DNA of 64,000 nucleotides from contig NZ_CP114280.1 of NCBI RefSeq assembly GCF_029635795.1, positions 2,852,001 to 2,916,000 of the forward strand, read 5' to 3'. Numbering within the stretch: position 1 is the stretch's first letter; every line of letters begins with the position of its first letter. The translations under genes were made by a program, and so were the position numbers. This DNA comes from Dickeya lacustris (GTDB taxonomy: Bacteria > Pseudomonadota > Gammaproteobacteria > Enterobacterales > Enterobacteriaceae). Below, piece by piece: positions 1 to 64,000 of the stretch. Below the pieces are notes generated by a model that was not told where the DNA came from, ran no database searches, and was given only the letters and a program-made list of their open reading frames with translations.

Positions 1-51
1 TTTATGACCGGCCCGGCAACGCATGTCTATGACGGATTTATTCACCTATGA
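1..51 (+). CDS. dapF: Diaminopimelate epimerase, C-terminal end (partial)
   Basis: Only the last 16 codons and the stop are present. The frame from base 1 reads [16 protein letters not shown] and then TGA at 49-51, which matches the conserved C-terminus of DapF, the lysine and peptidoglycan precursor epimerase. The stop overlaps the next start as ATGA, as in the enterobacterial dapF-DUF484-xerC-yigB operon. The rest of the gene lies upstream of the window. Confidence 0.88.
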   Translation, partial: FMTGPATHVYDGFIHL

Positions 52-749
52 AGAGTCTGGAAGAGCAGGTTGAACGTCACGAACTGACTGACGAGCAGGT
101 GTTAGCGTATTTACATCGGCACCCTGACTTTTTCATTCATCACGCCCGTCAGGTTGACGTATTGCAGGTTCCGCATCCGGTGCGCGGGGCGGTGTCGCTG
201 GTGGAGTGGAAGCTGTCCCGCCAGCGCCAGCGCATTGCCTATCTTGAAGAAGAGATTCGCCTGTTGACGGAGCAGGCGATGCGTAATGAGACACTGTTCA
301 ATCAGTTATTGCAGCTCCAGCTGACGCTCTCAAACGCTGCATCATTGCAGGACTTGCTTGACCAGTTAAACCGCTGGGCTCGTCAGCTTGGGCTGGTGGG
401 TGCCTCTATTCGCCTGTTTGCCGATCGCTGGCGCATTGGCGCGCCGTCAGACTTTACCCATCTGGCGTTGAACCGCACGTTGTTTGAGCCGCTACGTATC
501 CACCGCCTGGGCAATCGCGCCCACTATCTGGGTACGCTCAATGGCCCGGAGTTATTGTTCCTCATGCCGCAGGCGCGTCATGTCGGGTCAGTCGCGCTGT
601 CGCTGCTCGGTAAACAAGGCGATTTGGGCGTGTTGATTTTTAGCAGTCGCGATAGCCATCATTATCAGGAAGGGATGGGCACGGATTTGCTCGCGCATCT
701 GGCCGCGTTATTGCCACTGCTGCTGGAACGGTGGCTGGAGCGCCTATGA
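48..749 (+). CDS. DUF484 family protein
   Basis: A 233-residue protein of the DUF484 family, whose members lie between dapF and xerC in many gammaproteobacteria. The N-terminal 60 residues hold the family signature, with [17 protein letters not shown] near residue 15. A helical segment follows around residues 60-105, and the remainder looks like a GAF-type fold. No signal peptide or membrane segment is visible. Both ends overlap neighbours by four bases (ATGA), so it is translationally coupled to dapF and xerC. Its biochemical role is not established. Confidence 0.9.
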
Positions 750-1654
750 ATTGTGACGACGCCCTGATAACGCCGGTCGAGGCCTTTCTGCGCTATCTGC
801 GGGTTGAGCGGCAACTGAGCCCACTGACCCAACGTAGCTACGCTCACCAGTTGCACACCCTCATCACGATGCTGACTGCTTCTGGTGTCGCGGACTGGAC
901 GGCGTTGGATGCCGCCGGGGTGCGCTCGCTGGTGGCGCGTAGTAAGCGCGACGGGCTAAATGCCGCCAGCCTTGCCCAGCGGCTGTCAGCGTTGCGCAGC
1001 TTCCTTGACTGGCTGGTGGGGCGTGGCGAGCTTCCGGCGAATCCGGCAAGAGGGGTGCCTGCTCCCAAAGCAGGTCGCCACTTGCCTAAAAACATGGATG
1101 TGGATGAAATGAGCCGCCTGCTGGAGATAGAAAATCACGACCCGCTGGCGGTGCGCGATCGCGCCATGCTGGAGGTGATGTATGGCGCGGGCCTGCGTTT
1201 AGCGGAATTGGTTGGGCTTGATTGCGGCCACGTTAATCTCGACAGCGGCGAAGTCTGGGTGATGGGTAAAGGCAGCAAAGAGCGCCGTTTGCCGATAGGG
1301 AAGACAGCCGTGGCCTGGTTACGCCAGTGGCTGGCTATCCGTGATATCTATGCGCCGGATGACGATGCGGTGTTTGTTTCAAGCCTTGGCCGACGGATTT
1401 CGATGCGCAATGTGCAAAAACGTTTTGCCGAATGGGGCGTGAAGCAGGGGCTGAACAGCCATGTGCACCCGCATAAATTACGCCACTCGTTCGCCACCCA
1501 TCTGCTGGAGTCCAGCGGCGATTTGCGCGCTGTACAGGAGTTGTTAGGCCATGCGAATCTGACGACCACCCAGATTTATACCCATCTGGATTTTCAACAT
1601 CTGGCATCGGTGTACGATGCAGCCCACCCCCGCGCCAAACGAGGTAAACCCTGA
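746..1654 (+). CDS. xerC: Site-specific tyrosine recombinase XerC
   Basis: XerC works with XerD to resolve chromosome dimers at dif during division. The 302-residue product has the N-terminal SAM-like DNA-binding domain (about residues 10-95) and the tyrosine recombinase domain. Catalytic residues are visible: Arg in GAGLRLAEL (about 151), Lys in [10 protein letters not shown] (about 175), HKLRHSF (His 243, Arg 246), His in LLGHANL (about 269) and Tyr in QIYTHLDF (about 278). The ATG at 746 is chosen because it overlaps the upstream stop as ATGA; a GTG at 731 would add only five residues. It is followed by yigB with a one-base stop/start overlap. Confidence 0.96.
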
Positions 1655-2370
1655 TGTATTTTTATCGCCCGCTTGGCCAAATTGAGGCCATCACCTTCGA
1701 TTTGGACGACACCTTGTATGATAACGCAGAGGTGATTCGGCGCACCGAGGTGGAATCGTTGCAGTTTTTGCAGCGTTATCACCCCGGTTTGCAGGCGTTG
1801 ACCAGCGAAAAGTTACGTCAGCTACGCCAGCAGTTATTGGCGCAAGACCCAGAGATTTATCACGATGTGACACGCTGGCGTTGGCAGAGCGTGCAACTGG
1901 CGATGCGTGAAGCGGGCCTGTCGGAGCAGGAGGCGAAAGAGGGCGCGGATGCGGCGATGGCGGAGTTCGCCCGTTGGCGCAGCCGCATTGCGGTGCCGGA
2001 GCAAACGCATGAGACGCTGCGCGCGCTGGCGCAGCTCTGGCCGCTGGTGGCTATCACCAACGGCAATGCCGACCCGCATGCCTGCGGTCTCGGTGAGTAT
2101 TTCCACTTCATCTTGCGCGCTGGGCCGGATGGCCGCGCGAAGCCTTATCATGATATGTACCATCTGGCGGCTGAACGTCTGAATAAGCCGCTGCGCCACT
2201 TGCTGCATGTGGGCGACGATCTGACCACCGATGTGGCGGGTTCGTTGCGTTGTGGTATGCAAGCCTGTTGGATAAACACCCAGGGCGGCAACCTGATGCA
2301 CCAACCCGATGCCCGCTTGTTGCCGCATGTCGAGATTTTCAGTTTGGCATCCCTGACCACGTTGCTATAA
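1654..2370 (+). CDS. yigB: HAD-family phosphatase YigB
   Basis: A HAD-superfamily hydrolase of 238 residues, the usual YigB length. E. coli YigB is one of the phosphatases that dephosphorylate the riboflavin intermediate 5-amino-6-(5-phospho-D-ribitylamino)uracil. Motif I is [10 protein letters not shown] (about residues 15-24), motif II is the Thr in ITNGNADP (about 130), and motifs III/IV are the Lys in GRAKPYHD and the acidic pair in [10 protein letters not shown]. The start overlaps the xerC stop (TGATG), marking it as the last gene of the dapF operon. Its 3' end is followed within 15 bases by the LexA box of uvrD. Confidence 0.93.
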
Positions 2371-2384
2371 TCCAGCGACTTTTA

Positions 2385-2400
2385 CTGTATACAAAACCAG
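2385..2400 (+). promoter_or_regulatory. LexA (SOS) box of uvrD
   Basis: The 16-mer ctgtatacaaaaccag matches the LexA pattern CTG-N10-CAG apart from one position in the right arm (ccag for acag), and resembles the known SOS box of E. coli uvrD. It lies 56 bases before the uvrD ATG, so DNA-damage induction is expected. Confidence 0.75.
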
Positions 2401-2455
2401 TGGGATGGGTCTCCGCTCCGGGGCCGGGTTCCCTGTTGACGGAAAACCAACGGCT

Positions 2456-4618
2456 ATGGACGTATCTGACCTGCTTGACAGCCTGAACGATAAACAGCGC
2501 GATGCCGTAGCGGCAGCGCGCAGCAATATGCTGGTACTGGCGGGGGCTGGCAGTGGCAAAACCCGCGTGCTGGTACACCGTATTGCCTGGTTGCTGACGG
2601 TAGAGAACTGCTCGCCGTACTCCATTATGGCGGTGACATTTACCAATAAAGCCGCCGCTGAGATGCGCCACCGTATCGACCAGCTGATTGGCACCAGTCA
2701 GGGTGGCATGTGGATTGGGACGTTTCACGGCCTGGCGCATCGCCTGCTGCGCGCGCACCATCTGGATGCCGGGTTGCCGCAGGACTTTCAAATCCTCGAC
2801 AGTGAAGATCAGCTCCGGCTGTTGAAGCGGCTTATCAAGGCATTGAACCTTGACGAGAAACAGTGGCCGCCCCGGCAGGCGATGTGGTACATCAACGGCA
2901 AAAAGGACGAAGGGCTGCGGCCTGCCAGCATTGAAAGTTATGGCAATCCGGTCGAGCAGACCTGGCTGCGCATCTATCAGGCCTATCAGGAAGCCTGTGA
3001 TCGCGCCGGGCTGGTTGATTTTGCCGAGTTGCTGCTGCGCGCTCATGAGCTGTGGCTCAATAAGCCGCACATCCTGCAACACTACCGCGACCGCTTTCAC
3101 AACATTTTGGTGGATGAATTTCAGGACACCAACCGCATTCAGTATGCCTGGGTGCGCCTGCTGGCTGGCGACAGTGCGCGTGTGATGATTGTGGGCGACG
3201 ATGATCAGTCGATTTACGGCTGGCGCGGGGCGCAGGTAGAAAACATCCAGCATTTTCTGCGCGATTTCTCGCAGGTCACGACCATTCGGCTGGAGCAAAA
3301 CTACCGCTCGACGGCCACTATCCTCAACGCCGCCAACGCGCTGATTGCCCATAACGGCGACCGATTGGGCAAAAACCTGTGGACTGACGGCATCGACGGC
3401 GAGCCTATCTCGCTTTATTGCGCGTTTAACGAGCTCGACGAAGCGCGCTTCGTGGTGAACCGGATTAAAGTCTGGCAGGAAACCGGCGGTGCGCTCAGTG
3501 AATGCGCCATTCTTTATCGCAGCAACGCCCAGTCGCGTGTGCTGGAAGAGGCGTTACTGCAACAAAGCCTGCCGTACCGAATTTATGGCGGTATGCGCTT
3601 TTTCGAACGCCAGGAAATCAAGGACGCGCTGTCTTATCTGCGTTTGATGGCGAACCGTAACGATGATGCTGCGTTCGAGCGGGTGGTGAATACCCCGACG
3701 CGCGGCATTGGCGATCGCACGCTTGATGTGGTGCGCCAGACGGCGCGCGATCGTCAGTTGACGCTGTGGCAGGCCACTCGCGCCTTGCTACAGGAAAAAG
3801 CGCTGGCCGGGCGCGCGGCGGCGGCGTTGCAACGTTTTCTGGAACTGGTGGAGGCACTCGCCAGCGATACGGCGGAACTGCCGCTGCATGTGCAAACTGA
3901 CCGGGTGATCCGTGATTCCGGTTTGTGGAGCATGTACGAGCAGGAGAAGGGCGAAAAAGGCCAGACGCGGGTGGAAAACCTGGAAGAACTGGTGACGGCG
4001 ACCCGTCAGTTCAGCTATCAGGATGACGATCAGGATTTACTGCCGCTACAGGCGTTTTTATCCCACGCGGCGCTTGAGGCGGGCGAAGGCCAGGCCGATG
4101 CCTATCAGGATGCGGTGCAACTGATGACGCTGCACTCAGCCAAAGGGCTGGAATTCCCGCAGGTCTTTATCGTCGGGATGGAAGAGGGCATGTTCCCAAG
4201 CCAGATGTCGCTGGATGAAGGCGGCCGTCTGGAGGAGGAGCGCCGTCTGGCGTATGTCGGCGTGACGCGGGCGATGCAGAAACTGACGTTGACGTATGCC
4301 GAGAGTCGCCGCCTCTACGGTAAGGAAACCTATCATCGTCCGTCGCGGTTTGTCGGCGAACTGCCGGTCGAGTGCGTTGAAGAAGTGCGCTTGCGCGCCA
4401 GCGTGTCGCGCCCGGTCAATCATCAGCGCCTGGGCACGCCGGTCAGCCAGAGCGACAGCGGCTATAAACTGGGGCAGCGGGTGCGTCATGCCAAGTTTGG
4501 CGAGGGCACTATTGTTAACGTTGAAGGCAGTGGTGAGCATTGCCGCATTCAGGTGGCTTTCGCAGGGCAGGGCATCAAATGGCTGGTGGCGGCCTATGCG
4601 CGTCTGGAGGCGCTCTAA
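2456..4618 (+). CDS. uvrD: DNA helicase II UvrD
   Basis: A superfamily 1A 3'-5' DNA helicase acting in nucleotide-excision and mismatch repair. The ATG at 2456 gives 720 residues, exactly the E. coli length; a reading frame open further upstream would start on weaker codons inside the SOS promoter. Walker A GAGSGKT lies near residue 30, motif II DEFQDTN near 220, and GDDDQSIYGWRGA and QNYRST follow as motifs III and IV. The C-terminal RNA-polymerase-contacting domain (KLGQRVRHAKFGEGTI) is complete. It stands as a single SOS-controlled unit. Confidence 0.97.
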   Translation: MDVSDLLDSLNDKQRDAVAAARSNMLVLAGAGSGKTRVLVHRIAWLLTVENCSPYSIMAVTFTNKAAAEMRHRIDQLIGTSQGGMWIGTFHGLAHRLLRAHHLDAGLPQDFQILDSEDQLRLLKRLIKALNLDEKQWPPRQAMWYINGKKDEGLRPASIESYGNPVEQTWLRIYQAYQEACDRAGLVDFAELLLRAHELWLNKPHILQHYRDRFHNILVDEFQDTNRIQYAWVRLLAGDSARVMIVGDDDQSIYGWRGAQVENIQHFLRDFSQVTTIRLEQNYRSTATILNAANALIAHNGDRLGKNLWTDGIDGEPISLYCAFNELDEARFVVNRIKVWQETGGALSECAILYRSNAQSRVLEEALLQQSLPYRIYGGMRFFERQEIKDALSYLRLMANRNDDAAFERVVNTPTRGIGDRTLDVVRQTARDRQLTLWQATRALLQEKALAGRAAAALQRFLELVEALASDTAELPLHVQTDRVIRDSGLWSMYEQEKGEKGQTRVENLEELVTATRQFSYQDDDQDLLPLQAFLSHAALEAGEGQADAYQDAVQLMTLHSAKGLEFPQVFIVGMEEGMFPSQMSLDEGGRLEEERRLAYVGVTRAMQKLTLTYAESRRLYGKETYHRPSRFVGELPVECVEEVRLRASVSRPVNHQRLGTPVSQSDSGYKLGQRVRHAKFGEGTIVNVEGSGEHCRIQVAFAGQGIKWLVAAYARLEAL

Positions 4619-4703
4619 CCCTCTGAACTGCTGCGCCTGACGCCGCGTTGCCACTGTTTACCCACTGTAACGGCTGGACACAGACTAATCATCTGTTTGT
4701 CTG

Positions 4704-4733
4704 TTGACAGCCTTTTTCATCTCGGCGTAACAT
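4704..4733 (+). promoter_or_regulatory. Probable sigma-70 promoter of the corA leader
   Basis: TTGACA at 4704-4709 and TAACAT at 4728-4733 are separated by 18 bases. The expected start would be near 4740, giving a leader of about 250 bases before corA that carries the small ORF at 4766. No other good promoter is visible closer to corA. Confidence 0.6.
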
Positions 4734-4765
4734 GCGCCCATCATTATTCCCGGAGGACCCACGCC

Positions 4766-4822
4766 TTGGACACACCCAGTCGATACTGGCTCACTAACCT
4801 ACTGATTAGGTTCCACTTCTAA
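4766..4822 (+). CDS. corL: Putative corA leader peptide (CorL-like)
   Basis: A TTG-started 18-codon ORF reads MDTPSRYWLTNLLIRFHF and stops at 4820-4822. It has a strong ribosome site (ggagg at 4752-4756) nine bases before the start codon. In Salmonella the corA leader holds a short translated ORF, corL, whose translation prevents Rho-dependent termination before corA; position and size agree with that role. The stop codon overlaps the first bases of a perfect stem-loop, so ribosome progress could affect folding. The name rests on position and logic, not on a database match. Confidence 0.65.
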   Translation: MDTPSRYWLTNLLIRFHF

Positions 4823-4850
4823 GGCTATCTTCCCTCGTGCTGATAGCCTT
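4821..4850 (+). promoter_or_regulatory. Stem-loop in the corA leader
   Basis: Arms aaggctatc (4821-4829) and gatagcctt (4842-4850) pair perfectly over nine bases with a 12-base loop. No T-run follows, so it is not an intrinsic terminator. It starts at the corL stop codon, consistent with a translation-sensitive Mg leader. Confidence 0.6.
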
Positions 4851-4989
4851 AGTGGTTGTCAGCGATATCATGTTGTCGCATCGAGTCAGCACCGTCTCAC
4901 GGCCTGAAACCTGATGGTGACTCTTCATCCTGTTTCTGTGTTTCAATCGCGTCTGGTCCCTCTTTAGTTACATATTGGGAGCATGGCCT

Positions 4990-5940
4990 ATGCTGAGTGC
5001 ATTCAAACTCGATAACTGCCGTCTAACTCGTCTGGAGCTGGATGACGATGATGACCTGACCACCTCGTTATGGGTGGATCTGGTGGAACCGGAAACCGAA
5101 GAGCGAGAGCGGGTGCAGCAGCAACTCGGCCAAAGCCTGGCAACACGGCCTGAGCTGGAAGATATCGAGGCCTCGGCCCGTTTTTTTGAAGATGAAGACG
5201 GCTTGCATATCCACTCCTTTTTCTTTTACGAAGACGCCGATGACCACGCCGGTAACTCAACGGTCGCGTTCACTATTCGTGATGGCCGCCTGTATACCCT
5301 GCGTGAGCGTGAGTTGCCCGCGTTTCGCCTCTACCGGATGCGCGCCCGCTTGCAAACGCTGGTAGACGGCAATGCCTATGAACTGTTGTTGGATCTGTTT
5401 GAGACCAAAATCGAGCAGTTGGCTGACGAAATTGAAAATATCTACAGCGATTTAGAGGCGTTGAGCCGCGTCATCATGGATGGCCGTCAGGGTGATGAAT
5501 ATGACGATGCGCTCTCCACGCTGGCAGAGCTTGAGGATATCGGCTGGAAGGTGCGCTTGTGCTTGATGGATACCCAGCGTGCGCTCAACTTTCTGGTGCG
5601 CCGCGCCCGGTTGCCGAGCGGCCAGCTTGAGCAGGCGCGTGAAATCTTACGCGATATCGAGTCCCTGCTGCCGCACAACGAATCGCTGTTCCAGAAAGTG
5701 AACTTTTTGATGCAGGCGGCGATGGGCTTTATCAATATCGAACAGAACCGCATCATCAAAATTTTCTCGGTGGTGTCCGTGGTGTTCCTGCCGCCGACGC
5801 TGGTGGCCTCCAGCTACGGGATGAACTTTGAGTTTATGCCAGAGCTGAAATGGGCGTATGGCTACCCGGGGGCGATGTTGCTGATGCTGCTGGCTGGTCT
5901 GGCTCCTTATCTCTACTTTAAACGCCGCAACTGGCTGTAA
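4990..5940 (+). CDS. corA: Magnesium/cobalt transporter CorA
   Basis: CorA is the constitutive homopentameric inner-membrane Mg2+ channel, also passing Co2+ and Ni2+. The ATG at 4990 (MLSAFKLD) gives 316 residues, as in E. coli; a TTG at 4975 would add five residues with no support. A large acidic cytoplasmic funnel (about residues 1-250) precedes two C-terminal membrane helices. The pore signature GMN is seen in [13 protein letters not shown] (about residues 275-287), and the basic tail KRRNWL is intact. Expression is probably set by the 250-base leader upstream. Confidence 0.97.
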
Positions 5941-6164
5941 TGCTCGCGTCGTCAACCCTATCGTTCAGGCAGCCTGTGGTCGTCGAGACTGACGGGCCTG
6001 CCGTCTGACGCTCTGTCGTCTCTTGATACTTGATAACCGGTATTTTTTGATAACGAACAGCTTTGGCACAGATAGATGCCTGTTCGTGGAGTTTCCGCGC
6101 TAAAATCGCTGTTCTGTCTTTCTGCTGTGACCGGGTGTCAGTCATGGAGAGGTTTACTGGCGCG

Positions 6165-7268
6165 ATGCCACCTTGCGAATCCAAATCATCCCTATCAAAA
6201 CTAGCCCTATCAAAATCAGCCCTATCAAAAATAAAGCAATGGGGCATCTTGCTGGCTGTCTCGTTACTGCTTGGTTGGGTGTTGCAGCACTACCATGTGC
6301 CTGCCGCGTTGTTACTCGGGCCGATGCTGGTTGGCGTGACGATGGGCTTGAAAGGGGCCACGATCCGCGTACCTCGTCCGCTGTTTTATGCCAGTAACGC
6401 GGTGCTGGGTTGTCTGGTGGCGCAAAGTTTGTCGTTATCGATTTTGACGCCGCTGGTCAACGAGTGGCCGCTGGTGGTGTTTGTCTTGCTCTCGACCCTG
6501 GTGGCCAGCGGGTTATCCGGCTGGCTGTTGATGCGCTATAGCGAGCTGCCCGGTACCACCGGCACCTGGGGCGCTTCGCCGGGGGGCGCGTCCGCTATGG
6601 TGGCGATGGCAGCGGATTTCGGCGCGGATGTGCGGCTGGTGGCGTTTATGCAGTACCTGCGCGTGGTGATGGTAACGGCGGCGGCAGCCGTTGTCGCCCG
6701 CGCCGGTCTTGGCACCGGCGCGCAGGCAGGCAGCGAGCTGGCGTGGTTTCCGGCGCTGGACTGGCATTTTCCGGCCACACTGGTGGTGGCATTTAGCGCC
6801 GCCTGGCTTGGCCGCCGCTTACGTATTCCTTCCGGCCAACTGCTGGGGCCGATGATTATCGGCTCGATGCTGCATTCTAGCGGCACATTAACGCTGCAAA
6901 CCCCCGAATGGTTACTGGCATTGGCGTATGCGCTGATTGGCTGGAGTGTCGGGCTGGCGTTTACCCGCCCGGTGTTTTTGCTGGCGCTGCGCACCTTACC
7001 GAAAATGATGGCCTCGATTGTGGTGCTGATGCTGCTCTGTGGCGGCATGGCATTGATGCTGACTCACCTGTTGTCTGTCGATATTTTGACGGCGTATCTG
7101 GCGACCAGCCCCGGCGGGCTGGATTCGATTGCGATTATTGCCGCAGGCAGCCGGGTGGATATCGCCTTTGTGATTGCGATGCAGACCTTGCGTTTGCTCT
7201 CCACCCTGATTTTTAGCCCAATGCTGTCGCGCTATATTTCACGCCACGCGGTGGTGGCTGCGGCGTAA
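6165..7268 (+). CDS. AbrB family membrane protein
   Basis: A polytopic inner-membrane protein of the AbrB/COG3180 family (old label: putative ammonia monooxygenase). E. coli AbrB was named as a regulator of aidB, but its molecular function is unknown. Duplicated family motifs are visible: PAALLLGPMLVG with GTWGASPGGASAMVAMA in the first half, and PSGQLLGPMIIGSM with TAYLATSPGGLDSIAIIA in the second. The ATG at 6165 is preferred because GGAGAGG lies 12 bases upstream; an ATG at 6144 is possible. The N-terminal tail holds a 15-bp in-frame repeat giving LSK-A units. Its 3' end overlaps rarD tail-to-tail by 30 bases. It occupies the place of yigF-yigG in E. coli. Confidence 0.85.
   Translation: MPPCESKSSLSKLALSKSALSKIKQWGILLAVSLLLGWVLQHYHVPAALLLGPMLVGVTMGLKGATIRVPRPLFYASNAVLGCLVAQSLSLSILTPLVNEWPLVVFVLLSTLVASGLSGWLLMRYSELPGTTGTWGASPGGASAMVAMAADFGADVRLVAFMQYLRVVMVTAAAAVVARAGLGTGAQAGSELAWFPALDWHFPATLVVAFSAAWLGRRLRIPSGQLLGPMIIGSMLHSSGTLTLQTPEWLLALAYALIGWSVGLAFTRPVFLLALRTLPKMMASIVVLMLLCGGMALMLTHLLSVDILTAYLATSPGGLDSIAIIAAGSRVDIAFVIAMQTLRLLSTLIFSPMLSRYISRHAVVAAA
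6190..6230 (+). repeat. Three-unit 15-bp tandem repeat in the abrB-like gene
   Basis: ccctatcaaaa occurs at 6190-6200, 6205-6215 and 6220-6230, an exact 15-base period. It is in frame and encodes successive LSK pentapeptide units at the N-terminus of the predicted protein. Confidence 0.9.
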
Positions 7269-8147
7269 GCGCCGCTGGGTGTAGAGCGCATCCAGCGTGA
7301 AAACCAACAGCCCCAGCCAGATAAAAGCGAAGGTGATCAGGCGGTCTGGCGTGATGGTTTCGCCATACACCAGCACCGCCAGCAAAAAGGTGAGCGTGGG
7401 GGCCAGATACTGAAAGAAACCCAGCGTGGAGAGCCGTAACCTCACGGCCGCCGCCGTGAAGAACAACAGCGGAATGGTGGTGACGATGCCTGAAATCATC
7501 AATAACAGATTGAGTGATATCGGGTTGCTGGCGAGATGGCTGCTGGGCGAGTCCGCCAGCCATAGCAGATAAATCATCGCCGCAGGCAGCAGCCACAGTG
7601 TTTCAAATAACATACCGGTCTGGCCATCGATGGCGATTTTTTTGCGCAGCAGGCCATAAAACCCAAAGCTGAATGCCAGCGTCAGGGCGATGACCGGCAG
7701 CGAGCCGAGCGTCCATAGCTGAACCAGTACGCCACATAGCGCCAGTATCACCGCGAGCCATTGCATCGGGCGGAAACGCTCGCCGAGAAACAGCATGCCC
7801 AACAGAATATTCACCAGCGGGTTGATGAAATAGCCCAGGCTCGATTCAAGCATGTGGTTGTGGTTCACCGCCCAGATGTACACCAGCCAGTTGCAGCCGA
7901 CCAGCGCGGCGGTTAATGCCAGCAATAACAACTGGCGCGGACGGCGGCAGGCTTGCCGCACCGCTGCCCACTTACGGCTCAGACTGAGCAGCAGTACCAT
8001 AAAAACGAATGACCAGAGAATGCGGTGGCTGAGAATTTCGCTGGCCGGTATCTGATGGAGCAGTTTGAAATAGACCGGGGCCATGCCCCAAATCAAATAA
8101 GCGCCGAGCGCGAATAGCATGCCCTGACGTTGTGAAGAAACACGCAT
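7239..8147 (-). CDS. rarD: EamA-family transporter RarD
   Basis: A 302-residue inner-membrane protein of the drug/metabolite transporter superfamily, RarD type, with about ten hydrophobic helices. The family start GMLFALGAYLIWGMAPVYFK and the first-repeat SHRILWSFVFM are visible. E. coli RarD was named for a chloramphenicol-sensitivity effect; its substrate is unknown. The gene lies downstream of yigI on the same strand with a 114-base spacer, so the two may be cotranscribed, and it converges with the abrB-like gene. Gene order (rarD-yigI-pldA-recQ) matches E. coli. Confidence 0.92.
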   Translation of the reverse strand: MRVSSQRQGMLFALGAYLIWGMAPVYFKLLHQIPASEILSHRILWSFVFMVLLLSLSRKWAAVRQACRRPRQLLLLALTAALVGCNWLVYIWAVNHNHMLESSLGYFINPLVNILLGMLFLGERFRPMQWLAVILALCGVLVQLWTLGSLPVIALTLAFSFGFYGLLRKKIAIDGQTGMLFETLWLLPAAMIYLLWLADSPSSHLASNPISLNLLLMISGIVTTIPLLFFTAAAVRLRLSTLGFFQYLAPTLTFLLAVLVYGETITPDRLITFAFIWLGLLVFTLDALYTQRRLRRSHHRVA

Positions 8148-8224
8148 GGAGAGACCTGACCCTGCAAGCTAAAAACCCAGTCTATCGAACGATGTGCATG
8201 CTGTCTTGTTTTCGAGTGGCCGAT

Positions 8225-8273
8225 GATTAGCCACCGAGAGGGTTAGCCAACGATGAGGGGGTTAGCCAACGAT
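8225..8273 (-). repeat. Duplicated 3' end of yigI
   Basis: gggttagccaacgat occurs at 8240-8254 and 8259-8273 (19-base period), with a degenerate third copy (gattagccaccga) from 8225. On the minus strand each copy carries the end of yigI with its TAA, so the stop codon and preceding codons have been copied into the spacer. Confidence 0.8.
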
Positions 8274-8735
8274 ATAGGTCGCCACCGCGCTGGCAAGATG
8301 TGCGTGCTTTTCGTTATGCAGTTCGGCGCGGGCCACGGCGATTTTATTGCCGCTGCGCAGAAGCTGGCTGGTCAGCGTAAAGTGCTCGCCCCGCCCGGGC
8401 CGCAGGTAGTCTACCCGCAGGTCGATGGTGCCCATGCGCGCCAGCCGCTGGTGCAGTTCCGGCTGGGTTAACGAAGGATGGCGCAGCAAGGCGCTGCCGA
8501 CGCACACCAGCCCGGCGGCCACATCCAGCCCGGCGGCAATCACGCCGCCGTGTAAAATCTGCTGCAACGCATTGCCAACCAGCTTGCGCTGGTGGTGAAA
8601 ATGCAGTGTGACCGTCTCCGGGGTGAAGGTGTCCAGCACCAGGCCTAGCTCCTGATTAAACGGCATCTGATAAATAAACAGATCGCCGACAAGCTGGCGG
8701 ATGCTGTCTTGAGAAAGCGGGGCGTTGGACATCAT
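8262..8735 (-). CDS. yigI: Hotdog-fold thioesterase YigI
   Basis: A 157-residue hotdog-fold protein of the PaaI/YigI thioesterase family, acting on acyl-CoA; E. coli YigI is a medium/long-chain acyl-CoA thioesterase. The family centre is visible as [15 protein letters not shown] (about residues 60-75; the usual HGG motif), followed by [17 protein letters not shown] (about 105-120). No signal peptide is seen. The C-terminus ends VATYIVG and its stop codon lies inside a short tandem duplication. It precedes rarD on the same strand. Confidence 0.88.
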
Positions 8736-9020
8736 GACGATCCTGTTGTTTGTTTTTGTTTATGTGCAAGTTAATAAATTGTTATTTTAGCCGCCGCTGT
8801 GGTTTCCCGCCATGTCATCACAATGCGCCGGGCGCGCTTTGTGGCATGAACAACGTTGTGGCGATAAACGCCGCTGTACCTGTTGCATGAGCTGTGTACA
8901 CTATGCAGCCTGATGAGCCTCGTGCCAGTGATGACCAGGACTGGGCCTCGACTACGGCTGAAGCAACCCTCGCGGCGTGTTATCTGCCTTATGCCTGTCT
9001 ATTGAACGTGGGAAGAGAAC

Positions 9021-9893
9021 ATGATGTATAAATCGGGCTGGATAGCCGCAGCGTGGATGCTGGCGGCCAGCGCTCAGGCGCAGGAAGCACGGGTACAAGA
9101 AATTCATGATGCGCCTCAGGTGCCGGGCAGCATTATTGCAGGTCTGCTCGAGAAGCATGACACGCCCTTTATACTTTATCCCTATGAAAGCAATTACTTG
9201 CTCTACACCTACACCAGCAACATCAATAAACAGGCGATAGAGAGCTATAGCTGGGCTGAACATGCCCGCAAAGACGAAGTGAATTTCCAGATAAGCCTGG
9301 GCTTCCCGCTGTGGCGAGGGATTGCCGGTGATAATTCACTGTTGGGGGCGTCTTATACCCAGCGTTCATGGTGGCAGATGTCGAACAAAAGCCAATCGAC
9401 ACCGTTTCGTGAAACCAACTATGAACCGCAGCTGTTTTTAGGCTGGGCGACGGATTACCGCTTGGCGGGCTGGACACTGCGCGACGTCGAGGTGGGGTTC
9501 AACCATCAATCCAATGGCCGGGCAGACCCGACCTCGCGTAGCTGGAACCGGGTTTACGCGCGGCTGATGGCGCAAAACGGCAACTGGCAGGTCGAGTTCA
9601 AACCCTGGGTGCGCTTACATGACAGCCAGGACGATAACCCGAACATTATCGACTACATGGGGCATTATCGCGTGCGCGTTGGCTACCGTTGGGGTGAGGC
9701 GATTATCAGTGCCGAAGGGCGTTATAACTGGAACAGCGGTTATGGCGGCGGCGAACTTGGCTGGAGCTACCCGATTAACGCGAATGTGCGTTTTTATACC
9801 AAGGTGTTCAGCGGTTATGGTGAATCACTCATTGATTACAACCACCGTCAGACCCGCTATGGCATTGGCGTGACGCTGAACGATCTGTTCTGA
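9021..9893 (+). CDS. pldA: Outer-membrane phospholipase A (OMPLA)
   Basis: PldA is a dimeric, Ca2+-dependent outer-membrane beta-barrel that hydrolyses misplaced phospholipids in the outer leaflet. The 290 residues begin with a signal peptide ending ASAQAQEA (about residue 21). The catalytic triad is visible: His and Ser in NHQSNG and Asn in SWNRVY a dozen residues later. The C-terminal strand ends in Phe (GVTLNDLF), as expected for barrel assembly. A good terminator follows at 9945, before recQ. Confidence 0.96.
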   Translation: MMYKSGWIAAAWMLAASAQAQEARVQEIHDAPQVPGSIIAGLLEKHDTPFILYPYESNYLLYTYTSNINKQAIESYSWAEHARKDEVNFQISLGFPLWRGIAGDNSLLGASYTQRSWWQMSNKSQSTPFRETNYEPQLFLGWATDYRLAGWTLRDVEVGFNHQSNGRADPTSRSWNRVYARLMAQNGNWQVEFKPWVRLHDSQDDNPNIIDYMGHYRVRVGYRWGEAIISAEGRYNWNSGYGGGELGWSYPINANVRFYTKVFSGYGESLIDYNHRQTRYGIGVTLNDLF

Positions 9894-9944
9894 TAACCGG
9901 CACTGGCGCGGCAGAAAAGCCCGCCACAGACGTTGCAGTTTTGA

Positions 9945-9980
9945 CAAACGGCGCTGAAAATAGCGCCTGTTTGCGTTTTT
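9945..9980 (+). terminator. Intrinsic terminator of pldA
   Basis: Arms caaac-ggcgct and agcgcc-t-gtttg (one bulged base) close a six-base loop and are followed by cgttttt. It lies 52 bases after the pldA stop. Confidence 0.75.
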
Positions 9981-10016
9981 CTCCCGGTGCGGGAATAACT
10001 TTAAAGCGGTGAAGGC

Positions 10017-11847
10017 GTGTCTACGGCAGACGTAGTGAATAGAGAAACGCTGGCGGTGCAGGTATTGCGGGAAACCTTTGGTTATCAGCAGTTTCGACCC
10101 GGCCAGCAGGCGATTATCAATGCTGCCATCGGCGGGCGTGACTGTCTGGTGATTATGCCGACGGGCGGGGGGAAATCCCTGTGTTATCAAATTCCGGCGC
10201 TGGTGCTGGATGGGCTAACGCTGGTGGTGTCGCCGCTGATTTCGCTGATGAAAGATCAGGTTGACCAGCTACAGGCTTACGGTGTGGCGGCCGCCTGCCT
10301 CAATTCCACGCAAACCCGTGAACAGCAGCAAGAGGTGTTCAACGCCTGCCGCCGTAATGAGCTGAAATTGCTGTATGTCGCGCCCGAGCGCCTGAGCACC
10401 GAAGGGTTTCTGGAACAGCTGGCTTACTGGAACACCACGCTGATTGCCATTGACGAGGCGCACTGTATTTCCCAGTGGGGCCATGATTTTCGCCCGGAAT
10501 ACCGCGCGCTCGGTCAAATCAAACAGCAATTTCCAGCGCTGCCGGTGGTGGCGCTGACCGCCACGGCAGATGAGACTACCCGGCAGGACATCGCCCGCCT
10601 GCTCGATTTGCGTGACCCGCTGATTAACATCAGCAGTTTTGACCGGCCCAATATTCGCTATACGCTGGTCGAAAAATTCAAACCCCTCGACCAACTCTGG
10701 CTGTTTATTCAAGGCCAGCGCGGTAAAAGCGGCATTGTTTATTGCAACAGCCGGGCCAAGGTGGAAGACCTGTGCGCACGGTTGCAAAACCGGGGCCTGA
10801 GTGCCGGAGCCTACCATGCCGGGCTGGAAAATGAGCGTCGGGCACAGGTGCAGGAAGCGTTTTTGCGTGATGACCTGCAAGTGGTGGTGGCGACCGGTCG
10901 CCTTTGGTATGGGGATCAACAAACCCAACGTGCGTTTCGTGGCGCACTTTGATATTCCCCGCAACATTGAGTCCTACTATCAGGAAACCGGACGCGCCGG
11001 GCGCGATGGTTTGCCTGCGGAGGCCGTGTTGTTCTATGACCCGGCGGACATGGCGTGGCTGCGCCGTTGTCTGGAGGAAAAACCGGCTGGTATGCAGTTA
11101 GATATTGAGCGCCACAAGCTCAATGCCATGGGCGCGTTCGCTGAAGCGCAAACCTGTCGCCGTCTGGTGTTGCTGAACTATTTTGGCGAGAACCGCCAGC
11201 AGCCGTGCGGTAACTGTGACATCTGCCTTGACCCGCCACGGCGTTATGACGCGCTGGTGGATGCGCAAAAAGCGTTATCCTGCGTGTACCGCGTCGGCCA
11301 GCGTTTTGGCATCGGCTATATTGCGGAAGTGTTGCGCGGCGCGAATAATCAGCGTATTCGTGAGTTCGGCCATGATGCATTGCCGGTCTACGGCATTGGT
11401 AAAGACAAAACCCAGGAGCAGTGGGTCAGTATTTTGCGTCAACTGATCCATCTTGGTTTGCTGGCGCAAAATATCGCTCACCACAGCGCGCTGCAATTAA
11501 CCGAGTCTGCCCGGCCGGTGCTGCGCGGTGAAATGCCGCTGCAACTGGCGGTGCCGCGCGTTGGCAGCCTGAGCAAACCCAAAGCCAGCCAGAAAAGCTA
11601 TGGCGGCAACTATGACCGCAAGCTGTTTGCTAAACTGCGCAAATTGCGTAAATCGATTGCCGATGAAGACAATATTCCCCCCTATGTGGTGTTCAGTGAC
11701 GCCACCTTGCTGGAAATGGCGGAATTGCTGCCGGTGACAGCCAGTGAGTTGCTGGCGGTCAATGGCGTAGGCCAGCGTAAGCTGGAGCGTTTTGGTACGC
11801 CGTTTATGACGGTGATTCGTGAACATCTGGATAATGGCGAAGCGTAA
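10017..11847 (+). pseudogene. recQ: ATP-dependent DNA helicase RecQ, single-base frameshift
   Basis: RecQ is a 3'-5' helicase of the RecF recombination pathway. The N-terminal frame (GTG at 10017) runs through [12 protein letters not shown] (Walker A) and [13 protein letters not shown] (motif II), then leaves frame after VVVAT near 10895 and stops at 10952. The rest continues one frame over from [11 protein letters not shown] through the zinc cysteines (CRR...CGNCDIC), the winged-helix RQC domain and the HRDC domain to a stop at 11847. One extra G in the ggtcgcc stretch at 10896-10897 explains everything: without it the gene has 609 codons, the E. coli length. No other damage is visible, so this is either a recent mutation or a sequencing error. 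Confidence 0.9.
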
Positions 11848-11895
11848 AGCGGTAGCCTGACAACCCTGACCAAAGAGAACAGGAGCAGACAGACG

Positions 11896-12516
11896 ATGTT
11901 AATGTTGTTTATGACCGTGGCGCTGGTGCATTGGGTGGCGCTGATGAGCCCAGGGCCGGATTTCTTTTTCGTCTCTCAAACCGCTGTCAGCCGTTCACGA
12001 CGCGAAGCCTTGATGGGCGTGCTGGGCATTACGCTCGGCGTCGTCGTCTGGGCCGGTATTGCGTTGATGGGCTTGCATTTGCTGCTGGAGCGGATGGCCT
12101 GGCTGCACCAGATTGTCACCGTTGGGGGCGGCGTGTATTTGTGTTGGATGGGCTGGCAGCTGTTGCGTTCGTCGCTGCGTCAACGTAGGTCTTCTGACGC
12201 TCCCGCTGAGACTGCGCTGTCGCATCAGGGCAAAACTTTTATGCGTGGCTTTTTGACCAACTTGTCTAACCCCAAAGCGCTTATCTATTTTGGTAGCGTG
12301 TTCTCGCTGTTTGTCGGGGATGATGTTGGCGCGGCGGCTCGCTGGGGCCTGTTTGCGCTGATCTCGCTGGAAACACTGCTGTGGTTTAGCCTTGTGGCGC
12401 TGGTGTTTGCTCTGCCTGCAATGCGCCGTGGCTATCAGCGGTTGGCAAAATGGATTGATGGCCTGGCCGGTGCGCTGTTTACCGGTTTTGGTCTTCACCT
12501 GATTATTTCGCGTTAA
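11896..12516 (+). CDS. rhtC: Threonine efflux protein RhtC
   Basis: A 206-residue LysE/RhtB-family inner-membrane exporter with about six helices. The N-terminal family signature ALMSPGPDFFFVSQTAVSRSRREA (from about residue 17) and the central FLTNLSNPKALIYFGSVFSLF match RhtC, which exports L-threonine and confers homoserine and threonine resistance. It directly follows recQ, as in E. coli. The ATG at 11896 has aggag at 11881. In E. coli rhtB follows at once; here a TetR/HPP pair separates the two exporters. Confidence 0.94.
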   Translation: MLMLFMTVALVHWVALMSPGPDFFFVSQTAVSRSRREALMGVLGITLGVVVWAGIALMGLHLLLERMAWLHQIVTVGGGVYLCWMGWQLLRSSLRQRRSSDAPAETALSHQGKTFMRGFLTNLSNPKALIYFGSVFSLFVGDDVGAAARWGLFALISLETLLWFSLVALVFALPAMRRGYQRLAKWIDGLAGALFTGFGLHLIISR

Positions 12517-12539
12517 TCTGCCAAACGCGAATGTGCCAG

Positions 12540-12571
12540 GCGTGAATATGTAAAAGCGTAAATGTGTAAAA
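12540..12571 (+). repeat. 16-bp tandem duplication after rhtC
   Basis: gcgtgaatatgtaaaa (12540-12555) and gcgtaaatgtgtaaaa (12556-12571) are adjacent copies differing at two positions. A weaker third unit (gcgaatgtgccag) precedes them from 12527. Confidence 0.75.
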
Positions 12572-12689
12572 GCGGGTGAGTGTCGTCAAATAGTCCGTTG
12601 GCGAATCGTCATCAACCGCTTTGCTACGGCGCTGCGGTCTCCTGCGTTGTCCGGCAGGGCCCGCGTCGCCAGCGCCGAAGGTCATACCC

Positions 12690-13247
12690 TCAGCCTTTCA
12701 TGGTTAATCCGTACTCGGCGAGCGCAATGCATTTTGCAGCGGCGTCGAGGTCTTGGCCGACAAACGCTGCCACAATCGCCCCCTCTTTGAGTAAGCACAG
12801 CAATTCAAGGCCCTCTGCGCTGACGGTGGGTAAATGCTGTTGCAGTAGCAGACGGACTTTTTGTTTGTGCTCACGGCAATAGCGCGCCAGCGGGCTGGAA
12901 GGGTCGCGAATTTCTGCCGCCGTATTGATGAAAAAGCAGCCGTGAAAGGCGCTCAGTACCTCAACATTTCCCTTAAACCAGTCCGTCAGCGCATGAAACA
13001 GGCAGCGCACCACCTCATTGGGGCTGGTCGCCTGTGCCAACGCGGAAGAGAGCCAGTTCATGAAGATTTGATCCCGGTGTGCCAGCGCCGCGAGCACCAG
13101 CTCATTCTTGCTGGGAAAATGATGATAAAGGGTTTTCTTGGCGATCCCCGACACCTCTAGCACTTCGTTGATACCCACCGAGTTTATGCCCTTCTGATTA
13201 AACAGTGTCAGGGCGGTGATGATGAGCTGTTGCCGTTTGTCATTCAT
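12690..13247 (-). CDS. TetR/AcrR family transcriptional repressor
   Basis: A 185-residue TetR-family protein. The N-terminal helix-turn-helix is clear (NSVGINEVLEVSGIAKKTLY then HHFPSKNELVLAALAHRD, about residues 21-58). The C-terminal ligand-binding domain includes CFFINTAAEIRDPSSP, typical of the group that also covers LmrA/YxaF-like regulators. It is divergent from the HPP membrane gene and separated from it by two near-identical inverted repeats, so it very likely represses that gene and itself. The effector is unknown. This pair is inserted between rhtC and rhtB relative to E. coli. Confidence 0.9.
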   Translation of the reverse strand: MNDKRQQLIITALTLFNQKGINSVGINEVLEVSGIAKKTLYHHFPSKNELVLAALAHRDQIFMNWLSSALAQATSPNEVVRCLFHALTDWFKGNVEVLSAFHGCFFINTAAEIRDPSSPLARYCREHKQKVRLLLQQHLPTVSAEGLELLCLLKEGAIVAAFVGQDLDAAAKCIALAEYGLTMKG

Positions 13248-13277
13248 AGCTTTCCTCCTGAGAATATATTGACAAAA

Positions 13278-13320
13278 GTAGACCGATTTGTCTACCCTGA
13301 ATGTAGACAGAGTTGTCTAC
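13278..13320. promoter_or_regulatory. Twin TetR-type operators
   Basis: GTAGAC-N6-GTCTAC occurs twice, at 13278-13295 and 13303-13320, with identical arms and a 25-base centre-to-centre spacing. The first copy starts just after a TTGACA hexamer (13269-13274). Both lie between the divergent TetR and HPP genes, the usual place for an autoregulated TetR operator. Confidence 0.88.
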
Positions 13321-13341
13321 TTTGGTTAACAGGAGCTGTGC

Positions 13342-13821
13342 ATGATAAGAAAGTGGGTTTTTCCGTTGGTATCCGGCCTGGGCGCAGCCCTGGCGATTGG
13401 TCTGTTGTCGTATGTGGATTCACTGCAATCGGGCTGGATATTACTGATGGCACCGTTCGGCGCGACGACGGTATTGGTGTTCGGCGTCCCGACAAGCCCG
13501 CTGGCGCGCCCGAAGAATGTGATTCTGGGGCATGTTATCACCGCGTTGATAGGCGTCTGCTTTGTACAGTGGGGCGACGTTAACCCGCTGACGCTGGCGC
13601 TGGCGACCGGGCTTGCGGTGAGCGCCATGCTGTTGACCGGCACCACGCACCCGCCTGCGGGTGCCAATCCGTTACTGATTATGCTGACAGGGCAAAGCTG
13701 GTCGTTCTTGCTGACGCCGGTATTGGTGGGCGCGGTCATCATCGTGCTGCTCGGCAGCGTGGTGAACATTTTACGCCGCCACCCGATGTGGCAGCGTTTC
13801 ACCGTGCAGAAGGCTGACTAG
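13342..13821 (+). CDS. HPP family membrane protein
   Basis: A 159-residue protein of the HPP family, named for a conserved His-Pro-Pro motif, visible here as TGTTHPPAGANPLLI (about residue 95). Four to five hydrophobic segments are present (for example VSGLGAALAIGLLSYV and FLLTPVLVGAVIIVLLG), so it is an inner-membrane protein. HPP proteins in plants and cyanobacteria have been linked to nitrite transport; the role in enterobacteria is unknown. The start has aggag at 13331. Twin operators upstream indicate control by the divergent TetR protein. Confidence 0.87.
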   Translation: MIRKWVFPLVSGLGAALAIGLLSYVDSLQSGWILLMAPFGATTVLVFGVPTSPLARPKNVILGHVITALIGVCFVQWGDVNPLTLALATGLAVSAMLLTGTTHPPAGANPLLIMLTGQSWSFLLTPVLVGAVIIVLLGSVVNILRRHPMWQRFTVQKAD

Positions 13822-13927
13822 CTCAGGCAGGCCCGGCGGGGTGCGGTATTGCTGTGGGTCGGCGAGAACCGCCAGGGGCTGCGTGACCGCGTGCAAGCGG
13901 CCACTGTCGTCGGTATTCAGGCTTTAT

Positions 13928-14548
13928 TCAGGCTTTGCGCGCGGTTGCCAGCAATGCGCCGACCAGCATAAACAGCGAGCCAAAGGTGCGGTTAAGCTGT
14001 TTGAGCTGGCGCGGGCCTTTGAGCCAGCGTGCGATGCGCTGCGCCAGCGTGGCGTAGCCAATCATCACCACCACATCGACCAACACCGTTGTGGCGCCCA
14101 GTATCAGATACTGCATCGCCTGGGGCTGGTGCGGCACAATAAACTGTGGGAACAGCGCGGCCAAAAACACAATGCTTTTCGGGTTGGTCAGGTTGACCAG
14201 AACGGCGCGCTGGAACAGACGACGACGCGGCAGGCTGTTGGCCAGCGTTTGCAAATCCAGTGCGCCTGCGCTGCGCCACTGCTGAATGCCAAGCCAGATA
14301 AGGTAGGCGGCACCAAACCATTTCAGCAGGTCAAACGCCAGTACCGATTGTGACAGCAACGCCCCCAGGCCAATCCCCACCAGCACGATATGTATGGATA
14401 ACCCGAGCTGGAGCCCGGCAATAGAGGCGACAGCCCCACGGTAGCCGTGACTGATGCTGGTACTCATGGTGTTAATCGCCCCCGAACCGGGTGACAGGCT
14501 TAAAATCAGTGTGGTGACAAGATAGGTTAACCACCAGTCTGGCGTCAT
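13928..14548 (-). CDS. rhtB: Homoserine/homoserine lactone efflux protein RhtB
   Basis: A 206-residue LysE/RhtB-family exporter. The sequence is nearly collinear with E. coli Rht[21 protein letters not shown] (about residue 15), then [21 protein letters not shown], and the central [19 protein letters not shown]. RhtB exports homoserine and homoserine lactone. It is transcribed away from pldB, as in E. coli. Confidence 0.94.
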
Positions 14549-14662
14549 AGCGGAATACTCCCTGAATGCGGCGTTTTATGCCACAATACGCCAATGCCTG
14601 TGTTTGTGCCATAGCTCACAAAAACCACGCCGATGAGTAAGCCACCCCTGAGAGAGAGCCTG

Positions 14663-15655
14663 ATGAATCCGTATACGCAGAGCCTGCTGACCAGAGAATG
14701 GCAGTATGCTGCCTTCGTTACCGGGCCATTGCTGGATTTCTGGCGTCAGCGTCAGGAAGGCATGTTCATCGGTGTGGAGGATGTGCCCATTCGGTTTGTG
14801 CGTTTTACATCGCCGTCGCATTCCGATGTGGTGTTGGTGTTGCCGGGGCGTACCGACAGCTATGTAAAGTATGCCGAGGTCGCCTATGACCTGTTTCAGT
14901 GCGGTTACGATGTGCTGATGATGGATCACCGTGGTCAGGGGCGTTCGGGGCGGTTATTGGCAGACAGTCATCGTGGCCACGTGCGCCGCTTCAACGACTA
15001 TGTTGATGATGTGCTGACACTGTGGCAGCAGCAGGTGGCTCCCGCACCCTATCGTCGCCGTTTCGCACTGGCCCATTCAATGGGCGCGGCGGTGCTGGCA
15101 TTAGCGCTGGCGCGTCAGCCGCAGGCATTTGATGCCGCTGCATTGTGCGCGCCGATGTGCGGTATTTTGCTGCCGATGCCACACTGGCTGGCGTGGCGTA
15201 TCCTTAACTGGGCGCAGCGTCATCCGTCCATACGGGATTACTATGCTATCGGCACCAGCCCGTGGCAGCCCTTGCCATTTCGGATGAACGTTCTGACCCA
15301 CAGTGCCGTGCGCTATCGCCACCATGTGCGCTTTTACGCTGATGACCCGGATTTACGTATCGGCGGGCCGACCTATCACTGGGTGCGCGAAGCGTTACAG
15401 GTGCCTGACCAGCTATTGCAACAGGCTGCGCAGATAACGACGCCGCTGTTAGTGCTGCAAGCACAGGACGAACGCGTTGTGGATAACCGCAGTCAGGTGC
15501 GGTTTTGTCAGGCGCTGGCTGCTGCCGGTCATCCTTGTGCGGGCGGTGGCCCGGCCATTATTCAGGGCGCTCGGCACGATATCCTGTCGGAACAGGATGC
15601 GCTGCGTACCGCCGCGTTTCGACTGATTTTGCAACATTTCAACGATTATCATTAA
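14663..15655 (+). CDS. pldB: Lysophospholipase L2 PldB
   Basis: An alpha/beta-hydrolase of 330 residues that deacylates lysophospholipids at the inner membrane. The nucleophile elbow is LAHSMGAAVLAL, preceded by the oxyanion region MDHRGQGRSGRLL; the C-terminal His lies in GARHDILSEQ. The ATG at 14663 follows agagag and gives the family length; an in-frame ATG at 14633 would add ten residues. It is followed 52 bases on by yigL, the E. coli order, suggesting cotranscription. Confidence 0.94.
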   Translation: MNPYTQSLLTREWQYAAFVTGPLLDFWRQRQEGMFIGVEDVPIRFVRFTSPSHSDVVLVLPGRTDSYVKYAEVAYDLFQCGYDVLMMDHRGQGRSGRLLADSHRGHVRRFNDYVDDVLTLWQQQVAPAPYRRRFALAHSMGAAVLALALARQPQAFDAAALCAPMCGILLPMPHWLAWRILNWAQRHPSIRDYYAIGTSPWQPLPFRMNVLTHSAVRYRHHVRFYADDPDLRIGGPTYHWVREALQVPDQLLQQAAQITTPLLVLQAQDERVVDNRSQVRFCQALAAAGHPCAGGGPAIIQGARHDILSEQDALRTAAFRLILQHFNDYH

Positions 15656-15707
15656 TACGTCTGCGCGGCCTGGCCGCACGGCACCAGCGGAGGTTGGAGT
15701 TCACCTT

Positions 15708-16517
15708 ATGTACCCGATTGTTGCATCAGATCTGGATGGCACGCTGTTGTCGCCCGATCACACCTTGTCTCCTTATGCCAAACAAACGCTGCGTCAAATG
15801 ACGGAGCAAGGCATCCATTTTGTTTTTGCTACCGGACGCCATCATATGGACGTGGCGCAGATGCGCGATAATCTTGCCATCAGCGCGTATATGATCACCT
15901 CCAACGGCGCGCGGGTACACAACAGCGACGGCGAATTGGTGTTTAGCCACAATCTGGATCAGGATATCGCCCGCGAGCTGTACGGCATGGTGTATCACCA
16001 CCCGGAGATAATGACCCATGTCTATCGCGACGATGAGTGGTATTTATGCCGCTCTCGCCCCGAAGAGGAGCGTTTTTTTACCGAGACGGTATTTCGCTAC
16101 CGGGTGTTTGAGCCGCAGACGCTCGACACCGACGGGGTGGGCAAAGTCTTTTTCACCTGTGAAGACCACGACAAGCTGCTACCGCTTGAAGCGGCGCTCA
16201 ATGCGCGCTGGGGCGAGCGCGTCAACGTCAGTTTTTCGACGTTGACCTGTCTGGAAGTGATGGCGGGCGGCGTATCCAAAGGCCATGCGTTGCAGCAGGT
16301 AGCCGGGATTCTTGGTCACACCATTAAAGACTGTATCGCCTTTGGCGATGGCATGAACGACTATGAAATGCTGGCGATGGCGGGCAAGGGCTGCATTATG
16401 CATAACGCTCACCAGCGCCTGAAAGACCGCTTGCCGCACAATGAAGTTATCGGCACCAACCGCGATCAGGCGGTGCCGATGTATTTACGCCGTCTTTATT
16501 TGGCTGAAGAAGCTTGA
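15708..16517 (+). CDS. yigL: HAD phosphatase YigL (pyridoxal phosphatase)
   Basis: A 269-residue Cof-type HAD phosphatase. E. coli YigL dephosphorylates sugar phosphates and pyridoxal phosphate and helps relieve sugar-phosphate stress. Motif I is DLDGTLLSPDH (about residues 8-18), motif II the Thr in FATGRHH, motif III the Lys in GGVSKGHAL, and motif IV GDGMNDYEMLAMA. The start is preceded by ggagg at 15690. Its last 22 bases overlap glpQ tail-to-tail. Confidence 0.93.
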   Translation: MYPIVASDLDGTLLSPDHTLSPYAKQTLRQMTEQGIHFVFATGRHHMDVAQMRDNLAISAYMITSNGARVHNSDGELVFSHNLDQDIARELYGMVYHHPEIMTHVYRDDEWYLCRSRPEEERFFTETVFRYRVFEPQTLDTDGVGKVFFTCEDHDKLLPLEAALNARWGERVNVSFSTLTCLEVMAGGVSKGHALQQVAGILGHTIKDCIAFGDGMNDYEMLAMAGKGCIMHNAHQRLKDRLPHNEVIGTNRDQAVPMYLRRLYLAEEA

Positions 16518-17608
16518 GCGGTGTGTAAGAATGCAACGGCTTTATCGGGGAAGTCGGTAAACAGCCCATCGACATTCGCCTTGCGGTAGAGCAGGGCATA
16601 CAGCGCATTGATATCGTGCGCGTATTTCGGCAGACGATCTGCCCGCGCGGTATAGGGATGTACCGCCATGCCGCTATCATGCGCTTCTTTGACCAGCGGG
16701 CTGACGGTGACGTTCCCGGCATTGCCGCTCAGTAACATGTGGTAATCCGGCCCGACGCCATCGGCATAGCGGGCGATTTTGGCCATCGCGCCCGGCTTGA
16801 GCATCCAGTCGTAATCATAGTTGACCCAACTGCCGTCAGGTTGCTGCTGCTGGGTCTCTTTCCAGCTGGTTTCAGCGATAAGCTGCACCAGTTTCAGGTT
16901 CATGCCCAGCGCGGGTTGTAGCTCGTTTTTGATGCGCTGGAGTTCGCTGGCATCAAAACATTGCAGGTAAACCCGATCGCTTTTTTGGCTGTAGCCGTAG
17001 CGCTTTAACACCTCCAGTACCGCCCGCGAGATGTCTTTGCCTTCCTGACGGTGGAACCACGGCGCTTTAATTTCCGGGTAAATACCGATGTTTTTACCGG
17101 TCGAGTGATTTAACCCCTGAATGAATTCGATTTCATCCTCAAAGGTGTGAATACGAAAATCCGATTTGCCCATCGGAAAGCGGTTCGGATAGCTTTGTAC
17201 CGGCTTGCCGTCTTTTAGATCAAACCCTTCGGTAAAGTGCAGCGAGCGAATTTCTGCCAGGGTAAAGTCAATGGCGTAGTAGCGCCCATCTGCCCGCGCC
17301 CGGCCAGGGAAACGCTGCGCCACATCGGTAACGCGATCGAGATAATGGTCATGCAGCACCACCAGCGCGTTATCTTTGGTCATCACCAAATCCTGCTCAA
17401 GATAATCCGCGCCTTGTGCATAGGCCATGGCTTTGGCGGGCAGCGTATGTTCTGGCAGATAGCCACTGGCACCACGGTGAGCGATGACAATGTGTGGGTG
17501 TGCGTCCTGCGAGCGAGCATCGGTATTCGCAGCCGCTTGGCTCAGTGTCGGGTATGACAGGGTAAGCGTAATACCCGCAGCCAGTAGCGGTGTTAACAGA
17601 GGTTTCAT
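16496..17608 (-). CDS. glpQ: Periplasmic glycerophosphodiester phosphodiesterase GlpQ
   Basis: GlpQ hydrolyses glycerophosphodiesters in the periplasm to glycerol-3-phosphate plus alcohol, feeding GlpT. The 370 residues start with a signal peptide (MKPLLTPLLAAGITLTLSYP, cleaved after about residue 26). The GDPD core is visible: AHRGASGYLPEHT (catalytic His and metal ligands), DYLEQDLVMTKDN and HDHYLDRVTDV. It follows glpT on the same strand, but the spacer is 220 bases and holds a repeat array and a stable hairpin, unlike the near-contiguous E. coli glpTQ. Confidence 0.96.
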   Translation of the reverse strand: MKPLLTPLLAAGITLTLSYPTLSQAAANTDARSQDAHPHIVIAHRGASGYLPEHTLPAKAMAYAQGADYLEQDLVMTKDNALVVLHDHYLDRVTDVAQRFPGRARADGRYYAIDFTLAEIRSLHFTEGFDLKDGKPVQSYPNRFPMGKSDFRIHTFEDEIEFIQGLNHSTGKNIGIYPEIKAPWFHRQEGKDISRAVLEVLKRYGYSQKSDRVYLQCFDASELQRIKNELQPALGMNLKLVQLIAETSWKETQQQQPDGSWVNYDYDWMLKPGAMAKIARYADGVGPDYHMLLSGNAGNVTVSPLVKEAHDSGMAVHPYTARADRLPKYAHDINALYALLYRKANVDGLFTDFPDKAVAFLHTAQASSAK

Positions 17609-17675
17609 TGCAGCGTCCTTTTTGAGTGGAAGGAAGTCTGTGCTGTGTCAGGCAAAACCGGGTGGTGAAAGCGTG

Positions 17676-17760
17676 ATTGTTATAATCAATAGATTGTTGT
17701 AATCAATAGGCTTTTGTGAGCAATAGGCTTTTGTAAGCAATAGATTTTTGTGATCAATAG
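17676..17760. repeat. Five-unit 17-bp tandem array between glpT and glpQ
   Basis: Five adjacent 17-base units share the end caatag: 17676-17692, 17693-17709, 17710-17726, 17727-17743 and 17744-17760. Typical units are gcttttgtaagcaatag and atttttgtgatcaatag. Units differ at a few positions, so the array is not freshly made. There are no spacers, so it is not a CRISPR. Confidence 0.93.
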
Positions 17761-17793
17761 CGTATAGCTTGAATCAGCGAGGGCTCGCTAAGG

Positions 17794-17819
17794 CCCACCG
17801 GTGCGACGGCACCGGTGGG
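17794..17819 (-). terminator. Stable hairpin after glpT
   Basis: Perfect ten-base arms cccaccggtg (17794-17803) and caccggtggg (17810-17819) close a six-base loop. It begins ten bases after the glpT stop. No T-run follows on the minus strand, so it may act as an mRNA-processing or stability element that lowers glpQ expression rather than as a full terminator. Confidence 0.6.
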
Positions 17820-17828
17820 ATGACAGAA

Positions 17829-19178
17829 TCAGGCGCGTTTTGCCAGTTCTGCTTTATGTTTTGTTTCATTAATCATGGTCAGTACCAGCAGGATAACTGA
17901 CAGCACACCACCGCCAATCATCACCATAAAACCGCCGTTCCAGCCAAAATAGTCAACGGTGTAGCCGACAATGGCACTTGCCGCAACCGAACCACCGAGA
18001 TAACCGAACAGGCCGGTGAAACCAGCGGCTGTCCCTGCGGCTTTCTTCGGTGCCAGTTCCAGAGCGTGCAGACCAATCAGCATGACCGGGCCGTAGATCA
18101 AAAAGCCGATGACAATCATACAAGCCATATCTACGCCGGGGTTGCCCGCCGGGTTCATCCAGTACACCACGGTGGCGATAGTCACCAGCGCCATGAAGAA
18201 CACGCCTGTTGCACCACGGTTGCCTTTGAACACTTTGTCAGACATCCAGCCGCACAGCAGCGTACCCGGAATACCGGCGTACTCGTACAGGAAATAGGCC
18301 CAGGAGGATTTATCCAGTGCGAAGTGTTTGACTTCTTTGAGGTAAGTCGGCGACCAGTCGAGAATGCCATAGCGCAGCAAGTACACGAACACGTTAGCAA
18401 CGGCGATATACCACAGCAGCTTGTTCGGGAAAATGTACTGCATGAAAATTTCTTTGGCGGTTAACTCCTGCTCGGCCTTTTCGTCATAATCCGGCGGGTA
18501 GTCGTTTTTATACTCTTCAATCGGCGGCAGGCCGCAAGACTGCGGGGTGTCGCGCATCATGGCGAAGGCGAACAGTGCCACCAGAATGGCCCCAAAAGCA
18601 GGCATATACAGCGCGGCTTTCCAGTCGTTGAACCACGCCATCCCCAGCAGGAACAGCAGTGGGGGAATACCGCCGCCGACGTTGTGAGCACAGTTCCAGA
18701 TAGACACGATACCGCCACGCTCTTTCTGTGACCACCAGTGCACCATGGTACGGCCACACGGCGGCCAACCCATACCCTGGAACCAGCCACAGATAAACAG
18801 CAGGCAGAACATCACCATAATGCTGGACGTCGCCCACGGCACAAAGCCCATCAGCAACATGACCGCTGCCGCCAGAATCAGGCCTGCGGGTAAGAACACC
18901 CGTGGGTTGGAGCGGTCAGAGACCGCGCCCATGATGAACTTGGAAAACCCGTAAGCGATGGAGATGCCGGACAGCGCAAAACCGAGATCGCCACGAGAGA
19001 AACCTTGTTCAACCAGAAAAGGCATTGCCAGAGCAAAGTTTTTTCTGACCAGATAGTAAGCAGCGTAGCCGAAAAAGATACCCAGAAATATTTGCAGGCG
19101 TAAACGGCGATAGAGTGGATCGACCTGGTGCTCTGCCACTCGCGGCTGATGCGCCGCAGGCTTAAAAATACTCAGCAT
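17829..19178 (-). CDS. glpT: Glycerol-3-phosphate/phosphate antiporter GlpT
   Basis: A 449-residue major-facilitator protein with twelve membrane helices, exchanging external glycerol-3-phosphate for inorganic phosphate. Family signatures include [19 protein letters not shown] (first helix with the substrate-binding Arg), [19 protein letters not shown] (including the second substrate Arg region) and the central loop [20 protein letters not shown]. It is divergent from glpABC across a 308-base regulatory region, as in E. coli. Confidence 0.97.
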
Positions 19179-19331
19179 AAAAATCCCCGATAGTTATTTT
19201 CTATAACGCGCGTAAGCGTATCGAATGTGCGCAGTCTTTGATGTGAGTTAACGCGCAACTGTTACACTTTTATGACGAAGTACGTCATTTTGAGCTCTAA
19301 ATAACATAATTGAAATAATCATTTTTCAAAT

Positions 19332-19353
19332 TAAGGTGATTTAAGTCACATTT
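19332..19353. promoter_or_regulatory. CRP site in the glpT-glpA divergent region
   Basis: GGTGA-N6-TCACA (19335-19339 and 19346-19350) differs from the CRP consensus half-sites at one base. It lies between glpTQ and glpABC, both catabolite-controlled in E. coli. The remainder of 19179-19486 is AT-rich and holds two candidate operators: an atgacg/cgtcat inverted repeat at 19272-19288 and a weak GlpR-like site at 19211-19230. Confidence 0.7.
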
Positions 19354-19486
19354 CTATTTTTGTTAGCGCAATTTGTTTTCGTTTTTTGAGTGTTTTTGTT
19401 CTTTATCAATCATTGTTGTGTGGGTTTATGTCTTACTTTGCCTCAATATCCCAATATGGGCGCGATCCAACCGAGGTAAAACAGAT

Positions 19487-21130
19487 ATGGCTAACGCAGG
19501 CTTACGGCGGGAAACCGATGTCGTCATTATTGGCGGCGGTGCAACCGGGGCAGGGACGGCGCGCGATTGCGCGCTGCGTGGCCTGCGCTGCTTGCTGCTG
19601 GAGCGGCATGACATTGCCACCGGAGCAACCGGGCGTAACCACGGGTTGCTGCACAGCGGTGCGCGCTATGCCGTGACGGATAGCGAGTCGGCCCGTGAGT
19701 GTATTGAAGAGAACCGTATTCTGCGCCGCATTGCTCGCCACTGTATAGAACCCAGCGATGGGCTGTTTTTAACGCTACCGCAAGACTCCCTTGAGTATCA
19801 GGCGCAGTTTATCGATGCCTGCCGACAGGCGGGAATTGATGCGCAGGCCATGGAGCCACAGGAAGCGCTACGCTTTGAACCGGCGGCCAACCCGGATTTA
19901 ATCGGGGCCGTCAGGGTGCCGGATGGCACGGTAGACCCCTTCAGACTCACGGCTGCCAACATGGTTGATGCCTGTGAACATGGCGCAGAAGTCTTAACCT
20001 ATCATGAGGTTATTGGGCTGATTCGTCAGGGCTGTCGTGTCGTCGGTGTGCGCGTTTTCGACCATAAACGCAAAATCGCCAGTGAAATTTACGCGCAGGT
20101 GGTTGTCAACGCGGGCGGTATTTGGGGTCAGCGCATTGCCGAATACGCCGATTTGAGCGTGCGGATGTTTCCGGCCAAAGGCGCATTGTTAATTCTGGGT
20201 CATCGCATCAATAACCGGGTGATTAACCGCTGCCGCAAACCGGCTGATGCCGACATTCTGGTGCCGGGCGATACCATTTCACTGATTGGCACCACCTCGA
20301 CGCGTATCGACTATGACCAGATAGACAACATGCAGGTGACGCCGCAAGAGGTCGATACCCTGATTCGTGAAGGCAGCCTGCTGGCTCCGCAATTGGCGCA
20401 GACCCGCATTTTACGCGCCTACGCCGGGGTTCGTCCGCTGGTCGCCAGTGACAACGACCCCTCCGGGCGCAGCGTCAGCCGGGGGATTGTGCTGCTGGAT
20501 CATGCCAGCCGTGACGGGCTGGAAGGGTTTGTCACCATCACCGGCGGCAAACTGATGACTTACCGCCTGATGGCCGAATGGGTGACAGATAAAGTCTGCG
20601 AAAAGCTGGGCCATCGTGCCTCGTGTACCACCGCGTCAACACCGTTGCCCGGCTCAGAGTCGCAGCCGGAAGATAAGCCCCAGGCCGCTTCGCCGCTCTC
20701 TGCGCCGTTGCGGGGGTCAGCGATTTACCGCCACGGGCAGCGCGCCGCCACGCTGGTTTCCGGCCAGCGCGTCGATAGCAGCCTGGTGTGTGAGTGTGAG
20801 GCGGTGACGGCTGGCGAAGTGCGCTATGCCGTCGAGTCGCTTCAGGTCAACAACCTGACCGATTTACGTCGTCGCACCCGTGTAGGCATGGGCACTTGTC
20901 AGGGCGAGCTGTGCGCGTGCCGTGCCGCAGGGTTACTTTGCCGCCTGGGGCAATCCACCCCGCAGCAGGCCATTTCGCAACTCAGCCAGTTCCTTAATGA
21001 ACGCTGGAAAGGGATGCGCCCGATAGCCTGGGGCAACACCTTGCGTGAGAGCGAATTTACCAGTTGGATTTATCAAGGGTTGTGCGGATTGCAGTCACAG
21101 CCGCAGCAGGAGAATGGCGATGCGTTATGA
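19487..21130 (+). CDS. glpA: Anaerobic glycerol-3-phosphate dehydrogenase subunit A
   Basis: GlpA is the FAD-bearing catalytic subunit of the anaerobic enzyme that oxidises glycerol-3-phosphate to dihydroxyacetone phosphate, passing electrons to menaquinone. The ATG at 19487 (MANAGLRRETDV) has gaggt upstream and gives 547 residues; the frame is open 114 bases further but through promoter sequence. The dinucleotide fold DVVIIGGGATGAGTARDCAL lies near residue 10. The C-terminal BFD-like Cys cluster (CECE and GTCQGELCACRA) is intact. It overlaps glpB by 11 bases. Confidence 0.97.
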   Translation: MANAGLRRETDVVIIGGGATGAGTARDCALRGLRCLLLERHDIATGATGRNHGLLHSGARYAVTDSESARECIEENRILRRIARHCIEPSDGLFLTLPQDSLEYQAQFIDACRQAGIDAQAMEPQEALRFEPAANPDLIGAVRVPDGTVDPFRLTAANMVDACEHGAEVLTYHEVIGLIRQGCRVVGVRVFDHKRKIASEIYAQVVVNAGGIWGQRIAEYADLSVRMFPAKGALLILGHRINNRVINRCRKPADADILVPGDTISLIGTTSTRIDYDQIDNMQVTPQEVDTLIREGSLLAPQLAQTRILRAYAGVRPLVASDNDPSGRSVSRGIVLLDHASRDGLEGFVTITGGKLMTYRLMAEWVTDKVCEKLGHRASCTTASTPLPGSESQPEDKPQAASPLSAPLRGSAIYRHGQRAATLVSGQRVDSSLVCECEAVTAGEVRYAVESLQVNNLTDLRRRTRVGMGTCQGELCACRAAGLLCRLGQSTPQQAISQLSQFLNERWKGMRPIAWGNTLRESEFTSWIYQGLCGLQSQPQQENGDAL

Positions 21131-22370
21131 CGTGGTGATCATTGGCGGCGGGCTGGCCGGACTGGCCTGTGGCATCCAGCTACAAGAGCAGGGTAAACGC
21201 TGCGCGATAGTGAGCGTCGGGCAGAGCGCCCTGACGTTTGCCTCCGGCGCGCTGGATTTACTCAACGCGCTGCCCGATGGCACGCCGGTAACACACCCGC
21301 TACACGCGCTTGGGGAACTGGCAAATCAGGCTCCGCATCACCCTTATAGCCTGATGGGGCCCGACGCCGTTGCGACGCTTGCCGGGCAAGCGCAAGCGTT
21401 GCTGGCACGCTGCGGATTATGGCTGCGCGGTTCCTTGACGCAGTCGCATCAACGCCTGACGCCGCTCGGCATCTGGCGCGATTGTTGGTTAAGCCCGGCA
21501 GACAGCGTATCGCGCGGCCTGCCGGGAACACCGGCCTGGCATCAACCGCTGGTTGCCGGTATCGAAGGGTTTATGGATTTTCAGGCCCGGCTGGTGGTCG
21601 GCGAGCTACAGGCGCAGGGTATCGCCGCGCGTGCTGACGATTTACGTCTGCCGGTACTGGATAATCTGCGCCAGAACCCGAGTGAGTTCCGCTCCCTTAA
21701 TCTGGCCCGCGTGCTGGAAACCCCGGCGGGCCTTGCCGCGCTGACGGAAGAACTGCTGACGTGCTCGCACGGCAATGATGCCGTGATTCTGCCTGCGTGC
21801 ATCGGTACTCAGGCCCATGCGCAACTGAACGCCGCGCTCGGCAAACCGGTCGGGTTGCTGGCGACATTGCCGCCCTCGCTACCCGGCATGCAGTTACATC
21901 AGGCGCTGTTGGCGCGTTTTCGTCAGACCGGCGGCACCGTGATGCCGGGTGACAAAGTCATATCAGCGCAAGCGCTGGCGAACGAGGTGGTGGTGCATAC
22001 CCGTAGCCACGGCGATATGCCGCTGCGGGCGCAGTACACCGTCCTGGCGAGCGGCAGCTTTTTCAGTAACGGCCTGGTGGCCGAACGCGAGCGGGTGATT
22101 GAGCCGGTGTTCGGGCTGGATGTTGATTTCTTGCCAACTCAGGCCGACTGGAGCCAGCAAGACGTGTTCGCCTCTCAGCCCTATTTGCAATTTGGCGTGA
22201 AGGTGGATGCGCACCTGCATCCCTCGATTGCGGGCGTTAGCCAGCCTCGGGTGTTTGCGATTGGCTCGGTATTACGCGGTTATGACCCGCTGCGTCAGGG
22301 GTGTGGCGGCGGGGTATCGCTACTGAGCGCGTTGCATGTGGCACAAACGATAGTCAGGGAGAAGCCGTAA
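21120..22370 (+). CDS. glpB: Anaerobic glycerol-3-phosphate dehydrogenase subunit B
   Basis: GlpB is the membrane-associated flavoprotein subunit that carries electrons from GlpA. The 416 residues start MRYDVVIIGGGLAGLACGIQ, an FAD/FMN Rossmann motif. The C-terminal part holds VLASGSFFSNGLVAER and GCGGGVSLLSALH. The ATG at 21120 matches the E. coli start (MRFD); an ATG six bases earlier is possible. It overlaps glpA and shares one base with glpC (TAATG), so the three are translationally coupled. Confidence 0.95.
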   Translation: MRYDVVIIGGGLAGLACGIQLQEQGKRCAIVSVGQSALTFASGALDLLNALPDGTPVTHPLHALGELANQAPHHPYSLMGPDAVATLAGQAQALLARCGLWLRGSLTQSHQRLTPLGIWRDCWLSPADSVSRGLPGTPAWHQPLVAGIEGFMDFQARLVVGELQAQGIAARADDLRLPVLDNLRQNPSEFRSLNLARVLETPAGLAALTEELLTCSHGNDAVILPACIGTQAHAQLNAALGKPVGLLATLPPSLPGMQLHQALLARFRQTGGTVMPGDKVISAQALANEVVVHTRSHGDMPLRAQYTVLASGSFFSNGLVAERERVIEPVFGLDVDFLPTQADWSQQDVFASQPYLQFGVKVDAHLHPSIAGVSQPRVFAIGSVLRGYDPLRQGCGGGVSLLSALHVAQTIVREKP

Positions 22371-23572
22371 TGAGCCAGGCGGATACCAGTTTTGAGAATT
22401 GCATTAAATGTACAGTCTGCACCACGGCTTGCCCGGTCGCAGGCGTTAACCCGCTGTATCCGGGGCCAAAACAGGCCGGGCCGGACGGCGAGCGCTTGCG
22501 GCGTAAAGACCCGTCGCTCTTTGATGAAGCGCTGAAATACTGTACCAACTGTAAGCGCTGTGAAGTGGCTTGCCCGTCTGATGTTCGTATCGGCGATATT
22601 ATCCAGCGGGCGAAAGCCAGCCACAGCAAGCACCGCCCGACGCTGCGGGATGCCATCTTAAGCCACACCGATTTGATGGGTAGCGTCGCCACGCCGTTAG
22701 CCCCGCTGGTCAATACGCTGACCGGATTAAAACCGATGCGGCAGTTGCTCGACAAAGCGCTGAAAATCGACCATCGTCGCCAGTTACCGCGCTATTCCCA
22801 CGGCACTTTTCGCCATTGGTATCGCCAGCAGGCGGCGCAACAGCTGCGTTTTGAGCAACAGGTCGCCTATTTTCACGGCTGCTATGTCAACTACAACCAC
22901 CCGCAACTGGGACGAGACCTGATCCGGGTGTTTAATGCCGTAGGCGTTGGCGTACAGTTGCTGACAAAAGAGAAATGTTGCGGCGTGGCGTTAATTGCCA
23001 ACCGGTTTCTCGATAAAGCGCGCAAACAGGCGCGTTTTAACCTCAATGCGCTCGATGAAGCCATCAATCAGCGCAGCCTGCCGGTAATTGCCACGTCATC
23101 GAGTTGCACTTTCACCCTGCGTGATGAGTACCCGCATTTGCTGGGCCTTGAGAACCAGCATGTGCGTGACGGCATTGAACTGGCGACCCGCCATCTCTAC
23201 CGCTTACTGGAGCAGGGGAATAAACTGGCGCTGCAACCAGTGCCGCTCAAGGTGGTCTACCATACGCCATGCCACCTTGAACGCATGGGCTGGACGGCCT
23301 ATACCCTTGAGCTACTGCGTATGATCCCAGGCCTTGAGTTGCAGGTGCTGGATTCACGCTGTTGCGGCATTGCCGGAACCTATGGTTTTAAGAAAGAGAA
23401 TTACGACACCGCGCAGGGGATCGGTGCGCCGCTGTTTCGCCAAATTGAGGAAAGTGGCGCTGACCTGGTCATCACCGATTGCGAAACCTGCAAATGGCAA
23501 ATCGAGATGTCTACGCAAAAACCCTGTGAACACCCATTCAGTTTACTGGCAAGGGCATTGCCCACCGCATAA
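22370..23572 (+). CDS. glpC: Anaerobic glycerol-3-phosphate dehydrogenase subunit C
   Basis: GlpC is the Fe-S subunit that anchors GlpAB to the inner membrane. The 400 residues carry two 4Fe-4S motifs, CIKCTVCTTACP (about residues 10-21) and CTNCKRCEVACP (about 58-69). Two CCG domains follow, with KEKCCGVALI and the second ending DSRCCGIAGTYGFKKENY. The length is close to E. coli GlpC. An intrinsic terminator follows at 23597. Confidence 0.96.
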   Translation: MSQADTSFENCIKCTVCTTACPVAGVNPLYPGPKQAGPDGERLRRKDPSLFDEALKYCTNCKRCEVACPSDVRIGDIIQRAKASHSKHRPTLRDAILSHTDLMGSVATPLAPLVNTLTGLKPMRQLLDKALKIDHRRQLPRYSHGTFRHWYRQQAAQQLRFEQQVAYFHGCYVNYNHPQLGRDLIRVFNAVGVGVQLLTKEKCCGVALIANRFLDKARKQARFNLNALDEAINQRSLPVIATSSSCTFTLRDEYPHLLGLENQHVRDGIELATRHLYRLLEQGNKLALQPVPLKVVYHTPCHLERMGWTAYTLELLRMIPGLELQVLDSRCCGIAGTYGFKKENYDTAQGIGAPLFRQIEESGADLVITDCETCKWQIEMSTQKPCEHPFSLLARALPTA

Positions 23573-23596
23573 CTGTGCTACAGCGCAGGCCAACAG

Positions 23597-23623
23597 AAGC
23601 AGGGAGGTTTCCCTGCTTTTTTT
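23597..23623 (+). terminator. Intrinsic terminator of glpABC
   Basis: aagcaggga and tccctgctt pair around a four-base ggtt loop and run into a string of seven T. It is placed about 25 bases after glpC. Confidence 0.88.
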
Positions 23624-23743
23624 ATGGCGCGTCTTCACGAGAGCGAATGCCGTAACGCATTGATGATGAATAGGTAATCAGCAGGCCACGGTCTTTTCCG
23701 ATAAGGGCTTGCCACTTTTCCTGATATTGAGCAAAAAAAGTGC

Positions 23744-23774
23744 TTTACAGATGCAAATGATAATGATTATTATT
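23744..23774 (+). promoter_or_regulatory. Fur box over the ryhB promoter
   Basis: The 19-mer aatgataatgattattatt (23756-23774) is a near-palindrome matching the Fur consensus. A promoter overlaps it: TTTACA at 23744-23749, an 18-base spacer and TATTAT at 23768-23773, predicting a start at G23780. This is the arrangement expected for iron-repressed ryhB. Confidence 0.88.
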
Positions 23775-23779
23775 GCCAT

Positions 23780-23902
23780 GCGTTCCGGGAAAACCTGATG
23801 AATCCCTCCTTGTGACTCATGCGGTTTGACTGTGAAGGCACGACATTGCTCACATTGCTTCCAGTATTACTTTAGCCAGCTCGGGTGCTGGCTTATTTTT
23901 TT
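23780..23902 (+). ncRNA. ryhB: Iron-responsive small RNA RyhB
   Basis: The core gcacgacattgctcacattg, followed by cttccagtattac, is almost identical to E. coli RyhB, the Hfq-dependent sRNA that represses iron-using proteins when iron is scarce. The terminator follows: arms agccagc and gctggct (23874-23893) and then a T-run to about 23902. The core begins at 23838, about 58 bases from the predicted start, against roughly 32 in E. coli, so the 5' arm appears some 25 bases longer. Location next to yhhW and the gnt genes agrees with E. coli. The 5' end is inferred from the promoter. Confidence 0.93.
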
Positions 23903-23940
23903 GCGTCGTATTTTTTGGAATCTGGTTTCCTATTGTTCCC

Positions 23941-23980
23941 TGTTCCTGTTCCTGTTCCTGTTCCTGTTCCTGTTCCTGTT
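23941..23980 (+). repeat. TGTTCC hexanucleotide array
   Basis: Six perfect TGTTCC units and a partial seventh (tgtt) run from 23941 to 23980; one earlier imperfect unit (tgttccc) starts at 23934. The array sits between the ryhB terminator and yhhW. Copy changes would alter spacing, not reading frame. Confidence 0.95.
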
Positions 23981-24110
23981 GCTTCGCACCGCTGGCACCG
24001 CCGGAGAACGCCTGCTCTCGCGGAAATTTTTTGAACAGAGCGGTGAGTTTTTTCAGCTTTCATATTATGCGCTGCCCGCTAGACTGAAAAAAACGCAACA
24101 GGAGCGCAAC

Positions 24111-24809
24111 ATGATTTATTTACGTAAAGCACACGATCGCGGCCATGCCAATCACGGTTGGCTGGATAGCTGGCATACTTTCTCATTCGCTGATTATTAT
24201 GATCCTGATTTTATGGGTTTTTCCGCGCTTCGCGTGATTAATGAAGACGTCATTGAAGCCGGTCAGGGGTTCGGCACCCACCCGCACCGCGATATGGAGA
24301 TTCTGACCTATGTGCTGGCAGGCACGGTAGAACATCAGGACAGTATGGGTAATAAGGAACAGATCCCGGCCGGTGAGTTCCAGATAATGAGCGCGGGCAC
24401 CGGCATTCGCCACTCGGAATATAACGCGCGTCAGGACATTCCCCTGCACCTTTACCAAATCTGGATATTGCCGGAAAAAACCGGCCTGACGCCGCGCTAT
24501 GAGCAACGCCGGTTTGACGATCCACAGGGCCGCCAACTGGTGCTGTCACCCGATGCGCGTGACGGTTCGCTGAAGGTATTTCAAGACATGACGCTGTGGC
24601 GCTGGGCGCTGAAGGCACAGGAAACCTCGACGTATCAGACGCAGCCGGGCCGCCAGGTGTGGATTCAGGTGGTGCGAGGCTCCATTGAGATCAATGGTCA
24701 GCAAGCGACCACCAGCGATGCGCTGGCCATCTGGGATGAGGAAACCATCACCGTGCGCGCCAGCGAAGACAGCGAAATCCTGCTGTTTGATTTGCCGCCG
24801 GTAAAATAA
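24111..24809 (+). CDS. yhhW: Pirin-family quercetin dioxygenase-like protein YhhW
   Basis: A 232-residue pirin (bicupin). E. coli YhhW shows quercetin 2,3-dioxygenase activity; the natural substrate is unknown. The N-terminal cupin has the metal-site pattern GFGTHPHRDMEILTYVL (His, His, Glu) and later GTGIRHSEYN. The ATG at 24111 is preceded by aggag at 24100-24104 and matches the E. coli start MIYLRKA. The frame stays open upstream to 23826, but that stretch covers ryhB and the TGTTCC array and is not part of the gene. Confidence 0.95.
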   Translation: MIYLRKAHDRGHANHGWLDSWHTFSFADYYDPDFMGFSALRVINEDVIEAGQGFGTHPHRDMEILTYVLAGTVEHQDSMGNKEQIPAGEFQIMSAGTGIRHSEYNARQDIPLHLYQIWILPEKTGLTPRYEQRRFDDPQGRQLVLSPDARDGSLKVFQDMTLWRWALKAQETSTYQTQPGRQVWIQVVRGSIEINGQQATTSDALAIWDEETITVRASEDSEILLFDLPPVK

Positions 24810-24876
24810 GACGAAGAGGGGTGAAGGGGCAATCTTGAATATTCGCTTTCATGAATGCGCATAGTCACTCGCGGCA

Positions 24877-24918
24877 AATCAGCACCAGATGCATTTATGA
24901 ATGGATGCAGTGCTGATT
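24877..24918. promoter_or_regulatory. Long hairpin after yhhW
   Basis: aatcagcac (24877-24885) pairs with gtgctgatt (24910-24918), and an inner tgcat/atgca pair extends it. No T-run follows on either strand. It lies between yhhW and the convergent unrecognised gene at 25001 and may be a weak bidirectional terminator. Confidence 0.45.
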
Positions 24919-25000
24919 ATCTTAAAGGATATAGGCAGGCCATATGTCTGCCTACTTGTCTTGGGGGATGATGTTCCAGACCCCCTGTGCTGTGTTCCTG

Positions 25001-25744
25001 CTATGAATTTTTACGCTCACCCTTATCGTATAATTGTTCGTGCCAATAACTCTTGAAAGCCTGTCCATAGATTTTCATCGCCAAAGGGTGGTCACGAGGT
25101 GTGATATTGGCGAGATGGTTTGTCGTAATATCCGCGCCGATATCAATCGTTCTGGCATAGTTGCTTCGATTAAAAGTGATACCGAAGTCAAGATCTTCGG
25201 CTTCAAAGAGTGCTATTTGTGCATCCGCCAGTTTGTCGGCCTGTTCGACCAGTTCTTTTGATGAGTTAAGCGCCCGATCTATGCGTGTAATCTGTTCCTC
25301 TGTCAGCCCCTCCTGTTGTGTTACCACCAGCCTTCCGTACTGGCTCACGCTAAAGCCAAACGATGTATCTTTTAAATCTGGATTATTTTTGACAAATTTA
25401 TCGATAAAAGATAAGTAAGTTTGAAAAATTTGTGTTGATATCGCCTGCTCGATTTTCGATGCTTCATCGATTCTTTTCCATTTTGCAGTGAGTATCTCCA
25501 TAAAATCGTTATGCAGTTGCTCTTGAGTTATAGTTACTGGTTTAGATATCAGGTCTCCTGTCTTTCTTTCTGAATTATACTTCTTAAAGGCTTCGGCGCT
25601 GATTTCTACAATCTGTCGCTCGGTTTTGACTTCACTTGTGGTGGTGGAACCATCTGTAGCCTGCTGTTGAGCTGAAACGTTTGCATTCAGTTTCAAGTCT
25701 GAAACGGCCATCGAGAGTGAGCCGAGCGTAGGAATACTGTTCAT
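25001..25744 (-). CDS. Unrecognised 247-residue protein
   Basis: I do not recognise this protein. It is hydrophilic, has no signal peptide or membrane segment and looks largely helical. The N-terminus is Ser/Thr/Gln-rich (VSAQQQATDGSTTTSEVKTE, about residues 23-42), followed by VEISAEAFKKYNSERK. The middle is amphipathic (EASKIEQAISTQIFQTYLSF). Its ATG overlaps the stop of the preceding small secreted-protein frame as ATGA, so the two form a coupled unit. GC is visibly lower than in the neighbours, suggesting acquisition from outside. A partner or immunity function for the secreted product is possible but unproven. Confidence 0.65.
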   Translation of the reverse strand: MNSIPTLGSLSMAVSDLKLNANVSAQQQATDGSTTTSEVKTERQIVEISAEAFKKYNSERKTGDLISKPVTITQEQLHNDFMEILTAKWKRIDEASKIEQAISTQIFQTYLSFIDKFVKNNPDLKDTSFGFSVSQYGRLVVTQQEGLTEEQITRIDRALNSSKELVEQADKLADAQIALFEAEDLDFGITFNRSNYARTIDIGADITTNHLANITPRDHPLAMKIYGQAFKSYWHEQLYDKGERKNS

Positions 25745-26167
25745 ACCATTTTCTCCTGTATGCCTGTATGTGATAACCGCACGCTACGTACCAGCGTGTG
25801 TGTGGCAATAGACCTAGGCTCAGGCGTGGTGTATTGGCAATCTTTTCCTCCCGAACCGATATCTTTCTGCGTTGGGATGCCAATACACCATGCACCAAAA
25901 TCAAAGGTAGTGTTACATGAATGAATATAGCCACAATCATAATCTTTGAACGCTGTGCTACAGTCTGCGTTGCCGTACTTTGAGTACGGAGGTGCGGATT
26001 GAATCACGATAACGCCATCTTTTTTATTTTTAGTTAAAAACGCCTTTGATGGGACGTTTTTCAAGACCTTTTGCCTCAGCGGAAACACGGGTTTCCACCC
26101 TCGCAGAACCGAGAATAAATGCCAATGACGCTGCGATAAAATCTACGCTAAATCGATGCCGATTCAT
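25741..26167 (-). pseudogene. Small secreted Cys-rich protein, frameshifted
   Basis: An ATG at 26167 opens a 45-codon frame with a signal-like N-terminus (MNRHRFSVDFIAASLAFILG) that stops at 26030. From about 26088 the next frame continues and ends at 25741 with five Cys (ADCSTAFKDYDCGYIHSC, AWC and KDCQ). Removing one base between about 26088 and 26030, for example from the A5 or T5 runs, joins them into 141 residues. The fused reading is inferred. The sequence is not recognised. The stop overlaps the downstream gene start (ATGA). No good ribosome site precedes 26167. Confidence 0.5.
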
Positions 26168-26843
26168 TTTTATGATTTTTTATAAAGAAAAAATATAAAA
26201 ACTACGACACATATATTTTACTGTTAATGTCAAAAAAGATGGCATATATCGAAATGCTTTTTCTTGATTTAATTCAATGATGCCTGGTTTCTTACGGTTA
26301 TATCAATTTATCCCAATTATTAAACTGGGGTGATTACTTGTATTAAACTTAAATGTGAATATGTCTATCTGGCCTAATGTCCTCTTTAGAAAAGACATTG
26401 AGACTATCCAAAAACTGGGTTCACCGTTACCTAACACAGGTTATTAATAAACTACTTTTTTTGTAAACAGAAGTAAAGTCTCACTACAGGTATGTTTCCA
26501 TTAAAAGGCGGCTTTTTCCTGATTACCCGGTGACTAAAGAGGGAACATTAATTTCCTGATGAAATTTTTAATACTCAGTACCCGATATGTTTTAATGGCA
26601 GAGATGGAAACGATATTGCGTCGTGAAGCTGTGGTTGGTGAATATAGGGCAATAACATGGCTTCGGCCGGATGGCAGTTGACGAATAAAGAATTAATCAC
26701 ATTAGAAATAAAGTTGATTATATTATTAAATTAATGAAATTACTTTTTTTTGAAAAATACCTTATGTGATTCATATTATGCTAACCATTTATTCCGTATA
26801 ATCACGCTTTTTCAGCACAGGACTATCAGCGGACGATAACGAG
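26168..26843. other. AT-rich 676-bp gap before gntR
   Basis: No convincing gene lies here. Base use is strongly AT-rich up to about 26560. One small plus-strand frame, 26559-26681 (40 codons, starting MKFLILSTRY and ending ITWLRPDGS), is richer in GC than its surroundings but has only a distant purine-rich stretch upstream; it may be a remnant. The gntR promoter must lie near the 3' end; a weak CRP-like tgtga (26765-26769) with a poor second half is the only candidate site seen. Confidence 0.5.
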
Positions 26844-27843
26844 ATGATCAAGAAAAAAAGACCGGTGTTGCAGGATGTTGCAGACCGGGTGGGCGTGACC
26901 AAAATGACGGTCAGCCGCTATTTGCGTAACCCCGAGCAGGTTTCTGTGGCCTTGCGGGGCAAGCTTGCCGCCGTACTTGATGAGTTAGGGTATATCCCGA
27001 ATCGAACGCCGCATATTCTCGCTAATTCCACCAGCCGGGCGATTGGCGTGCTGTTGCCGTCATTGACGAACCAGGTGTTTGCCGAGGTGCTGCGCGGTAT
27101 TGAAAAAGTGGCGGAAGCGCAGGGATATCAAACCATGCTGGCCCATTACGGTTATCAACCGGAGGTGGAAGAGCAGCGCTTGATGTCACTGCTGGCTTAC
27201 AACATTGATGGATTGATTTTGGCTGAACGTACCCACACTGACCGCACCCGGCAGATGATTGCCGTTGCCGGTATTCCGGTGGTGGAACTGATGGATTCGG
27301 TATCGCCTTGTCTGGATATGGCCGTCGGGTTTGATAATGTCGCAGCGGCTTACCAGATGACGCACTACATGCTTGAGCGTGGCCGCCGACGGGTGGATGT
27401 ACCTTGGCGCGCGTCAGGATGAACGCACGCTGCAAAAACAGCGTGGTTATCAGCAGGCGATGACGGATGCCGGGCTGCCCTGCTACAGCGTCATGAGTGA
27501 AAACCCGTCATCCTATACGTTGGGTGGTGAATTGTTGCGGCGAGCACAGCTTGAGTACCCTGAGCTCGATAGCCTGTTTTGCACCAACGATGATCTGGCG
27601 ATCGGGGCGATGTTTGAATGCCAGCGTCAGGGGATTCGGGTGCCGGAGCAGATGGGGATTGCCGGTTTTCACGGTCATGACATCGGCCAGACCACCGTGC
27701 CGCGCCTCACCAGTGTGCTGACGCCGCGTAAGCGCATCGGCGAGATAGGGGCAACACAACTGTTGGCGCGGCTGCATGGCGAAATCCTGCCGACGACCCA
27801 TGTCGATGTCGGCTTTGTGCTACAGAACGGTGAAAGCGTTTAG
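26844..27843 (+). pseudogene. gntR: Gluconate operon repressor GntR, single-base frameshift
   Basis: A LacI-family repressor of the gluconate genes. The N-terminal helix-turn-helix is clear (VLQDVADRVGVTKMTVSRYL, about residues 8-27). The frame runs with the sugar-binding domain to MLERGRRRVDV and then stops at 27422. From about 27400 the next frame continues collinearly with GntR (YLGARQDERTLQKQRGYQQA to VGFVLQNGESV) and stops at 27843. One extra base near 27394-27401 accounts for this; corrected length is 332 residues against 331 in E. coli. If real, the gluconate genes would be derepressed. The tail overlaps gntK by four bases. Confidence 0.9.
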
Positions 27844-28364
27844 CGCTGGTGCGGCAGGTGCGCACGCAGGGCGGCGATACAGCGTTCTACCACCCGATCC
27901 ATTGAGCCATTGATATCAACGGTTATCACATCACTCTCTGTCTTATCCGGTTGTTCCAGCGCATCAAACTGGCTTTGCAGCAAGGCGGTGGGCATAAAAT
28001 GCCCGGCCCGCGCCTGATGGCGCTGTAAAATGACCTCGAAACTGCCTTGCAGATACAAAAACACCATACCGTCGTTGCCGTGGCGTAGTCGGTCACGGTA
28101 GCGTTTTTTGAGCGCAGAGCAGACGATAATGCCGGTTTCATTTTTATGGTGCAGGCTGTAGGCCGCATCATTAAGGCGCTCCAGCCAGGGGGCGCGGTCA
28201 TCATCGTTAAGCGGCTGGCCTGCCGCCATTTTCTGGATGTTGGCTTTGGGATGCAGGTCATCACCGTCAATGAATTTGGCGTTGATCTCCCGGGCGAGTT
28301 GCGCCCCCACGCTGGATTTTCCGCTGCCGGAAACCCCCATCAGAATAATACTTTGTCCTGACAT
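27840..28364 (-). CDS. gntK: Gluconokinase
   Basis: A 174-residue P-loop kinase that phosphorylates gluconate to 6-phosphogluconate for the Entner-Doudoroff and pentose phosphate routes. The Walker A motif is MGVSGSGKSSVG (about residues 9-20), followed by FIDGDDLHPKANIQKMAAGQ and CSALKKRYRDRLR, all typical of the GntK/IdnK family. It converges with gntR and is divergent from gntT across a region with the GntR operator. It is named gntK rather than idnK because of the gntR-gntT context. Confidence 0.93.
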   Translation of the reverse strand: MSGQSIILMGVSGSGKSSVGAQLAREINAKFIDGDDLHPKANIQKMAAGQPLNDDDRAPWLERLNDAAYSLHHKNETGIIVCSALKKRYRDRLRHGNDGMVFLYLQGSFEVILQRHQARAGHFMPTALLQSQFDALEQPDKTESDVITVDINGSMDRVVERCIAALRAHLPHQR

Positions 28365-28423
28365 AATTTGATCTCTATCCCAAAGTGTAAATTAAATGCT
28401 TCTTGCTGGTTTCAGACTTTAAC

Positions 28424-28453
28424 ATGTTACCGGTATCATGATACCGGTAACAT
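28424..28453. promoter_or_regulatory. Perfect 30-bp GntR operator palindrome
   Basis: Half-site atgttaccggtatca reads identically on both strands around a centre at 28438/28439, giving a perfect 30-base palindrome. Each half contains a copy of the ATGTTACCGGTA-type GntR recognition sequence known from E. coli gnt promoters. It lies between gntK and gntT and can control both. Confidence 0.88.
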
Positions 28454-28457
28454 TGTG

Positions 28458-28479
28458 CGTTGTGATGAATATCACATCG
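28458..28479. promoter_or_regulatory. Consensus CRP site upstream of gntT
   Basis: TGTGA (28461-28465), six bases, and TCACA (28472-28476) match the CRP consensus perfectly. It is adjacent to the GntR operator, about 140 bases before gntT, consistent with catabolite control of gluconate uptake. Confidence 0.85.
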
Positions 28480-28615
28480 GGAACCCTCCCTAAACGCCTG
28501 ACCTTACTGTAGCGAAGGTGCAGCCAAAACACCGGGTGCTTTCGCAAGACACCAGAAAATACCCTGTTGCTGGCACCGCCGTTGCGGTGCCGCTACAGGG
28601 CTGCCGGAGAGAGTT

Positions 28616-29932
28616 ATGCCACTCGTAATTGTCGCTGTGGGCGTCGCACTGTTATTGGTGCTGATGATTCGCTTTAAATTGAACGGCTTTATTGCACTGA
28701 TTCTGGTTGCCCTGGCCGTGGGCATGATGCAGGGAATGCCGGTGCAAAAAGTGATGACCTCAATTAAGAATGGGGTCGGCGGTACGTTGGGTAGCCTGGC
28801 GTTGATCATGGGCTTTGGCGCGATGCTGGGGAAATTGCTGGCGGATTGCGGGGGCGCGCAGCGTATCGCCACCACGTTGATTCACCGCTTTGGCCGCAAA
28901 CATATCCAGTGGGCGATAGTGCTGACCGGCTTTACCGTTGGCTTTGCGCTGTTCTATGAAGTCGGGTTTGTGCTGTTGCTGCCGCTGGTGTTCAGTATTG
29001 TGGCGTCTGCCCGCATTCCGCTGCTGTATGCCGGTGTGCCGATGGCCGCCGCACTGTCTGTTACGCACGGCTTTCTGCCGCCGCATCCGGGGCCAACGGC
29101 GATAGCCGCGCTGTTTCACGCAGATATGGGTAAAACCCTGCTATTTGGCACCTTACTCGGTATTCCTACGGTCATTCTGGCGGGGCCGGTTTACGCCCGT
29201 TTCCTGAAAAAAATCGATAAACCGATCCCGGAAGGGCTGTATAACCCGAAACAGTTCACCGAACAGGAGATGCCGGGCTTTTTGGTCAGCGTGATGACGG
29301 CGCTGGTGCCGGTGATATTAATGGCCCTGCGCGCGGTCGCGGAAATGGTGCTGGCGAAAGACAACCCATTGCTGGCGTATGCCGAGTTCTTCGGCGACCC
29401 GGTGATGGCGACGCTGATTGCGGTGCTGATAGCCATTTTCACCTTCGGTTTGAACCGGGGGCGCAGCATGGAAGAGGTGATGGGGACTATCACCGATTCG
29501 ATAAAAATCATCGCCATGATGCTGTTAATCCTCGGCGGTGGCGGCGCATTTAAGCAGGTGCTGGTAGACAGCGGCGTGGATAAATACATTGCCGGTATGA
29601 TGCATGGCAGCGGTTTTTCGCCGATTTTACTCGCCTGGCTGATTGCCGCGACGCTGCGCATCGCGCTCGGTTCGGCGACGGTGGCGGCTATTACGGCGGG
29701 CGGTATCGTCGCGCCATTGATAGCGACCTCCGGCGTCAGCCCGGAATTGATGGTGATAGCCGTTGGCTCCGGCAGCGTGATTTTCTCTCACGTTAATGAC
29801 CCCGGCTTCTGGCTGTTCAAGGAGTATTTCAACCTGAGCATTCCTGAAACGCTGAAATCCTGGTCTGCGCTGGAAACCATCATTGCGGTGTGTGGGTTGG
29901 TTGGTACGCTGCTGTTGAGTTACGTGGTGTAA
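28616..29932 (+). CDS. gntT: High-affinity gluconate transporter GntT
   Basis: A 438-residue GntP-family gluconate:H+ symporter with about 12-14 membrane helices. It is collinear with and equal in length to E. coli GntT: GGTLGSLALIMGFGAMLGKL (from about residue 55), ALSVTHGFLPPHPGPTAIAA and SGSVIFSHVNDPGFWLFKEY. It is divergent from gntK and preceded by the GntR palindrome and a CRP site. In E. coli gntT is near malQ instead, so this locus merges the gntT and gntRK units. Confidence 0.95.
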   Translation: MPLVIVAVGVALLLVLMIRFKLNGFIALILVALAVGMMQGMPVQKVMTSIKNGVGGTLGSLALIMGFGAMLGKLLADCGGAQRIATTLIHRFGRKHIQWAIVLTGFTVGFALFYEVGFVLLLPLVFSIVASARIPLLYAGVPMAAALSVTHGFLPPHPGPTAIAALFHADMGKTLLFGTLLGIPTVILAGPVYARFLKKIDKPIPEGLYNPKQFTEQEMPGFLVSVMTALVPVILMALRAVAEMVLAKDNPLLAYAEFFGDPVMATLIAVLIAIFTFGLNRGRSMEEVMGTITDSIKIIAMMLLILGGGGAFKQVLVDSGVDKYIAGMMHGSGFSPILLAWLIAATLRIALGSATVAAITAGGIVAPLIATSGVSPELMVIAVGSGSVIFSHVNDPGFWLFKEYFNLSIPETLKSWSALETIIAVCGLVGTLLLSYVV

Positions 29933-30005
29933 CGGCTGGTATTACACCACCGGTGTTATCGCGTTGCAGGCCAGCCAAGGTGCCGGCCTGCGCGCCAAAC
30001 CGCGT

Positions 30006-30599
30006 CTACAGCTTCAGGTAGGCGCGGATGCCATCGAGAAACATCTGGGTGGAGAGCATCACCAGTACCAGCCCCATCAGGCGCTCCAGCGCATTCACGC
30101 CTTTATCACCGAGCAGGCGTAAGAACAGGTTCGACAGGAGTAGCACGACAACCGTGATGCCCCAGGCGATGAATAGCGCCAGCGTCAGGTGCGGTAACTG
30201 GTTGGGATATTGGTGTGACAGCAGCATCAGCGCCGCCAGTATCGACGGCCCGGCCACCATCGGGATCGCCAGCGGCACTAAAAAGGGTTCGTCACCGGCA
30301 GGCAAGCCGCTGGTAAAACCTTCTTGTGTCGGGAAAATCATACGGATCGCTATCAAAAACAGCACAATCCCGCCTGAAATAGAAACGGTTTCGGTGCGCA
30401 GGTTCAAAATGGCGAGAATTTTCTCACCGGCGAACAAGAACAGCAGCATCACGCCAAGCGCAATAATCATCTCGCGGATCAGCACCACCCGCCGCCGTTT
30501 CGGGTCAAGGTGCTTGAGCACCGACATAAACACCGGCAGGTTGCCGAGCGGGTCCATAATTAACAGCAACAACACGGTTGCTGAGATCATTTCAGTCAT
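30006..30599 (-). CDS. yhgN: MarC-family membrane protein YhgN
   Basis: A 197-residue inner-membrane protein of the MarC/UPF0056 family with about six helices. It aligns along its length with E. coli YhgN: LLLIMDPLGNLPVFMSVLKH (about residue 11), SISGGIVLFLIAIRMIFP and GDKGVNALERLMGLVLVML. Function is unknown. It lies divergent from asd, as in E. coli. A gcaggcc/ggcctgc inverted repeat without T-run follows its stop at 29966-29991. Confidence 0.94.
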   Translation of the reverse strand: MTEMISATVLLLLIMDPLGNLPVFMSVLKHLDPKRRRVVLIREMIIALGVMLLFLFAGEKILAILNLRTETVSISGGIVLFLIAIRMIFPTQEGFTSGLPAGDEPFLVPLAIPMVAGPSILAALMLLSHQYPNQLPHLTLALFIAWGITVVVLLLSNLFLRLLGDKGVNALERLMGLVLVMLSTQMFLDGIRAYLKL

Positions 30600-30796
30600 A
30601 ATGGTGGTTGGCTCCTCTCATCCACGTCCCTGGCCCGGAAACATTAGGCGTGTTGCTGAAAACGCCTGAGTCATCGAATAAATTCACTTGCGACTTCTGG
30701 TACATTTTGTAAGGTTGACAGTCATCACTTTACACTATGCACCCTGCCTGAAACGGCAGTCGGATTGCTTTTTGTCACCCAGGCAGGACGGTTCTC

Positions 30797-31897
30797 ATGA
30801 AAAATGTTGGTTTTATTGGCTGGCGCGGTATGGTCGGTTCGGTACTCATGCAGCGCATGGTAGAAGAACGCGACTTTGATTTAATCCGCCCGGTATTTTT
30901 TTCCACCTCGCAACTAGGCCAGCCTGCTCCGGCGCTGGGCGGTCAGACGGGTGTGTTGCAGGATGCGTTTGATCTCGATGCGTTGCGTGCGCTGGATATC
31001 ATCATCACTTGTCAGGGTGGCGATTATACCAATGAAATCTATCCAAAGCTGCGTGAAAGTGGCTGGCAAGGGTACTGGATTGACGCAGCTTCTTCTCTGC
31101 GTATGAAGGATGACGCGATTATTATTCTGGACCCGGTCAACCACGGCGTCATTCAGGCGGGTCTCGATAAAGGCATCAAAACCTTTGTCGGCGGTAACTG
31201 TACCGTGAGCCTGATGCTGATGTCGCTGGGCGGTCTGTTTGCCAACGACCTGGTGGAGTGGGCATCGGTTGCCACCTATCAGGCGGCCTCTGGCGCGGGC
31301 GCGCGCAACATGCGTGAGTTGCTGATTCAGATGGGCCAGTTAAACGCTGAAGTGGCTGCTGAACTGAGCGACCCGGCTTCTGCCATTCTGGATATCGAGC
31401 GTAAAGTGACGGCCTTGTCACGCGGCGGTCTGGATGTGGAAAACTTCGGCGTGCCGCTGGCGGGCAGCCTGATCCCGTGGATAGACAAACAGCTGGAAAA
31501 CGGCCAGAGCCGCGAAGAGTGGAAAGGCCAGGCCGAAACCAACAAGATTCTTGCCACCGCCAGCACCATTCCGGTGGATGGCTTGTGCGTGCGTATCGGC
31601 GCGCTGCGTTGCCACAGCCAGGCATTTACCCTGAAGCTGAAAAAAGATGTCTCACTGCCGGAAATTGAGCAGATGCTGGCAAGCCACAATGACTGGGTGA
31701 AAGTGGTGCCGAACGATCGTGACATCACCATGCGTGAACTGACCCCGGCGGCTGTGACCGGCACGCTGTCTACTCCGGTAGGCCGTCTGCGTAAGCTCAA
31801 CATGGGCCCGCAGTACCTGTCAGCCTTCACCGTTGGCGACCAGTTGCTGTGGGGTGCGGCCGAGCCGCTGCGCCGTATGCTGCGTATTTTGCTCTAA
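30797..31897 (+). CDS. asd: Aspartate-semialdehyde dehydrogenase
   Basis: Asd reduces beta-aspartyl phosphate to aspartate semialdehyde, the branch point to diaminopimelate, lysine, methionine and threonine. The 366 residues carry the NADP fold [17 protein letters not shown] at the N-terminus, and the catalytic Cys in [12 protein letters not shown] (residue 135). The gene is monocistronic in appearance, with a hairpin after the stop. In E. coli glgB follows directly; here an 8-kb block intervenes. Confidence 0.97.
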
Positions 31898-31904
31898 CCT
31901 TTCA

Positions 31905-31929
31905 GGCGTGTGTCAAACCGGCACACGCC
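31905..31929 (+). terminator. Probable terminator of asd
   Basis: ggcgtgtg (31905-31912) and cacacgcc (31922-31929) pair perfectly around a nine-base loop, seven bases after the asd stop. Only a short catttcc follows, so efficiency is uncertain. Confidence 0.55.
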
Positions 31930-31996
31930 CATTTCCCCCGCGTGGTTGCTTCTCTGCGATGTGAGTTTTCCATTTTGTTGTTATCCTTCAGGCTAT

Positions 31997-32026
31997 TGTT
32001 CCTGTTTAATGTGTTCCTGTTTAATG
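31997..32026 (+). repeat. 15-bp tandem duplication between asd and nikR
   Basis: tgttcctgtttaatg is present twice in direct succession (31997-32011 and 32012-32026) without mismatch. Confidence 0.92.
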
Positions 32027-32088
32027 ACTGGCGCTGAGACAACGGGCCGTTTTTTCTGTTGATAGCGCGGTTTTTCACTGAGGCCGAC

Positions 32089-32526
32089 ATGCAACGACTG
32101 ACTATTTCTCTGGACGACGAACTGGCGGACGCGCTGGATGCGCTGATGGTGCGCAAGGGCTATGCCAACCGCTCTGAAGCATTTCGCGACATGCTGCGCC
32201 GTGAGCTCGGTGAAATGACGGTTGAGCAAGACAATATGGCTCCCTGCGTGGCGGTATTAAGCTATGTGTATGACCACCATGAACGCCAGTTATCCAGCCG
32301 TCTGGCGGGAATGCAACATGCGCACCACGATCTTACGGTATCAACCATGCACACCCATCTGAGCCATGATGAGTGTGTCGAAACCGTCATCCTGCGTGGT
32401 GCGACCGCCGAAGTGCAACAGTTCGCGGCGGCGGTGATGGCGGAAACCGGCGTGCGCCATGGCAAACTGAATTTGGTGCCCAGAGAGGGCCATACCGTCA
32501 CGCCGCATGGTGCCGCTCACGGCTAA
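32089..32526 (+). CDS. nikR: Nickel-responsive regulator NikR
   Basis: NikR is a ribbon-helix-helix tetramer that represses nickel uptake genes when Ni2+ is bound. The 145 residues start MQRLTISLDDELADALDALM, the ribbon and first helix. The ACT-like domain holds the nickel site: HHDLTVSTMHTHLSHDECVE supplies the expected His residues and Cys, plus a His in YDHHERQL. The C-terminus is longer than in E. coli. The nickel transporter operon nikABCDE, next to nikR in E. coli, is not in the window. Confidence 0.93.
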   Translation: MQRLTISLDDELADALDALMVRKGYANRSEAFRDMLRRELGEMTVEQDNMAPCVAVLSYVYDHHERQLSSRLAGMQHAHHDLTVSTMHTHLSHDECVETVILRGATAEVQQFAAAVMAETGVRHGKLNLVPREGHTVTPHGAAHG

Positions 32527-32543
32527 ACGGCGCGTGTTTGCAG

Positions 32544-33419
32544 TTATTGGGTCAGCAGGCGGAGCCATTCATCTGCGATTTGAGCACCCTTGAGCGTGAC
32601 GACGGCGGGCCGGAACAGTGACAGCGGCGGATGAATCGTTAATGCCTGACAGTGCGGCGGCAACTGGGACGGTATTTCGCTGGCAGGCAGAATGGCGCAA
32701 GCCTCGCTACCTTGCCGTAGCAATGAAACGATGAGCTGTGGGTCTGAGGCTTTCATCAGCACATTCAGTGACTGATTGGCATCATGGAAAAGCTGAAGTA
32801 GCGTTTCCAATGTTCCCTGACCCTCAAGACGCTGTAGTAATAATAATGGCAGGTGACTTAACGCAATCAGATCAATCGTATGCCCTGATTGTGTCGGCGT
32901 AAGTAGGTTTTTGGCGACCAAAGCCATGGCTGGAACCGGTGTTAAGGCATCTACCTGAAAATCAGGTGCTGGTTTGGGCGTCTGCATGAGTGCGACATCC
33001 AGGTTTTTATCCCGTAGCAGCGATTCCAGGTGGCTGGAATCAGACACGGTAATATGTAATAGATGGTGTGGTAAGGCGTGTTGTAATTGATTTAATGCCA
33101 CACTAAAACGGGATAAAAATAAATAAGAGAGCCCGATTTTTATTATTTTTTTGTCGCTGGTGCTAAAGCGTGCCGTTTTATTTTTGACCTCATTGACTTT
33201 ACCGAGGATATCGCGGGCGTGATGATATAAAAATGTGCCTGCTTCTGTTGGCTGCAAGGTTTTCCCTCGGCGTAAAAATAGCGGTACGCCGAGTTCCTGC
33301 TCTAATTCTTGCAGCCGTTTTCCTAATGGCGGTGCTGCCATATTTAACAGGCGAGCTGCTTTACTGATATTTCCTTGTTCGAATACCGTGCAAAAATATT
33401 GCATTCGTTTTAGATCCAT
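32544..33419 (-). CDS. LysR-family regulator next to the tannase gene
   Basis: A 291-residue LysR-type regulator. The N-terminal winged helix is clear (FEQGNISKAARLLNMAAPPL then GKRLQELEQELGVPLFLRRG, about residues 13-52). The effector domain begins near residue 90 (KIIKIGLSYLFLSRF). It lies just downstream of the tannase/feruloyl-esterase gene on the same strand, separated by a terminator. In Dickeya dadantii a LysR-type protein, FaeR, activates feruloyl esterase genes in response to ferulate; a similar role is inferred from position only. Confidence 0.85.
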   Translation of the reverse strand: MDLKRMQYFCTVFEQGNISKAARLLNMAAPPLGKRLQELEQELGVPLFLRRGKTLQPTEAGTFLYHHARDILGKVNEVKNKTARFSTSDKKIIKIGLSYLFLSRFSVALNQLQHALPHHLLHITVSDSSHLESLLRDKNLDVALMQTPKPAPDFQVDALTPVPAMALVAKNLLTPTQSGHTIDLIALSHLPLLLLQRLEGQGTLETLLQLFHDANQSLNVLMKASDPQLIVSLLRQGSEACAILPASEIPSQLPPHCQALTIHPPLSLFRPAVVTLKGAQIADEWLRLLTQ

Positions 33420-33522
33420 TCTTCATCCTTCGGGCCCATCGCAACAGGCGTTAATGGTGAATACTTCGCTGCCAGACCGGATAGCGCGATAAAAGAATAG
33501 CGCGTTATTCTTGGCGAAATTG

Positions 33523-33549
33523 AAAAACGCAGGCCAGATGACCTGCGTT
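33523..33549 (-). terminator. Intrinsic terminator of the tannase gene
   Basis: On the minus strand aacgcagg and cctgcgtt pair around an eight-base loop and run into ttttt ca. It lies 60 bases past the tannase stop, before the LysR gene. Confidence 0.75.
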
Positions 33550-33608
33550 GATCGCGACATGGGCTTATCACACCGATTGTGGCGATGGGATAACATGTCA
33601 AAGCGGGG

Positions 33609-35354
33609 TTAGTGTGTCACACCACGGTACGGGCGGTAGAAGTCCGAGCCCATCCACTGACGTGATTTCTCACGCGTCAGCGGGCCACTGCGAGTGTAGC
33701 TGGCGGCGCTATTGACATCCCCTTGCCCCTTATAAACCGCAATATACGGGAACGGGTAAACCGGACGAGTACGCACGATGGTTTCAGCCTGTGTGCTGGT
33801 GTCGGCCACAGGGGCGTTTGCGCCAGGCAGACCAAAGCCGCTATGGTCGTCACCGCTGGTCTGGGTAGTGACGATCGCTTGTGGGGCAACACCGTTTTCT
33901 ACCCAGTTCATAATAGGTGTAAGCAGGTCGATTTTGCTCGGGCCCTCGCCGCCGGAGCAGTGTTGCACACCCGGTAACAGGTACAACCGCTCGAAAGCCT
34001 GTGTGCGAGACGTGCCCATCACCTGCTCCAGTGTTTCATGGTAAGAAATTGTGTTAACCGGCGAGATGTGCGGGTCAGACAAACCGTGCCACAAAATCAA
34101 CTTGTTACCCGCGTTATAGAAACGCGACAAATCGGTATTGGTGGCATCATAGAGTGCATGCTGTGGGCGCAAGCGATCAAAGGTCGCTCGGTCGAAAGTC
34201 ATTTCGGCAAGCGTAAATGTCGGTGATGTGGTGGTAAACGCCAAATAGCGCAGCACGGCCAATGACACGCTATCGCTCATCACTTTCCCGGTGGCGGTTG
34301 CGGGCACATAGACCGTCCAGCCGAGCTCAGAGCCAGGCATCGGGCCACCTGCCGTAAGGTGCTCGCCGGTCTGCGGGTCAATCGGGCCGTTATAGAAACG
34401 CTGCACCACATCCACTTCTTGTTGTGTCAGGCATTGCGTGGTATCGGCGTTATCTCCTTTGCACAGCAGTACATCCGGGTTGAAATGGCATACGCGTGGG
34501 TCGGCAATCAGGCCGTCCGTTTGTCCGTCCAGAGTGTCGCAAGCGGCCAGCACGGCGTTGTGAATCAGCGGCAGGCGAGAGGAGAGTAAAATCGCATTGC
34601 CATGCGCATCATGGTTGGCGACGTACTGCCAGGCGTGGAAAATTGCGTTCTGTGCCAGGAAATTCATGGCCGGAGCCCCGGCAATAATGCCGTTAAAATC
34701 TTCAGGGAAACGCTGGGCTTCAACCAGTGCTTCTCGCCCGCCGTCGGAACAGCCCGTGAAATAGGAATAGGCCGCCTTATGACCATAGTAAGCGTCGATC
34801 AACGTTTTGGCGGCAACAGCGGTGAGGTGAACGCCGCGATAAGCGAAGTCGGCCCGTTTTTGCGGGTCTGCGCCGAATTCACCGCTGTTGGCGCTGGCCT
34901 GGCCGTGCCCCATATCCGAGCCAGCGATGACGAATCCACCGGCATTGAGCGGTGCACACCCTTCGGCTGCGCCCGGCGTGGTGGAAATGCTGCCGCATAG
35001 CCCACCGCACCCGACTTGCAGATAACGCTGTGTCCAGCTCTCTTTGGGTAATTGCACCCGAAAGCCAATCTCCGGGGCCAGCACGCCGTCTACGGTGCAG
35101 TAGGTCAGTCCGTTTTGGCTGGTTTCTGTGGCCTGGGTTATCTTGCTGCCAGCCCCGGCGATACGTGTCAGGTCGATTTGCGTCAGGTCGCTGCATGCGC
35201 GGGTGGCTTTGATGACGTTGAGCGACGGCAGTGCCGATTTCTGTACATGTACCGCATCGGCCTGTGCAGGCAGTGTGTGAAGGGTGCTAAACAGTAGCGT
35301 CAGGCTACCTGCCAGTGTAGACAGGTAACGTATACGTATGAACGGTTGACTCAT
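33609..35354 (-). CDS. Secreted tannase/feruloyl esterase family protein
   Basis: A 581-residue member of the tannase and feruloyl esterase family, which cleaves aromatic esters such as ferulate on pectin or galloyl esters. The signal peptide runs from MSQPFIRIRYLSTLAGSLTL to about residue 33 (PAQADA). The catalytic features are visible: nucleophile Ser in FTGCSDGGREAL, Asp in WHGLSDPHISP and His in LPGVQHCSGGEG, with the adjoining Cys pair of the CS-D-HC motif. The ATG at 35354 follows aaaggac; an ATG at 35372 is the alternative. Export and a plant cell-wall role are inferred from the signal peptide and relatives in Dickeya. Confidence 0.88.
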   Translation of the reverse strand: MSQPFIRIRYLSTLAGSLTLLFSTLHTLPAQADAVHVQKSALPSLNVIKATRACSDLTQIDLTRIAGAGSKITQATETSQNGLTYCTVDGVLAPEIGFRVQLPKESWTQRYLQVGCGGLCGSISTTPGAAEGCAPLNAGGFVIAGSDMGHGQASANSGEFGADPQKRADFAYRGVHLTAVAAKTLIDAYYGHKAAYSYFTGCSDGGREALVEAQRFPEDFNGIIAGAPAMNFLAQNAIFHAWQYVANHDAHGNAILLSSRLPLIHNAVLAACDTLDGQTDGLIADPRVCHFNPDVLLCKGDNADTTQCLTQQEVDVVQRFYNGPIDPQTGEHLTAGGPMPGSELGWTVYVPATATGKVMSDSVSLAVLRYLAFTTTSPTFTLAEMTFDRATFDRLRPQHALYDATNTDLSRFYNAGNKLILWHGLSDPHISPVNTISYHETLEQVMGTSRTQAFERLYLLPGVQHCSGGEGPSKIDLLTPIMNWVENGVAPQAIVTTQTSGDDHSGFGLPGANAPVADTSTQAETIVRTRPVYPFPYIAVYKGQGDVNSAASYTRSGPLTREKSRQWMGSDFYRPYRGVTH

Positions 35355-35456
35355 AGAAATGTCCTTTTTCATTCTTTAGAGCAGAAATAACATGAGTAGA
35401 AAACGATTTTTGATACCGTAGATATTCTGCCTTCTCATTAAAAGAAAATATGAAAA

Positions 35457-35471
35457 TGGTATGCACTACCA
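35457..35471. promoter_or_regulatory. Inverted repeat upstream of the tannase gene
   Basis: TGGTA-N5-TACCA is an exact inverted repeat of the T-N11-A class bound by LysR regulators, about 100 bases before the tannase start. It is a candidate operator for the nearby LysR protein. The rest of 35373-35681 is AT-rich, with no gene seen. Confidence 0.45.
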
Positions 35472-35681
35472 AATGGCCTGAATATCAATGAATTTCATCA
35501 GTGATGTTGATTTCACTGAGGTAATGTCGCGGCGTCACTTTTAGTATATAGAAAAACTCTTTTTTAAATGCTGGGTTTTATTTTTCAGGATTGTAAATTT
35601 TTAGTAAAAAGACAGGTAAAGTCAGCACATTTTATTCTTGTTTATCTTTTTGGTTTTGTTTTCGGATCTTTTTAGTTCTTT

Positions 35682-36650
35682 TTACTGCATGGCATTCGAT
35701 AGTGTTATTTTCATTCTATCAGGCGCTGATTTTTTAGATTCCATGTTGATATTAATGGAGGTGTTAATTTTTTTCTGGCCGAGCAGAACACCTGCTATCG
35801 TCAATGCAGCACCAAGTAGTTGGGCATAACTGGGCATACTTCCTAAAACAGCCTGTATGACAATGGCGAATAAGGGAACAAAATTGAAAAATATTGCTGT
35901 TTTCCCTGGGCCCCTTGTTGAGATACCAATTATCCAAAACAGATACGCTAATACAGAGCCTGCAATTCCCATATATACGTCAGCCAGATGGCTACTGAGT
36001 GACGCCGAGCCAAGCGTTTTTATCGGTGACTCTTGTATAAACGCGATCGCACTCAGAATGAAGGTGCCGAAAATCATCGTCCAGGTTGTGGTCTCGATGG
36101 GGGTTGACTCCACAACCATTGCCCGAGTTCCTACCGTATAGATTGACCACCCTAAGCTACCAACAAAGATAATGATGTCACCAGGGGCGAAGGCGATGCT
36201 ACCACCCGCAAATATCTTTCCATGAGTAATAACAATCGACACACCGAGCAGGCTGATTGCCATACCGATGATTCTTATTCGTTGTGGCATCTGGCGGCGC
36301 ATGATGGCTTCAAGGATATTGGCAGAGATGGGTGTCGTCGCCATAATGAGTGCAGCGGTGACTGGGTGTGATGTTTGCAAACCCAGAAATAATGCGCCAT
36401 TAAAACCAGCAACACCAATGGCACCAAGAAAAATGAATGGAAATATATTTTTCTTAAGCGTACTAAAGGAAAGTTGCCCTCTTAATGTGGCAAATGCAAC
36501 GATCAAAAGAGAAGCAATAATGAATCGCTCTGATGATGCCGTCCATGACGATAAACTTTCCAGCGCAATTTTCGTTGCCTGAAAATTAGAGCCCCAGAAT
36601 AGTGTGGCAAGCAACGTTAATATAACCGCTGACTTCGATGAAATTTGCAT
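35682..36650 (-). CDS. EamA-family (DMT) transporter
   Basis: A 322-residue inner-membrane protein with two EamA repeats and about ten helices. The first repeat opens VILTLLATLFWGSNFQATKI (about residue 9), with AALIMATTPISANILEAIMR near its end; the second includes GSLGWSIYTVGTRAM and SVLAYLFWIIGISTRGPGKT. The substrate is unknown; relatives export amino acids or metabolites. A hydrophilic tail of about 30 residues follows the last helix. It is divergent from a LysR gene, which probably controls it. GC is lower than in the core genes. Confidence 0.87.
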   Translation of the reverse strand: MQISSKSAVILTLLATLFWGSNFQATKIALESLSSWTASSERFIIASLLIVAFATLRGQLSFSTLKKNIFPFIFLGAIGVAGFNGALFLGLQTSHPVTAALIMATTPISANILEAIMRRQMPQRIRIIGMAISLLGVSIVITHGKIFAGGSIAFAPGDIIIFVGSLGWSIYTVGTRAMVVESTPIETTTWTMIFGTFILSAIAFIQESPIKTLGSASLSSHLADVYMGIAGSVLAYLFWIIGISTRGPGKTAIFFNFVPLFAIVIQAVLGSMPSYAQLLGAALTIAGVLLGQKKINTSININMESKKSAPDRMKITLSNAMQ

Positions 36651-36848
36651 TATGCGTTACCTTTAATTTTTAATACCCAAGAGATACATCTAAGCGCATT
36701 AGCGAGATACCGGCTGTTGATGCGTTATTCAACGTAAAATGGCTAATGCTGAAAACAATCTCAGGCGCTAACCTGTTCTTTTGTTGCTCTGCCGGACATA
36801 ATGGCGGTAAAACATAACACAGCGTTTTTTTTAGGGAAGCCACCAAAA

Positions 36849-37802
36849 ATGGAAAGCAATTTTTCATTTATGAAAAATGATAAAAAAAACCAGAAAATTA
36901 TTTGGGATGATGTCCTTATTTTTTTAGCCGTCGCTCGCCATGGCACGCTGGGATATGCGGCAAAACATCTGGGATTAGGTATATCAACCTTGTCGCGCCG
37001 AATTGAACGTCTTGAGGCCGCTCTGGGTGTGAGTTTGTTCGCCCATCATCATTCTGGTTATAAATTGACGGCGGAAGGGGCGCATATTTTGCCGAGTGCA
37101 GAGGCGATGGAGACGGCGGCAATGACGCTGTTATCCCGTTGTAGAACGCCGGGAGAGGTTGTCGGGAGTGTCCGGCTTGCGACAACCGACATGTTGGCCA
37201 GTGAGCTTATTTTGCCTGCTTTGCCGGTGTTGCAACGAGAGCTCCCCCAACTGAGCCTTGAAATTATCACCGACAGTAAAATTGTGAATATTCACCAGTT
37301 TGATGCCGATCTGGCGTTACGTTTGGTGAAGCCTGAATCGGGGAATGTGGTGATTCGGCGGTTAGGGGAACTGGGTTTTAGCCTGTACAGCAGCCAGCAG
37401 TATAGCGATAACCTGACGGATCACTCGCCAGACGCTCTCTATGCGCATGGCCGGTTTGTTGGATGGGCTGAGGCGCTCTCGCATTTGCCAATGGCAAAGT
37501 GGACAGCAGAGAAGCTCAAGGGCAGAGCGCTGGTGTTAGAAACCACATCGCTGGCCACACAGGTTGCCGCTGTGAGCGCTGGCGCAGGGGTCGCGTTATT
37601 ACCGCATTTTATCGCGCACCGTCACGGGCTTGTTCGCTTAAGTGAGACGCTTAACGTTAAGTATCCGCTGTGGCTCGTCATTCATTCAGACCTGTCGCAT
37701 ACGCCAAGAGTGCGCAGAGTCGCCAATTTTCTTACCGAACTGGTGCATGATAACCAGTTACGGCTATCCGGCGAGTTATCCCGCCTGGATGACTATCCAT
37801 AG
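36849..37802 (+). CDS. LysR-family regulator divergent from the EamA gene
   Basis: A LysR-type regulator of 317 residues from the ATG at 36849, which has aggga 11 bases upstream; ATGs at 36801 and 36870 are alternatives. The winged helix is visible (ARHGTLGYAAKHLGLGISTL then SRRIERLEAALGVSLFAHHH). The effector domain begins SVRLATTDMLASELILPALP. Its closest group appears to be the AaeR/DsdC-like type with the strongly amphipathic linker, but I cannot fix a ligand. It likely controls the divergent EamA exporter. The stop TAG is the first part of a 36-base palindrome. Confidence 0.85.
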   Translation: MESNFSFMKNDKKNQKIIWDDVLIFLAVARHGTLGYAAKHLGLGISTLSRRIERLEAALGVSLFAHHHSGYKLTAEGAHILPSAEAMETAAMTLLSRCRTPGEVVGSVRLATTDMLASELILPALPVLQRELPQLSLEIITDSKIVNIHQFDADLALRLVKPESGNVVIRRLGELGFSLYSSQQYSDNLTDHSPDALYAHGRFVGWAEALSHLPMAKWTAEKLKGRALVLETTSLATQVAAVSAGAGVALLPHFIAHRHGLVRLSETLNVKYPLWLVIHSDLSHTPRVRRVANFLTELVHDNQLRLSGELSRLDDYP

Positions 37803-37835
37803 CTATGACTGGTATAGCTATACCAGTCATAGCTA
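37800..37835. repeat. Perfect 36-bp palindrome
   Basis: The sequence starts tagctatgactggta and its reverse complement continues through 37835 without mismatch. It overlaps the LysR stop codon and lies between convergent genes. There is no T-run. A 15-bp tandem duplication (gtgatattaaccata and gtgatatcaaccatt, 37847-37876) follows. Confidence 0.88.
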
Positions 37836-37966
37836 TCGCCGCCATCGTGATATTAACCATAGTGATATCAACCATTGTGACCCCGAGCGCGAGTGACCTC
37901 GAGCATCAACCCTTTGTGGGCATGACGCCGTCGCGCGGTATGGCATGTCTGCTCTTTTGCCTGCGA

Positions 37967-39658
37967 TTATGGTGATGTCATGTGCAGCGGCACCCTGATT
38001 TGTACCCGGGTGAATTGTGCAGGCTGGCTGGTGACGGTTATCCCGTAGTGATGGCCATAGCGCGCTTTAATACGCCTATCGACCAGGTTCATGCCCAGTC
38101 CATCGCTGCCATTACGTGGCGAATAGTTGCCCGCATTGTCCTCCACCGTCAGCTCCAGCATGGTTGCGTGTGTCCGCGCGCTAATACGCAAATGGCCATT
38201 TCCCAGCATTTGGGAAATGCCGTGCCTGATGGCGTTCTCTACCAGCGGTTGTAGCGAGAACGCGGGGAGTCTGGCGTGTCGCAGGGCGGGCGGAACCGCT
38301 ATCTCAACCGTTAACACATTAGAGAAGCGCGCTTTTTCAATGTCGAGATAGGCGTTCACGTGTTCGAGTTCATCGCTGAGTGGCACGTCATCGCTGTTAC
38401 GTTTGAGGTTTTTGCGAAAGAAGGTCGAGAGCGATAGTACCAGTTGGCGCGCTTGATCCGGGTTGCGGCGAATAATCGCTGACAGAGTATTGAGCGCGTT
38501 AAACAGAAAATGGGGATTCACCTGAGCATGCAACAGCTTGAGTTCCGACTGTACCAGTAGCTGCTTTTGTTGCTCAAAGCGCCCGGCAAAGATGTGCGCC
38601 GATAATAAATGGCCGATGCCTTCGCCCAGCGTGCGGTTGATACTCGAAAACAGCTTGTTCTTTGGCTCATATAACTTAATGGTGCCGACCACCCGCTGCT
38701 CTTCGCCGCGCAGGGGGATCACCAGCGTTGAGCCCAATTTGCACTGCTCGGAGAGCGTGCAGCAGTAGGGCGTGGCGTTGCCATCGGCATAGACAACCTG
38801 GTTTTGGTCAATGGCCTGATGGGTGTGTGGTGATGTTATCAGCGAACCGACCAGATGGTGATCGCTGCCGATGCCGATAAATGCCAGTAATTTTTCCCTG
38901 TCAGTAATGGCCACCGCGCCCACGCCAAGCTCCTCGTAGAGAATTCGCGCCACCCGCATACTGGTGTCAGGGGTGAATCCCTCTCGCAGGATGCCTTCTG
39001 CGCGGGCGGCTATCAGTAGCGCTCGGGCGGAAAACGCAGAGGTGTATTTTTCAAACATTGCGCGTCGGTCAAGCAAGATGCGCATAAACATCGCCGCGCC
39101 CAGACTGTTGGTAATCATCATCGGCAACGCAATGTTGCCGACCAGCGTCAGCGCGGCGTCAAAAGGCCGGGCAAGCAGCAGGATTATCAACATCTGCAAG
39201 GCTTCAGCGACGATACCGGCAGCGGCGATCACCAGCGGCTGAAATAGCAGGTCAAGACGGCGGCGGCGCGTCAGATAGTGGTGCAGTACGCCGCCGACTA
39301 ACCCCTCGACGATGGTGGACAGCATACAGGCGGTGGCGGTCATGCCGCCGAGTGAATAACGATGCCACCCGCCGGTTAATCCCACCAAAAATCCTACCGA
39401 CGGGCCACCCAGCACGCCGCCTAATAGCGCGCCTATCGCCCGGGTGTTGGCTATCGAATCATTGATGTGCAGGCCAAACCAGGTGCCAAGAATACAGAAC
39501 AGCGAAAACGTCAGGTAGCAGAGCAACTGGTGCGGCAAACGCACGGTCACTTGCGTCAACGGCGTGAATAATGGGGTTTTGCTCAACAAGTACGCGATGA
39601 CCAGATAAACGCAGGTTTGTTGCAGCAGTGACAAGGTCAAATCGAGTTGGCCGATCAT
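37967..39658 (-). CDS. btsS: Pyruvate-sensing type histidine kinase BtsS (LytS family)
   Basis: A 563-residue LytS-family kinase, collinear with E. coli BtsS (YehU), which senses external pyruvate. Five to six membrane helices with VRLPHQLLCYL and GGPSVGFLVGLTGGWHRYSL form the sensor (about residues 1-200). A GAF domain follows, with the Cys-containing ATPYCCTLSEQCKLGS. The kinase core has the phospho-acceptor in LLHAQVNPHFLFNALN, N-box LVENAIRHG and G-box GLGMNLVDRR. The ATG at 39658 follows a strong aaggagg. The usual partner gene btsR is not adjacent. Confidence 0.88.
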   Translation of the reverse strand: MIGQLDLTLSLLQQTCVYLVIAYLLSKTPLFTPLTQVTVRLPHQLLCYLTFSLFCILGTWFGLHINDSIANTRAIGALLGGVLGGPSVGFLVGLTGGWHRYSLGGMTATACMLSTIVEGLVGGVLHHYLTRRRRLDLLFQPLVIAAAGIVAEALQMLIILLLARPFDAALTLVGNIALPMMITNSLGAAMFMRILLDRRAMFEKYTSAFSARALLIAARAEGILREGFTPDTSMRVARILYEELGVGAVAITDREKLLAFIGIGSDHHLVGSLITSPHTHQAIDQNQVVYADGNATPYCCTLSEQCKLGSTLVIPLRGEEQRVVGTIKLYEPKNKLFSSINRTLGEGIGHLLSAHIFAGRFEQQKQLLVQSELKLLHAQVNPHFLFNALNTLSAIIRRNPDQARQLVLSLSTFFRKNLKRNSDDVPLSDELEHVNAYLDIEKARFSNVLTVEIAVPPALRHARLPAFSLQPLVENAIRHGISQMLGNGHLRISARTHATMLELTVEDNAGNYSPRNGSDGLGMNLVDRRIKARYGHHYGITVTSQPAQFTRVQIRVPLHMTSP

Positions 39659-39834
39659 AAATGTTACACCTCCTTGTGAGATCAATCGATTTTAGGAATT
39701 ACGCGTTTGCTCGCCCCGAGCAGGATCAATATTCGCTAACGCTATGATTAATTATTTTTTCTTATGGGTGTTGAATGCAAAAAATTATCCAATGTCTCAA
39801 ATATTTTCTCTTTTCTTGACTAAGCTGAATCTTA

Positions 39835-39908
39835 GGCTTACCTGAAGAATGCTTCGCAGGCTTAGGTATTACTGCTCGGTGTTCTTTATTCAGGTTAGCC
39901 CTCTTTTT
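39835..39908 (+). terminator. Terminator-like RNA fold upstream of glgB
   Basis: ggcttacctgaa (39835-39846) pairs with ttcaggttagcc (39889-39900) with one mismatch and is followed by ctc and seven T. About 42 bases lie inside the stem. It ends 133 bases before glgB and could be an attenuator or the end of an unknown small RNA. A TTGACT (39816) lies upstream but its -10 is poor. Confidence 0.5.
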
Positions 39909-40040
39909 TTATGGGGTCAGGTGGGTTCCTTTTATGTTATTGACGCAGGCCGTGTGTAGATCAACGAAAATGCCGAAAAAACGACCTGTTTCGTTAACAT
40001 CTTTACTTTATTCAGATGGTTAATTCAGAGGACGGATGCC

Positions 40041-42224
40041 ATGTCAGGATTTTCCGATCAGAACATCATTAATCTCCTTTTTTCCGGTCATTACGCCGAT
40101 CCTTTCGCCGTTTTAGGTATGCATAGCACCGATGCGGGGTTGGAGGTGCGCGCATTGCTCCCCGATGCCACCGAGGTGAATGTCCTGGATGCCCGCACCG
40201 GGCGCAAAGTGAGCGGGTTGCATCGCCTTGACCCGCGAGGGTTTTTCTCAGCGGTGATCCCCCGACGTAAAAACCCCTTTCATTACCAACTGGCTGTCAA
40301 CTGGCCGCAAAGTTATCAGGTTCTCGAAGACCCTTACCGTTTCGGTACGCTGCTACAGGAGTTGGACATCTGGCTGTTGGCCGAAGGGCGTCACTTGCGC
40401 CCCTACGAGGTACTGGGTGCTCACCCGAAAACGTTCGATGGGGTAGCCGGTACCAGTTTTGCTGTGTGGGCTCCGAATGCCCAGCGCGTCTCAGTGGTGG
40501 GCAATTTTAATTTCTGGGACGGTCGCCGCCACCCCATGCGTTTGCGGCGTGAAAACGGGGTGTGGGAACTGTTTGTGCCGGATGTCGGGCCCGGCCAGTT
40601 GTATAAGTATGAAATCATCGATTGTTACGGCAACGTGTTGCTGAAATCCGACCCGTATGCGTTTGAATCACAAATGCGCCCGGATAACGCCTCGTTAGTG
40701 CGCGCACTGCCAGAGTGCGTCCCGGTGGATGAAACGCGCCGCCGCGCCAATGACCTGCAAGCGCCGGTTTCTATTTACGAAGTGCATCTGGGGTCGTGGC
40801 GTCGTCACCCGGATAACCACCATTGGCTCAGTTATCGCGAGCTGGCGGAGCAATTGGTGCCTTATGTCAAAGAGATGGGCTTTACCCATGTCGAACTGAT
40901 GCCGGTGCAAGAGCACCCGTTTGACGGCAGTTGGGGCTATCAGCCGCTCGGGTTATACGCACCGACCCGGCGTTTTGGCACCCCTGAAGATTTTCGCTAT
41001 CTGATAGCGGCCTTCCATGAGGCGGGCATTAACGTGCTATTGGATTGGGTGCCCGGCCATTTTCCGTCCGACAGCTACGGGCTGGCGCGTTTTGATGGCA
41101 CCGCGCTCTATGAGTATGGCGACCCGAAAGAGGGCTTCCATCAGGACTGGAACACGCTGATTTATAACTTCGACCGCCATGAAGTGCGTAACTATCTGGC
41201 GGGCAATGCCTTGTATTGGTCAGAACGTTACGGCATCGACGGCCTGCGGGTGGATGCGGTGGCGTCAATGATTTATCGCGATTACAGCCGTCGCGATGGC
41301 GAATGGGTGCCGAATTACTACGGCGGCAAGGAGAATCTGGAGGCGATCTCTTTCCTGCGCTACACCAATCAGGTGCTAGGCCAGCATCATGCCGGGGCGA
41401 TTACCGTGGCGGAAGAGTCCACGGATTATGCCGGGGTTACGCTGCCGCCGGAGCACGGCGGGCTGGGCTTTCACTACAAGTGGAACATGGGCTGGATGCA
41501 TGACTCGCTGGCTTATATGCAGCTCGACCCGGTGCATCGGAAACACCATCACGACTTGCTGACCTTCGGCATGCTCTATGCCTACAGCGAAAATTTTGTC
41601 CTGCCGCTCTCGCATGACGAAGTGGTGCATGGCAAGCGCTCGCTGCTGGACAGAATGCCCGGCGATGTCTGGCAGAAGTTTGCCAATTTACGCGCCTATT
41701 ACGGCTTTATGTGGGCTTATCCCGGCAAAAAACTGCTGTTCATGGGCAGTGAATTCGCCCAAGGGCGCGAATGGAACCATGACGCCAGTCTGGACTGGTA
41801 TCTGCTCGATGAGCCGCAAGGCTGGCATGCCGGGGTGCAAGCGCTGGTGCGTGACCTTAACCACTGCTATCGCCAGCATCCGCCGCTCTATCAGTGCGAT
41901 TATCTGCACGAAGGGTTTGAATGGGTGGTGGTGGATGACCGGGAAAACTCGGTATTTGCCTTTATCCGCCGTGATGACAGCGGCAATGAGGTGCTGATTA
42001 TCAGCAACTTTACCCCGGTGCCGCGCGAGGGCTATCGGGTGGGCGTGAATCAGGCGGGCCAGTGGCGTGAAATTCTCAATACCGATTCCTGCCACTATCA
42101 CGGCAGCAATCTTGGCAATCAGGGCCTGGTCGCCAGTGACAACATTGGCAGCCACTCCCGACCGCATTCGCTGGTGTTAACCGTGCCGCCCCTGGCGACG
42201 CTTTATCTGGTCAGGGAGGGGTAA
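40041..42224 (+). CDS. glgB: 1,4-alpha-glucan branching enzyme
   Basis: GlgB makes the alpha-1,6 branches of glycogen. The 727 residues contain two N-terminal beta-sandwich (CBM48-type) modules, the second with [20 protein letters not shown], then a GH13 barrel. Catalytic motifs are [10 protein letters not shown] (nucleophile Asp), TVAEESTD (acid/base Glu) and [12 protein letters not shown]. The start has gaggac upstream. It shares one base with glgX (TAATG) and opens the glgBXCAP operon. Confidence 0.97.
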
Positions 42225-44338
42225 TGGTGGAATTGCAGGCAGGGCGTCCGCGACCATTAGGCTCCAGTTACGACGGTAACGGTGTGAATTTTGCGTTGTT
42301 CTCATCGCACGCCACCGCCGTGGAGCTGTGCATTTTCGACGGCCTGTGTGAGCTGCGTTTGCCGCTGCCCGTTCGTAGCGGAGATATTTGGCACGGCTAC
42401 TTGCCGGATGCGCAGCCAGGCCTGTGCTATGGCTATCGGGTTTACGGTGAATTTAACCCGGCGCACGGGCTGCGTTTTAATCCTAATAAGTTGCTGCTTG
42501 ACCCTTGCGCCCGGCAGATGGATGGCTGGGTGGTGGATGATGAACGTCTGCACGGCGGTTATGACCAGCCCGATCCGCACGACAGCGCAGAAGTGATGCC
42601 GCGCAGCGTGGTGGTCGATGAGGCTTATGACTGGCAGGGCGACCGCCTGCCGCGCACGCCGTGGAGTGAAACGGTGCTGTATGAGGCGCATGTACGTGGC
42701 CTGACCAAGCGCCATCCTGCTATCCCACAGCCGCTGCGCGGCACCTATGCGGGTCTGGCGCATCCGGTCATGCTCGACTATCTGACCTCACTTGGTATTA
42801 CCGCCATCGAGCTGATGCCGGTGCAGCAACATGCCGATGAGCCGCGTTTGCAGGAGATGGGGCTGCGCAATTATTGGGGTTATAACACCTTATTGCCCTT
42901 TGCGGTGGACAGCTCGCTGGCGGCCAGTGATGACCCGCTCAACGAGTTCCGCGATATGGTGCGGGCGCTGCACGGTGCCGGTATCGAGGTGATTCTCGAT
43001 GTGGTGTTCAATCATAGCGCCGAGCTGGATATGGCCGGGCCCACGCTGACGCTGCGCGGCATCGATAACCGTAGTTACTACTGGCTGACCGATGACGGGC
43101 AGTATCACAACTGGACGGGGTGCGGCAACGTGCTGCGCGTGTCGCACCCGGCGGTGTTGCACTGGGTGATTGATTGCCTGGCTTTCTGGCACGACGTCTG
43201 CCATGTGGACGGTTTCCGCTTCGATTTGGCGACGGTGCTGGGGCGCACCCCGGCGTTTTCCGCCAGTGCGCCCTTTTTCACCGCGTTGCGTAATCACCGC
43301 ACGCTGCGTAACTGCAAACTGATTGCTGAACCCTGGGATATTGGCCCGGACGGGTATCAGCTTGGGCGCTTTCCGGCTCCGTTCGTCGAGTGGAATGACC
43401 GTTTTCGTGACGATATCCGCCGTTTCTGGCTGCATGGCGACGTGCCGCTTGGCGTGTTTGCCCGTCGTTTCGCCGCCTCCAGCGAAGTGTTTGAGCGCGA
43501 TGGCCGCCTGCCGTGGGCATCGGTCAACATGTTGACCTCACACGATGGCTTTACGCTGCGCGATCTGGTGTGTTTCAACCACAAGCACAACGAAGCCAAC
43601 GCCGAGCAAAACCGTGATGGCACGAACAGTAATTTCAGTTTTAACCATGGCACCGAAGGGCTGGAAGCTGACGACGAAACACAGGCGCGTCGCCTTGCCA
43701 GTCAGCAGGCGCTGCTGACCACGTTGCTGCTGTCTCAGGGTACGCCGATGCTGCTGGCGGGCGATGAGTTCGGCAACAGTCAGTCCGGTAATAACAACGC
43801 CTATTGTCAGGACAACGCGCTGGCCTGGCTGCACTGGGAACGTGCCGACAGCGCCCTGATTGCCTTCACCGCCGGGCTGCTCGCGCTACGCCGTGCTATC
43901 CCTGCGTTGCGCCGGGCGCACTGGTGGCGCGAGGGCGAAGACGATGTGGTTTGGCTTAACCAACAAGGCGACGCCTTGACGCCCGCGCAGTGGGAGCAGG
44001 GGGAGCGCCGTTTGCAGATCCAGCTCTCTGAGGATTGGTTACTGGTTATCAACGCCACGCCGCATCCTTGCACCTTTTCTTTACCTGCCGGTTCTTTACC
44101 TGCCGGGCGCTGGCAGGTGGCACCGCCTTTTAGCGTGGCCGGACAAGCACCGGACGGAGAAACCTGGCAGGCCCCGGCGCACGCCGTGTGCGTCTGGGTC
44201 AGGGCGTCCAGGCCACTGACCCCGGAACCGCAGGCTCACACGGTAGAACCACAGACACTGTTTTCAACATCCACGCTTTCTTCTAACGCACAAGAAAAGC
44301 CGTCAGAACAACAAAAAAAGCGACAAGCAAAACGATAA
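42224..44338 (+). CDS. glgX: Glycogen debranching enzyme
   Basis: GlgX removes the short limit-dextrin branches left by GlgP. It is a GH13 isoamylase-type enzyme of 704 residues, longer than E. coli GlgX (657). Motifs are [28 protein letters not shown] (nucleophile Asp), [10 protein letters not shown] (Glu) and [12 protein letters not shown]. The extra length is mostly a C-terminal tail of about 50 residues rich in Pro, Ser and Lys. The tail-proximal region has a perfect 15-bp duplication giving SLPAG twice. Confidence 0.95.
44077..44106 (+). repeat. 15-bp in-frame duplication in glgX
   Basis: ttctttacctgccgg is repeated exactly (44077-44091, 44092-44106), encoding SLPAG twice near the C-terminal beta domain. 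Confidence 0.93.
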
Positions 44339-44351
44339 CAAGGAGCCCGAC

Positions 44352-45638
44352 ATGGTGAGTACCGACAAGCATGACCCTCTGATGCTGGCCAGACAATTAC
44401 CCCTGAAATCAGTCGCCCTGATTTTGGCCGGCGGGCGGGGAACACGACTGAAAGATTTAACCGCGCATCGCGCCAAGCCCGCCGTTCATTTTGGCGGTAA
44501 ATATCGGATTATCGATTTTGCCCTGTCTAACTGCCTGAATTCAGGTATCCGCCGTATTGGGGTGATAACCCAGTACCAGTCGCATACGCTGGTGCAGCAT
44601 ATTCAACGTGGCTGGTCATTCCTGAATACCGAAATGAATGAGTTTGTTGACCTGCTGCCCGCCCAGCAGCGTCATGATGAAAACGATCACTGGTATCGCG
44701 GTACGGCTGATGCCATCTGCCATAACCTCGACATTATTCGGCGCTATCGTGCCGAGTATGTGGTGATTCTGGCTGGCGATCATATCTACAAAATGGACTA
44801 TTCCCGCATGTTGCTGGATCACGTGGAAAAAGGCGCTGAGTGCTCGGTGGCCTGTATTCCGGTGCCTATCAGTGAAGCGAGCGCCTTTGGTGTGATGAGC
44901 GTGGATGAAGACCATCGCATCACCCGGTTTGATGAAAAACCGGCTAATCCGGCGCCGATGCCCGGCAACCCGGACATGGCATTAGCCAGCATGGGCATTT
45001 ATGTGTTCAACGCCGATTATCTCTATCGTCGCCTGGAAGAGGATGTGTGTACCTCTGACTCCAGCCATGATTTCGGCAAAGACCTGATCCCGAAAATCGT
45101 GGCCGAGGGGCTGGCCTGGGCGCATCCGTTCACGCTCTCCTGCGTCACCTCGACCGACGACGCGCCGCCGTACTGGCGTGATGTCGGTACGCTGGAAGCC
45201 TACTGGCGCGCCAATCTCGATTTGGCCTCCGTGACGCCGGAGCTGGATATGTATGACCATACCTGGCCTATCCGCTCGGCGATGGAAGCGTTGCCTCCGG
45301 CCAAGTTCGTGCAAGACCGCTCCGGCAGCCACGGTTTAACCATGAATTCACTGGTTTCCGGCGGCTGTATTGTGTCCGGTTCGGTGGTGACACACTCGGT
45401 GCTGTTCTCCCGGGTGCGCATCAACTCGTTTTGCAGCATTGACTCAAGCGTCCTGCTACCGGATGTCAAAGTGGGGCGATCATGCCGCCTGCACCGCTGC
45501 ATCGTTGACCGCGCCTGTGAAATTCCCGAAGGCATGGTGATTGGCGAGAATGCCGAAGAGGATAGCCGCCGTTTTTATCGTTCCGAGGAGGGTGTGGTGC
45601 TGGTGACGCGCGCCATGCTAGCCAAACTGAAAGCCTGA
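44352..45638 (+). CDS. glgC: Glucose-1-phosphate adenylyltransferase
   Basis: GlgC makes ADP-glucose, the committed step of glycogen synthesis, and is allosterically activated by fructose-1,6-bisphosphate. The 428 residues begin with the nucleotidyltransferase motif [20 protein letters not shown] (from about residue 24). Also present are [19 protein letters not shown] and FDEKPANP (substrate Lys). A left-handed helix domain fills the C-terminal third. The start has aaggag at 44339. Confidence 0.97.
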
Positions 45639-45720
45639 GCAGTGACTGACCCGGTGACGGTTGGCCGGGGTGAATGATGGCCATTCATCGCGTGGGGTGA
45701 GTGGCCTTACGGGAGAAAAG

Positions 45721-47154
45721 ATGCGGGTATTACATGTGTGTTCAGAGCTGTTCCCTTTGCTGAAAACCGGGGGACTGGCGGATGTGGTCGGGGCGTTGCC
45801 TGCGGCACAAATCGAAGCGGGGATGGACGTACGGGTGTTGTTGCCAGCATTTCCCGACCTGAAAAAAGGCATTCCCGATACGCAGATTGTGCGCGAACTG
45901 GAGACGTTTGGCGGGCGGGTGACGCTGCGTTACGGCCATTATAACGGCGTCGGTATCTATCTTATCGATGTGCCGCACTTGTATGAGCGAGCGGGCAGCC
46001 CGTATCACGACACGTCAATGTTTGCCTATGCCGATAACTTTCTGCGCTTTGGCTTGCTGGGGTGGATGGGCGCGGAAATGGCAAGCGGCGTCGATCCGTT
46101 TTGGCGGCCGGATATTGTGCATGCGCACGACTGGCATGCCGGGCTTGCCTGCGCGTATCTGGCGGCGAAAGGACGACCGGCTAAATCGGTATTTACCGTA
46201 CATAATCTGGCTTATCAGGGGCTGTTTGACGCCCATCACATGAGCGACCTGCGGCTGCCGCCGGAATATTTCAACATGTATGGCCTGGAGTTCCATGGCC
46301 AGATTTCCTACCTCAAAGCCGGGCTGTATTACGCTGACCATATCACCACCGTCAGCCCGACCTACGCCCACGAGATAACGCAGCCGGAATTTGGCTACGG
46401 GCTGGAGGGGCTATTGAAGGTGCGGGAAGAGGCGGGCCGCCTGTCCGGTATTCTCAACGGCGTGGATGATGCGGTCTGGAACCCGGCGCAGGACGTGCTG
46501 CTCACGGCGACCTACAGCCGCGATGAGCTGGCGCGTAAAGCAGAGAACAAGCGTCATCTGCAAACCGCGATGGGGCTTAAAGTGGACGACCGCGTGCCGG
46601 TGTTTGCGATAGTCAGCCGCCTCACCAGTCAGAAAGGGCTGGATATTGCGTTGCAGGCGGTGCCGACGCTGCTCGAACAAGGCGGGCAACTGGTGGTATT
46701 AGGGGCAGGCGACGCCACGCTACAAGAAGGGTTTTTGGCGGCGGCGGCGGAATATCATGGTCGTGTCGGCGTGCAGATTGGTTATCACGAAGCGTTTTCG
46801 CACCGCATTATCGGCGGGGCGGACGTTATCATGGTGCCCAGCCGGTTCGAACCATGTGGGTTAACCCAGCTCTACGGCCTGAAATATGGCACGTTGCCGC
46901 TGGTCAGGCGTATCGGCGGGCTGGCCGATACCGTGGCAGACAGCTCGCTGGAAAACCTGGCCGATGGGCTGGCAAGCGGGTTTGTGTTTAGCGATTGCAA
47001 TGTGGCGTCGCTGTCACGGGCGATTCGTCGGGTGTTTGTGTTGTGGTCTCGTCCATCGCTATGGCGTTATGTGCAGCGCCAGGCGATGGCAATGGATTTC
47101 AGTTGGCAGGTTGCAGCCAAGGCTTATCGTGCGCTGTATCAACGTCTGTGGTAA
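45721..47154 (+). CDS. glgA: Glycogen synthase (ADP-glucose)
   Basis: A GT5 glycosyltransferase adding glucose from ADP-glucose to alpha-1,4-glucan ends. The ATG at 45721 ([20 protein letters not shown]) gives 477 residues, the E. coli length, and has gggag upstream; the frame extends to 45661 without support. KTGGL (about residue 15) binds ADP-glucose. The C-terminal domain holds [12 protein letters not shown] and the catalytic Glu region [20 protein letters not shown]. It is followed 24 bases on by glgP. Confidence 0.97.
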
Positions 47155-47178
47155 TTCGCATCCATAGGGAATGAAATT

Positions 47179-49626
47179 ATGAATTCTCCGTTTACTTACA
47201 ATTCACCCACCCTCAGCGTTGATGCGCTGAAACACTCCATCGCCTATAAACTGATGTTTACCGTCGGTAAAGACCCCAGCATCGCCAGTAAACATGACTG
47301 GCTGAATGCGGCGGTATTGGCGGTGCGCGACCGCATGGTCGAGCGCTGGTTGCGTTCAAACCGCGCCCAATTGTCGCAGGATGTGCGACAGGTCTACTAC
47401 CTGTCGATGGAGTTTTTGATTGGCCGCACCCTGTCGAATGCGCTGCTGGCGATGGGCATGTACGATGACCTGAAAGTGGCGCTTGACGCCATGGGGCTTG
47501 ATCTCAACGAATTGCTTGAAGAAGAGGATGATCCGGCGCTGGGTAACGGCGGTCTGGGCCGACTGGCGGCCTGCTTCCTCGACTCGCTCGCTACCATGGC
47601 GCTGCCGGGGCGCGGTTACGGCATTCGCTATGAATACGGCATGTTTCGCCAGAACATCATCGATGGCCGTCAGGCCGAGTCGCCGGATTACTGGCTGGAG
47701 TATGGCAACCCGTGGGAGTTCCCGCGCCATAGCACCCGCTACAAAGTGCGTTTTGGCGGTCGTATTCAGCAAGAGGGCAGTAAAACCCGCTGGGTGGAAA
47801 CCGAAGAGATCATCGCCTGCGCGTATGATCAAATTATCCCCGGTTTTGATACCGATGCCACCAACACGCTGCGGCTGTGGGCGGCGCAGGCCAGTAACGA
47901 AATTAACCTCGGTAAGTTTAACCAGGGCGATTACTTCGCGGCGGTAGAAGACAAAAACCACTCAGAGAACGTGTCGCGCGTGCTCTACCCGGATGACTCA
48001 ACCTATTCGGGCCGTGAACTGCGTTTGCGTCAGGAGTATTTTCTGGTGTCGGCCACGGTGCAGGATATCCTGAGCCGCCACTGGATGATGCACAAAACCT
48101 ACAGCAATCTGGCGGAAAAATTCGCCATCCACCTGAATGACACCCACCCGGTGCTGGCCATCCCGGAATTGATGCGCCTGTTGATTGACGAGCATAAATT
48201 CAAATGGGACGTCGCCTGGGATGTGGTGACGCGAGTGTTCTCTTACACTAACCACACCTTGATGGGCGAAGCGCTGGAAACCTGGCCGGTTGATATGATG
48301 GGTAAAATTCTGCCGCGCCATTTACAGCTGATTTTTGAGATTAACGAGCGTTTTCTGGAGGATGTGCAAGAGCGTTTCCCGAATGAGCCTGACCTGCTAA
48401 AACGGGTGTCGGTGGTTGACGAAGAGCATGGGCGCAAGGTGCGCATGGCGTGGCTGGCGGTGATTTGTAGCCACAAGGTCAATGGGGTGTCGCAACTGCA
48501 TACCGATTTGATGGTGCAATCGCTGTTTGCCGACTTCGCGCGTATTTATCCTGAGCGTTTCTGTAATAAAACCAACGGGGTCACGCCGCGACGCTGGCTG
48601 GCGCTGGCGAATCCGTCGCTGTCAAAAGTGCTGGATGATACGATTGGCAAAACCTGGCGCACGGATTTAGGTCAACTGGAAGAACTGAAGCAGCACGTTG
48701 ATTTCCCCTCGTTTTTGCAAAAAGTCCGCAGTGCCAAACGGGAAAACAAACGGCGGCTGGCGCTCTATATCGCCCAGCATCTTGATATCGTGGTTGACCC
48801 GAATGCGCTGTTTGATGTGCAAATCAAGCGTATCCACGAGTACAAACGGCAGTTGCTCAACGTGTTGCACCTGATAACGCTGTATAACCGCATCAAAGAT
48901 GACCCGGATCTCGATCGTGTGCCGCGTGTCGCTATTTTTGCTGGTAAAGCGGCTTCGGCCTATTACATGGCCAAACACATCATTCACCTGATTAACGATG
49001 TCGCCAAAGTGGTGAACAACGATCCGGCGGTGAAAGATAAGCTGAAGATTGTGTTTATTCCCAACTATGGTGTGAGCCTGGCGCAGATAATTATTCCTGC
49101 CGCCGATCTCTCCGAGCAGATTTCACTGGCGGGCACCGAAGCTTCCGGCACCAGTAATATGAAGTTCGCCATCAATGGCGCGCTGACTATCGGTACGCTT
49201 GACGGCGCGAACGTGGAGATGCGCGAACGGGTAGGGGATGACAACATCTTTATCTTCGGTAATACCACCGAGCAGGTAGAGGCGCTACGACGCAGTGGTT
49301 ATAACCCGCGCGAATTCTACAATCAGGATGAGGAACTGCACCGGGTATTGACGCAAATCGCCACCGGCGCGTTCAGCCCGGATGAGCCGGGGCGCTACGC
49401 CGACCTGTTTGACTCGCTGGTTAATTTCGGCGACCACTACCAGTTGCTGGCGGATTATCGCAGTTATGTGGATACCCATGACAAAGTGGACGATGTTTAC
49501 CGCGATGAGGACGAATGGACGCGCCGCACGCTGCACAATATCGCCAATATGGGCTATTTCTCTTCTGACCGCACCATTCAGGAGTACGCCGACGAGATTT
49601 GGCACATCAAGCCGATACGGTTGTAG
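47179..49626 (+). CDS. glgP: Glycogen phosphorylase GlgP
   Basis: GlgP releases glucose-1-phosphate from glycogen chain ends. The 815 residues match E. coli length and structure: [20 protein letters not shown] (about residues 113-132), [14 protein letters not shown], and the pyridoxal-phosphate Lys in [18 protein letters not shown] (about residue 660). It closes the glgBXCAP operon, which ends at a bidirectional terminator shared with glpD. Confidence 0.97.
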
Positions 49627-49642
49627 CCGGGTAGGTTCGGAG

Positions 49643-49689
49643 TGCTAAAAAAATCCCCCCGCAGGCTGATGGCCTGCCGGGGGGATTTT
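49643..49689. terminator. Bidirectional terminator between glgP and glpD
   Basis: aaaatccccccgcaggc pairs with gcctgc-c-ggggggatttt (one bulged C) around a five-base loop, flanked by A on one side and T on the other. It serves the convergent glgP and glpD transcripts. Confidence 0.9.
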
Positions 49690-49709
49690 CACTTTCGTTA
49701 GGTTATACG

Positions 49710-51209
49710 TTAACCTGCTGCGGCGAGCTTATGGCGATAGTCCGCAAGCCAGGCGGCAACGCGCTGGCGCTGTTCGTTATCGAGCAGCATACCCAGCTTG
49801 GTACGACGCCAGATAACGTCGTCGAGTTCGACGGCCCATTCGTTTTCGACCAGATAACGCAGCTCCGCTTCATACAGCGAATGGCCGAAATGTTCACCCA
49901 GATCGCCCGCGCCCTGTACGTTTGCGAGAATTTTCTCACTTTGGCTGCCGTAAGTCCGGCTGTAGCGGCGCGCCAGCGCTTCCGGCAGGTTATGGCGGCG
50001 GCGTAAGGTGGCGGCGTAATCATCGCGCGTGCCGCTGATATCACCACCCGGTAACACGGCGTTGCGTGTCCAGGCTTGTCCGGCCTGCGGATAGTATTTC
50101 AGTAATTTCTCCAGCGCATGTTCCGCCAGCTTACGATAGGTGGTGAGTTTGCCGCCAAATACCGACAGCAGCGGCGTTTTGCCATTATCGTCCGCCACTG
50201 ACAGGGTGTAATCGCGGGTGATAGCCTGCGGCGAGTCAGACTCGTCATCACACAGCGGACGTACACCGGCATAGCTCCAGACGATATCGTCGCGCGTCAG
50301 CTGTTTCTTGAAGTGATCGTTATACACATCAAGCAGATAGCGCATCTCGTTATCATCAATTTTCACCTCGCGCGGGTCGCCTTTGTATTCCACATCGGTC
50401 GTGCCGATGATGGAGAAGTCGTCCTGCCACGGAATGACGAACACAATGCGATGGTCTTTGTTTTGCAGGATATAAGCCTGTTCTTCATGATGCACGCGCG
50501 GCACCACGATGTGGCTGCCTTTAATCAGGCGGATGCCATAAGGCGACGGCAGTTGCAGCCCGTCATCAAAGAACTGGCGTACCCACGGGCCGGTGGCGTT
50601 GACCAGCCCCTTGGCCTGCCAGCGGTGGGTTTCGCCACTGAGCGTGTCTTGCGCTTCGACCACCCACAGGCCATTTTCCCGGTGGGCGCGCGTTACGTTC
50701 ATGCGTGTTTTCACCTCGCCGCCACGACGCACCACTTCCTGGGCGTTGAGCACCACCAGACGGGCATCGTCCACCCAACAGTCGGAATATTCGAAACCGC
50801 GCGTCAATTCTGGTTTCAGCACCGATTCGCGGCCAAATTTCAAGCCGTGGCTGGACGGCAGGCTGACGCGCTTACCGAGGTGGTCATACATAAACAGGCC
50901 CGCGCGGATCATCCAGGCCGGACGCAGGTGCGGTTGGTGCGGCAGACGAAAGCGCATCGGGAAAATAATGTGCGGAGCCATTTTCAGCAGCACTTCACGC
51001 TCGGAGAGCGCTTCGCCGACCAGACGAAACTCATAGTGTTCCAGGTAGCGCAGGCCACCGTGGATCAGTTTAGAACTGGCGGAAGAGGTGGCGCTGGCTA
51101 AGTCCTGCGCTTCGAGCAATAGCACCGACAAGCCACGTCCGGCGGCATCTGCTGCGATACCTGCGCCGTTAATGCCTCCGCCGATCACGATAAGATCTTT
51201 GGTTTCCAC
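49710..51209 (-). CDS. glpD: Aerobic glycerol-3-phosphate dehydrogenase
   Basis: A membrane-associated homodimeric flavoenzyme that oxidises glycerol-3-phosphate to dihydroxyacetone phosphate and feeds ubiquinone. The 499 residues start with the FAD fold DLIVIGGGINGAGIAADAAG, followed by TSSASSKLIHGGLRYLEHYE. Later motifs include GTTDVEYKGDP and the substrate-region Arg in YAGVRPL. Two tandem GlpR operators lie upstream. It is divergent from glpEGR, as in E. coli. Confidence 0.97.
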   Translation of the reverse strand: METKDLIVIGGGINGAGIAADAAGRGLSVLLLEAQDLASATSSASSKLIHGGLRYLEHYEFRLVGEALSEREVLLKMAPHIIFPMRFRLPHQPHLRPAWMIRAGLFMYDHLGKRVSLPSSHGLKFGRESVLKPELTRGFEYSDCWVDDARLVVLNAQEVVRRGGEVKTRMNVTRAHRENGLWVVEAQDTLSGETHRWQAKGLVNATGPWVRQFFDDGLQLPSPYGIRLIKGSHIVVPRVHHEEQAYILQNKDHRIVFVIPWQDDFSIIGTTDVEYKGDPREVKIDDNEMRYLLDVYNDHFKKQLTRDDIVWSYAGVRPLCDDESDSPQAITRDYTLSVADDNGKTPLLSVFGGKLTTYRKLAEHALEKLLKYYPQAGQAWTRNAVLPGGDISGTRDDYAATLRRRHNLPEALARRYSRTYGSQSEKILANVQGAGDLGEHFGHSLYEAELRYLVENEWAVELDDVIWRRTKLGMLLDNEQRQRVAAWLADYRHKLAAAG

Positions 51210-51257
51210 GTTGTTTCCTCCGCCACATCAAAAGCTGTAATAGTCATTAAACGCGAT

Positions 51258-51299
51258 AATGTTCGTTTTCGCTCATTATAGTAATCGAAAACAAACATG
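51258..51299. promoter_or_regulatory. Tandem GlpR operators upstream of glpD
   Basis: aatgttcgttttcgctcatt (51258-51277) matches the GlpR palindrome, and a weaker copy (TCG-AAAA-CAAACAT core) occupies 51280-51299. The 22-base spacing places them on the same helix face. They are 50-90 bases before glpD. The rest of 51300-51635, toward glpE, shows no further gene. Confidence 0.78.
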
Positions 51300-51635
51300 T
51301 TAGCCAAGCGTTAACCAATTAAAAACATTCGTGCGTGTTTTTTGCGTGATACGGATAACAGTTTTCCTGACCGATTTGACCAATAAATGACAGGTTTAAT
51401 CCCGCTCTTTTTTTAGGGGTAATGCCCGTAGCGTCAATGCTCTGTCATTGATCTGTCATGACACGCCCGGCAGGGGACGCGGAAAAGTTGATGCAGAAAA
51501 GTAGCCATACGGCGGGCTCCGCGCTTACAATTCAATAACAATCAACGCCGTGGTCATCATGCCGTCATCTTCGTTAGCGCTAATTTGCGCCGGGTGGCGT
51601 CAGTGGCTAGGTATCAACACATCATGAGGCCGTTC

Positions 51636-51956
51636 ATGGAGCAGTTTGAAGCAATCGATGTCGAGCAAGCCTATCAACGCTGGCAACAGGGCAGTGTGCT
51701 GGTCGATATCCGCGATCCGCAGAGTTTCGCCGGTGCGCATGTGCCGGGTTCTACGCATCTTACCAATGAAACGCTGGCCGATTTTGTACGCGGGGCAGAT
51801 TTTGAGCAGCCGGTCATGGTGATGTGCTATCACGGAATTAGTAGCCGTAACGCCGCCAATTATTTGATTAGCCTTGGATTTGAGGCCGTTTATAGCGTTG
51901 ATGGCGGGTTCGACGCCTGGCAGAAGCGTTTTCCGCAGGATGTCGCACAGGCGTAG
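51636..51956 (+). CDS. glpE: Thiosulfate sulfurtransferase GlpE
   Basis: A single-domain rhodanese of 106 residues that moves sulfur from thiosulfate to cyanide or thioredoxin. The active-site loop is [12 protein letters not shown] with the catalytic Cys at about residue 65, and the rhodanese signature [17 protein letters not shown] lies near residue 24. The ATG at 51636 matches the E. coli start; the open frame from 51585 lacks a ribosome site. It heads the glpEGR group. Confidence 0.93.
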
Positions 51957-52146
51957 CGTTTACGCCACCGCATCAGCAAAAGGCTGTCGCGACGTGTCAG
52001 GGGTGTGAAACCCCTCACATGAATGCAGCAAGAGCGTGGGGAATCTCGGGTGTGGCGCTGCGCATGCGGCGATAAATGTTTTAGAATCGGTCACATACAT
52101 GTAAGCCACCTTGATTGTTAGGTGCGCACAGTCTAAGGCAGGTGCC

Positions 52147-52962
52147 ATGATCCGAATCGTTACGCTCTCAAATCCGCGTTTGGCGCAGGCATTTGTTGAC
52201 TATATGCACACGCATCGAGTGCGACTGGTGATTCGCCTCAATGAAGATGAGGTCGATATCTGGCTGCCGGACGACAGCGCTTTTGACCGGGTACAGCAAG
52301 AACTGGCGCGTTTTTTACAAGAGCCCGGGCATGCGCGTTATCAAGCCGCCAGCTGGCAAACCGGCACCACGGAAAGCGGGCTGCGCTATCACTCTTTTTC
52401 GTATTTGCACACCTTGCGCCAGCGAGCAGGGCCGCTGACGCTCGGGGTGATGGCGGTGACGGTTGTGGTGTATCTGTTGATGCAGCTCTATGGCGTTGAG
52501 CGCGTGATGGGGCGGCTGGCGTTCCCTGACCACGGGCAAACGCTACAGCTGTGGCGCTGGTTTAGCCACGCGTTACTGCATTTTTCGCTGTTGCATTTAC
52601 TCTTTAACCTCATGTGGTGGTGGTATCTTGGCGGCCCGGTTGAGCGGTTTTTGGGTACCCGGCGACTGTGCGTCATATTATTGCTGGCAGCGGCCATTAG
52701 CGGGGCGGTGCAGGCCTGGTTTAGCGGTATCTATTTTGGCGGTTTGTCGGGCGTGGTGTATGCCTTGATGGGGTATGTCTGGCTCTATGGCGAACGCAAC
52801 CCGCAGGGGCCGCTGCATTTACCGCGTGGCGTGATGGTCTTTGCGCTGGTGTGGCTGATAGCCGGGTATTTCGATGTATTGGGGATGTCTATTGCTAACG
52901 CCGCGCACGTTGCCGGGCTGGTGATAGGATTATTGATGGCCTGGCGCAATACCCGCAGTTAA
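52147..52962 (+). CDS. glpG: Rhomboid intramembrane protease GlpG
   Basis: A serine protease that cleaves within the membrane. The 271 residues have a cytoplasmic N-terminal domain (about residues 1-90) and six helices. The catalytic dyad is visible: Ser in [16 protein letters not shown] and His in [13 protein letters not shown]. The [18 protein letters not shown] stretch provides the oxyanion His and Asn. The ATG at 52147 gives a length near the E. coli 276. It follows glpE by 190 bases. Confidence 0.95.
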
Positions 52963-53055
52963 CCGCACGGCGCTGATGCGCGCCTGCGCACATATGGCAG
53001 GAATAGGGTTTGTGATTGACCGACATAACGCATGCCGGTATTTGAGGGGAATAAT

Positions 53056-53814
53056 GTGAAGCAAACGCAGCGGCACGACGCCATTATTGAACTGGTGCGT
53101 CGGCAAGGGTATGTCAGTACCGAAGAGTTGGTTGAACATTTTGCGGTCAGCCCGCAGACCATTCGCCGTGACTTAAACGATCTGGCAGAACAAAACAAGA
53201 TTCACCGCCATCACGGGGGCGCGGCTTTGCCCTCCAGCTCCGTCAATACCGCCTATCATGACAGGAAGATGATGTGGTCGGATGAAAAAGCCCGGATTGC
53301 GAGACAAGTCGCCAGCCAAATCCCCGATGGTGCTACGCTGTTTATTGATATTGGTACAACGCCGGAAGCCGTCGCCCACGCGCTGATGAACCATAAGGAA
53401 TTACGAGTTGTCACCAATAACCTGAATGTTGCAACGTTATTGACGGCCAAAGAGGATTTCCGCCTGATTCTGGCCGGCGGCGAGGTACGCAGCCGTGACG
53501 GCGGTATTATTGGCGAAGCCACGCTGGACTTTATTTCTCAGTTTCGGCTGGATTTTGGCATTTTGGGTATCAGCGGTATTGATATGGATGGTTCATTGCT
53601 GGAGTTTGACTATCACGAAGTGCGAACCAAGCGAGCCATTATCGAAAACTCACGCTGTGTGATGCTGGTGACAGACCACTCCAAATTTGGCCGTAACGCG
53701 ATGGTTAATTTGGGGAATATGGACTTGATCGACTATCTTTTTACCGATCAGTTACCGCCACCCAGTGTGCTGAAGATTATCGAACAACATAAGGTACAGT
53801 TGGAGTTGTGCTGA
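53056..53814 (+). CDS. glpR: Glycerol-3-phosphate regulon repressor GlpR
   Basis: A DeoR-family repressor of glp genes, released by glycerol-3-phosphate. The GTG at 53056 has gagggga upstream and yields 252 residues, the standard length; an ATG at 53032 is the alternative. The helix-turn-helix is GYVSTEELVEHFAVSPQTIR (about residues 16-35), followed by RHHGGAALPSSSVNT. The effector domain holds LFIDIGTTPEAVAHAL and the end VQLELC. malP starts 45 bases after its stop. Confidence 0.95.
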   Translation: MKQTQRHDAIIELVRRQGYVSTEELVEHFAVSPQTIRRDLNDLAEQNKIHRHHGGAALPSSSVNTAYHDRKMMWSDEKARIARQVASQIPDGATLFIDIGTTPEAVAHALMNHKELRVVTNNLNVATLLTAKEDFRLILAGGEVRSRDGGIIGEATLDFISQFRLDFGILGISGIDMDGSLLEFDYHEVRTKRAIIENSRCVMLVTDHSKFGRNAMVNLGNMDLIDYLFTDQLPPPSVLKIIEQHKVQLELC

Positions 53815-53859
53815 TCCCGACCGTGCCTTTTTCCATCACCGATACAGGAGAGAGGCACG

Positions 53860-56274
53860 ATGTCATCACCCTTCGATTCTTCCCGCTTTGCCGCTGCATT
53901 GCAGCGCCAGTTACTGGCCAGTGCCATGCCGTCGCTACAGGCGCTGTCGCTGCGCCAGTGCTGGCAGTTTGTGAGTGTTGCGCTGGCAGAGCAGCTTGAT
54001 GTACTGACCGCCTCCCGTCGCTCTCCGCTATCGCCTGTGGCTGGCGTGCGCCACGTCAATTACCTCTCAATGGAGTTTTTACCGGGGCGGCTGACGGGGA
54101 ATAATTTGCTTAACCTCGGCTGGTATGAGGCGGTGGCGGACGTGCTGGCACAGCATGGGCTGGCGCTGAGTGATGTGCTGGAGCAGGAAACCGACCCGGC
54201 TTTAGGCAATGGTGGCTTAGGGCGGCTGGCGTCATGCTATCTCGATGCGATGGCGACCGCCGATCAGCCCGCGACGGGGTATGGCTTGCACTATCAATAT
54301 GGCCTGTTTCGCCAGTATTTTGATGCCAATCTACAGTGTGAGGCGGCAGACGACTGGCAGCGGGAGAGTTATCCCTGGTCGCGCCCGCGCCCTGAACGGG
54401 CGGTAGAAGTTGGCTTCGGTGGTGAAGTGGTGGTGCAGGCGGATGGCAGCGAACGCTGGATACCGGCGCACGTTGTGGTCGGCGAGGCCACGGATATCCC
54501 GGTGATGGGCTATCGCAATGGCGTGGTGCAACCTCTGCGGCTGTGGCAGGCGACGCACAGTGAACCTTTTTCACTGGCGGCATTTAATGACGGACATTAC
54601 CTGAAAGCGGAACAGCAGGGCATCGAGGCCGCCAGCCTGACGAAAGTGCTGTACCCGAATGATAATCACGCTGCGGGCAAAAAATTACGCCTGATGCAGC
54701 AGTATTTCCAGTGCGCTTGCTCAATGGCGGATATTTTCCGTCGCCATGAACGCGCGGGCCGGGAACTGGCTTCGCTGGCGGATTATGAAGTGGTGCAGTT
54801 AAATGATACGCACCCGACGCTCGCCATCCCGGAAACATTGCGCCTGCTGTTGGATGAATACGAAATGCCGTGGGATCAGGCTCTGGCATTGACGTCGCGG
54901 TTGTTTGCCTACACCAACCATACTCTGATGCCCGAAGCGCTGGAATGCTGGGACGAACGGCTGTTTGGCCGTTTGCTGCCGCGTCATCTGTCGATTATCA
55001 AAACCCTTAATGCGCAGTTGCGCCAGCAGGTTGAAGCGCGCTGGCCGGGTGATAAAAAGGTGTGGGCGCGGCTAGCGATTGTGTTTCGCCGTCAGGTCAG
55101 AATGGCCAATCTGTGCGTGGTGGTGTGCTTTGCCGTTAACGGCGTGGCGCAGATGCACTCGGATTTGATTGTGCGTGATTTGTTTCCTGAGTACCACCAA
55201 CTGTGGCCGACCAAATTTCACAATGTCACTAACGGCATCACCCCGCGCCGCTGGCTAAAACTGTGTAACCCCGCGCTCTCCGCCTTGATTAGCGAGACGC
55301 TCAATTGCGAATGGGAGCGTGACCTGCCACAGCTTGCAGCTCTGGCTCCCTATGCGCAAGACAGTGCGTTTCGCGCCCGTTATCGCCAGATAAAGCAGGA
55401 CAACAAAGTACAACTGACGCAGTTCTTGCAACGAGAATATGGTCTTCGTCTTGACCCGACGGCGCTGTTCGATGTGCAGATTAAACGTTTGCATGAATAC
55501 AAACGTCAGCACCTCAATTTACTCCATATTTTGTCGTTATATAAACGATTGTGCGCTAACCCCGGATTGGATATTGTGCCGCGCATTTTTCTCTTTGGCG
55601 CCAAGGCGGCACCGGGCTACGTGCTGGCGAAAAACATTATTTACGCCATTAATTGCGTGGCGGAACACATCAACCGGGATACGCGCGTGAACGATCGCCT
55701 GAAGGTTATTTTCCTGCCGGATTATCGTGTCTCTCTGGCCGAGCGCATTATTCCGGCGGCGGACGTATCAGAACAGATCTCCACGGCCGGTAAGGAGGCC
55801 TCCGGCACCGGGAACATGAAACTGGCGCTTAACGGCGCGTTGACGGTCGGTACGCTTGATGGGGCGAATGTGGAGATGGCGCAAGCCGCCGGAGCAGAAA
55901 ACCTGTTTATTTTCGGGCATACCATTGAGCAAGTAAAAGCGTTACAAGCTGGCGGCTATCAACCGCAGCAGATCCTTGATAAAGAACCGTTACTGGCAGC
56001 GGTGATTGACGAGCTGGCTGACGGGACATACAGCAATGGAGATAAAACCGCGTTCGCCCCGCTATTGGACAGTTTATTAAAACAGGGCGATCCCTATCTG
56101 GTAATGGCGGACTTTTCGCCCTATTGCCAGGCTCAACAGCGTGTGGATACGCTTTATCGTGAACCTGATGAATGGACGCGCCGCTGCATTTTGAATACCG
56201 CCCATATGGGGATATTCAGTGCCGATCGGGCAATTCATGATTATCAAAAACGCATCTGGACGGTGCGTGATTAA
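53860..56274 (+). CDS. malP: Maltodextrin phosphorylase
   Basis: MalP phosphorolyses linear maltodextrins to glucose-1-phosphate. The 804 residues parallel Glg[35 protein letters not shown] and the pyridoxal-phosphate site [20 protein letters not shown]. Lower similarity to GlgP and the following malQ identify it as MalP. The start has aggagag upstream, which lies in the loop of a cgtgcct/aggcacg stem (53822-53859). No MalT box is visible in the 45-base gap to glpR, and malT is not adjacent. Confidence 0.95.
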
Positions 56275-56286
56275 GGAATCAATACC

Positions 56287-58473
56287 ATGGTGTTGAAAGC
56301 AAAAAAATCCGTGCCCCCCCAAGTGGGCATCGCTGATACCTATATCGCTGATACCTATAAAGACGCTTACGGTCATGAACAGACGATAGATCCGACTATC
56401 CGTGAGCAACTGCAACGTTTGCTTGATGAGGCCGCTCCCGCCGCTCCTGCGCCGCTGCCTGCGGTGAGTGTGTTGCGTGAAAACCAGCCTCACTCTTTGC
56501 CGCTACGTGGCGCTGCCGATTACGGCTGGACGCTGCTGTATGAAAAAGGCGGCATGATAGAAGGGCGGGTTAACGCCCAGGCGGTGTTGACGCTGCCGGA
56601 TAACCTGCCGCTCGGCTATCACCAGCTGACGCTAACCCAGGGCGAGCAGCAGTGGCGTAGCCGGGTGATTGTCGCCCCTGAGCGCTGTTATGAGCCAGAG
56701 CCATTAACTCAGGGTAAACGCTGGTGGGGCGTTACGGTGCAGTTGTATACCCTGCGCTCGGCGCACAACTGGGGGATTGGCGACTTTGGTGACTTAAAAG
56801 CGCTGGTGGAACAGGTGGCTCGTCGCGGCGGGGCGTTTGTCGGCCTGAACCCGTTACACGCACTCTACCCAACGCAACCGGAGGCCGCCAGCCCCTATAG
56901 CCCGTCGTCACGCCATTGGCTCAATATTATTTATATTGATGTCAATCAGGTGGATGATTTTCACCACAGTGAGGCGGCCCGCGACTGGTTACAACAGGAA
57001 GACATCCAGCACCAGCTAACCCGCGCTCGCGCCAGCCGCTGGGTGGATTACAGTGCGGTGATGGCGCTGAAAATGGCGGCGTTGCGTCTGGCGTTTGCCC
57101 ATTTTAACCATCGCAGCGCCCTTGACCCTCGTCAAAGTGCGTTCCGGCAATTCCTGCAAACCCATGGCGAAAGCCTGCAACAGCAGGCAACGTATGATGC
57201 GCTACAGGCGTGGTTTAAGCAGCAAGGCTTGCCGGTTGCCGGTTGGCAGCATTGGCCGGACGCATTTCATGATGCGCGAGGCGAGGAAGCGTTGCGTTTT
57301 CGCCAGCAGCATGCTGATGAAATTCGCTTTTATTGCTGGTTACAGTGGCTGGCGCATGACCAACTTGCCGCCTGCTTTACACGCAGTAAACAGCTGGGCA
57401 TGCCAATCGGTTTGTACCGCGATCTGGCGGTTGGCGTGGCGCAGGGCGGCGTAGATACCTGGGCTGAACCGCAACTGCACTGCCTGAGCGTTACACTTGG
57501 CGCGCCACCCGACCCGCTCGGGCCGACAGGGCAGAACTGGAACCTGACGCCGATGCACCCGCTACGGCTGCGCCAGCGTGATTACCAGCCCTTTATCGAT
57601 CTGCTGCGCCATAACATGGCGCATAGCGGCGCGTTGCGCATCGATCATGTGATGGGGTTGATGCGCTTGTGGTGGATACTCGACGGCCATGGCGCTGACT
57701 GCGGCGCTTATGTGCATTACCCCTTAGACGATCTGTTGGGCATTCTGGCGCTGGAAAGTCACCGCCACCGCTGTCTGGTGATCGGTGAAGATCTGGGCAC
57801 CGTGCCGGAAGAGATTGTGCATAAGCTGCGCGATAACAGCATTTACTCGTACAAGGTGCTGTTTTTCGAACAAGATCAGCACGGTCGTTTCCGCGCGCCG
57901 CAAGACTATCCGCCCCGTTCGATGGCGACCATTACCACGCACGATCTGGCGACGCTGCGTGGCTACTGGCAAGGCGTTGATCTGACGCTGGGTAAAGATC
58001 TTGGCCTCTATCCCGACCCGGAGCAGCTCCAGCAGCAGCTTGACGCGCGTGAGTGTGCCAAACAAGGGCTGCTGGATGCGTTACATGAACAGGGGCTATT
58101 GCCACAGCGCGTCGGGCATAATGCGGCGCTGACGACCATGAGCGCCCAGCTTAACCGAGGCGTACAGCGCTATATGGCTGACAGCGCCAGCGCGTTGCTG
58201 GGCCTGCAACTGGAGGATTGGCTGGATATGGCGGCACCGGTGAATGTGCCGGGCACTGACCAGCAATATCCGAACTGGCGCCGTAAATTGAGCCGTCCGC
58301 TGGATTCGATTTTCACCGATCGCTATCTGGAGCGATTGATTCGTGATATCGACCTGCGTCGCGGTGGGCCGGTGCCTTCACGCGTGCGGGCTAAAAAAGT
58401 CGCGCCTGCGGTGCCTGACGTGCAAAAAGAGGTGATGGCCGAGGAGGAAAACGCCGCACTGAAGCCGCAATAA
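56287..58473 (+). CDS. malQ: 4-alpha-glucanotransferase (amylomaltase)
   Basis: MalQ disproportionates maltodextrins, releasing glucose. It is a GH77 enzyme of 728 residues, about 34 longer than E. coli MalQ, with extensions at both ends. Motifs are LYTLRSAHNWGIGDFGDLKA, IGLYRDLAVGVAQGG, LRIDHVMGLMRLWW (nucleophile Asp) and VIGEDLGTVPEEI (Glu). The N-terminus has a 15-bp duplication giving IADTY twice, and the C-terminal tail is charged. It follows malP by 12 bases. Confidence 0.96.
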   Translation: MVLKAKKSVPPQVGIADTYIADTYKDAYGHEQTIDPTIREQLQRLLDEAAPAAPAPLPAVSVLRENQPHSLPLRGAADYGWTLLYEKGGMIEGRVNAQAVLTLPDNLPLGYHQLTLTQGEQQWRSRVIVAPERCYEPEPLTQGKRWWGVTVQLYTLRSAHNWGIGDFGDLKALVEQVARRGGAFVGLNPLHALYPTQPEAASPYSPSSRHWLNIIYIDVNQVDDFHHSEAARDWLQQEDIQHQLTRARASRWVDYSAVMALKMAALRLAFAHFNHRSALDPRQSAFRQFLQTHGESLQQQATYDALQAWFKQQGLPVAGWQHWPDAFHDARGEEALRFRQQHADEIRFYCWLQWLAHDQLAACFTRSKQLGMPIGLYRDLAVGVAQGGVDTWAEPQLHCLSVTLGAPPDPLGPTGQNWNLTPMHPLRLRQRDYQPFIDLLRHNMAHSGALRIDHVMGLMRLWWILDGHGADCGAYVHYPLDDLLGILALESHRHRCLVIGEDLGTVPEEIVHKLRDNSIYSYKVLFFEQDQHGRFRAPQDYPPRSMATITTHDLATLRGYWQGVDLTLGKDLGLYPDPEQLQQQLDARECAKQGLLDALHEQGLLPQRVGHNAALTTMSAQLNRGVQRYMADSASALLGLQLEDWLDMAAPVNVPGTDQQYPNWRRKLSRPLDSIFTDRYLERLIRDIDLRRGGPVPSRVRAKKVAPAVPDVQKEVMAEEENAALKPQ
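56329..56358 (+). repeat. 15-bp in-frame duplication at the malQ start
   Basis: atcgctgatacctat is repeated exactly (56329-56343, 56344-56358), encoding IADTY twice about 15 residues into MalQ. Confidence 0.93.
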
Positions 58474-58482
58474 ATAGCCAGG

Positions 58483-58539
58483 GTGTTGTCATTGTCCGAA
58501 GGTATTGTCATTGCCCAGTGGTGTTGTCATTGTCCGGTG
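58483..58539. repeat. Three-unit 19-bp tandem repeat after malQ
   Basis: Units gtgttgtcattgtccgaag, gtattgtcattgcccagtg and gtgttgtcattgtccggtg occupy 58483-58501, 58502-58520 and 58521-58539. Confidence 0.9.
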
Positions 58540-58614
58540 GCGCTTATGCAAAGTGTGGCCGGGCTGATGATAACCGTGCGGTGGTGCAGCTAGTGCGGTG
58601 CCGCTAGCGCGCAG

Positions 58615-58665
58615 AGCATAAAAAACGCCACAGACAGCGCTGATTGCTATTGCTGTCTGTGGCGT
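58615..58665 (-). terminator. Intrinsic terminator of nfuA
   Basis: acgccacagacagc (58625-58638) and gctgtctgtggcgt (58652-58665) pair perfectly over 14 bases. On the minus strand the stem runs into a T6 tract, so it ends nfuA transcripts; no T-run follows on the plus strand for malQ. Confidence 0.85.
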
Positions 58666-58713
58666 TGCGTCTCACCTACGTTAGAGCGGCATCACGGTTA
58701 AGCTGTCACTATG

Positions 58714-58747
58714 ATAACGTCTCACCATGATTAACGTCTCACCATGA
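58714..58747. repeat. 17-bp tandem duplication after nfuA
   Basis: taacgtctcaccatga occurs at 58715-58730 and 58732-58747, a 17-base period, between the nfuA stop and its terminator. Confidence 0.85.
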
Positions 58748-58774
58748 GCAGTAAGTAAGCATGAAGAGTCATCA

Positions 58775-59350
58775 TTAATAATAAGAGTGCTCGCCGCGCT
58801 GGTGTTCGGTTAAATCACGCACGCCTTTCAGCTCGGGGAATTTTTGCAGCAACTCTTTTTCAATGCCCTCTTTGAGCGTGTAATCCACCATTGAACAGCC
58901 GTTGCAACCGCCGCCAAACTGCAAAATGGCGTAACCTTCCTCGGTGATTTCCATCAGCGATACACGGCCACCGTGCCCGGCCAATTGCGGGTTAATCTGC
59001 GATTGCAGCGTGTATTCCACCCGTTCCATCAGCGAGGCATCGTCGCCCACTTTGCGCATTTTGGCGTTTGGCGCTTTGAGCGTCAGCTGCGAGCCTAATT
59101 GATCGGTGACGAAATCAATCTCGGCCTCGTCCAGATAAGGCGCGCTCAATTCATCCACATAAGCAGACAGTTTTTCGAATTTCAGCTCGGTATCGTTCGC
59201 TTCAACGGCATCCGGCGGGCAATACGACACGCCGCATTCGGCATTTGGGGTGCCGGGGTTGATAACGAAAACGCGAATCTGTGTACCTTCTTCTTGCTTT
59301 GCCAGCAGTTTGGCAAAATGTTCCTGAGCCGCATCGGTAATACGAATCAT
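58775..59350 (-). CDS. nfuA: Fe-S biogenesis protein NfuA
   Basis: NfuA carries and delivers 4Fe-4S clusters under oxidative stress or iron starvation. The 191 residues comprise a degenerate A-type N-terminal domain (about residues 1-95) and a Nfu domain with the cluster Cys pair in [20 protein letters not shown]. The C-terminus [12 protein letters not shown] equals that of E. coli. It lies downstream of gntX on the same strand, as in E. coli, and ends at a strong terminator. Confidence 0.97.
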
Positions 59351-59406
59351 AATGTTAACTCAATAGTTGACTACGCCAGTTGGTTATAATACGCCCATCC
59401 TGACGG

Positions 59407-60111
59407 TTACGACAAGGTGCGACAGAGACACCATACCTGAACCTGATGCGCACCGGCCGCAAGGAGCAACCGGCTAAGGTGCGCAACGGTGCTGCCGGTG
59501 GTGACAACATCATCCAACAGCACGATATGTTTGCCGCGCACATCCATCTGGCACTGGAAGGCACCGTGCAGGTTATGCCGTCGCGCGCGGGCATTGAGTG
59601 TGTGCTGTGCGGCAGTGGCGCGCAGACGGCGTAAGGCCGCTGGATAATAGGCACAATCGAGCGCATGCGCTAAATAGCGCGCCAGCAGGTCGGTTTGATT
59701 GAAGCCGCGTCGCCACTGACGCCAGCGATGCAGGGGGACGGCGACAATCGCATCCGGGCGTGGGTACGCCTGCGGTAGCGTCAGCACCGTTTCCCGGCGG
59801 CGCTCGCGCCAGCGTAATAACAGTAAGCGCGCCAGGATGCTGGCAAGCTCGGTACGGCGCTGATATTTCAGTTGCTTGATAAGCGAACTGAGCGGCGGTT
59901 GATAATCGCTGACGAACAGTAAGGCGTGCCAGGGCGGTGGTTGTTGCAGGCAGCGCCCGCACGCGGCGCTGGCTTCGGTTGACGGTAATCCGCAGCGCGG
60001 GCAACTTATCGGCGGCGCTGGGAGATGGCGGCGGCAGTGACGGCACACGCCATGATGACTATGATAAAGCGGCTGCTGGCAAAGCCAGCACTGTGCTGTG
60101 ATCGTCAACAT
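59407..60111 (-). CDS. gntX: ComF/GntX family phosphoribosyltransferase-like protein
   Basis: A 234-residue ComFC-type protein. The N-terminal zinc-finger Cys are visible (CWLCQQPL, CRHCRR, CPRCGLP, CGRC, within residues 8-60), and the C-terminal PRTase motif is VLLDDVVTTGSTVAHLSRLL. E. coli GntX was linked to gluconate use, but the family is tied to DNA uptake and periplasmic DNA use. The ATG at 60109-60111 follows gaggag and opens MLTITAQCW; the longer open frame lacks a ribosome site. It is divergent from bioH. Confidence 0.93.
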   Translation of the reverse strand: MLTITAQCWLCQQPLYHSHHGVCRHCRRHLPAPPISCPRCGLPSTEASAACGRCLQQPPPWHALLFVSDYQPPLSSLIKQLKYQRRTELASILARLLLLRWRERRRETVLTLPQAYPRPDAIVAVPLHRWRQWRRGFNQTDLLARYLAHALDCAYYPAALRRLRATAAQHTLNARARRHNLHGAFQCQMDVRGKHIVLLDDVVTTGSTVAHLSRLLLAAGAHQVQVWCLCRTLS

Positions 60112-60197
60112 CGTCTCCTCCCTGAGTTCATCAGGCTTTGCTGACGGCATGGCCTGAATCATGTTTATTTTATTGCTGACAAAGGACACGATAACCG

Positions 60198-60974
60198 ATG
60201 AGATCACTGCACTGGCAAACGGAAGGGGAAGGACGATGCGAACTTGTGATGCTGCATGGCTGGGGCATGAATTCACAGGTATGGAACAGCATCATCGCGC
60301 GACTGAGCCCGCATTTCCGGGTACACCGCGTGGACTTGCCGGGTTATGGTCAGAGTCAGGGCTTTGGCGCGATGTCGCTGACGGAGATGGCACAACAGGT
60401 GCTGGCGCAGGCACCTGAACGGGCGGTGTGGCTTGGCTGGTCGCTTGGCGGGTTGGTTGCAAGCCAGGCCGCTCTGGTCGCGCCAGATCGGGTCACTGCG
60501 TTAATCACAGTGGCATCATCGCCCTGTTTTGGCGAGCGGGACGGGTGGCCGGGTATTCGCCCGCAGGTGTTGTCCAGTTTTCAGCGTCTACTGAGCGATG
60601 ATTTCTACGGCACTATCGAGCATTTTCTGGCGTTACAAACACTGGGTACGGAACATGCCAGAAAAGACGCTCGCGCGTTAAAAGCGGCGTTATCCGGCCA
60701 GCCCTCGCCGTCCACCGAGGTGCTGCTGGCCGGGCTTGAGATCTTGCGTGACACCGATTTGCGCGCGCCGCTGGGCTCGCTTGCGCTCCCCTTGTTACGT
60801 CTTTATGGCGCATTGGATGGACTGGTGCCGCGCAAGGTGGCGGCGCTGCTTGATGAGCAGTATCCCCAGTCCGTCAGTGCCGTTATTGCGAAAGCGTCAC
60901 ATGCTCCGTTCATCTCTCACCCGGATGCGTTCGTGGCGCAGGTGGTGGATTTTTGCCAGCAAGCGAACGTATGA
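60198..60974 (+). CDS. bioH: Pimeloyl-ACP methyl ester carboxylesterase BioH
   Basis: BioH removes the methyl ester from pimeloyl-ACP, ending the BioC-BioH route to the biotin precursor. It is an alpha/beta-hydrolase of 258 residues. Visible motifs are [11 protein letters not shown] (oxyanion), [15 protein letters not shown] (nucleophile Ser near residue 82), Asp in [10 protein letters not shown] and His in [14 protein letters not shown]. It is divergent from gntX, as in E. coli. Confidence 0.96.
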
Positions 60975-61003
60975 CGCCGGGAAATCGGCTCTGCTGCCAG
61001 GGT

Positions 61004-61044
61004 GCGTGAATCAAGGGCGTTTGAATCAAGGGTGCGTGAATCAA
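61004..61044. repeat. 15-bp repeat between bioH and tex
   Basis: gtgaatcaa, ttgaatcaa and gtgaatcaa start at 61006, 61021 and 61036, an exact 15-base period with ggg-tgc linkers, soon after the bioH stop. Confidence 0.8.
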
Positions 61045-61076
61045 TCACCGCGCCCGCCCAGGCGCGGGTGAACGCG

Positions 61077-61116
61077 AAAACCCGGCCCCGCGCCTGTAGC
61101 GATGCGGGGACGGGTT
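61077..61116 (-). terminator. Probable terminator of tex
   Basis: cccggccccgc (61081-61091) pairs with gcggggacggg (61104-61114), one mismatch. On the minus strand tttt follows. It is placed immediately after the tex stop. Confidence 0.7.
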
Positions 61117-61122
61117 ATCGCA

Positions 61123-63450
61123 TTAGCGTTTTTTAAACGCCGCCGCCAGCGCGTCGCTCATGGCGCTGTTGCCTGCCGAGGGGGTGTTAGCCGGGCGCGC
61201 TTTGGCTTTGCCCGCCGGAGCGGAGCGTTGTGCCGGGGTGTCGCGCGCACTGCCGCTGCGACGGCTGTTGCCTTCGCCGGGCTGTTCATCCAGCCGCATG
61301 GTCAGCGCGATGCGTTTGCGCGGCAAGTCCACTTCCAGCACTTTTACCTTCACGATATCCCCGGCTTTGACCACCTGATGCGGGTCTTCGACAAAACGGT
61401 CGGCCAGCGAGGAGATATGCACTAACCCGTCCTGATGCACGCCGATATCGACAAAGGCGCCAAAGTTAGTGACGTTGGTCACTGCGCCTTCGAGGATCAT
61501 GCCGGGCAGTAAGTCATTGAGGGTTTCCACGCCGTCGGCAAAGCTGGCGGTTTTGAATTCCGGTCGCGGATCGCGGCCCGGTTTTTCCAGCTCTTTGAGG
61601 ATGTCGGTGACGGTGGGCACCCCGAAACGCGCATCGGTGAAACTGGCCGGTTGCAACGTCCGCAGGGCGCTGGCGTTACCCATCAACTCGTGCAGTTTCT
61701 GTTCGGTGACAGCGAGAATGCGCTCGACCACCGGATAGGCCTCCGGGTGAACGGTGGAGGCATCCAGCGGGTTATCGCCGTGGTTGATACGCAAAAATCC
61801 GGCGCATTGCTCAAAGGCTTTCGGGCCAAGGCGACTGACTTTTAAGAGCTGGGCGCGGTTGCTAAAGCGGCCATTGTCATCACGCCAGCTGACGATGTTT
61901 TGCGCCATCATGCGCGTTAACCCGGCAACGCGAGTCAGCAGTGCGACCGAAGCGGTATTCAAATCAACGCCAACGGCGTTAACGCAATCTTCCACTACCG
62001 CATCGAGTTTTTTCGCCAGCAGCGTTTGGCTGACATCGTGCTGGTATTGGCCGACGCCGATGGATTTTGGGTCAATTTTCACCAGCTCGGCCAGCGGGTC
62101 TTGCAGGCGGCGGGCGATAGACACCGCCCCGCGCAGCGAAACGTCGAGGTTCGGGAACTCTTGTGCCGCCAGCTCTGAAGCGGAATAGACCGAGGCACCC
62201 GCTTCGCTGACGATGACCTTCTGGGCATTGATGTCAGGGAACTGTTTTTGGGTATCAAGGAAAAAGCGCTCGGTTTCGCGCGAGGCAGTACCGTTGCCGA
62301 TAGCCACCAGTTCTACCTGATGCTTGATGCATAATGCCGCGACCACGCTGGCGGCTTTGGCGGCCTGACCGGTATGCGGGTAGACGGTATCGGTCGCCAC
62401 CAGTTTGCCGGTGGCATCCACCACCGCGACTTTCACCCCGGTACGCAGGCCGGGGTCAAGCCCCATGGTGGCGCGCATCCCGGCGGGCGCGGCCATCAGC
62501 AGGTCACGCAGGTTGCGGGCGAATACGTTGATGGCTTCTTCTTCGGCTTTTTCGCGCACGCTGCCCATCAGCTCGGTTTCCAGATGCAACAGCACCTTGA
62601 TGCGCCACGTCCAGTTCACCACCGCACGCCGCCAGCTATCCGCCGGGGCGTTATTCAGACGCAGCCCAAGATGGCTGATGATTATCTGCTCGCCGTGGCT
62701 CTCTTTGGGCGGCTCATCGTATTGCGGGTCGGCATTGAGCGAGAGCTGGAGAATGCCTTCATTACGGCCACGAAACATCGCCAGCGCGCGGTGAGACGGC
62801 ACCTGAGCCAGCGGTTCATGGTGGTCAAAGTAGTCGCGGAATTTCGCGCCCTCGTCTTCCTTGCCTTCGACCACGCGAGACACCAGATGGGCATTTTTCC
62901 ACAGATAATCACGCACCTTCGCCAGCAGTGCGGCCTCTTCGGCAAAACGCTCCATCAGAATATAGCGCGCGCCGTCCAGCGCGGCTTTGCTATCGGCGAT
63001 GCCATTTTCGGCGTTCACATACGCCGCTGCCGCCAGTTCCGGCGTTTGCGACGGGTCGTTCCACAGGCTGTCTGCCAGCGGTTCGAGCCCGGCTTCAATG
63101 GCGATTTGCCCACGGGTGCGGCGTTTCGGTTTGTAGGGCAGGTAGAGGTCTTCCAGTTCGGTTTTACTCAGCGTGCTGCTAATGGCGCTGGCCAGCGCAT
63201 CGGTGAGTTTGCCCTGCTCATCAATCGATTTGAGGATGGTCTGGCGGCGGTCTTCCAGCTCGCGCAGGTAGCCCAGACGGCTTTCCAGCTGGCGCAGTTG
63301 GGTATCATCGAGCCCGCCGGTCACTTCTTTACGGTAACGGGCGATAAACGGCACGGTGTTACCTTCGTCAAGCAGTTGAATAGCCGCGCTGACCTGTTCG
63401 GTGCGAGCCTGCAATTCGCTGGCGATAATCTGACTTAATGCATTCGTCAT
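61123..63450 (-). CDS. tex: Tex family RNA-binding transcription accessory protein
   Basis: Tex (YhgF) is a conserved S1-domain protein that binds nucleic acid and is associated with transcription. The ATG at 63450 ([20 protein letters not shown]) gives 775 residues, the E. coli size; the frame is open to 63537 without support. Regions in order are the helical N-terminus ([19 protein letters not shown]), a YqgF-like domain ([19 protein letters not shown]), helix-hairpin-helix ([20 protein letters not shown]) and the S1 domain ([19 protein letters not shown]). The tail is basic and Pro/Ala-rich. Confidence 0.96.
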
Positions 63451-63585
63451 AGTGTTATTCGCGAGGTTAGGAACGTTGAAAGGATAAAGATTGGCGACAG
63501 TTATACGGATTGATGGCGAAAAATGCCAGTCAGACAACGGCGGGTTTTTACGGCATTGCCGCGCCGGGGCGACAATGCCGATAGG

Positions 63586-64000
63586 TTATTGCTGTGGGGT
63601 GGCGGGCGCGTCATCCACGGCAAAAGGGGCGATATAGCGCTGATAACGCGCCGGTTTGAGCTGCTGCAAATCCACCAGCACTAACCCGTCAACGCAGTGG
63701 TTGAAATCAGGGTCAACGCCGAAATCGATGAACTGCACGCCGCCTGGCTCGCACAGTTCCGAATACTGTTTATACAGCGTCGGGATGGAGCAGCCCATGT
63801 TACTGAGCATGCTTTTCAGCCGGGTCAAATCCTGTTGATAGTCCTCGCCTTCGAATTGTCGCAACACCTCCGGCAGTGAGGCGGGGTAAGGACGACGCGA
63901 ACGCGCCAGTGACTGACTGGGGGCGAAATGCAGCCGGTAGAACGCTATCAGTAAATCGCGCGCCGACGACGGCATGCTGCCTGACAGTGACACCGGGCCA
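63586..64000 (-). CDS. C-terminal part of a GNAT-type acyltransferase (OlsF/COG3176-like), partial
   Basis: The frame is open to the window edge and gives about 138 C-terminal residues. The stretch LYKQYSELCEPGGVQFIDFG then VDPDFNHCVDGLVLVDLQQL resembles the end of the OlsB-like N-acyltransferase domain found in enterobacterial fusion proteins (OlsF type, with an N-terminal lysophospholipid acyltransferase). Such proteins make ornithine lipids in Serratia. The fusion cannot be confirmed here because the N-terminal part lies outside. The gene lies upstream of tex on the same strand. An inverted repeat cggcattg/caatgccg (63552-63583) lies just past the stop. Confidence 0.6.
   Translation of the reverse strand, partial: GPVSLSGSMPSSARDLLIAFYRLHFAPSQSLARSRRPYPASLPEVLRQFEGEDYQQDLTRLKSMLSNMGCSIPTLYKQYSELCEPGGVQFIDFGVDPDFNHCVDGLVLVDLQQLKPARYQRYIAPFAVDDAPATPQQ

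Follow-up and report, generated by a model that had tools for sequence, protein, structure and literature searches.

Does the ryhB locus of Dickeya lacustris encode a RyhB with a new 5′ arm, or a familiar RyhB in a longer form? An initial annotation of a 64-kb stretch of DNA (64,000 nucleotides, hereafter the window) had placed here a RyhB with a Fur box, and had suggested that the added bases in front of its core could carry extra targets or adopt a different fold. Our analysis indicates that the RNA is a standard RyhB with a longer SL1 (the 5′ hairpin of RyhB), and the suggested novelty was not borne out.

Identity and neighbourhood of the locus

The RyhB call was confirmed by a covariance search. 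RF00057 matches positions 23834–23900 of the forward strand over the full model (1–67), with 88 bits against a gathering score of 55 (E = 2.4e-15). This is the single Rfam match above the cut-off in the window, and the genome itself holds one RyhB match at E ≤ 0.001. RyhB was found in all nine genomes of the genus. The features of the locus, all on the forward strand, are as follows.

23744–23773 (+): sigma-70 promoter, −35 TTTACA (23744–23749) and −10 TATTAT (23768–23773); aligns with the E. coli ryhB promoter
23753–23777 (+): two overlapping 19-bp putative Fur boxes (23753–23771 and 23759–23777), lying over the −10; matches to a consensus
23780–23839 (+): predicted SL1, made of the 5′ arm (23780–23837) and closed by predicted pairing of G23780–C23781 with G23838–C23839; from folding and conservation
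23803–23816 (+): apical part of SL1, where the arm is least conserved (8 of 14 columns invariant), containing CCUCCUU
23838–23873 (+): RyhB core, seed GCACGACAUUGCUCACAUUGC and A/U-rich stretch; from the RF00057 alignment, with a single variable column out of 36 in the genus
23874–23902 (+): intrinsic terminator, hairpin (23874–23893) and U run; from the RF00057 alignment, a scan of the sequence and folding

The seed is unchanged. E. coli RyhB (RF00057; NC_000913.3:3580922–3581016) resembles the present one in its core, its terminator, the Fur box over the −10, the promoter spacing, a 5′ hairpin SL1 that ends in GAA and the presence of yhhW nearby. It differs in the length of the SL1 arm and in the genes beside it. 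In a separate observation, the RyhB core of Ca. Symbiopectobacterium (L054:2832) reads GCACGACATTGCTTCCAG and lacks nine bases between two ATTGC repeats, possibly a sign of decay in a symbiont.

The gene neighbourhood had been described as preserved, which holds in part. The pirin gene yhhW lies downstream, nearby and on the same side as in E. coli, but yhhX and yhhY are not beside ryhB, and the upstream gene is glpC-like (iron-sulfur and CCG domains), so that the locus reads glpC–ryhB–yhhW. E. coli carries yhhX between ryhB and yhhW and has yhhY flanking ryhB on the opposite side. When 20 loci were searched with simple motifs, glpC and yhhW were found flanking ryhB in eight of the nine genus loci (the ninth, L036, has glpC only) and also in L038 (g126), L005 and L006 (g8), L167 (g213) and L032 (g132). 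L168 has glpC only, MG1655 has yhhW only (1338 nt away) and L163, L165, L002 and L017 have neither. The locus is the ortholog of E. coli ryhB and the sole RyhB gene found in the genome.

Several other elements lie around the gene. A palindrome, GGAATCTGGTTTCC, occupies 23917–23930, some 15 nt beyond the ryhB U run. All nine genus loci, as well as L038 and L165, have a version of it at nearly the same place, within a spacer that is otherwise poorly conserved, and it is absent from L005, L006, L167, L168 and the listed loci L053–L084. It may serve yhhW as an operator or act as a back-up terminator. Between ryhB and yhhW lies a tandem repeat of the hexanucleotide TGTTCC (7.7 copies, 23934–23980); in the alignment the other eight loci of the genus have no such array there. 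Further downstream, a gntR-like repressor (26844–27843) consists of two overlapping open reading frames (ORFs) in different frames, the one encoding a LacI helix-turn-helix and the first part of the sugar-binding domain and the other the last part, which indicates either a frameshifted gene or a sequencing error. Between yhhW and gntR, two adjoining ORFs of 247 and 115 amino acids on the reverse strand (25001–26088) gave no Pfam match, no NCBIfam match near the cut-off and weak PHROGs matches.

Promoter, Fur boxes and predicted start

The promoter-like site has an 18-nt spacer and 10 of 12 consensus matches. A promoter scan found one such site against a mean of 0.9 in shuffled sequences, so that the site alone is weak proof. 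The −10, the 6-nt discriminator and the first G all align with E. coli ryhB, and this homology is the stronger argument. The start was placed by a simple rule, the seventh base after the −10 hexamer, which on MG1655 returns the annotated 5′ end of ryhB and on the window returns G23780. The earlier prediction of a start at 23780 thus has the support of both the rule and the aligned promoter.

The Fur box proposed over the promoter likewise stands as a predicted site. Against GATAATGATAATCATTATC, which we take to be the Fur consensus, the top match scores 16 of 19, and the four highest-scoring matches in the window (14–16 of 19) are the two listed sites, each on both strands. The two copies are offset by six bases. 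Among 2000 mononucleotide shuffles of 23573–23837 none scored 16, the highest score being 15, and the corresponding promoter stretch of E. coli ryhB gives similar values (16 and 14 of 19).

Length and conservation of the 5′ arm

The arm from 23780 to 23837 comprises 58 nt before GCACGAC, compared with 33 in MG1655. The claim that the core begins 25 bases later than in E. coli is therefore exact, and the predicted RNA is about 121 nt long; the RefSeq length of E. coli ryhB is 95 nt. Arm length is 57–59 nt in all nine members of the genus. Mean pairwise identity among these nine loci is highest in the core (98.9%) and the terminator (97.5%), followed by the promoter (96.5%) and the arm (92.4%), whereas the flanking stretches outside promoter and terminator reach only 53.7–57.5%. 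Within the arm, the hairpin strands are 95% identical and the apical loop 85%. The long 5′ end is a trait of the genus, as seen in the nine genomes examined, and not an oddity of this genome.

These values bear on a rival placement of the 5′ end, in which transcription would start near 23805, the RNA would be about 95 nt long as in E. coli and 23780–23804 would be spacer. The 5′ end at 23780 is indeed a predicted one, but the E. coli-type promoter points to 23780, and no −10 is visible for a start at 23805, because no hexamer beginning at 23785–23799 matches TATAAT at more than three of six places. The supposed spacer is also nearly as conserved as the promoter (94.9% for 23780–23802, against 96.5%). 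Because the arm is conserved from its first base, it fits transcription from 23780, and we consider a start near 23805 very improbable. As for published evidence, RNAs under 200 nt were discarded in a start-site map of D. dadantii, and the main text of that paper does not name ryhB (PMC9239193).

A 5′ pattern, TGCGTTCCGGGAAA, was also tried as a marker and rejected. It matches eight of 198 family genomes, four of them (G000, G395, G412 and G502) at ryhB, and is not specific, because the other four matched genomes are hit away from any listed ryhB place.

Among relatives, arm lengths range from 30 to 112 nt. When the 64 genera with arms that start in GC are counted, nine have arms of at least 50 nt and the genus median is 35; longer arms are thus not rare, and six genera exceed that of the window. 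The long arms by genus are as follows.

g8, g213, g204 and g223: 75–112 nt
g126 and g216: 60 nt
g159: 59 nt
genus of the window: 57–59 nt
g132: 56 nt

The arm table holds 118 rows, of which 29 without a GC start were excluded from the 64-genus counts. It samples part of the further RyhB places (20 further copies and 40 taken high score first, mostly one per genus). Nine loci with a core match but without a recognisable −10 were dropped (L143, L147, L148, L150, L152, L153, L174, L177 and L217), although L177 also gave a usable row. The openly accessible literature on the 5′ part of RyhB, on SL1 and on Dickeya RyhB, mostly at the level of titles and abstracts, yielded no description of SL1 length variation; we do not claim that it is unpublished.

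The arm is predicted to fold as SL1

Folded alone, the arm forms one hairpin at −16.2 kcal/mol (z −2.33), a stability matched by 5 of 200 shuffles. The same hairpin appears in the fold of the whole RNA, where its two 5′-most bases are paired with the leading GC of GCACGAC (z −1.94; 6 of 200 shuffles as good) and the first 27 bases of the core have a mean unpaired probability of 0.71. An alignment of ten sequences (nine distinct), namely the nine genus members and G412, was used to examine these pairs. In it, 98% of the 252 SL1 and terminator cells pair, against 36–45% after the partner has been slid over one to three columns, although the structure was derived from the same sequences and is therefore favoured over the slid versions. 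A genus-level shuffle control on this alignment was uninformative (500 of 500). No SL1 pair in this alignment changes on both sides within the genus, so that the support for SL1 inside the genus is conservation and not covariation.

Wider comparison adds pairs that change on both sides. The base of SL1, UUC…GAA, is common to most relatives, and the arm sequences otherwise differ widely between genera. Among the 64 genera with GC-start arms (one arm each), the UUC:GAA pairs form in 186 of 192 cells, against 36–128 when slid, and change on both sides in g6, g22 and g130 (for example, C–G to U–A). Six of the 64, including the Escherichia-like g21, have one non-pairing cell; in E. coli the first of the three base pairs is A–A. 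This three-pair count is the fairer one, because the choice of GC-start arms fixes the 5′ side of two pairs. With 79 genera, GC start or not, the three pairs form in 200 of 237 cells (51–146 slid), and over all 84 arms, non-GC starts included, the base fits less well (337 of 420 cells, 96–219 slid). For 77 of these 84 distinct arms the fold is better than the average for shuffles of that arm (mean z −1.46; 52 below −1). In minimum-energy folds of whole RNAs, SL1 is lost to other pairings in some cases, such as L008, L010, L024, L032 and the Escherichia-like L017.

Taken as models, these folds indicate that the arm folds on itself as the SL1 of RyhB, with base and stem kept and with loop and length drifting between lineages. 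The proposal of a different fold is not supported, as the extra stretch appears to lengthen SL1 on its widely shared base. The front end would be 25 bases longer because a known structural hairpin is longer.

Additional functions considered for the arm

The most concrete form of the extra-target proposal is that a second seed, AUCCCUCCUU, becomes exposed in the loop of the longer SL1 and would pair with ribosome-binding sites of further mRNAs. This sequence resembles what we take to be the anti-Shine–Dalgarno end of 16S rRNA, and CCUCCUU does sit in the apical part of the hairpin. Searching the genome with the complement of the loop gave eight non-self sites against five for a control pattern, and one of the eight (L253) lies just before the start of a 422-amino-acid ORF. 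This excess is slight, and some of it was to be anticipated, since the complement includes a Shine–Dalgarno sequence. None of the eight sites reads as an iron gene on inspection. Moreover, conservation within the arm is lowest in the loop, whose sequence is different in sister genera. On these small tests extra targets find no support, and we regard a second loop seed as quite unlikely.

The arm might instead be translated. A small ORF within it (ATGAATCCCTCCTTGTGA, encoding MNPSL) reads MNPSL or MNPVL with a stop in seven of the nine genus members, some with synonymous changes; its stop is lost in G399, it is frame-shifted in G396 and sister genera have other frames. The RNA could also make RyhP, a peptide reported for enterohaemorrhagic E. 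coli (MAHIASSIT, ATT start, in E. coli O157:H7; PMC5331693). The RyhP frame is likewise closed in seven of nine genus members, but in the window and in G399 it stays open, with no stop after MAHIASSIT, so that no closed nonapeptide is found there. Neither the arm ORF nor the RyhP frame is retained in the branch to which the window belongs. Among the 118 rows, 14 have the exact sequence in closed form, and 46 have a closed nine-residue peptide whose last residues may be any. We give a peptide, from either frame, almost no credence. Like the second loop seed and the start near 23805, it was tested in a small way, and all three are unlikely.

Predicted targets of the core

In the genome, a search with the complement of the seed gave 171 sites at up to three mismatches, against 96 for the reversed pattern. 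Among the matches listed, which are part of the 171 and do not include the exact site in ryhB itself, fourteen have at most two mismatches, and two of these 14 lie at the starts of genes that read, from their proteins, as formate dehydrogenase-like.

One of the two is conserved. The sequence TGAGTGATGTCGTGC (G000:C1:1312765–1312779; L224) pairs with the RyhB core over 15 positions, two G–U pairs being allowed, and begins 26–27 nt before the ATG of an fdoG/fdnG-like gene. It is unchanged in eight of the nine genus genomes (also L263, L264 and L266–L270), and bases further upstream vary; an exact match is absent in the genus member G400. The protein starts MQVSRRQFFKICAGG, and a tblastn search with its first 40 residues against a plasmid collection returned a gene annotated fdnG (87.5%, best of 54 records). 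E. coli fdoG has been cited as a RyhB target on the basis of Ribo-seq and is also a target of SdhX (PMC6393394), so that the 15-nt block need not exist for RyhB alone.

The other predicted site, GAGCAATGTCATG (G000:C1:4169143–4169157; L233), covers what is probably the start of an fdhF-like gene, and its sequence is similar to that at the start of E. coli sodB (GTAGCAATGTCATT). A search with E. coli SodB did not find sodB, the best-known RyhB target, in this genome; its sole superoxide dismutase match is 49% identical and SodA-like.

G000:C1:2707131–2707742 (L262): SodA-like superoxide dismutase gene, found with the E. coli SodB query

Discussion

We are highly confident that this locus encodes a standard iron-starvation RyhB, a putatively Fur-repressed RNA of about 121 nt whose extra 25 nt lengthen SL1. 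Iron-loaded Fur would repress the gene and leave it when iron is short. A transcript starting at G23780 and ending in the U run at about 23900 would then be made, and its core, together with Hfq, would pair with the leaders of mRNAs for iron-using proteins and shut them down. The extra 25 nt would form no free arm and would instead lengthen SL1, the 5′ hairpin that E. coli RyhB needs stably folded.

Work on E. coli gives an outline of what such a hairpin may do. A stable SL1 was reported to be needed for both targets tested, and in a mutational scan changes in bases 1–35 acted alike on a repressed and an activated target (r = 0.92; PMC4231740). The same study describes the action of SL1 as mainly target-independent, its effect as mostly not exerted through RNA abundance, and A30G at the base of SL1 as affecting sodB more strongly than folding explains (PMC4231740). 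The most economical reading is that the longer hairpin would do the same job as E. coli SL1. A different reading treats SL1 as an expansion segment of 30–112 nt on a fixed base and supposes that the long form of the soft-rot bacteria has gained a job of its own, such as ProQ or RNase III binding or loop pairing, that changes the lifetime or targets of RyhB; we consider this improbable.

Other long RyhBs are on record. Published lengths are 108 and 109 nt for RyhB1 and RyhB2 of Y. enterocolitica (PMC10342277), 110 and 108 nt for the RyhBs of Y. pestis (PMC3770706) and 106 nt for RyhB2 of P. atrosepticum (PMC4710047). By this measure the Yersinia RNAs and Pectobacterium RyhB2 (106–110 nt) are, like the present one, longer than that of E. 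coli. They are described as paralogues, whereas here one copy was found, with a slightly greater predicted length. Salmonella RfrA and RfrB are by description also diverged at their 5′ ends, but are two paralogues in one genome. A review proposes that the diverged 5′ ends of the Salmonella paralogues may help to give them distinct targets, and that those of the Yersinia RyhBs may play a part in activity or stability (PMC4211561).

Because the RF00057 model covers the core and terminator only (67 positions), SL1 and its variation in length escape annotation with it. At the sequence level the longer 5′ end is conserved, and the best reading is an extended form of a known structural module, not a new arm. 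Should the long SL1 prove to have its own function, RyhB would offer a good example of a regulatory RNA gaining a domain.
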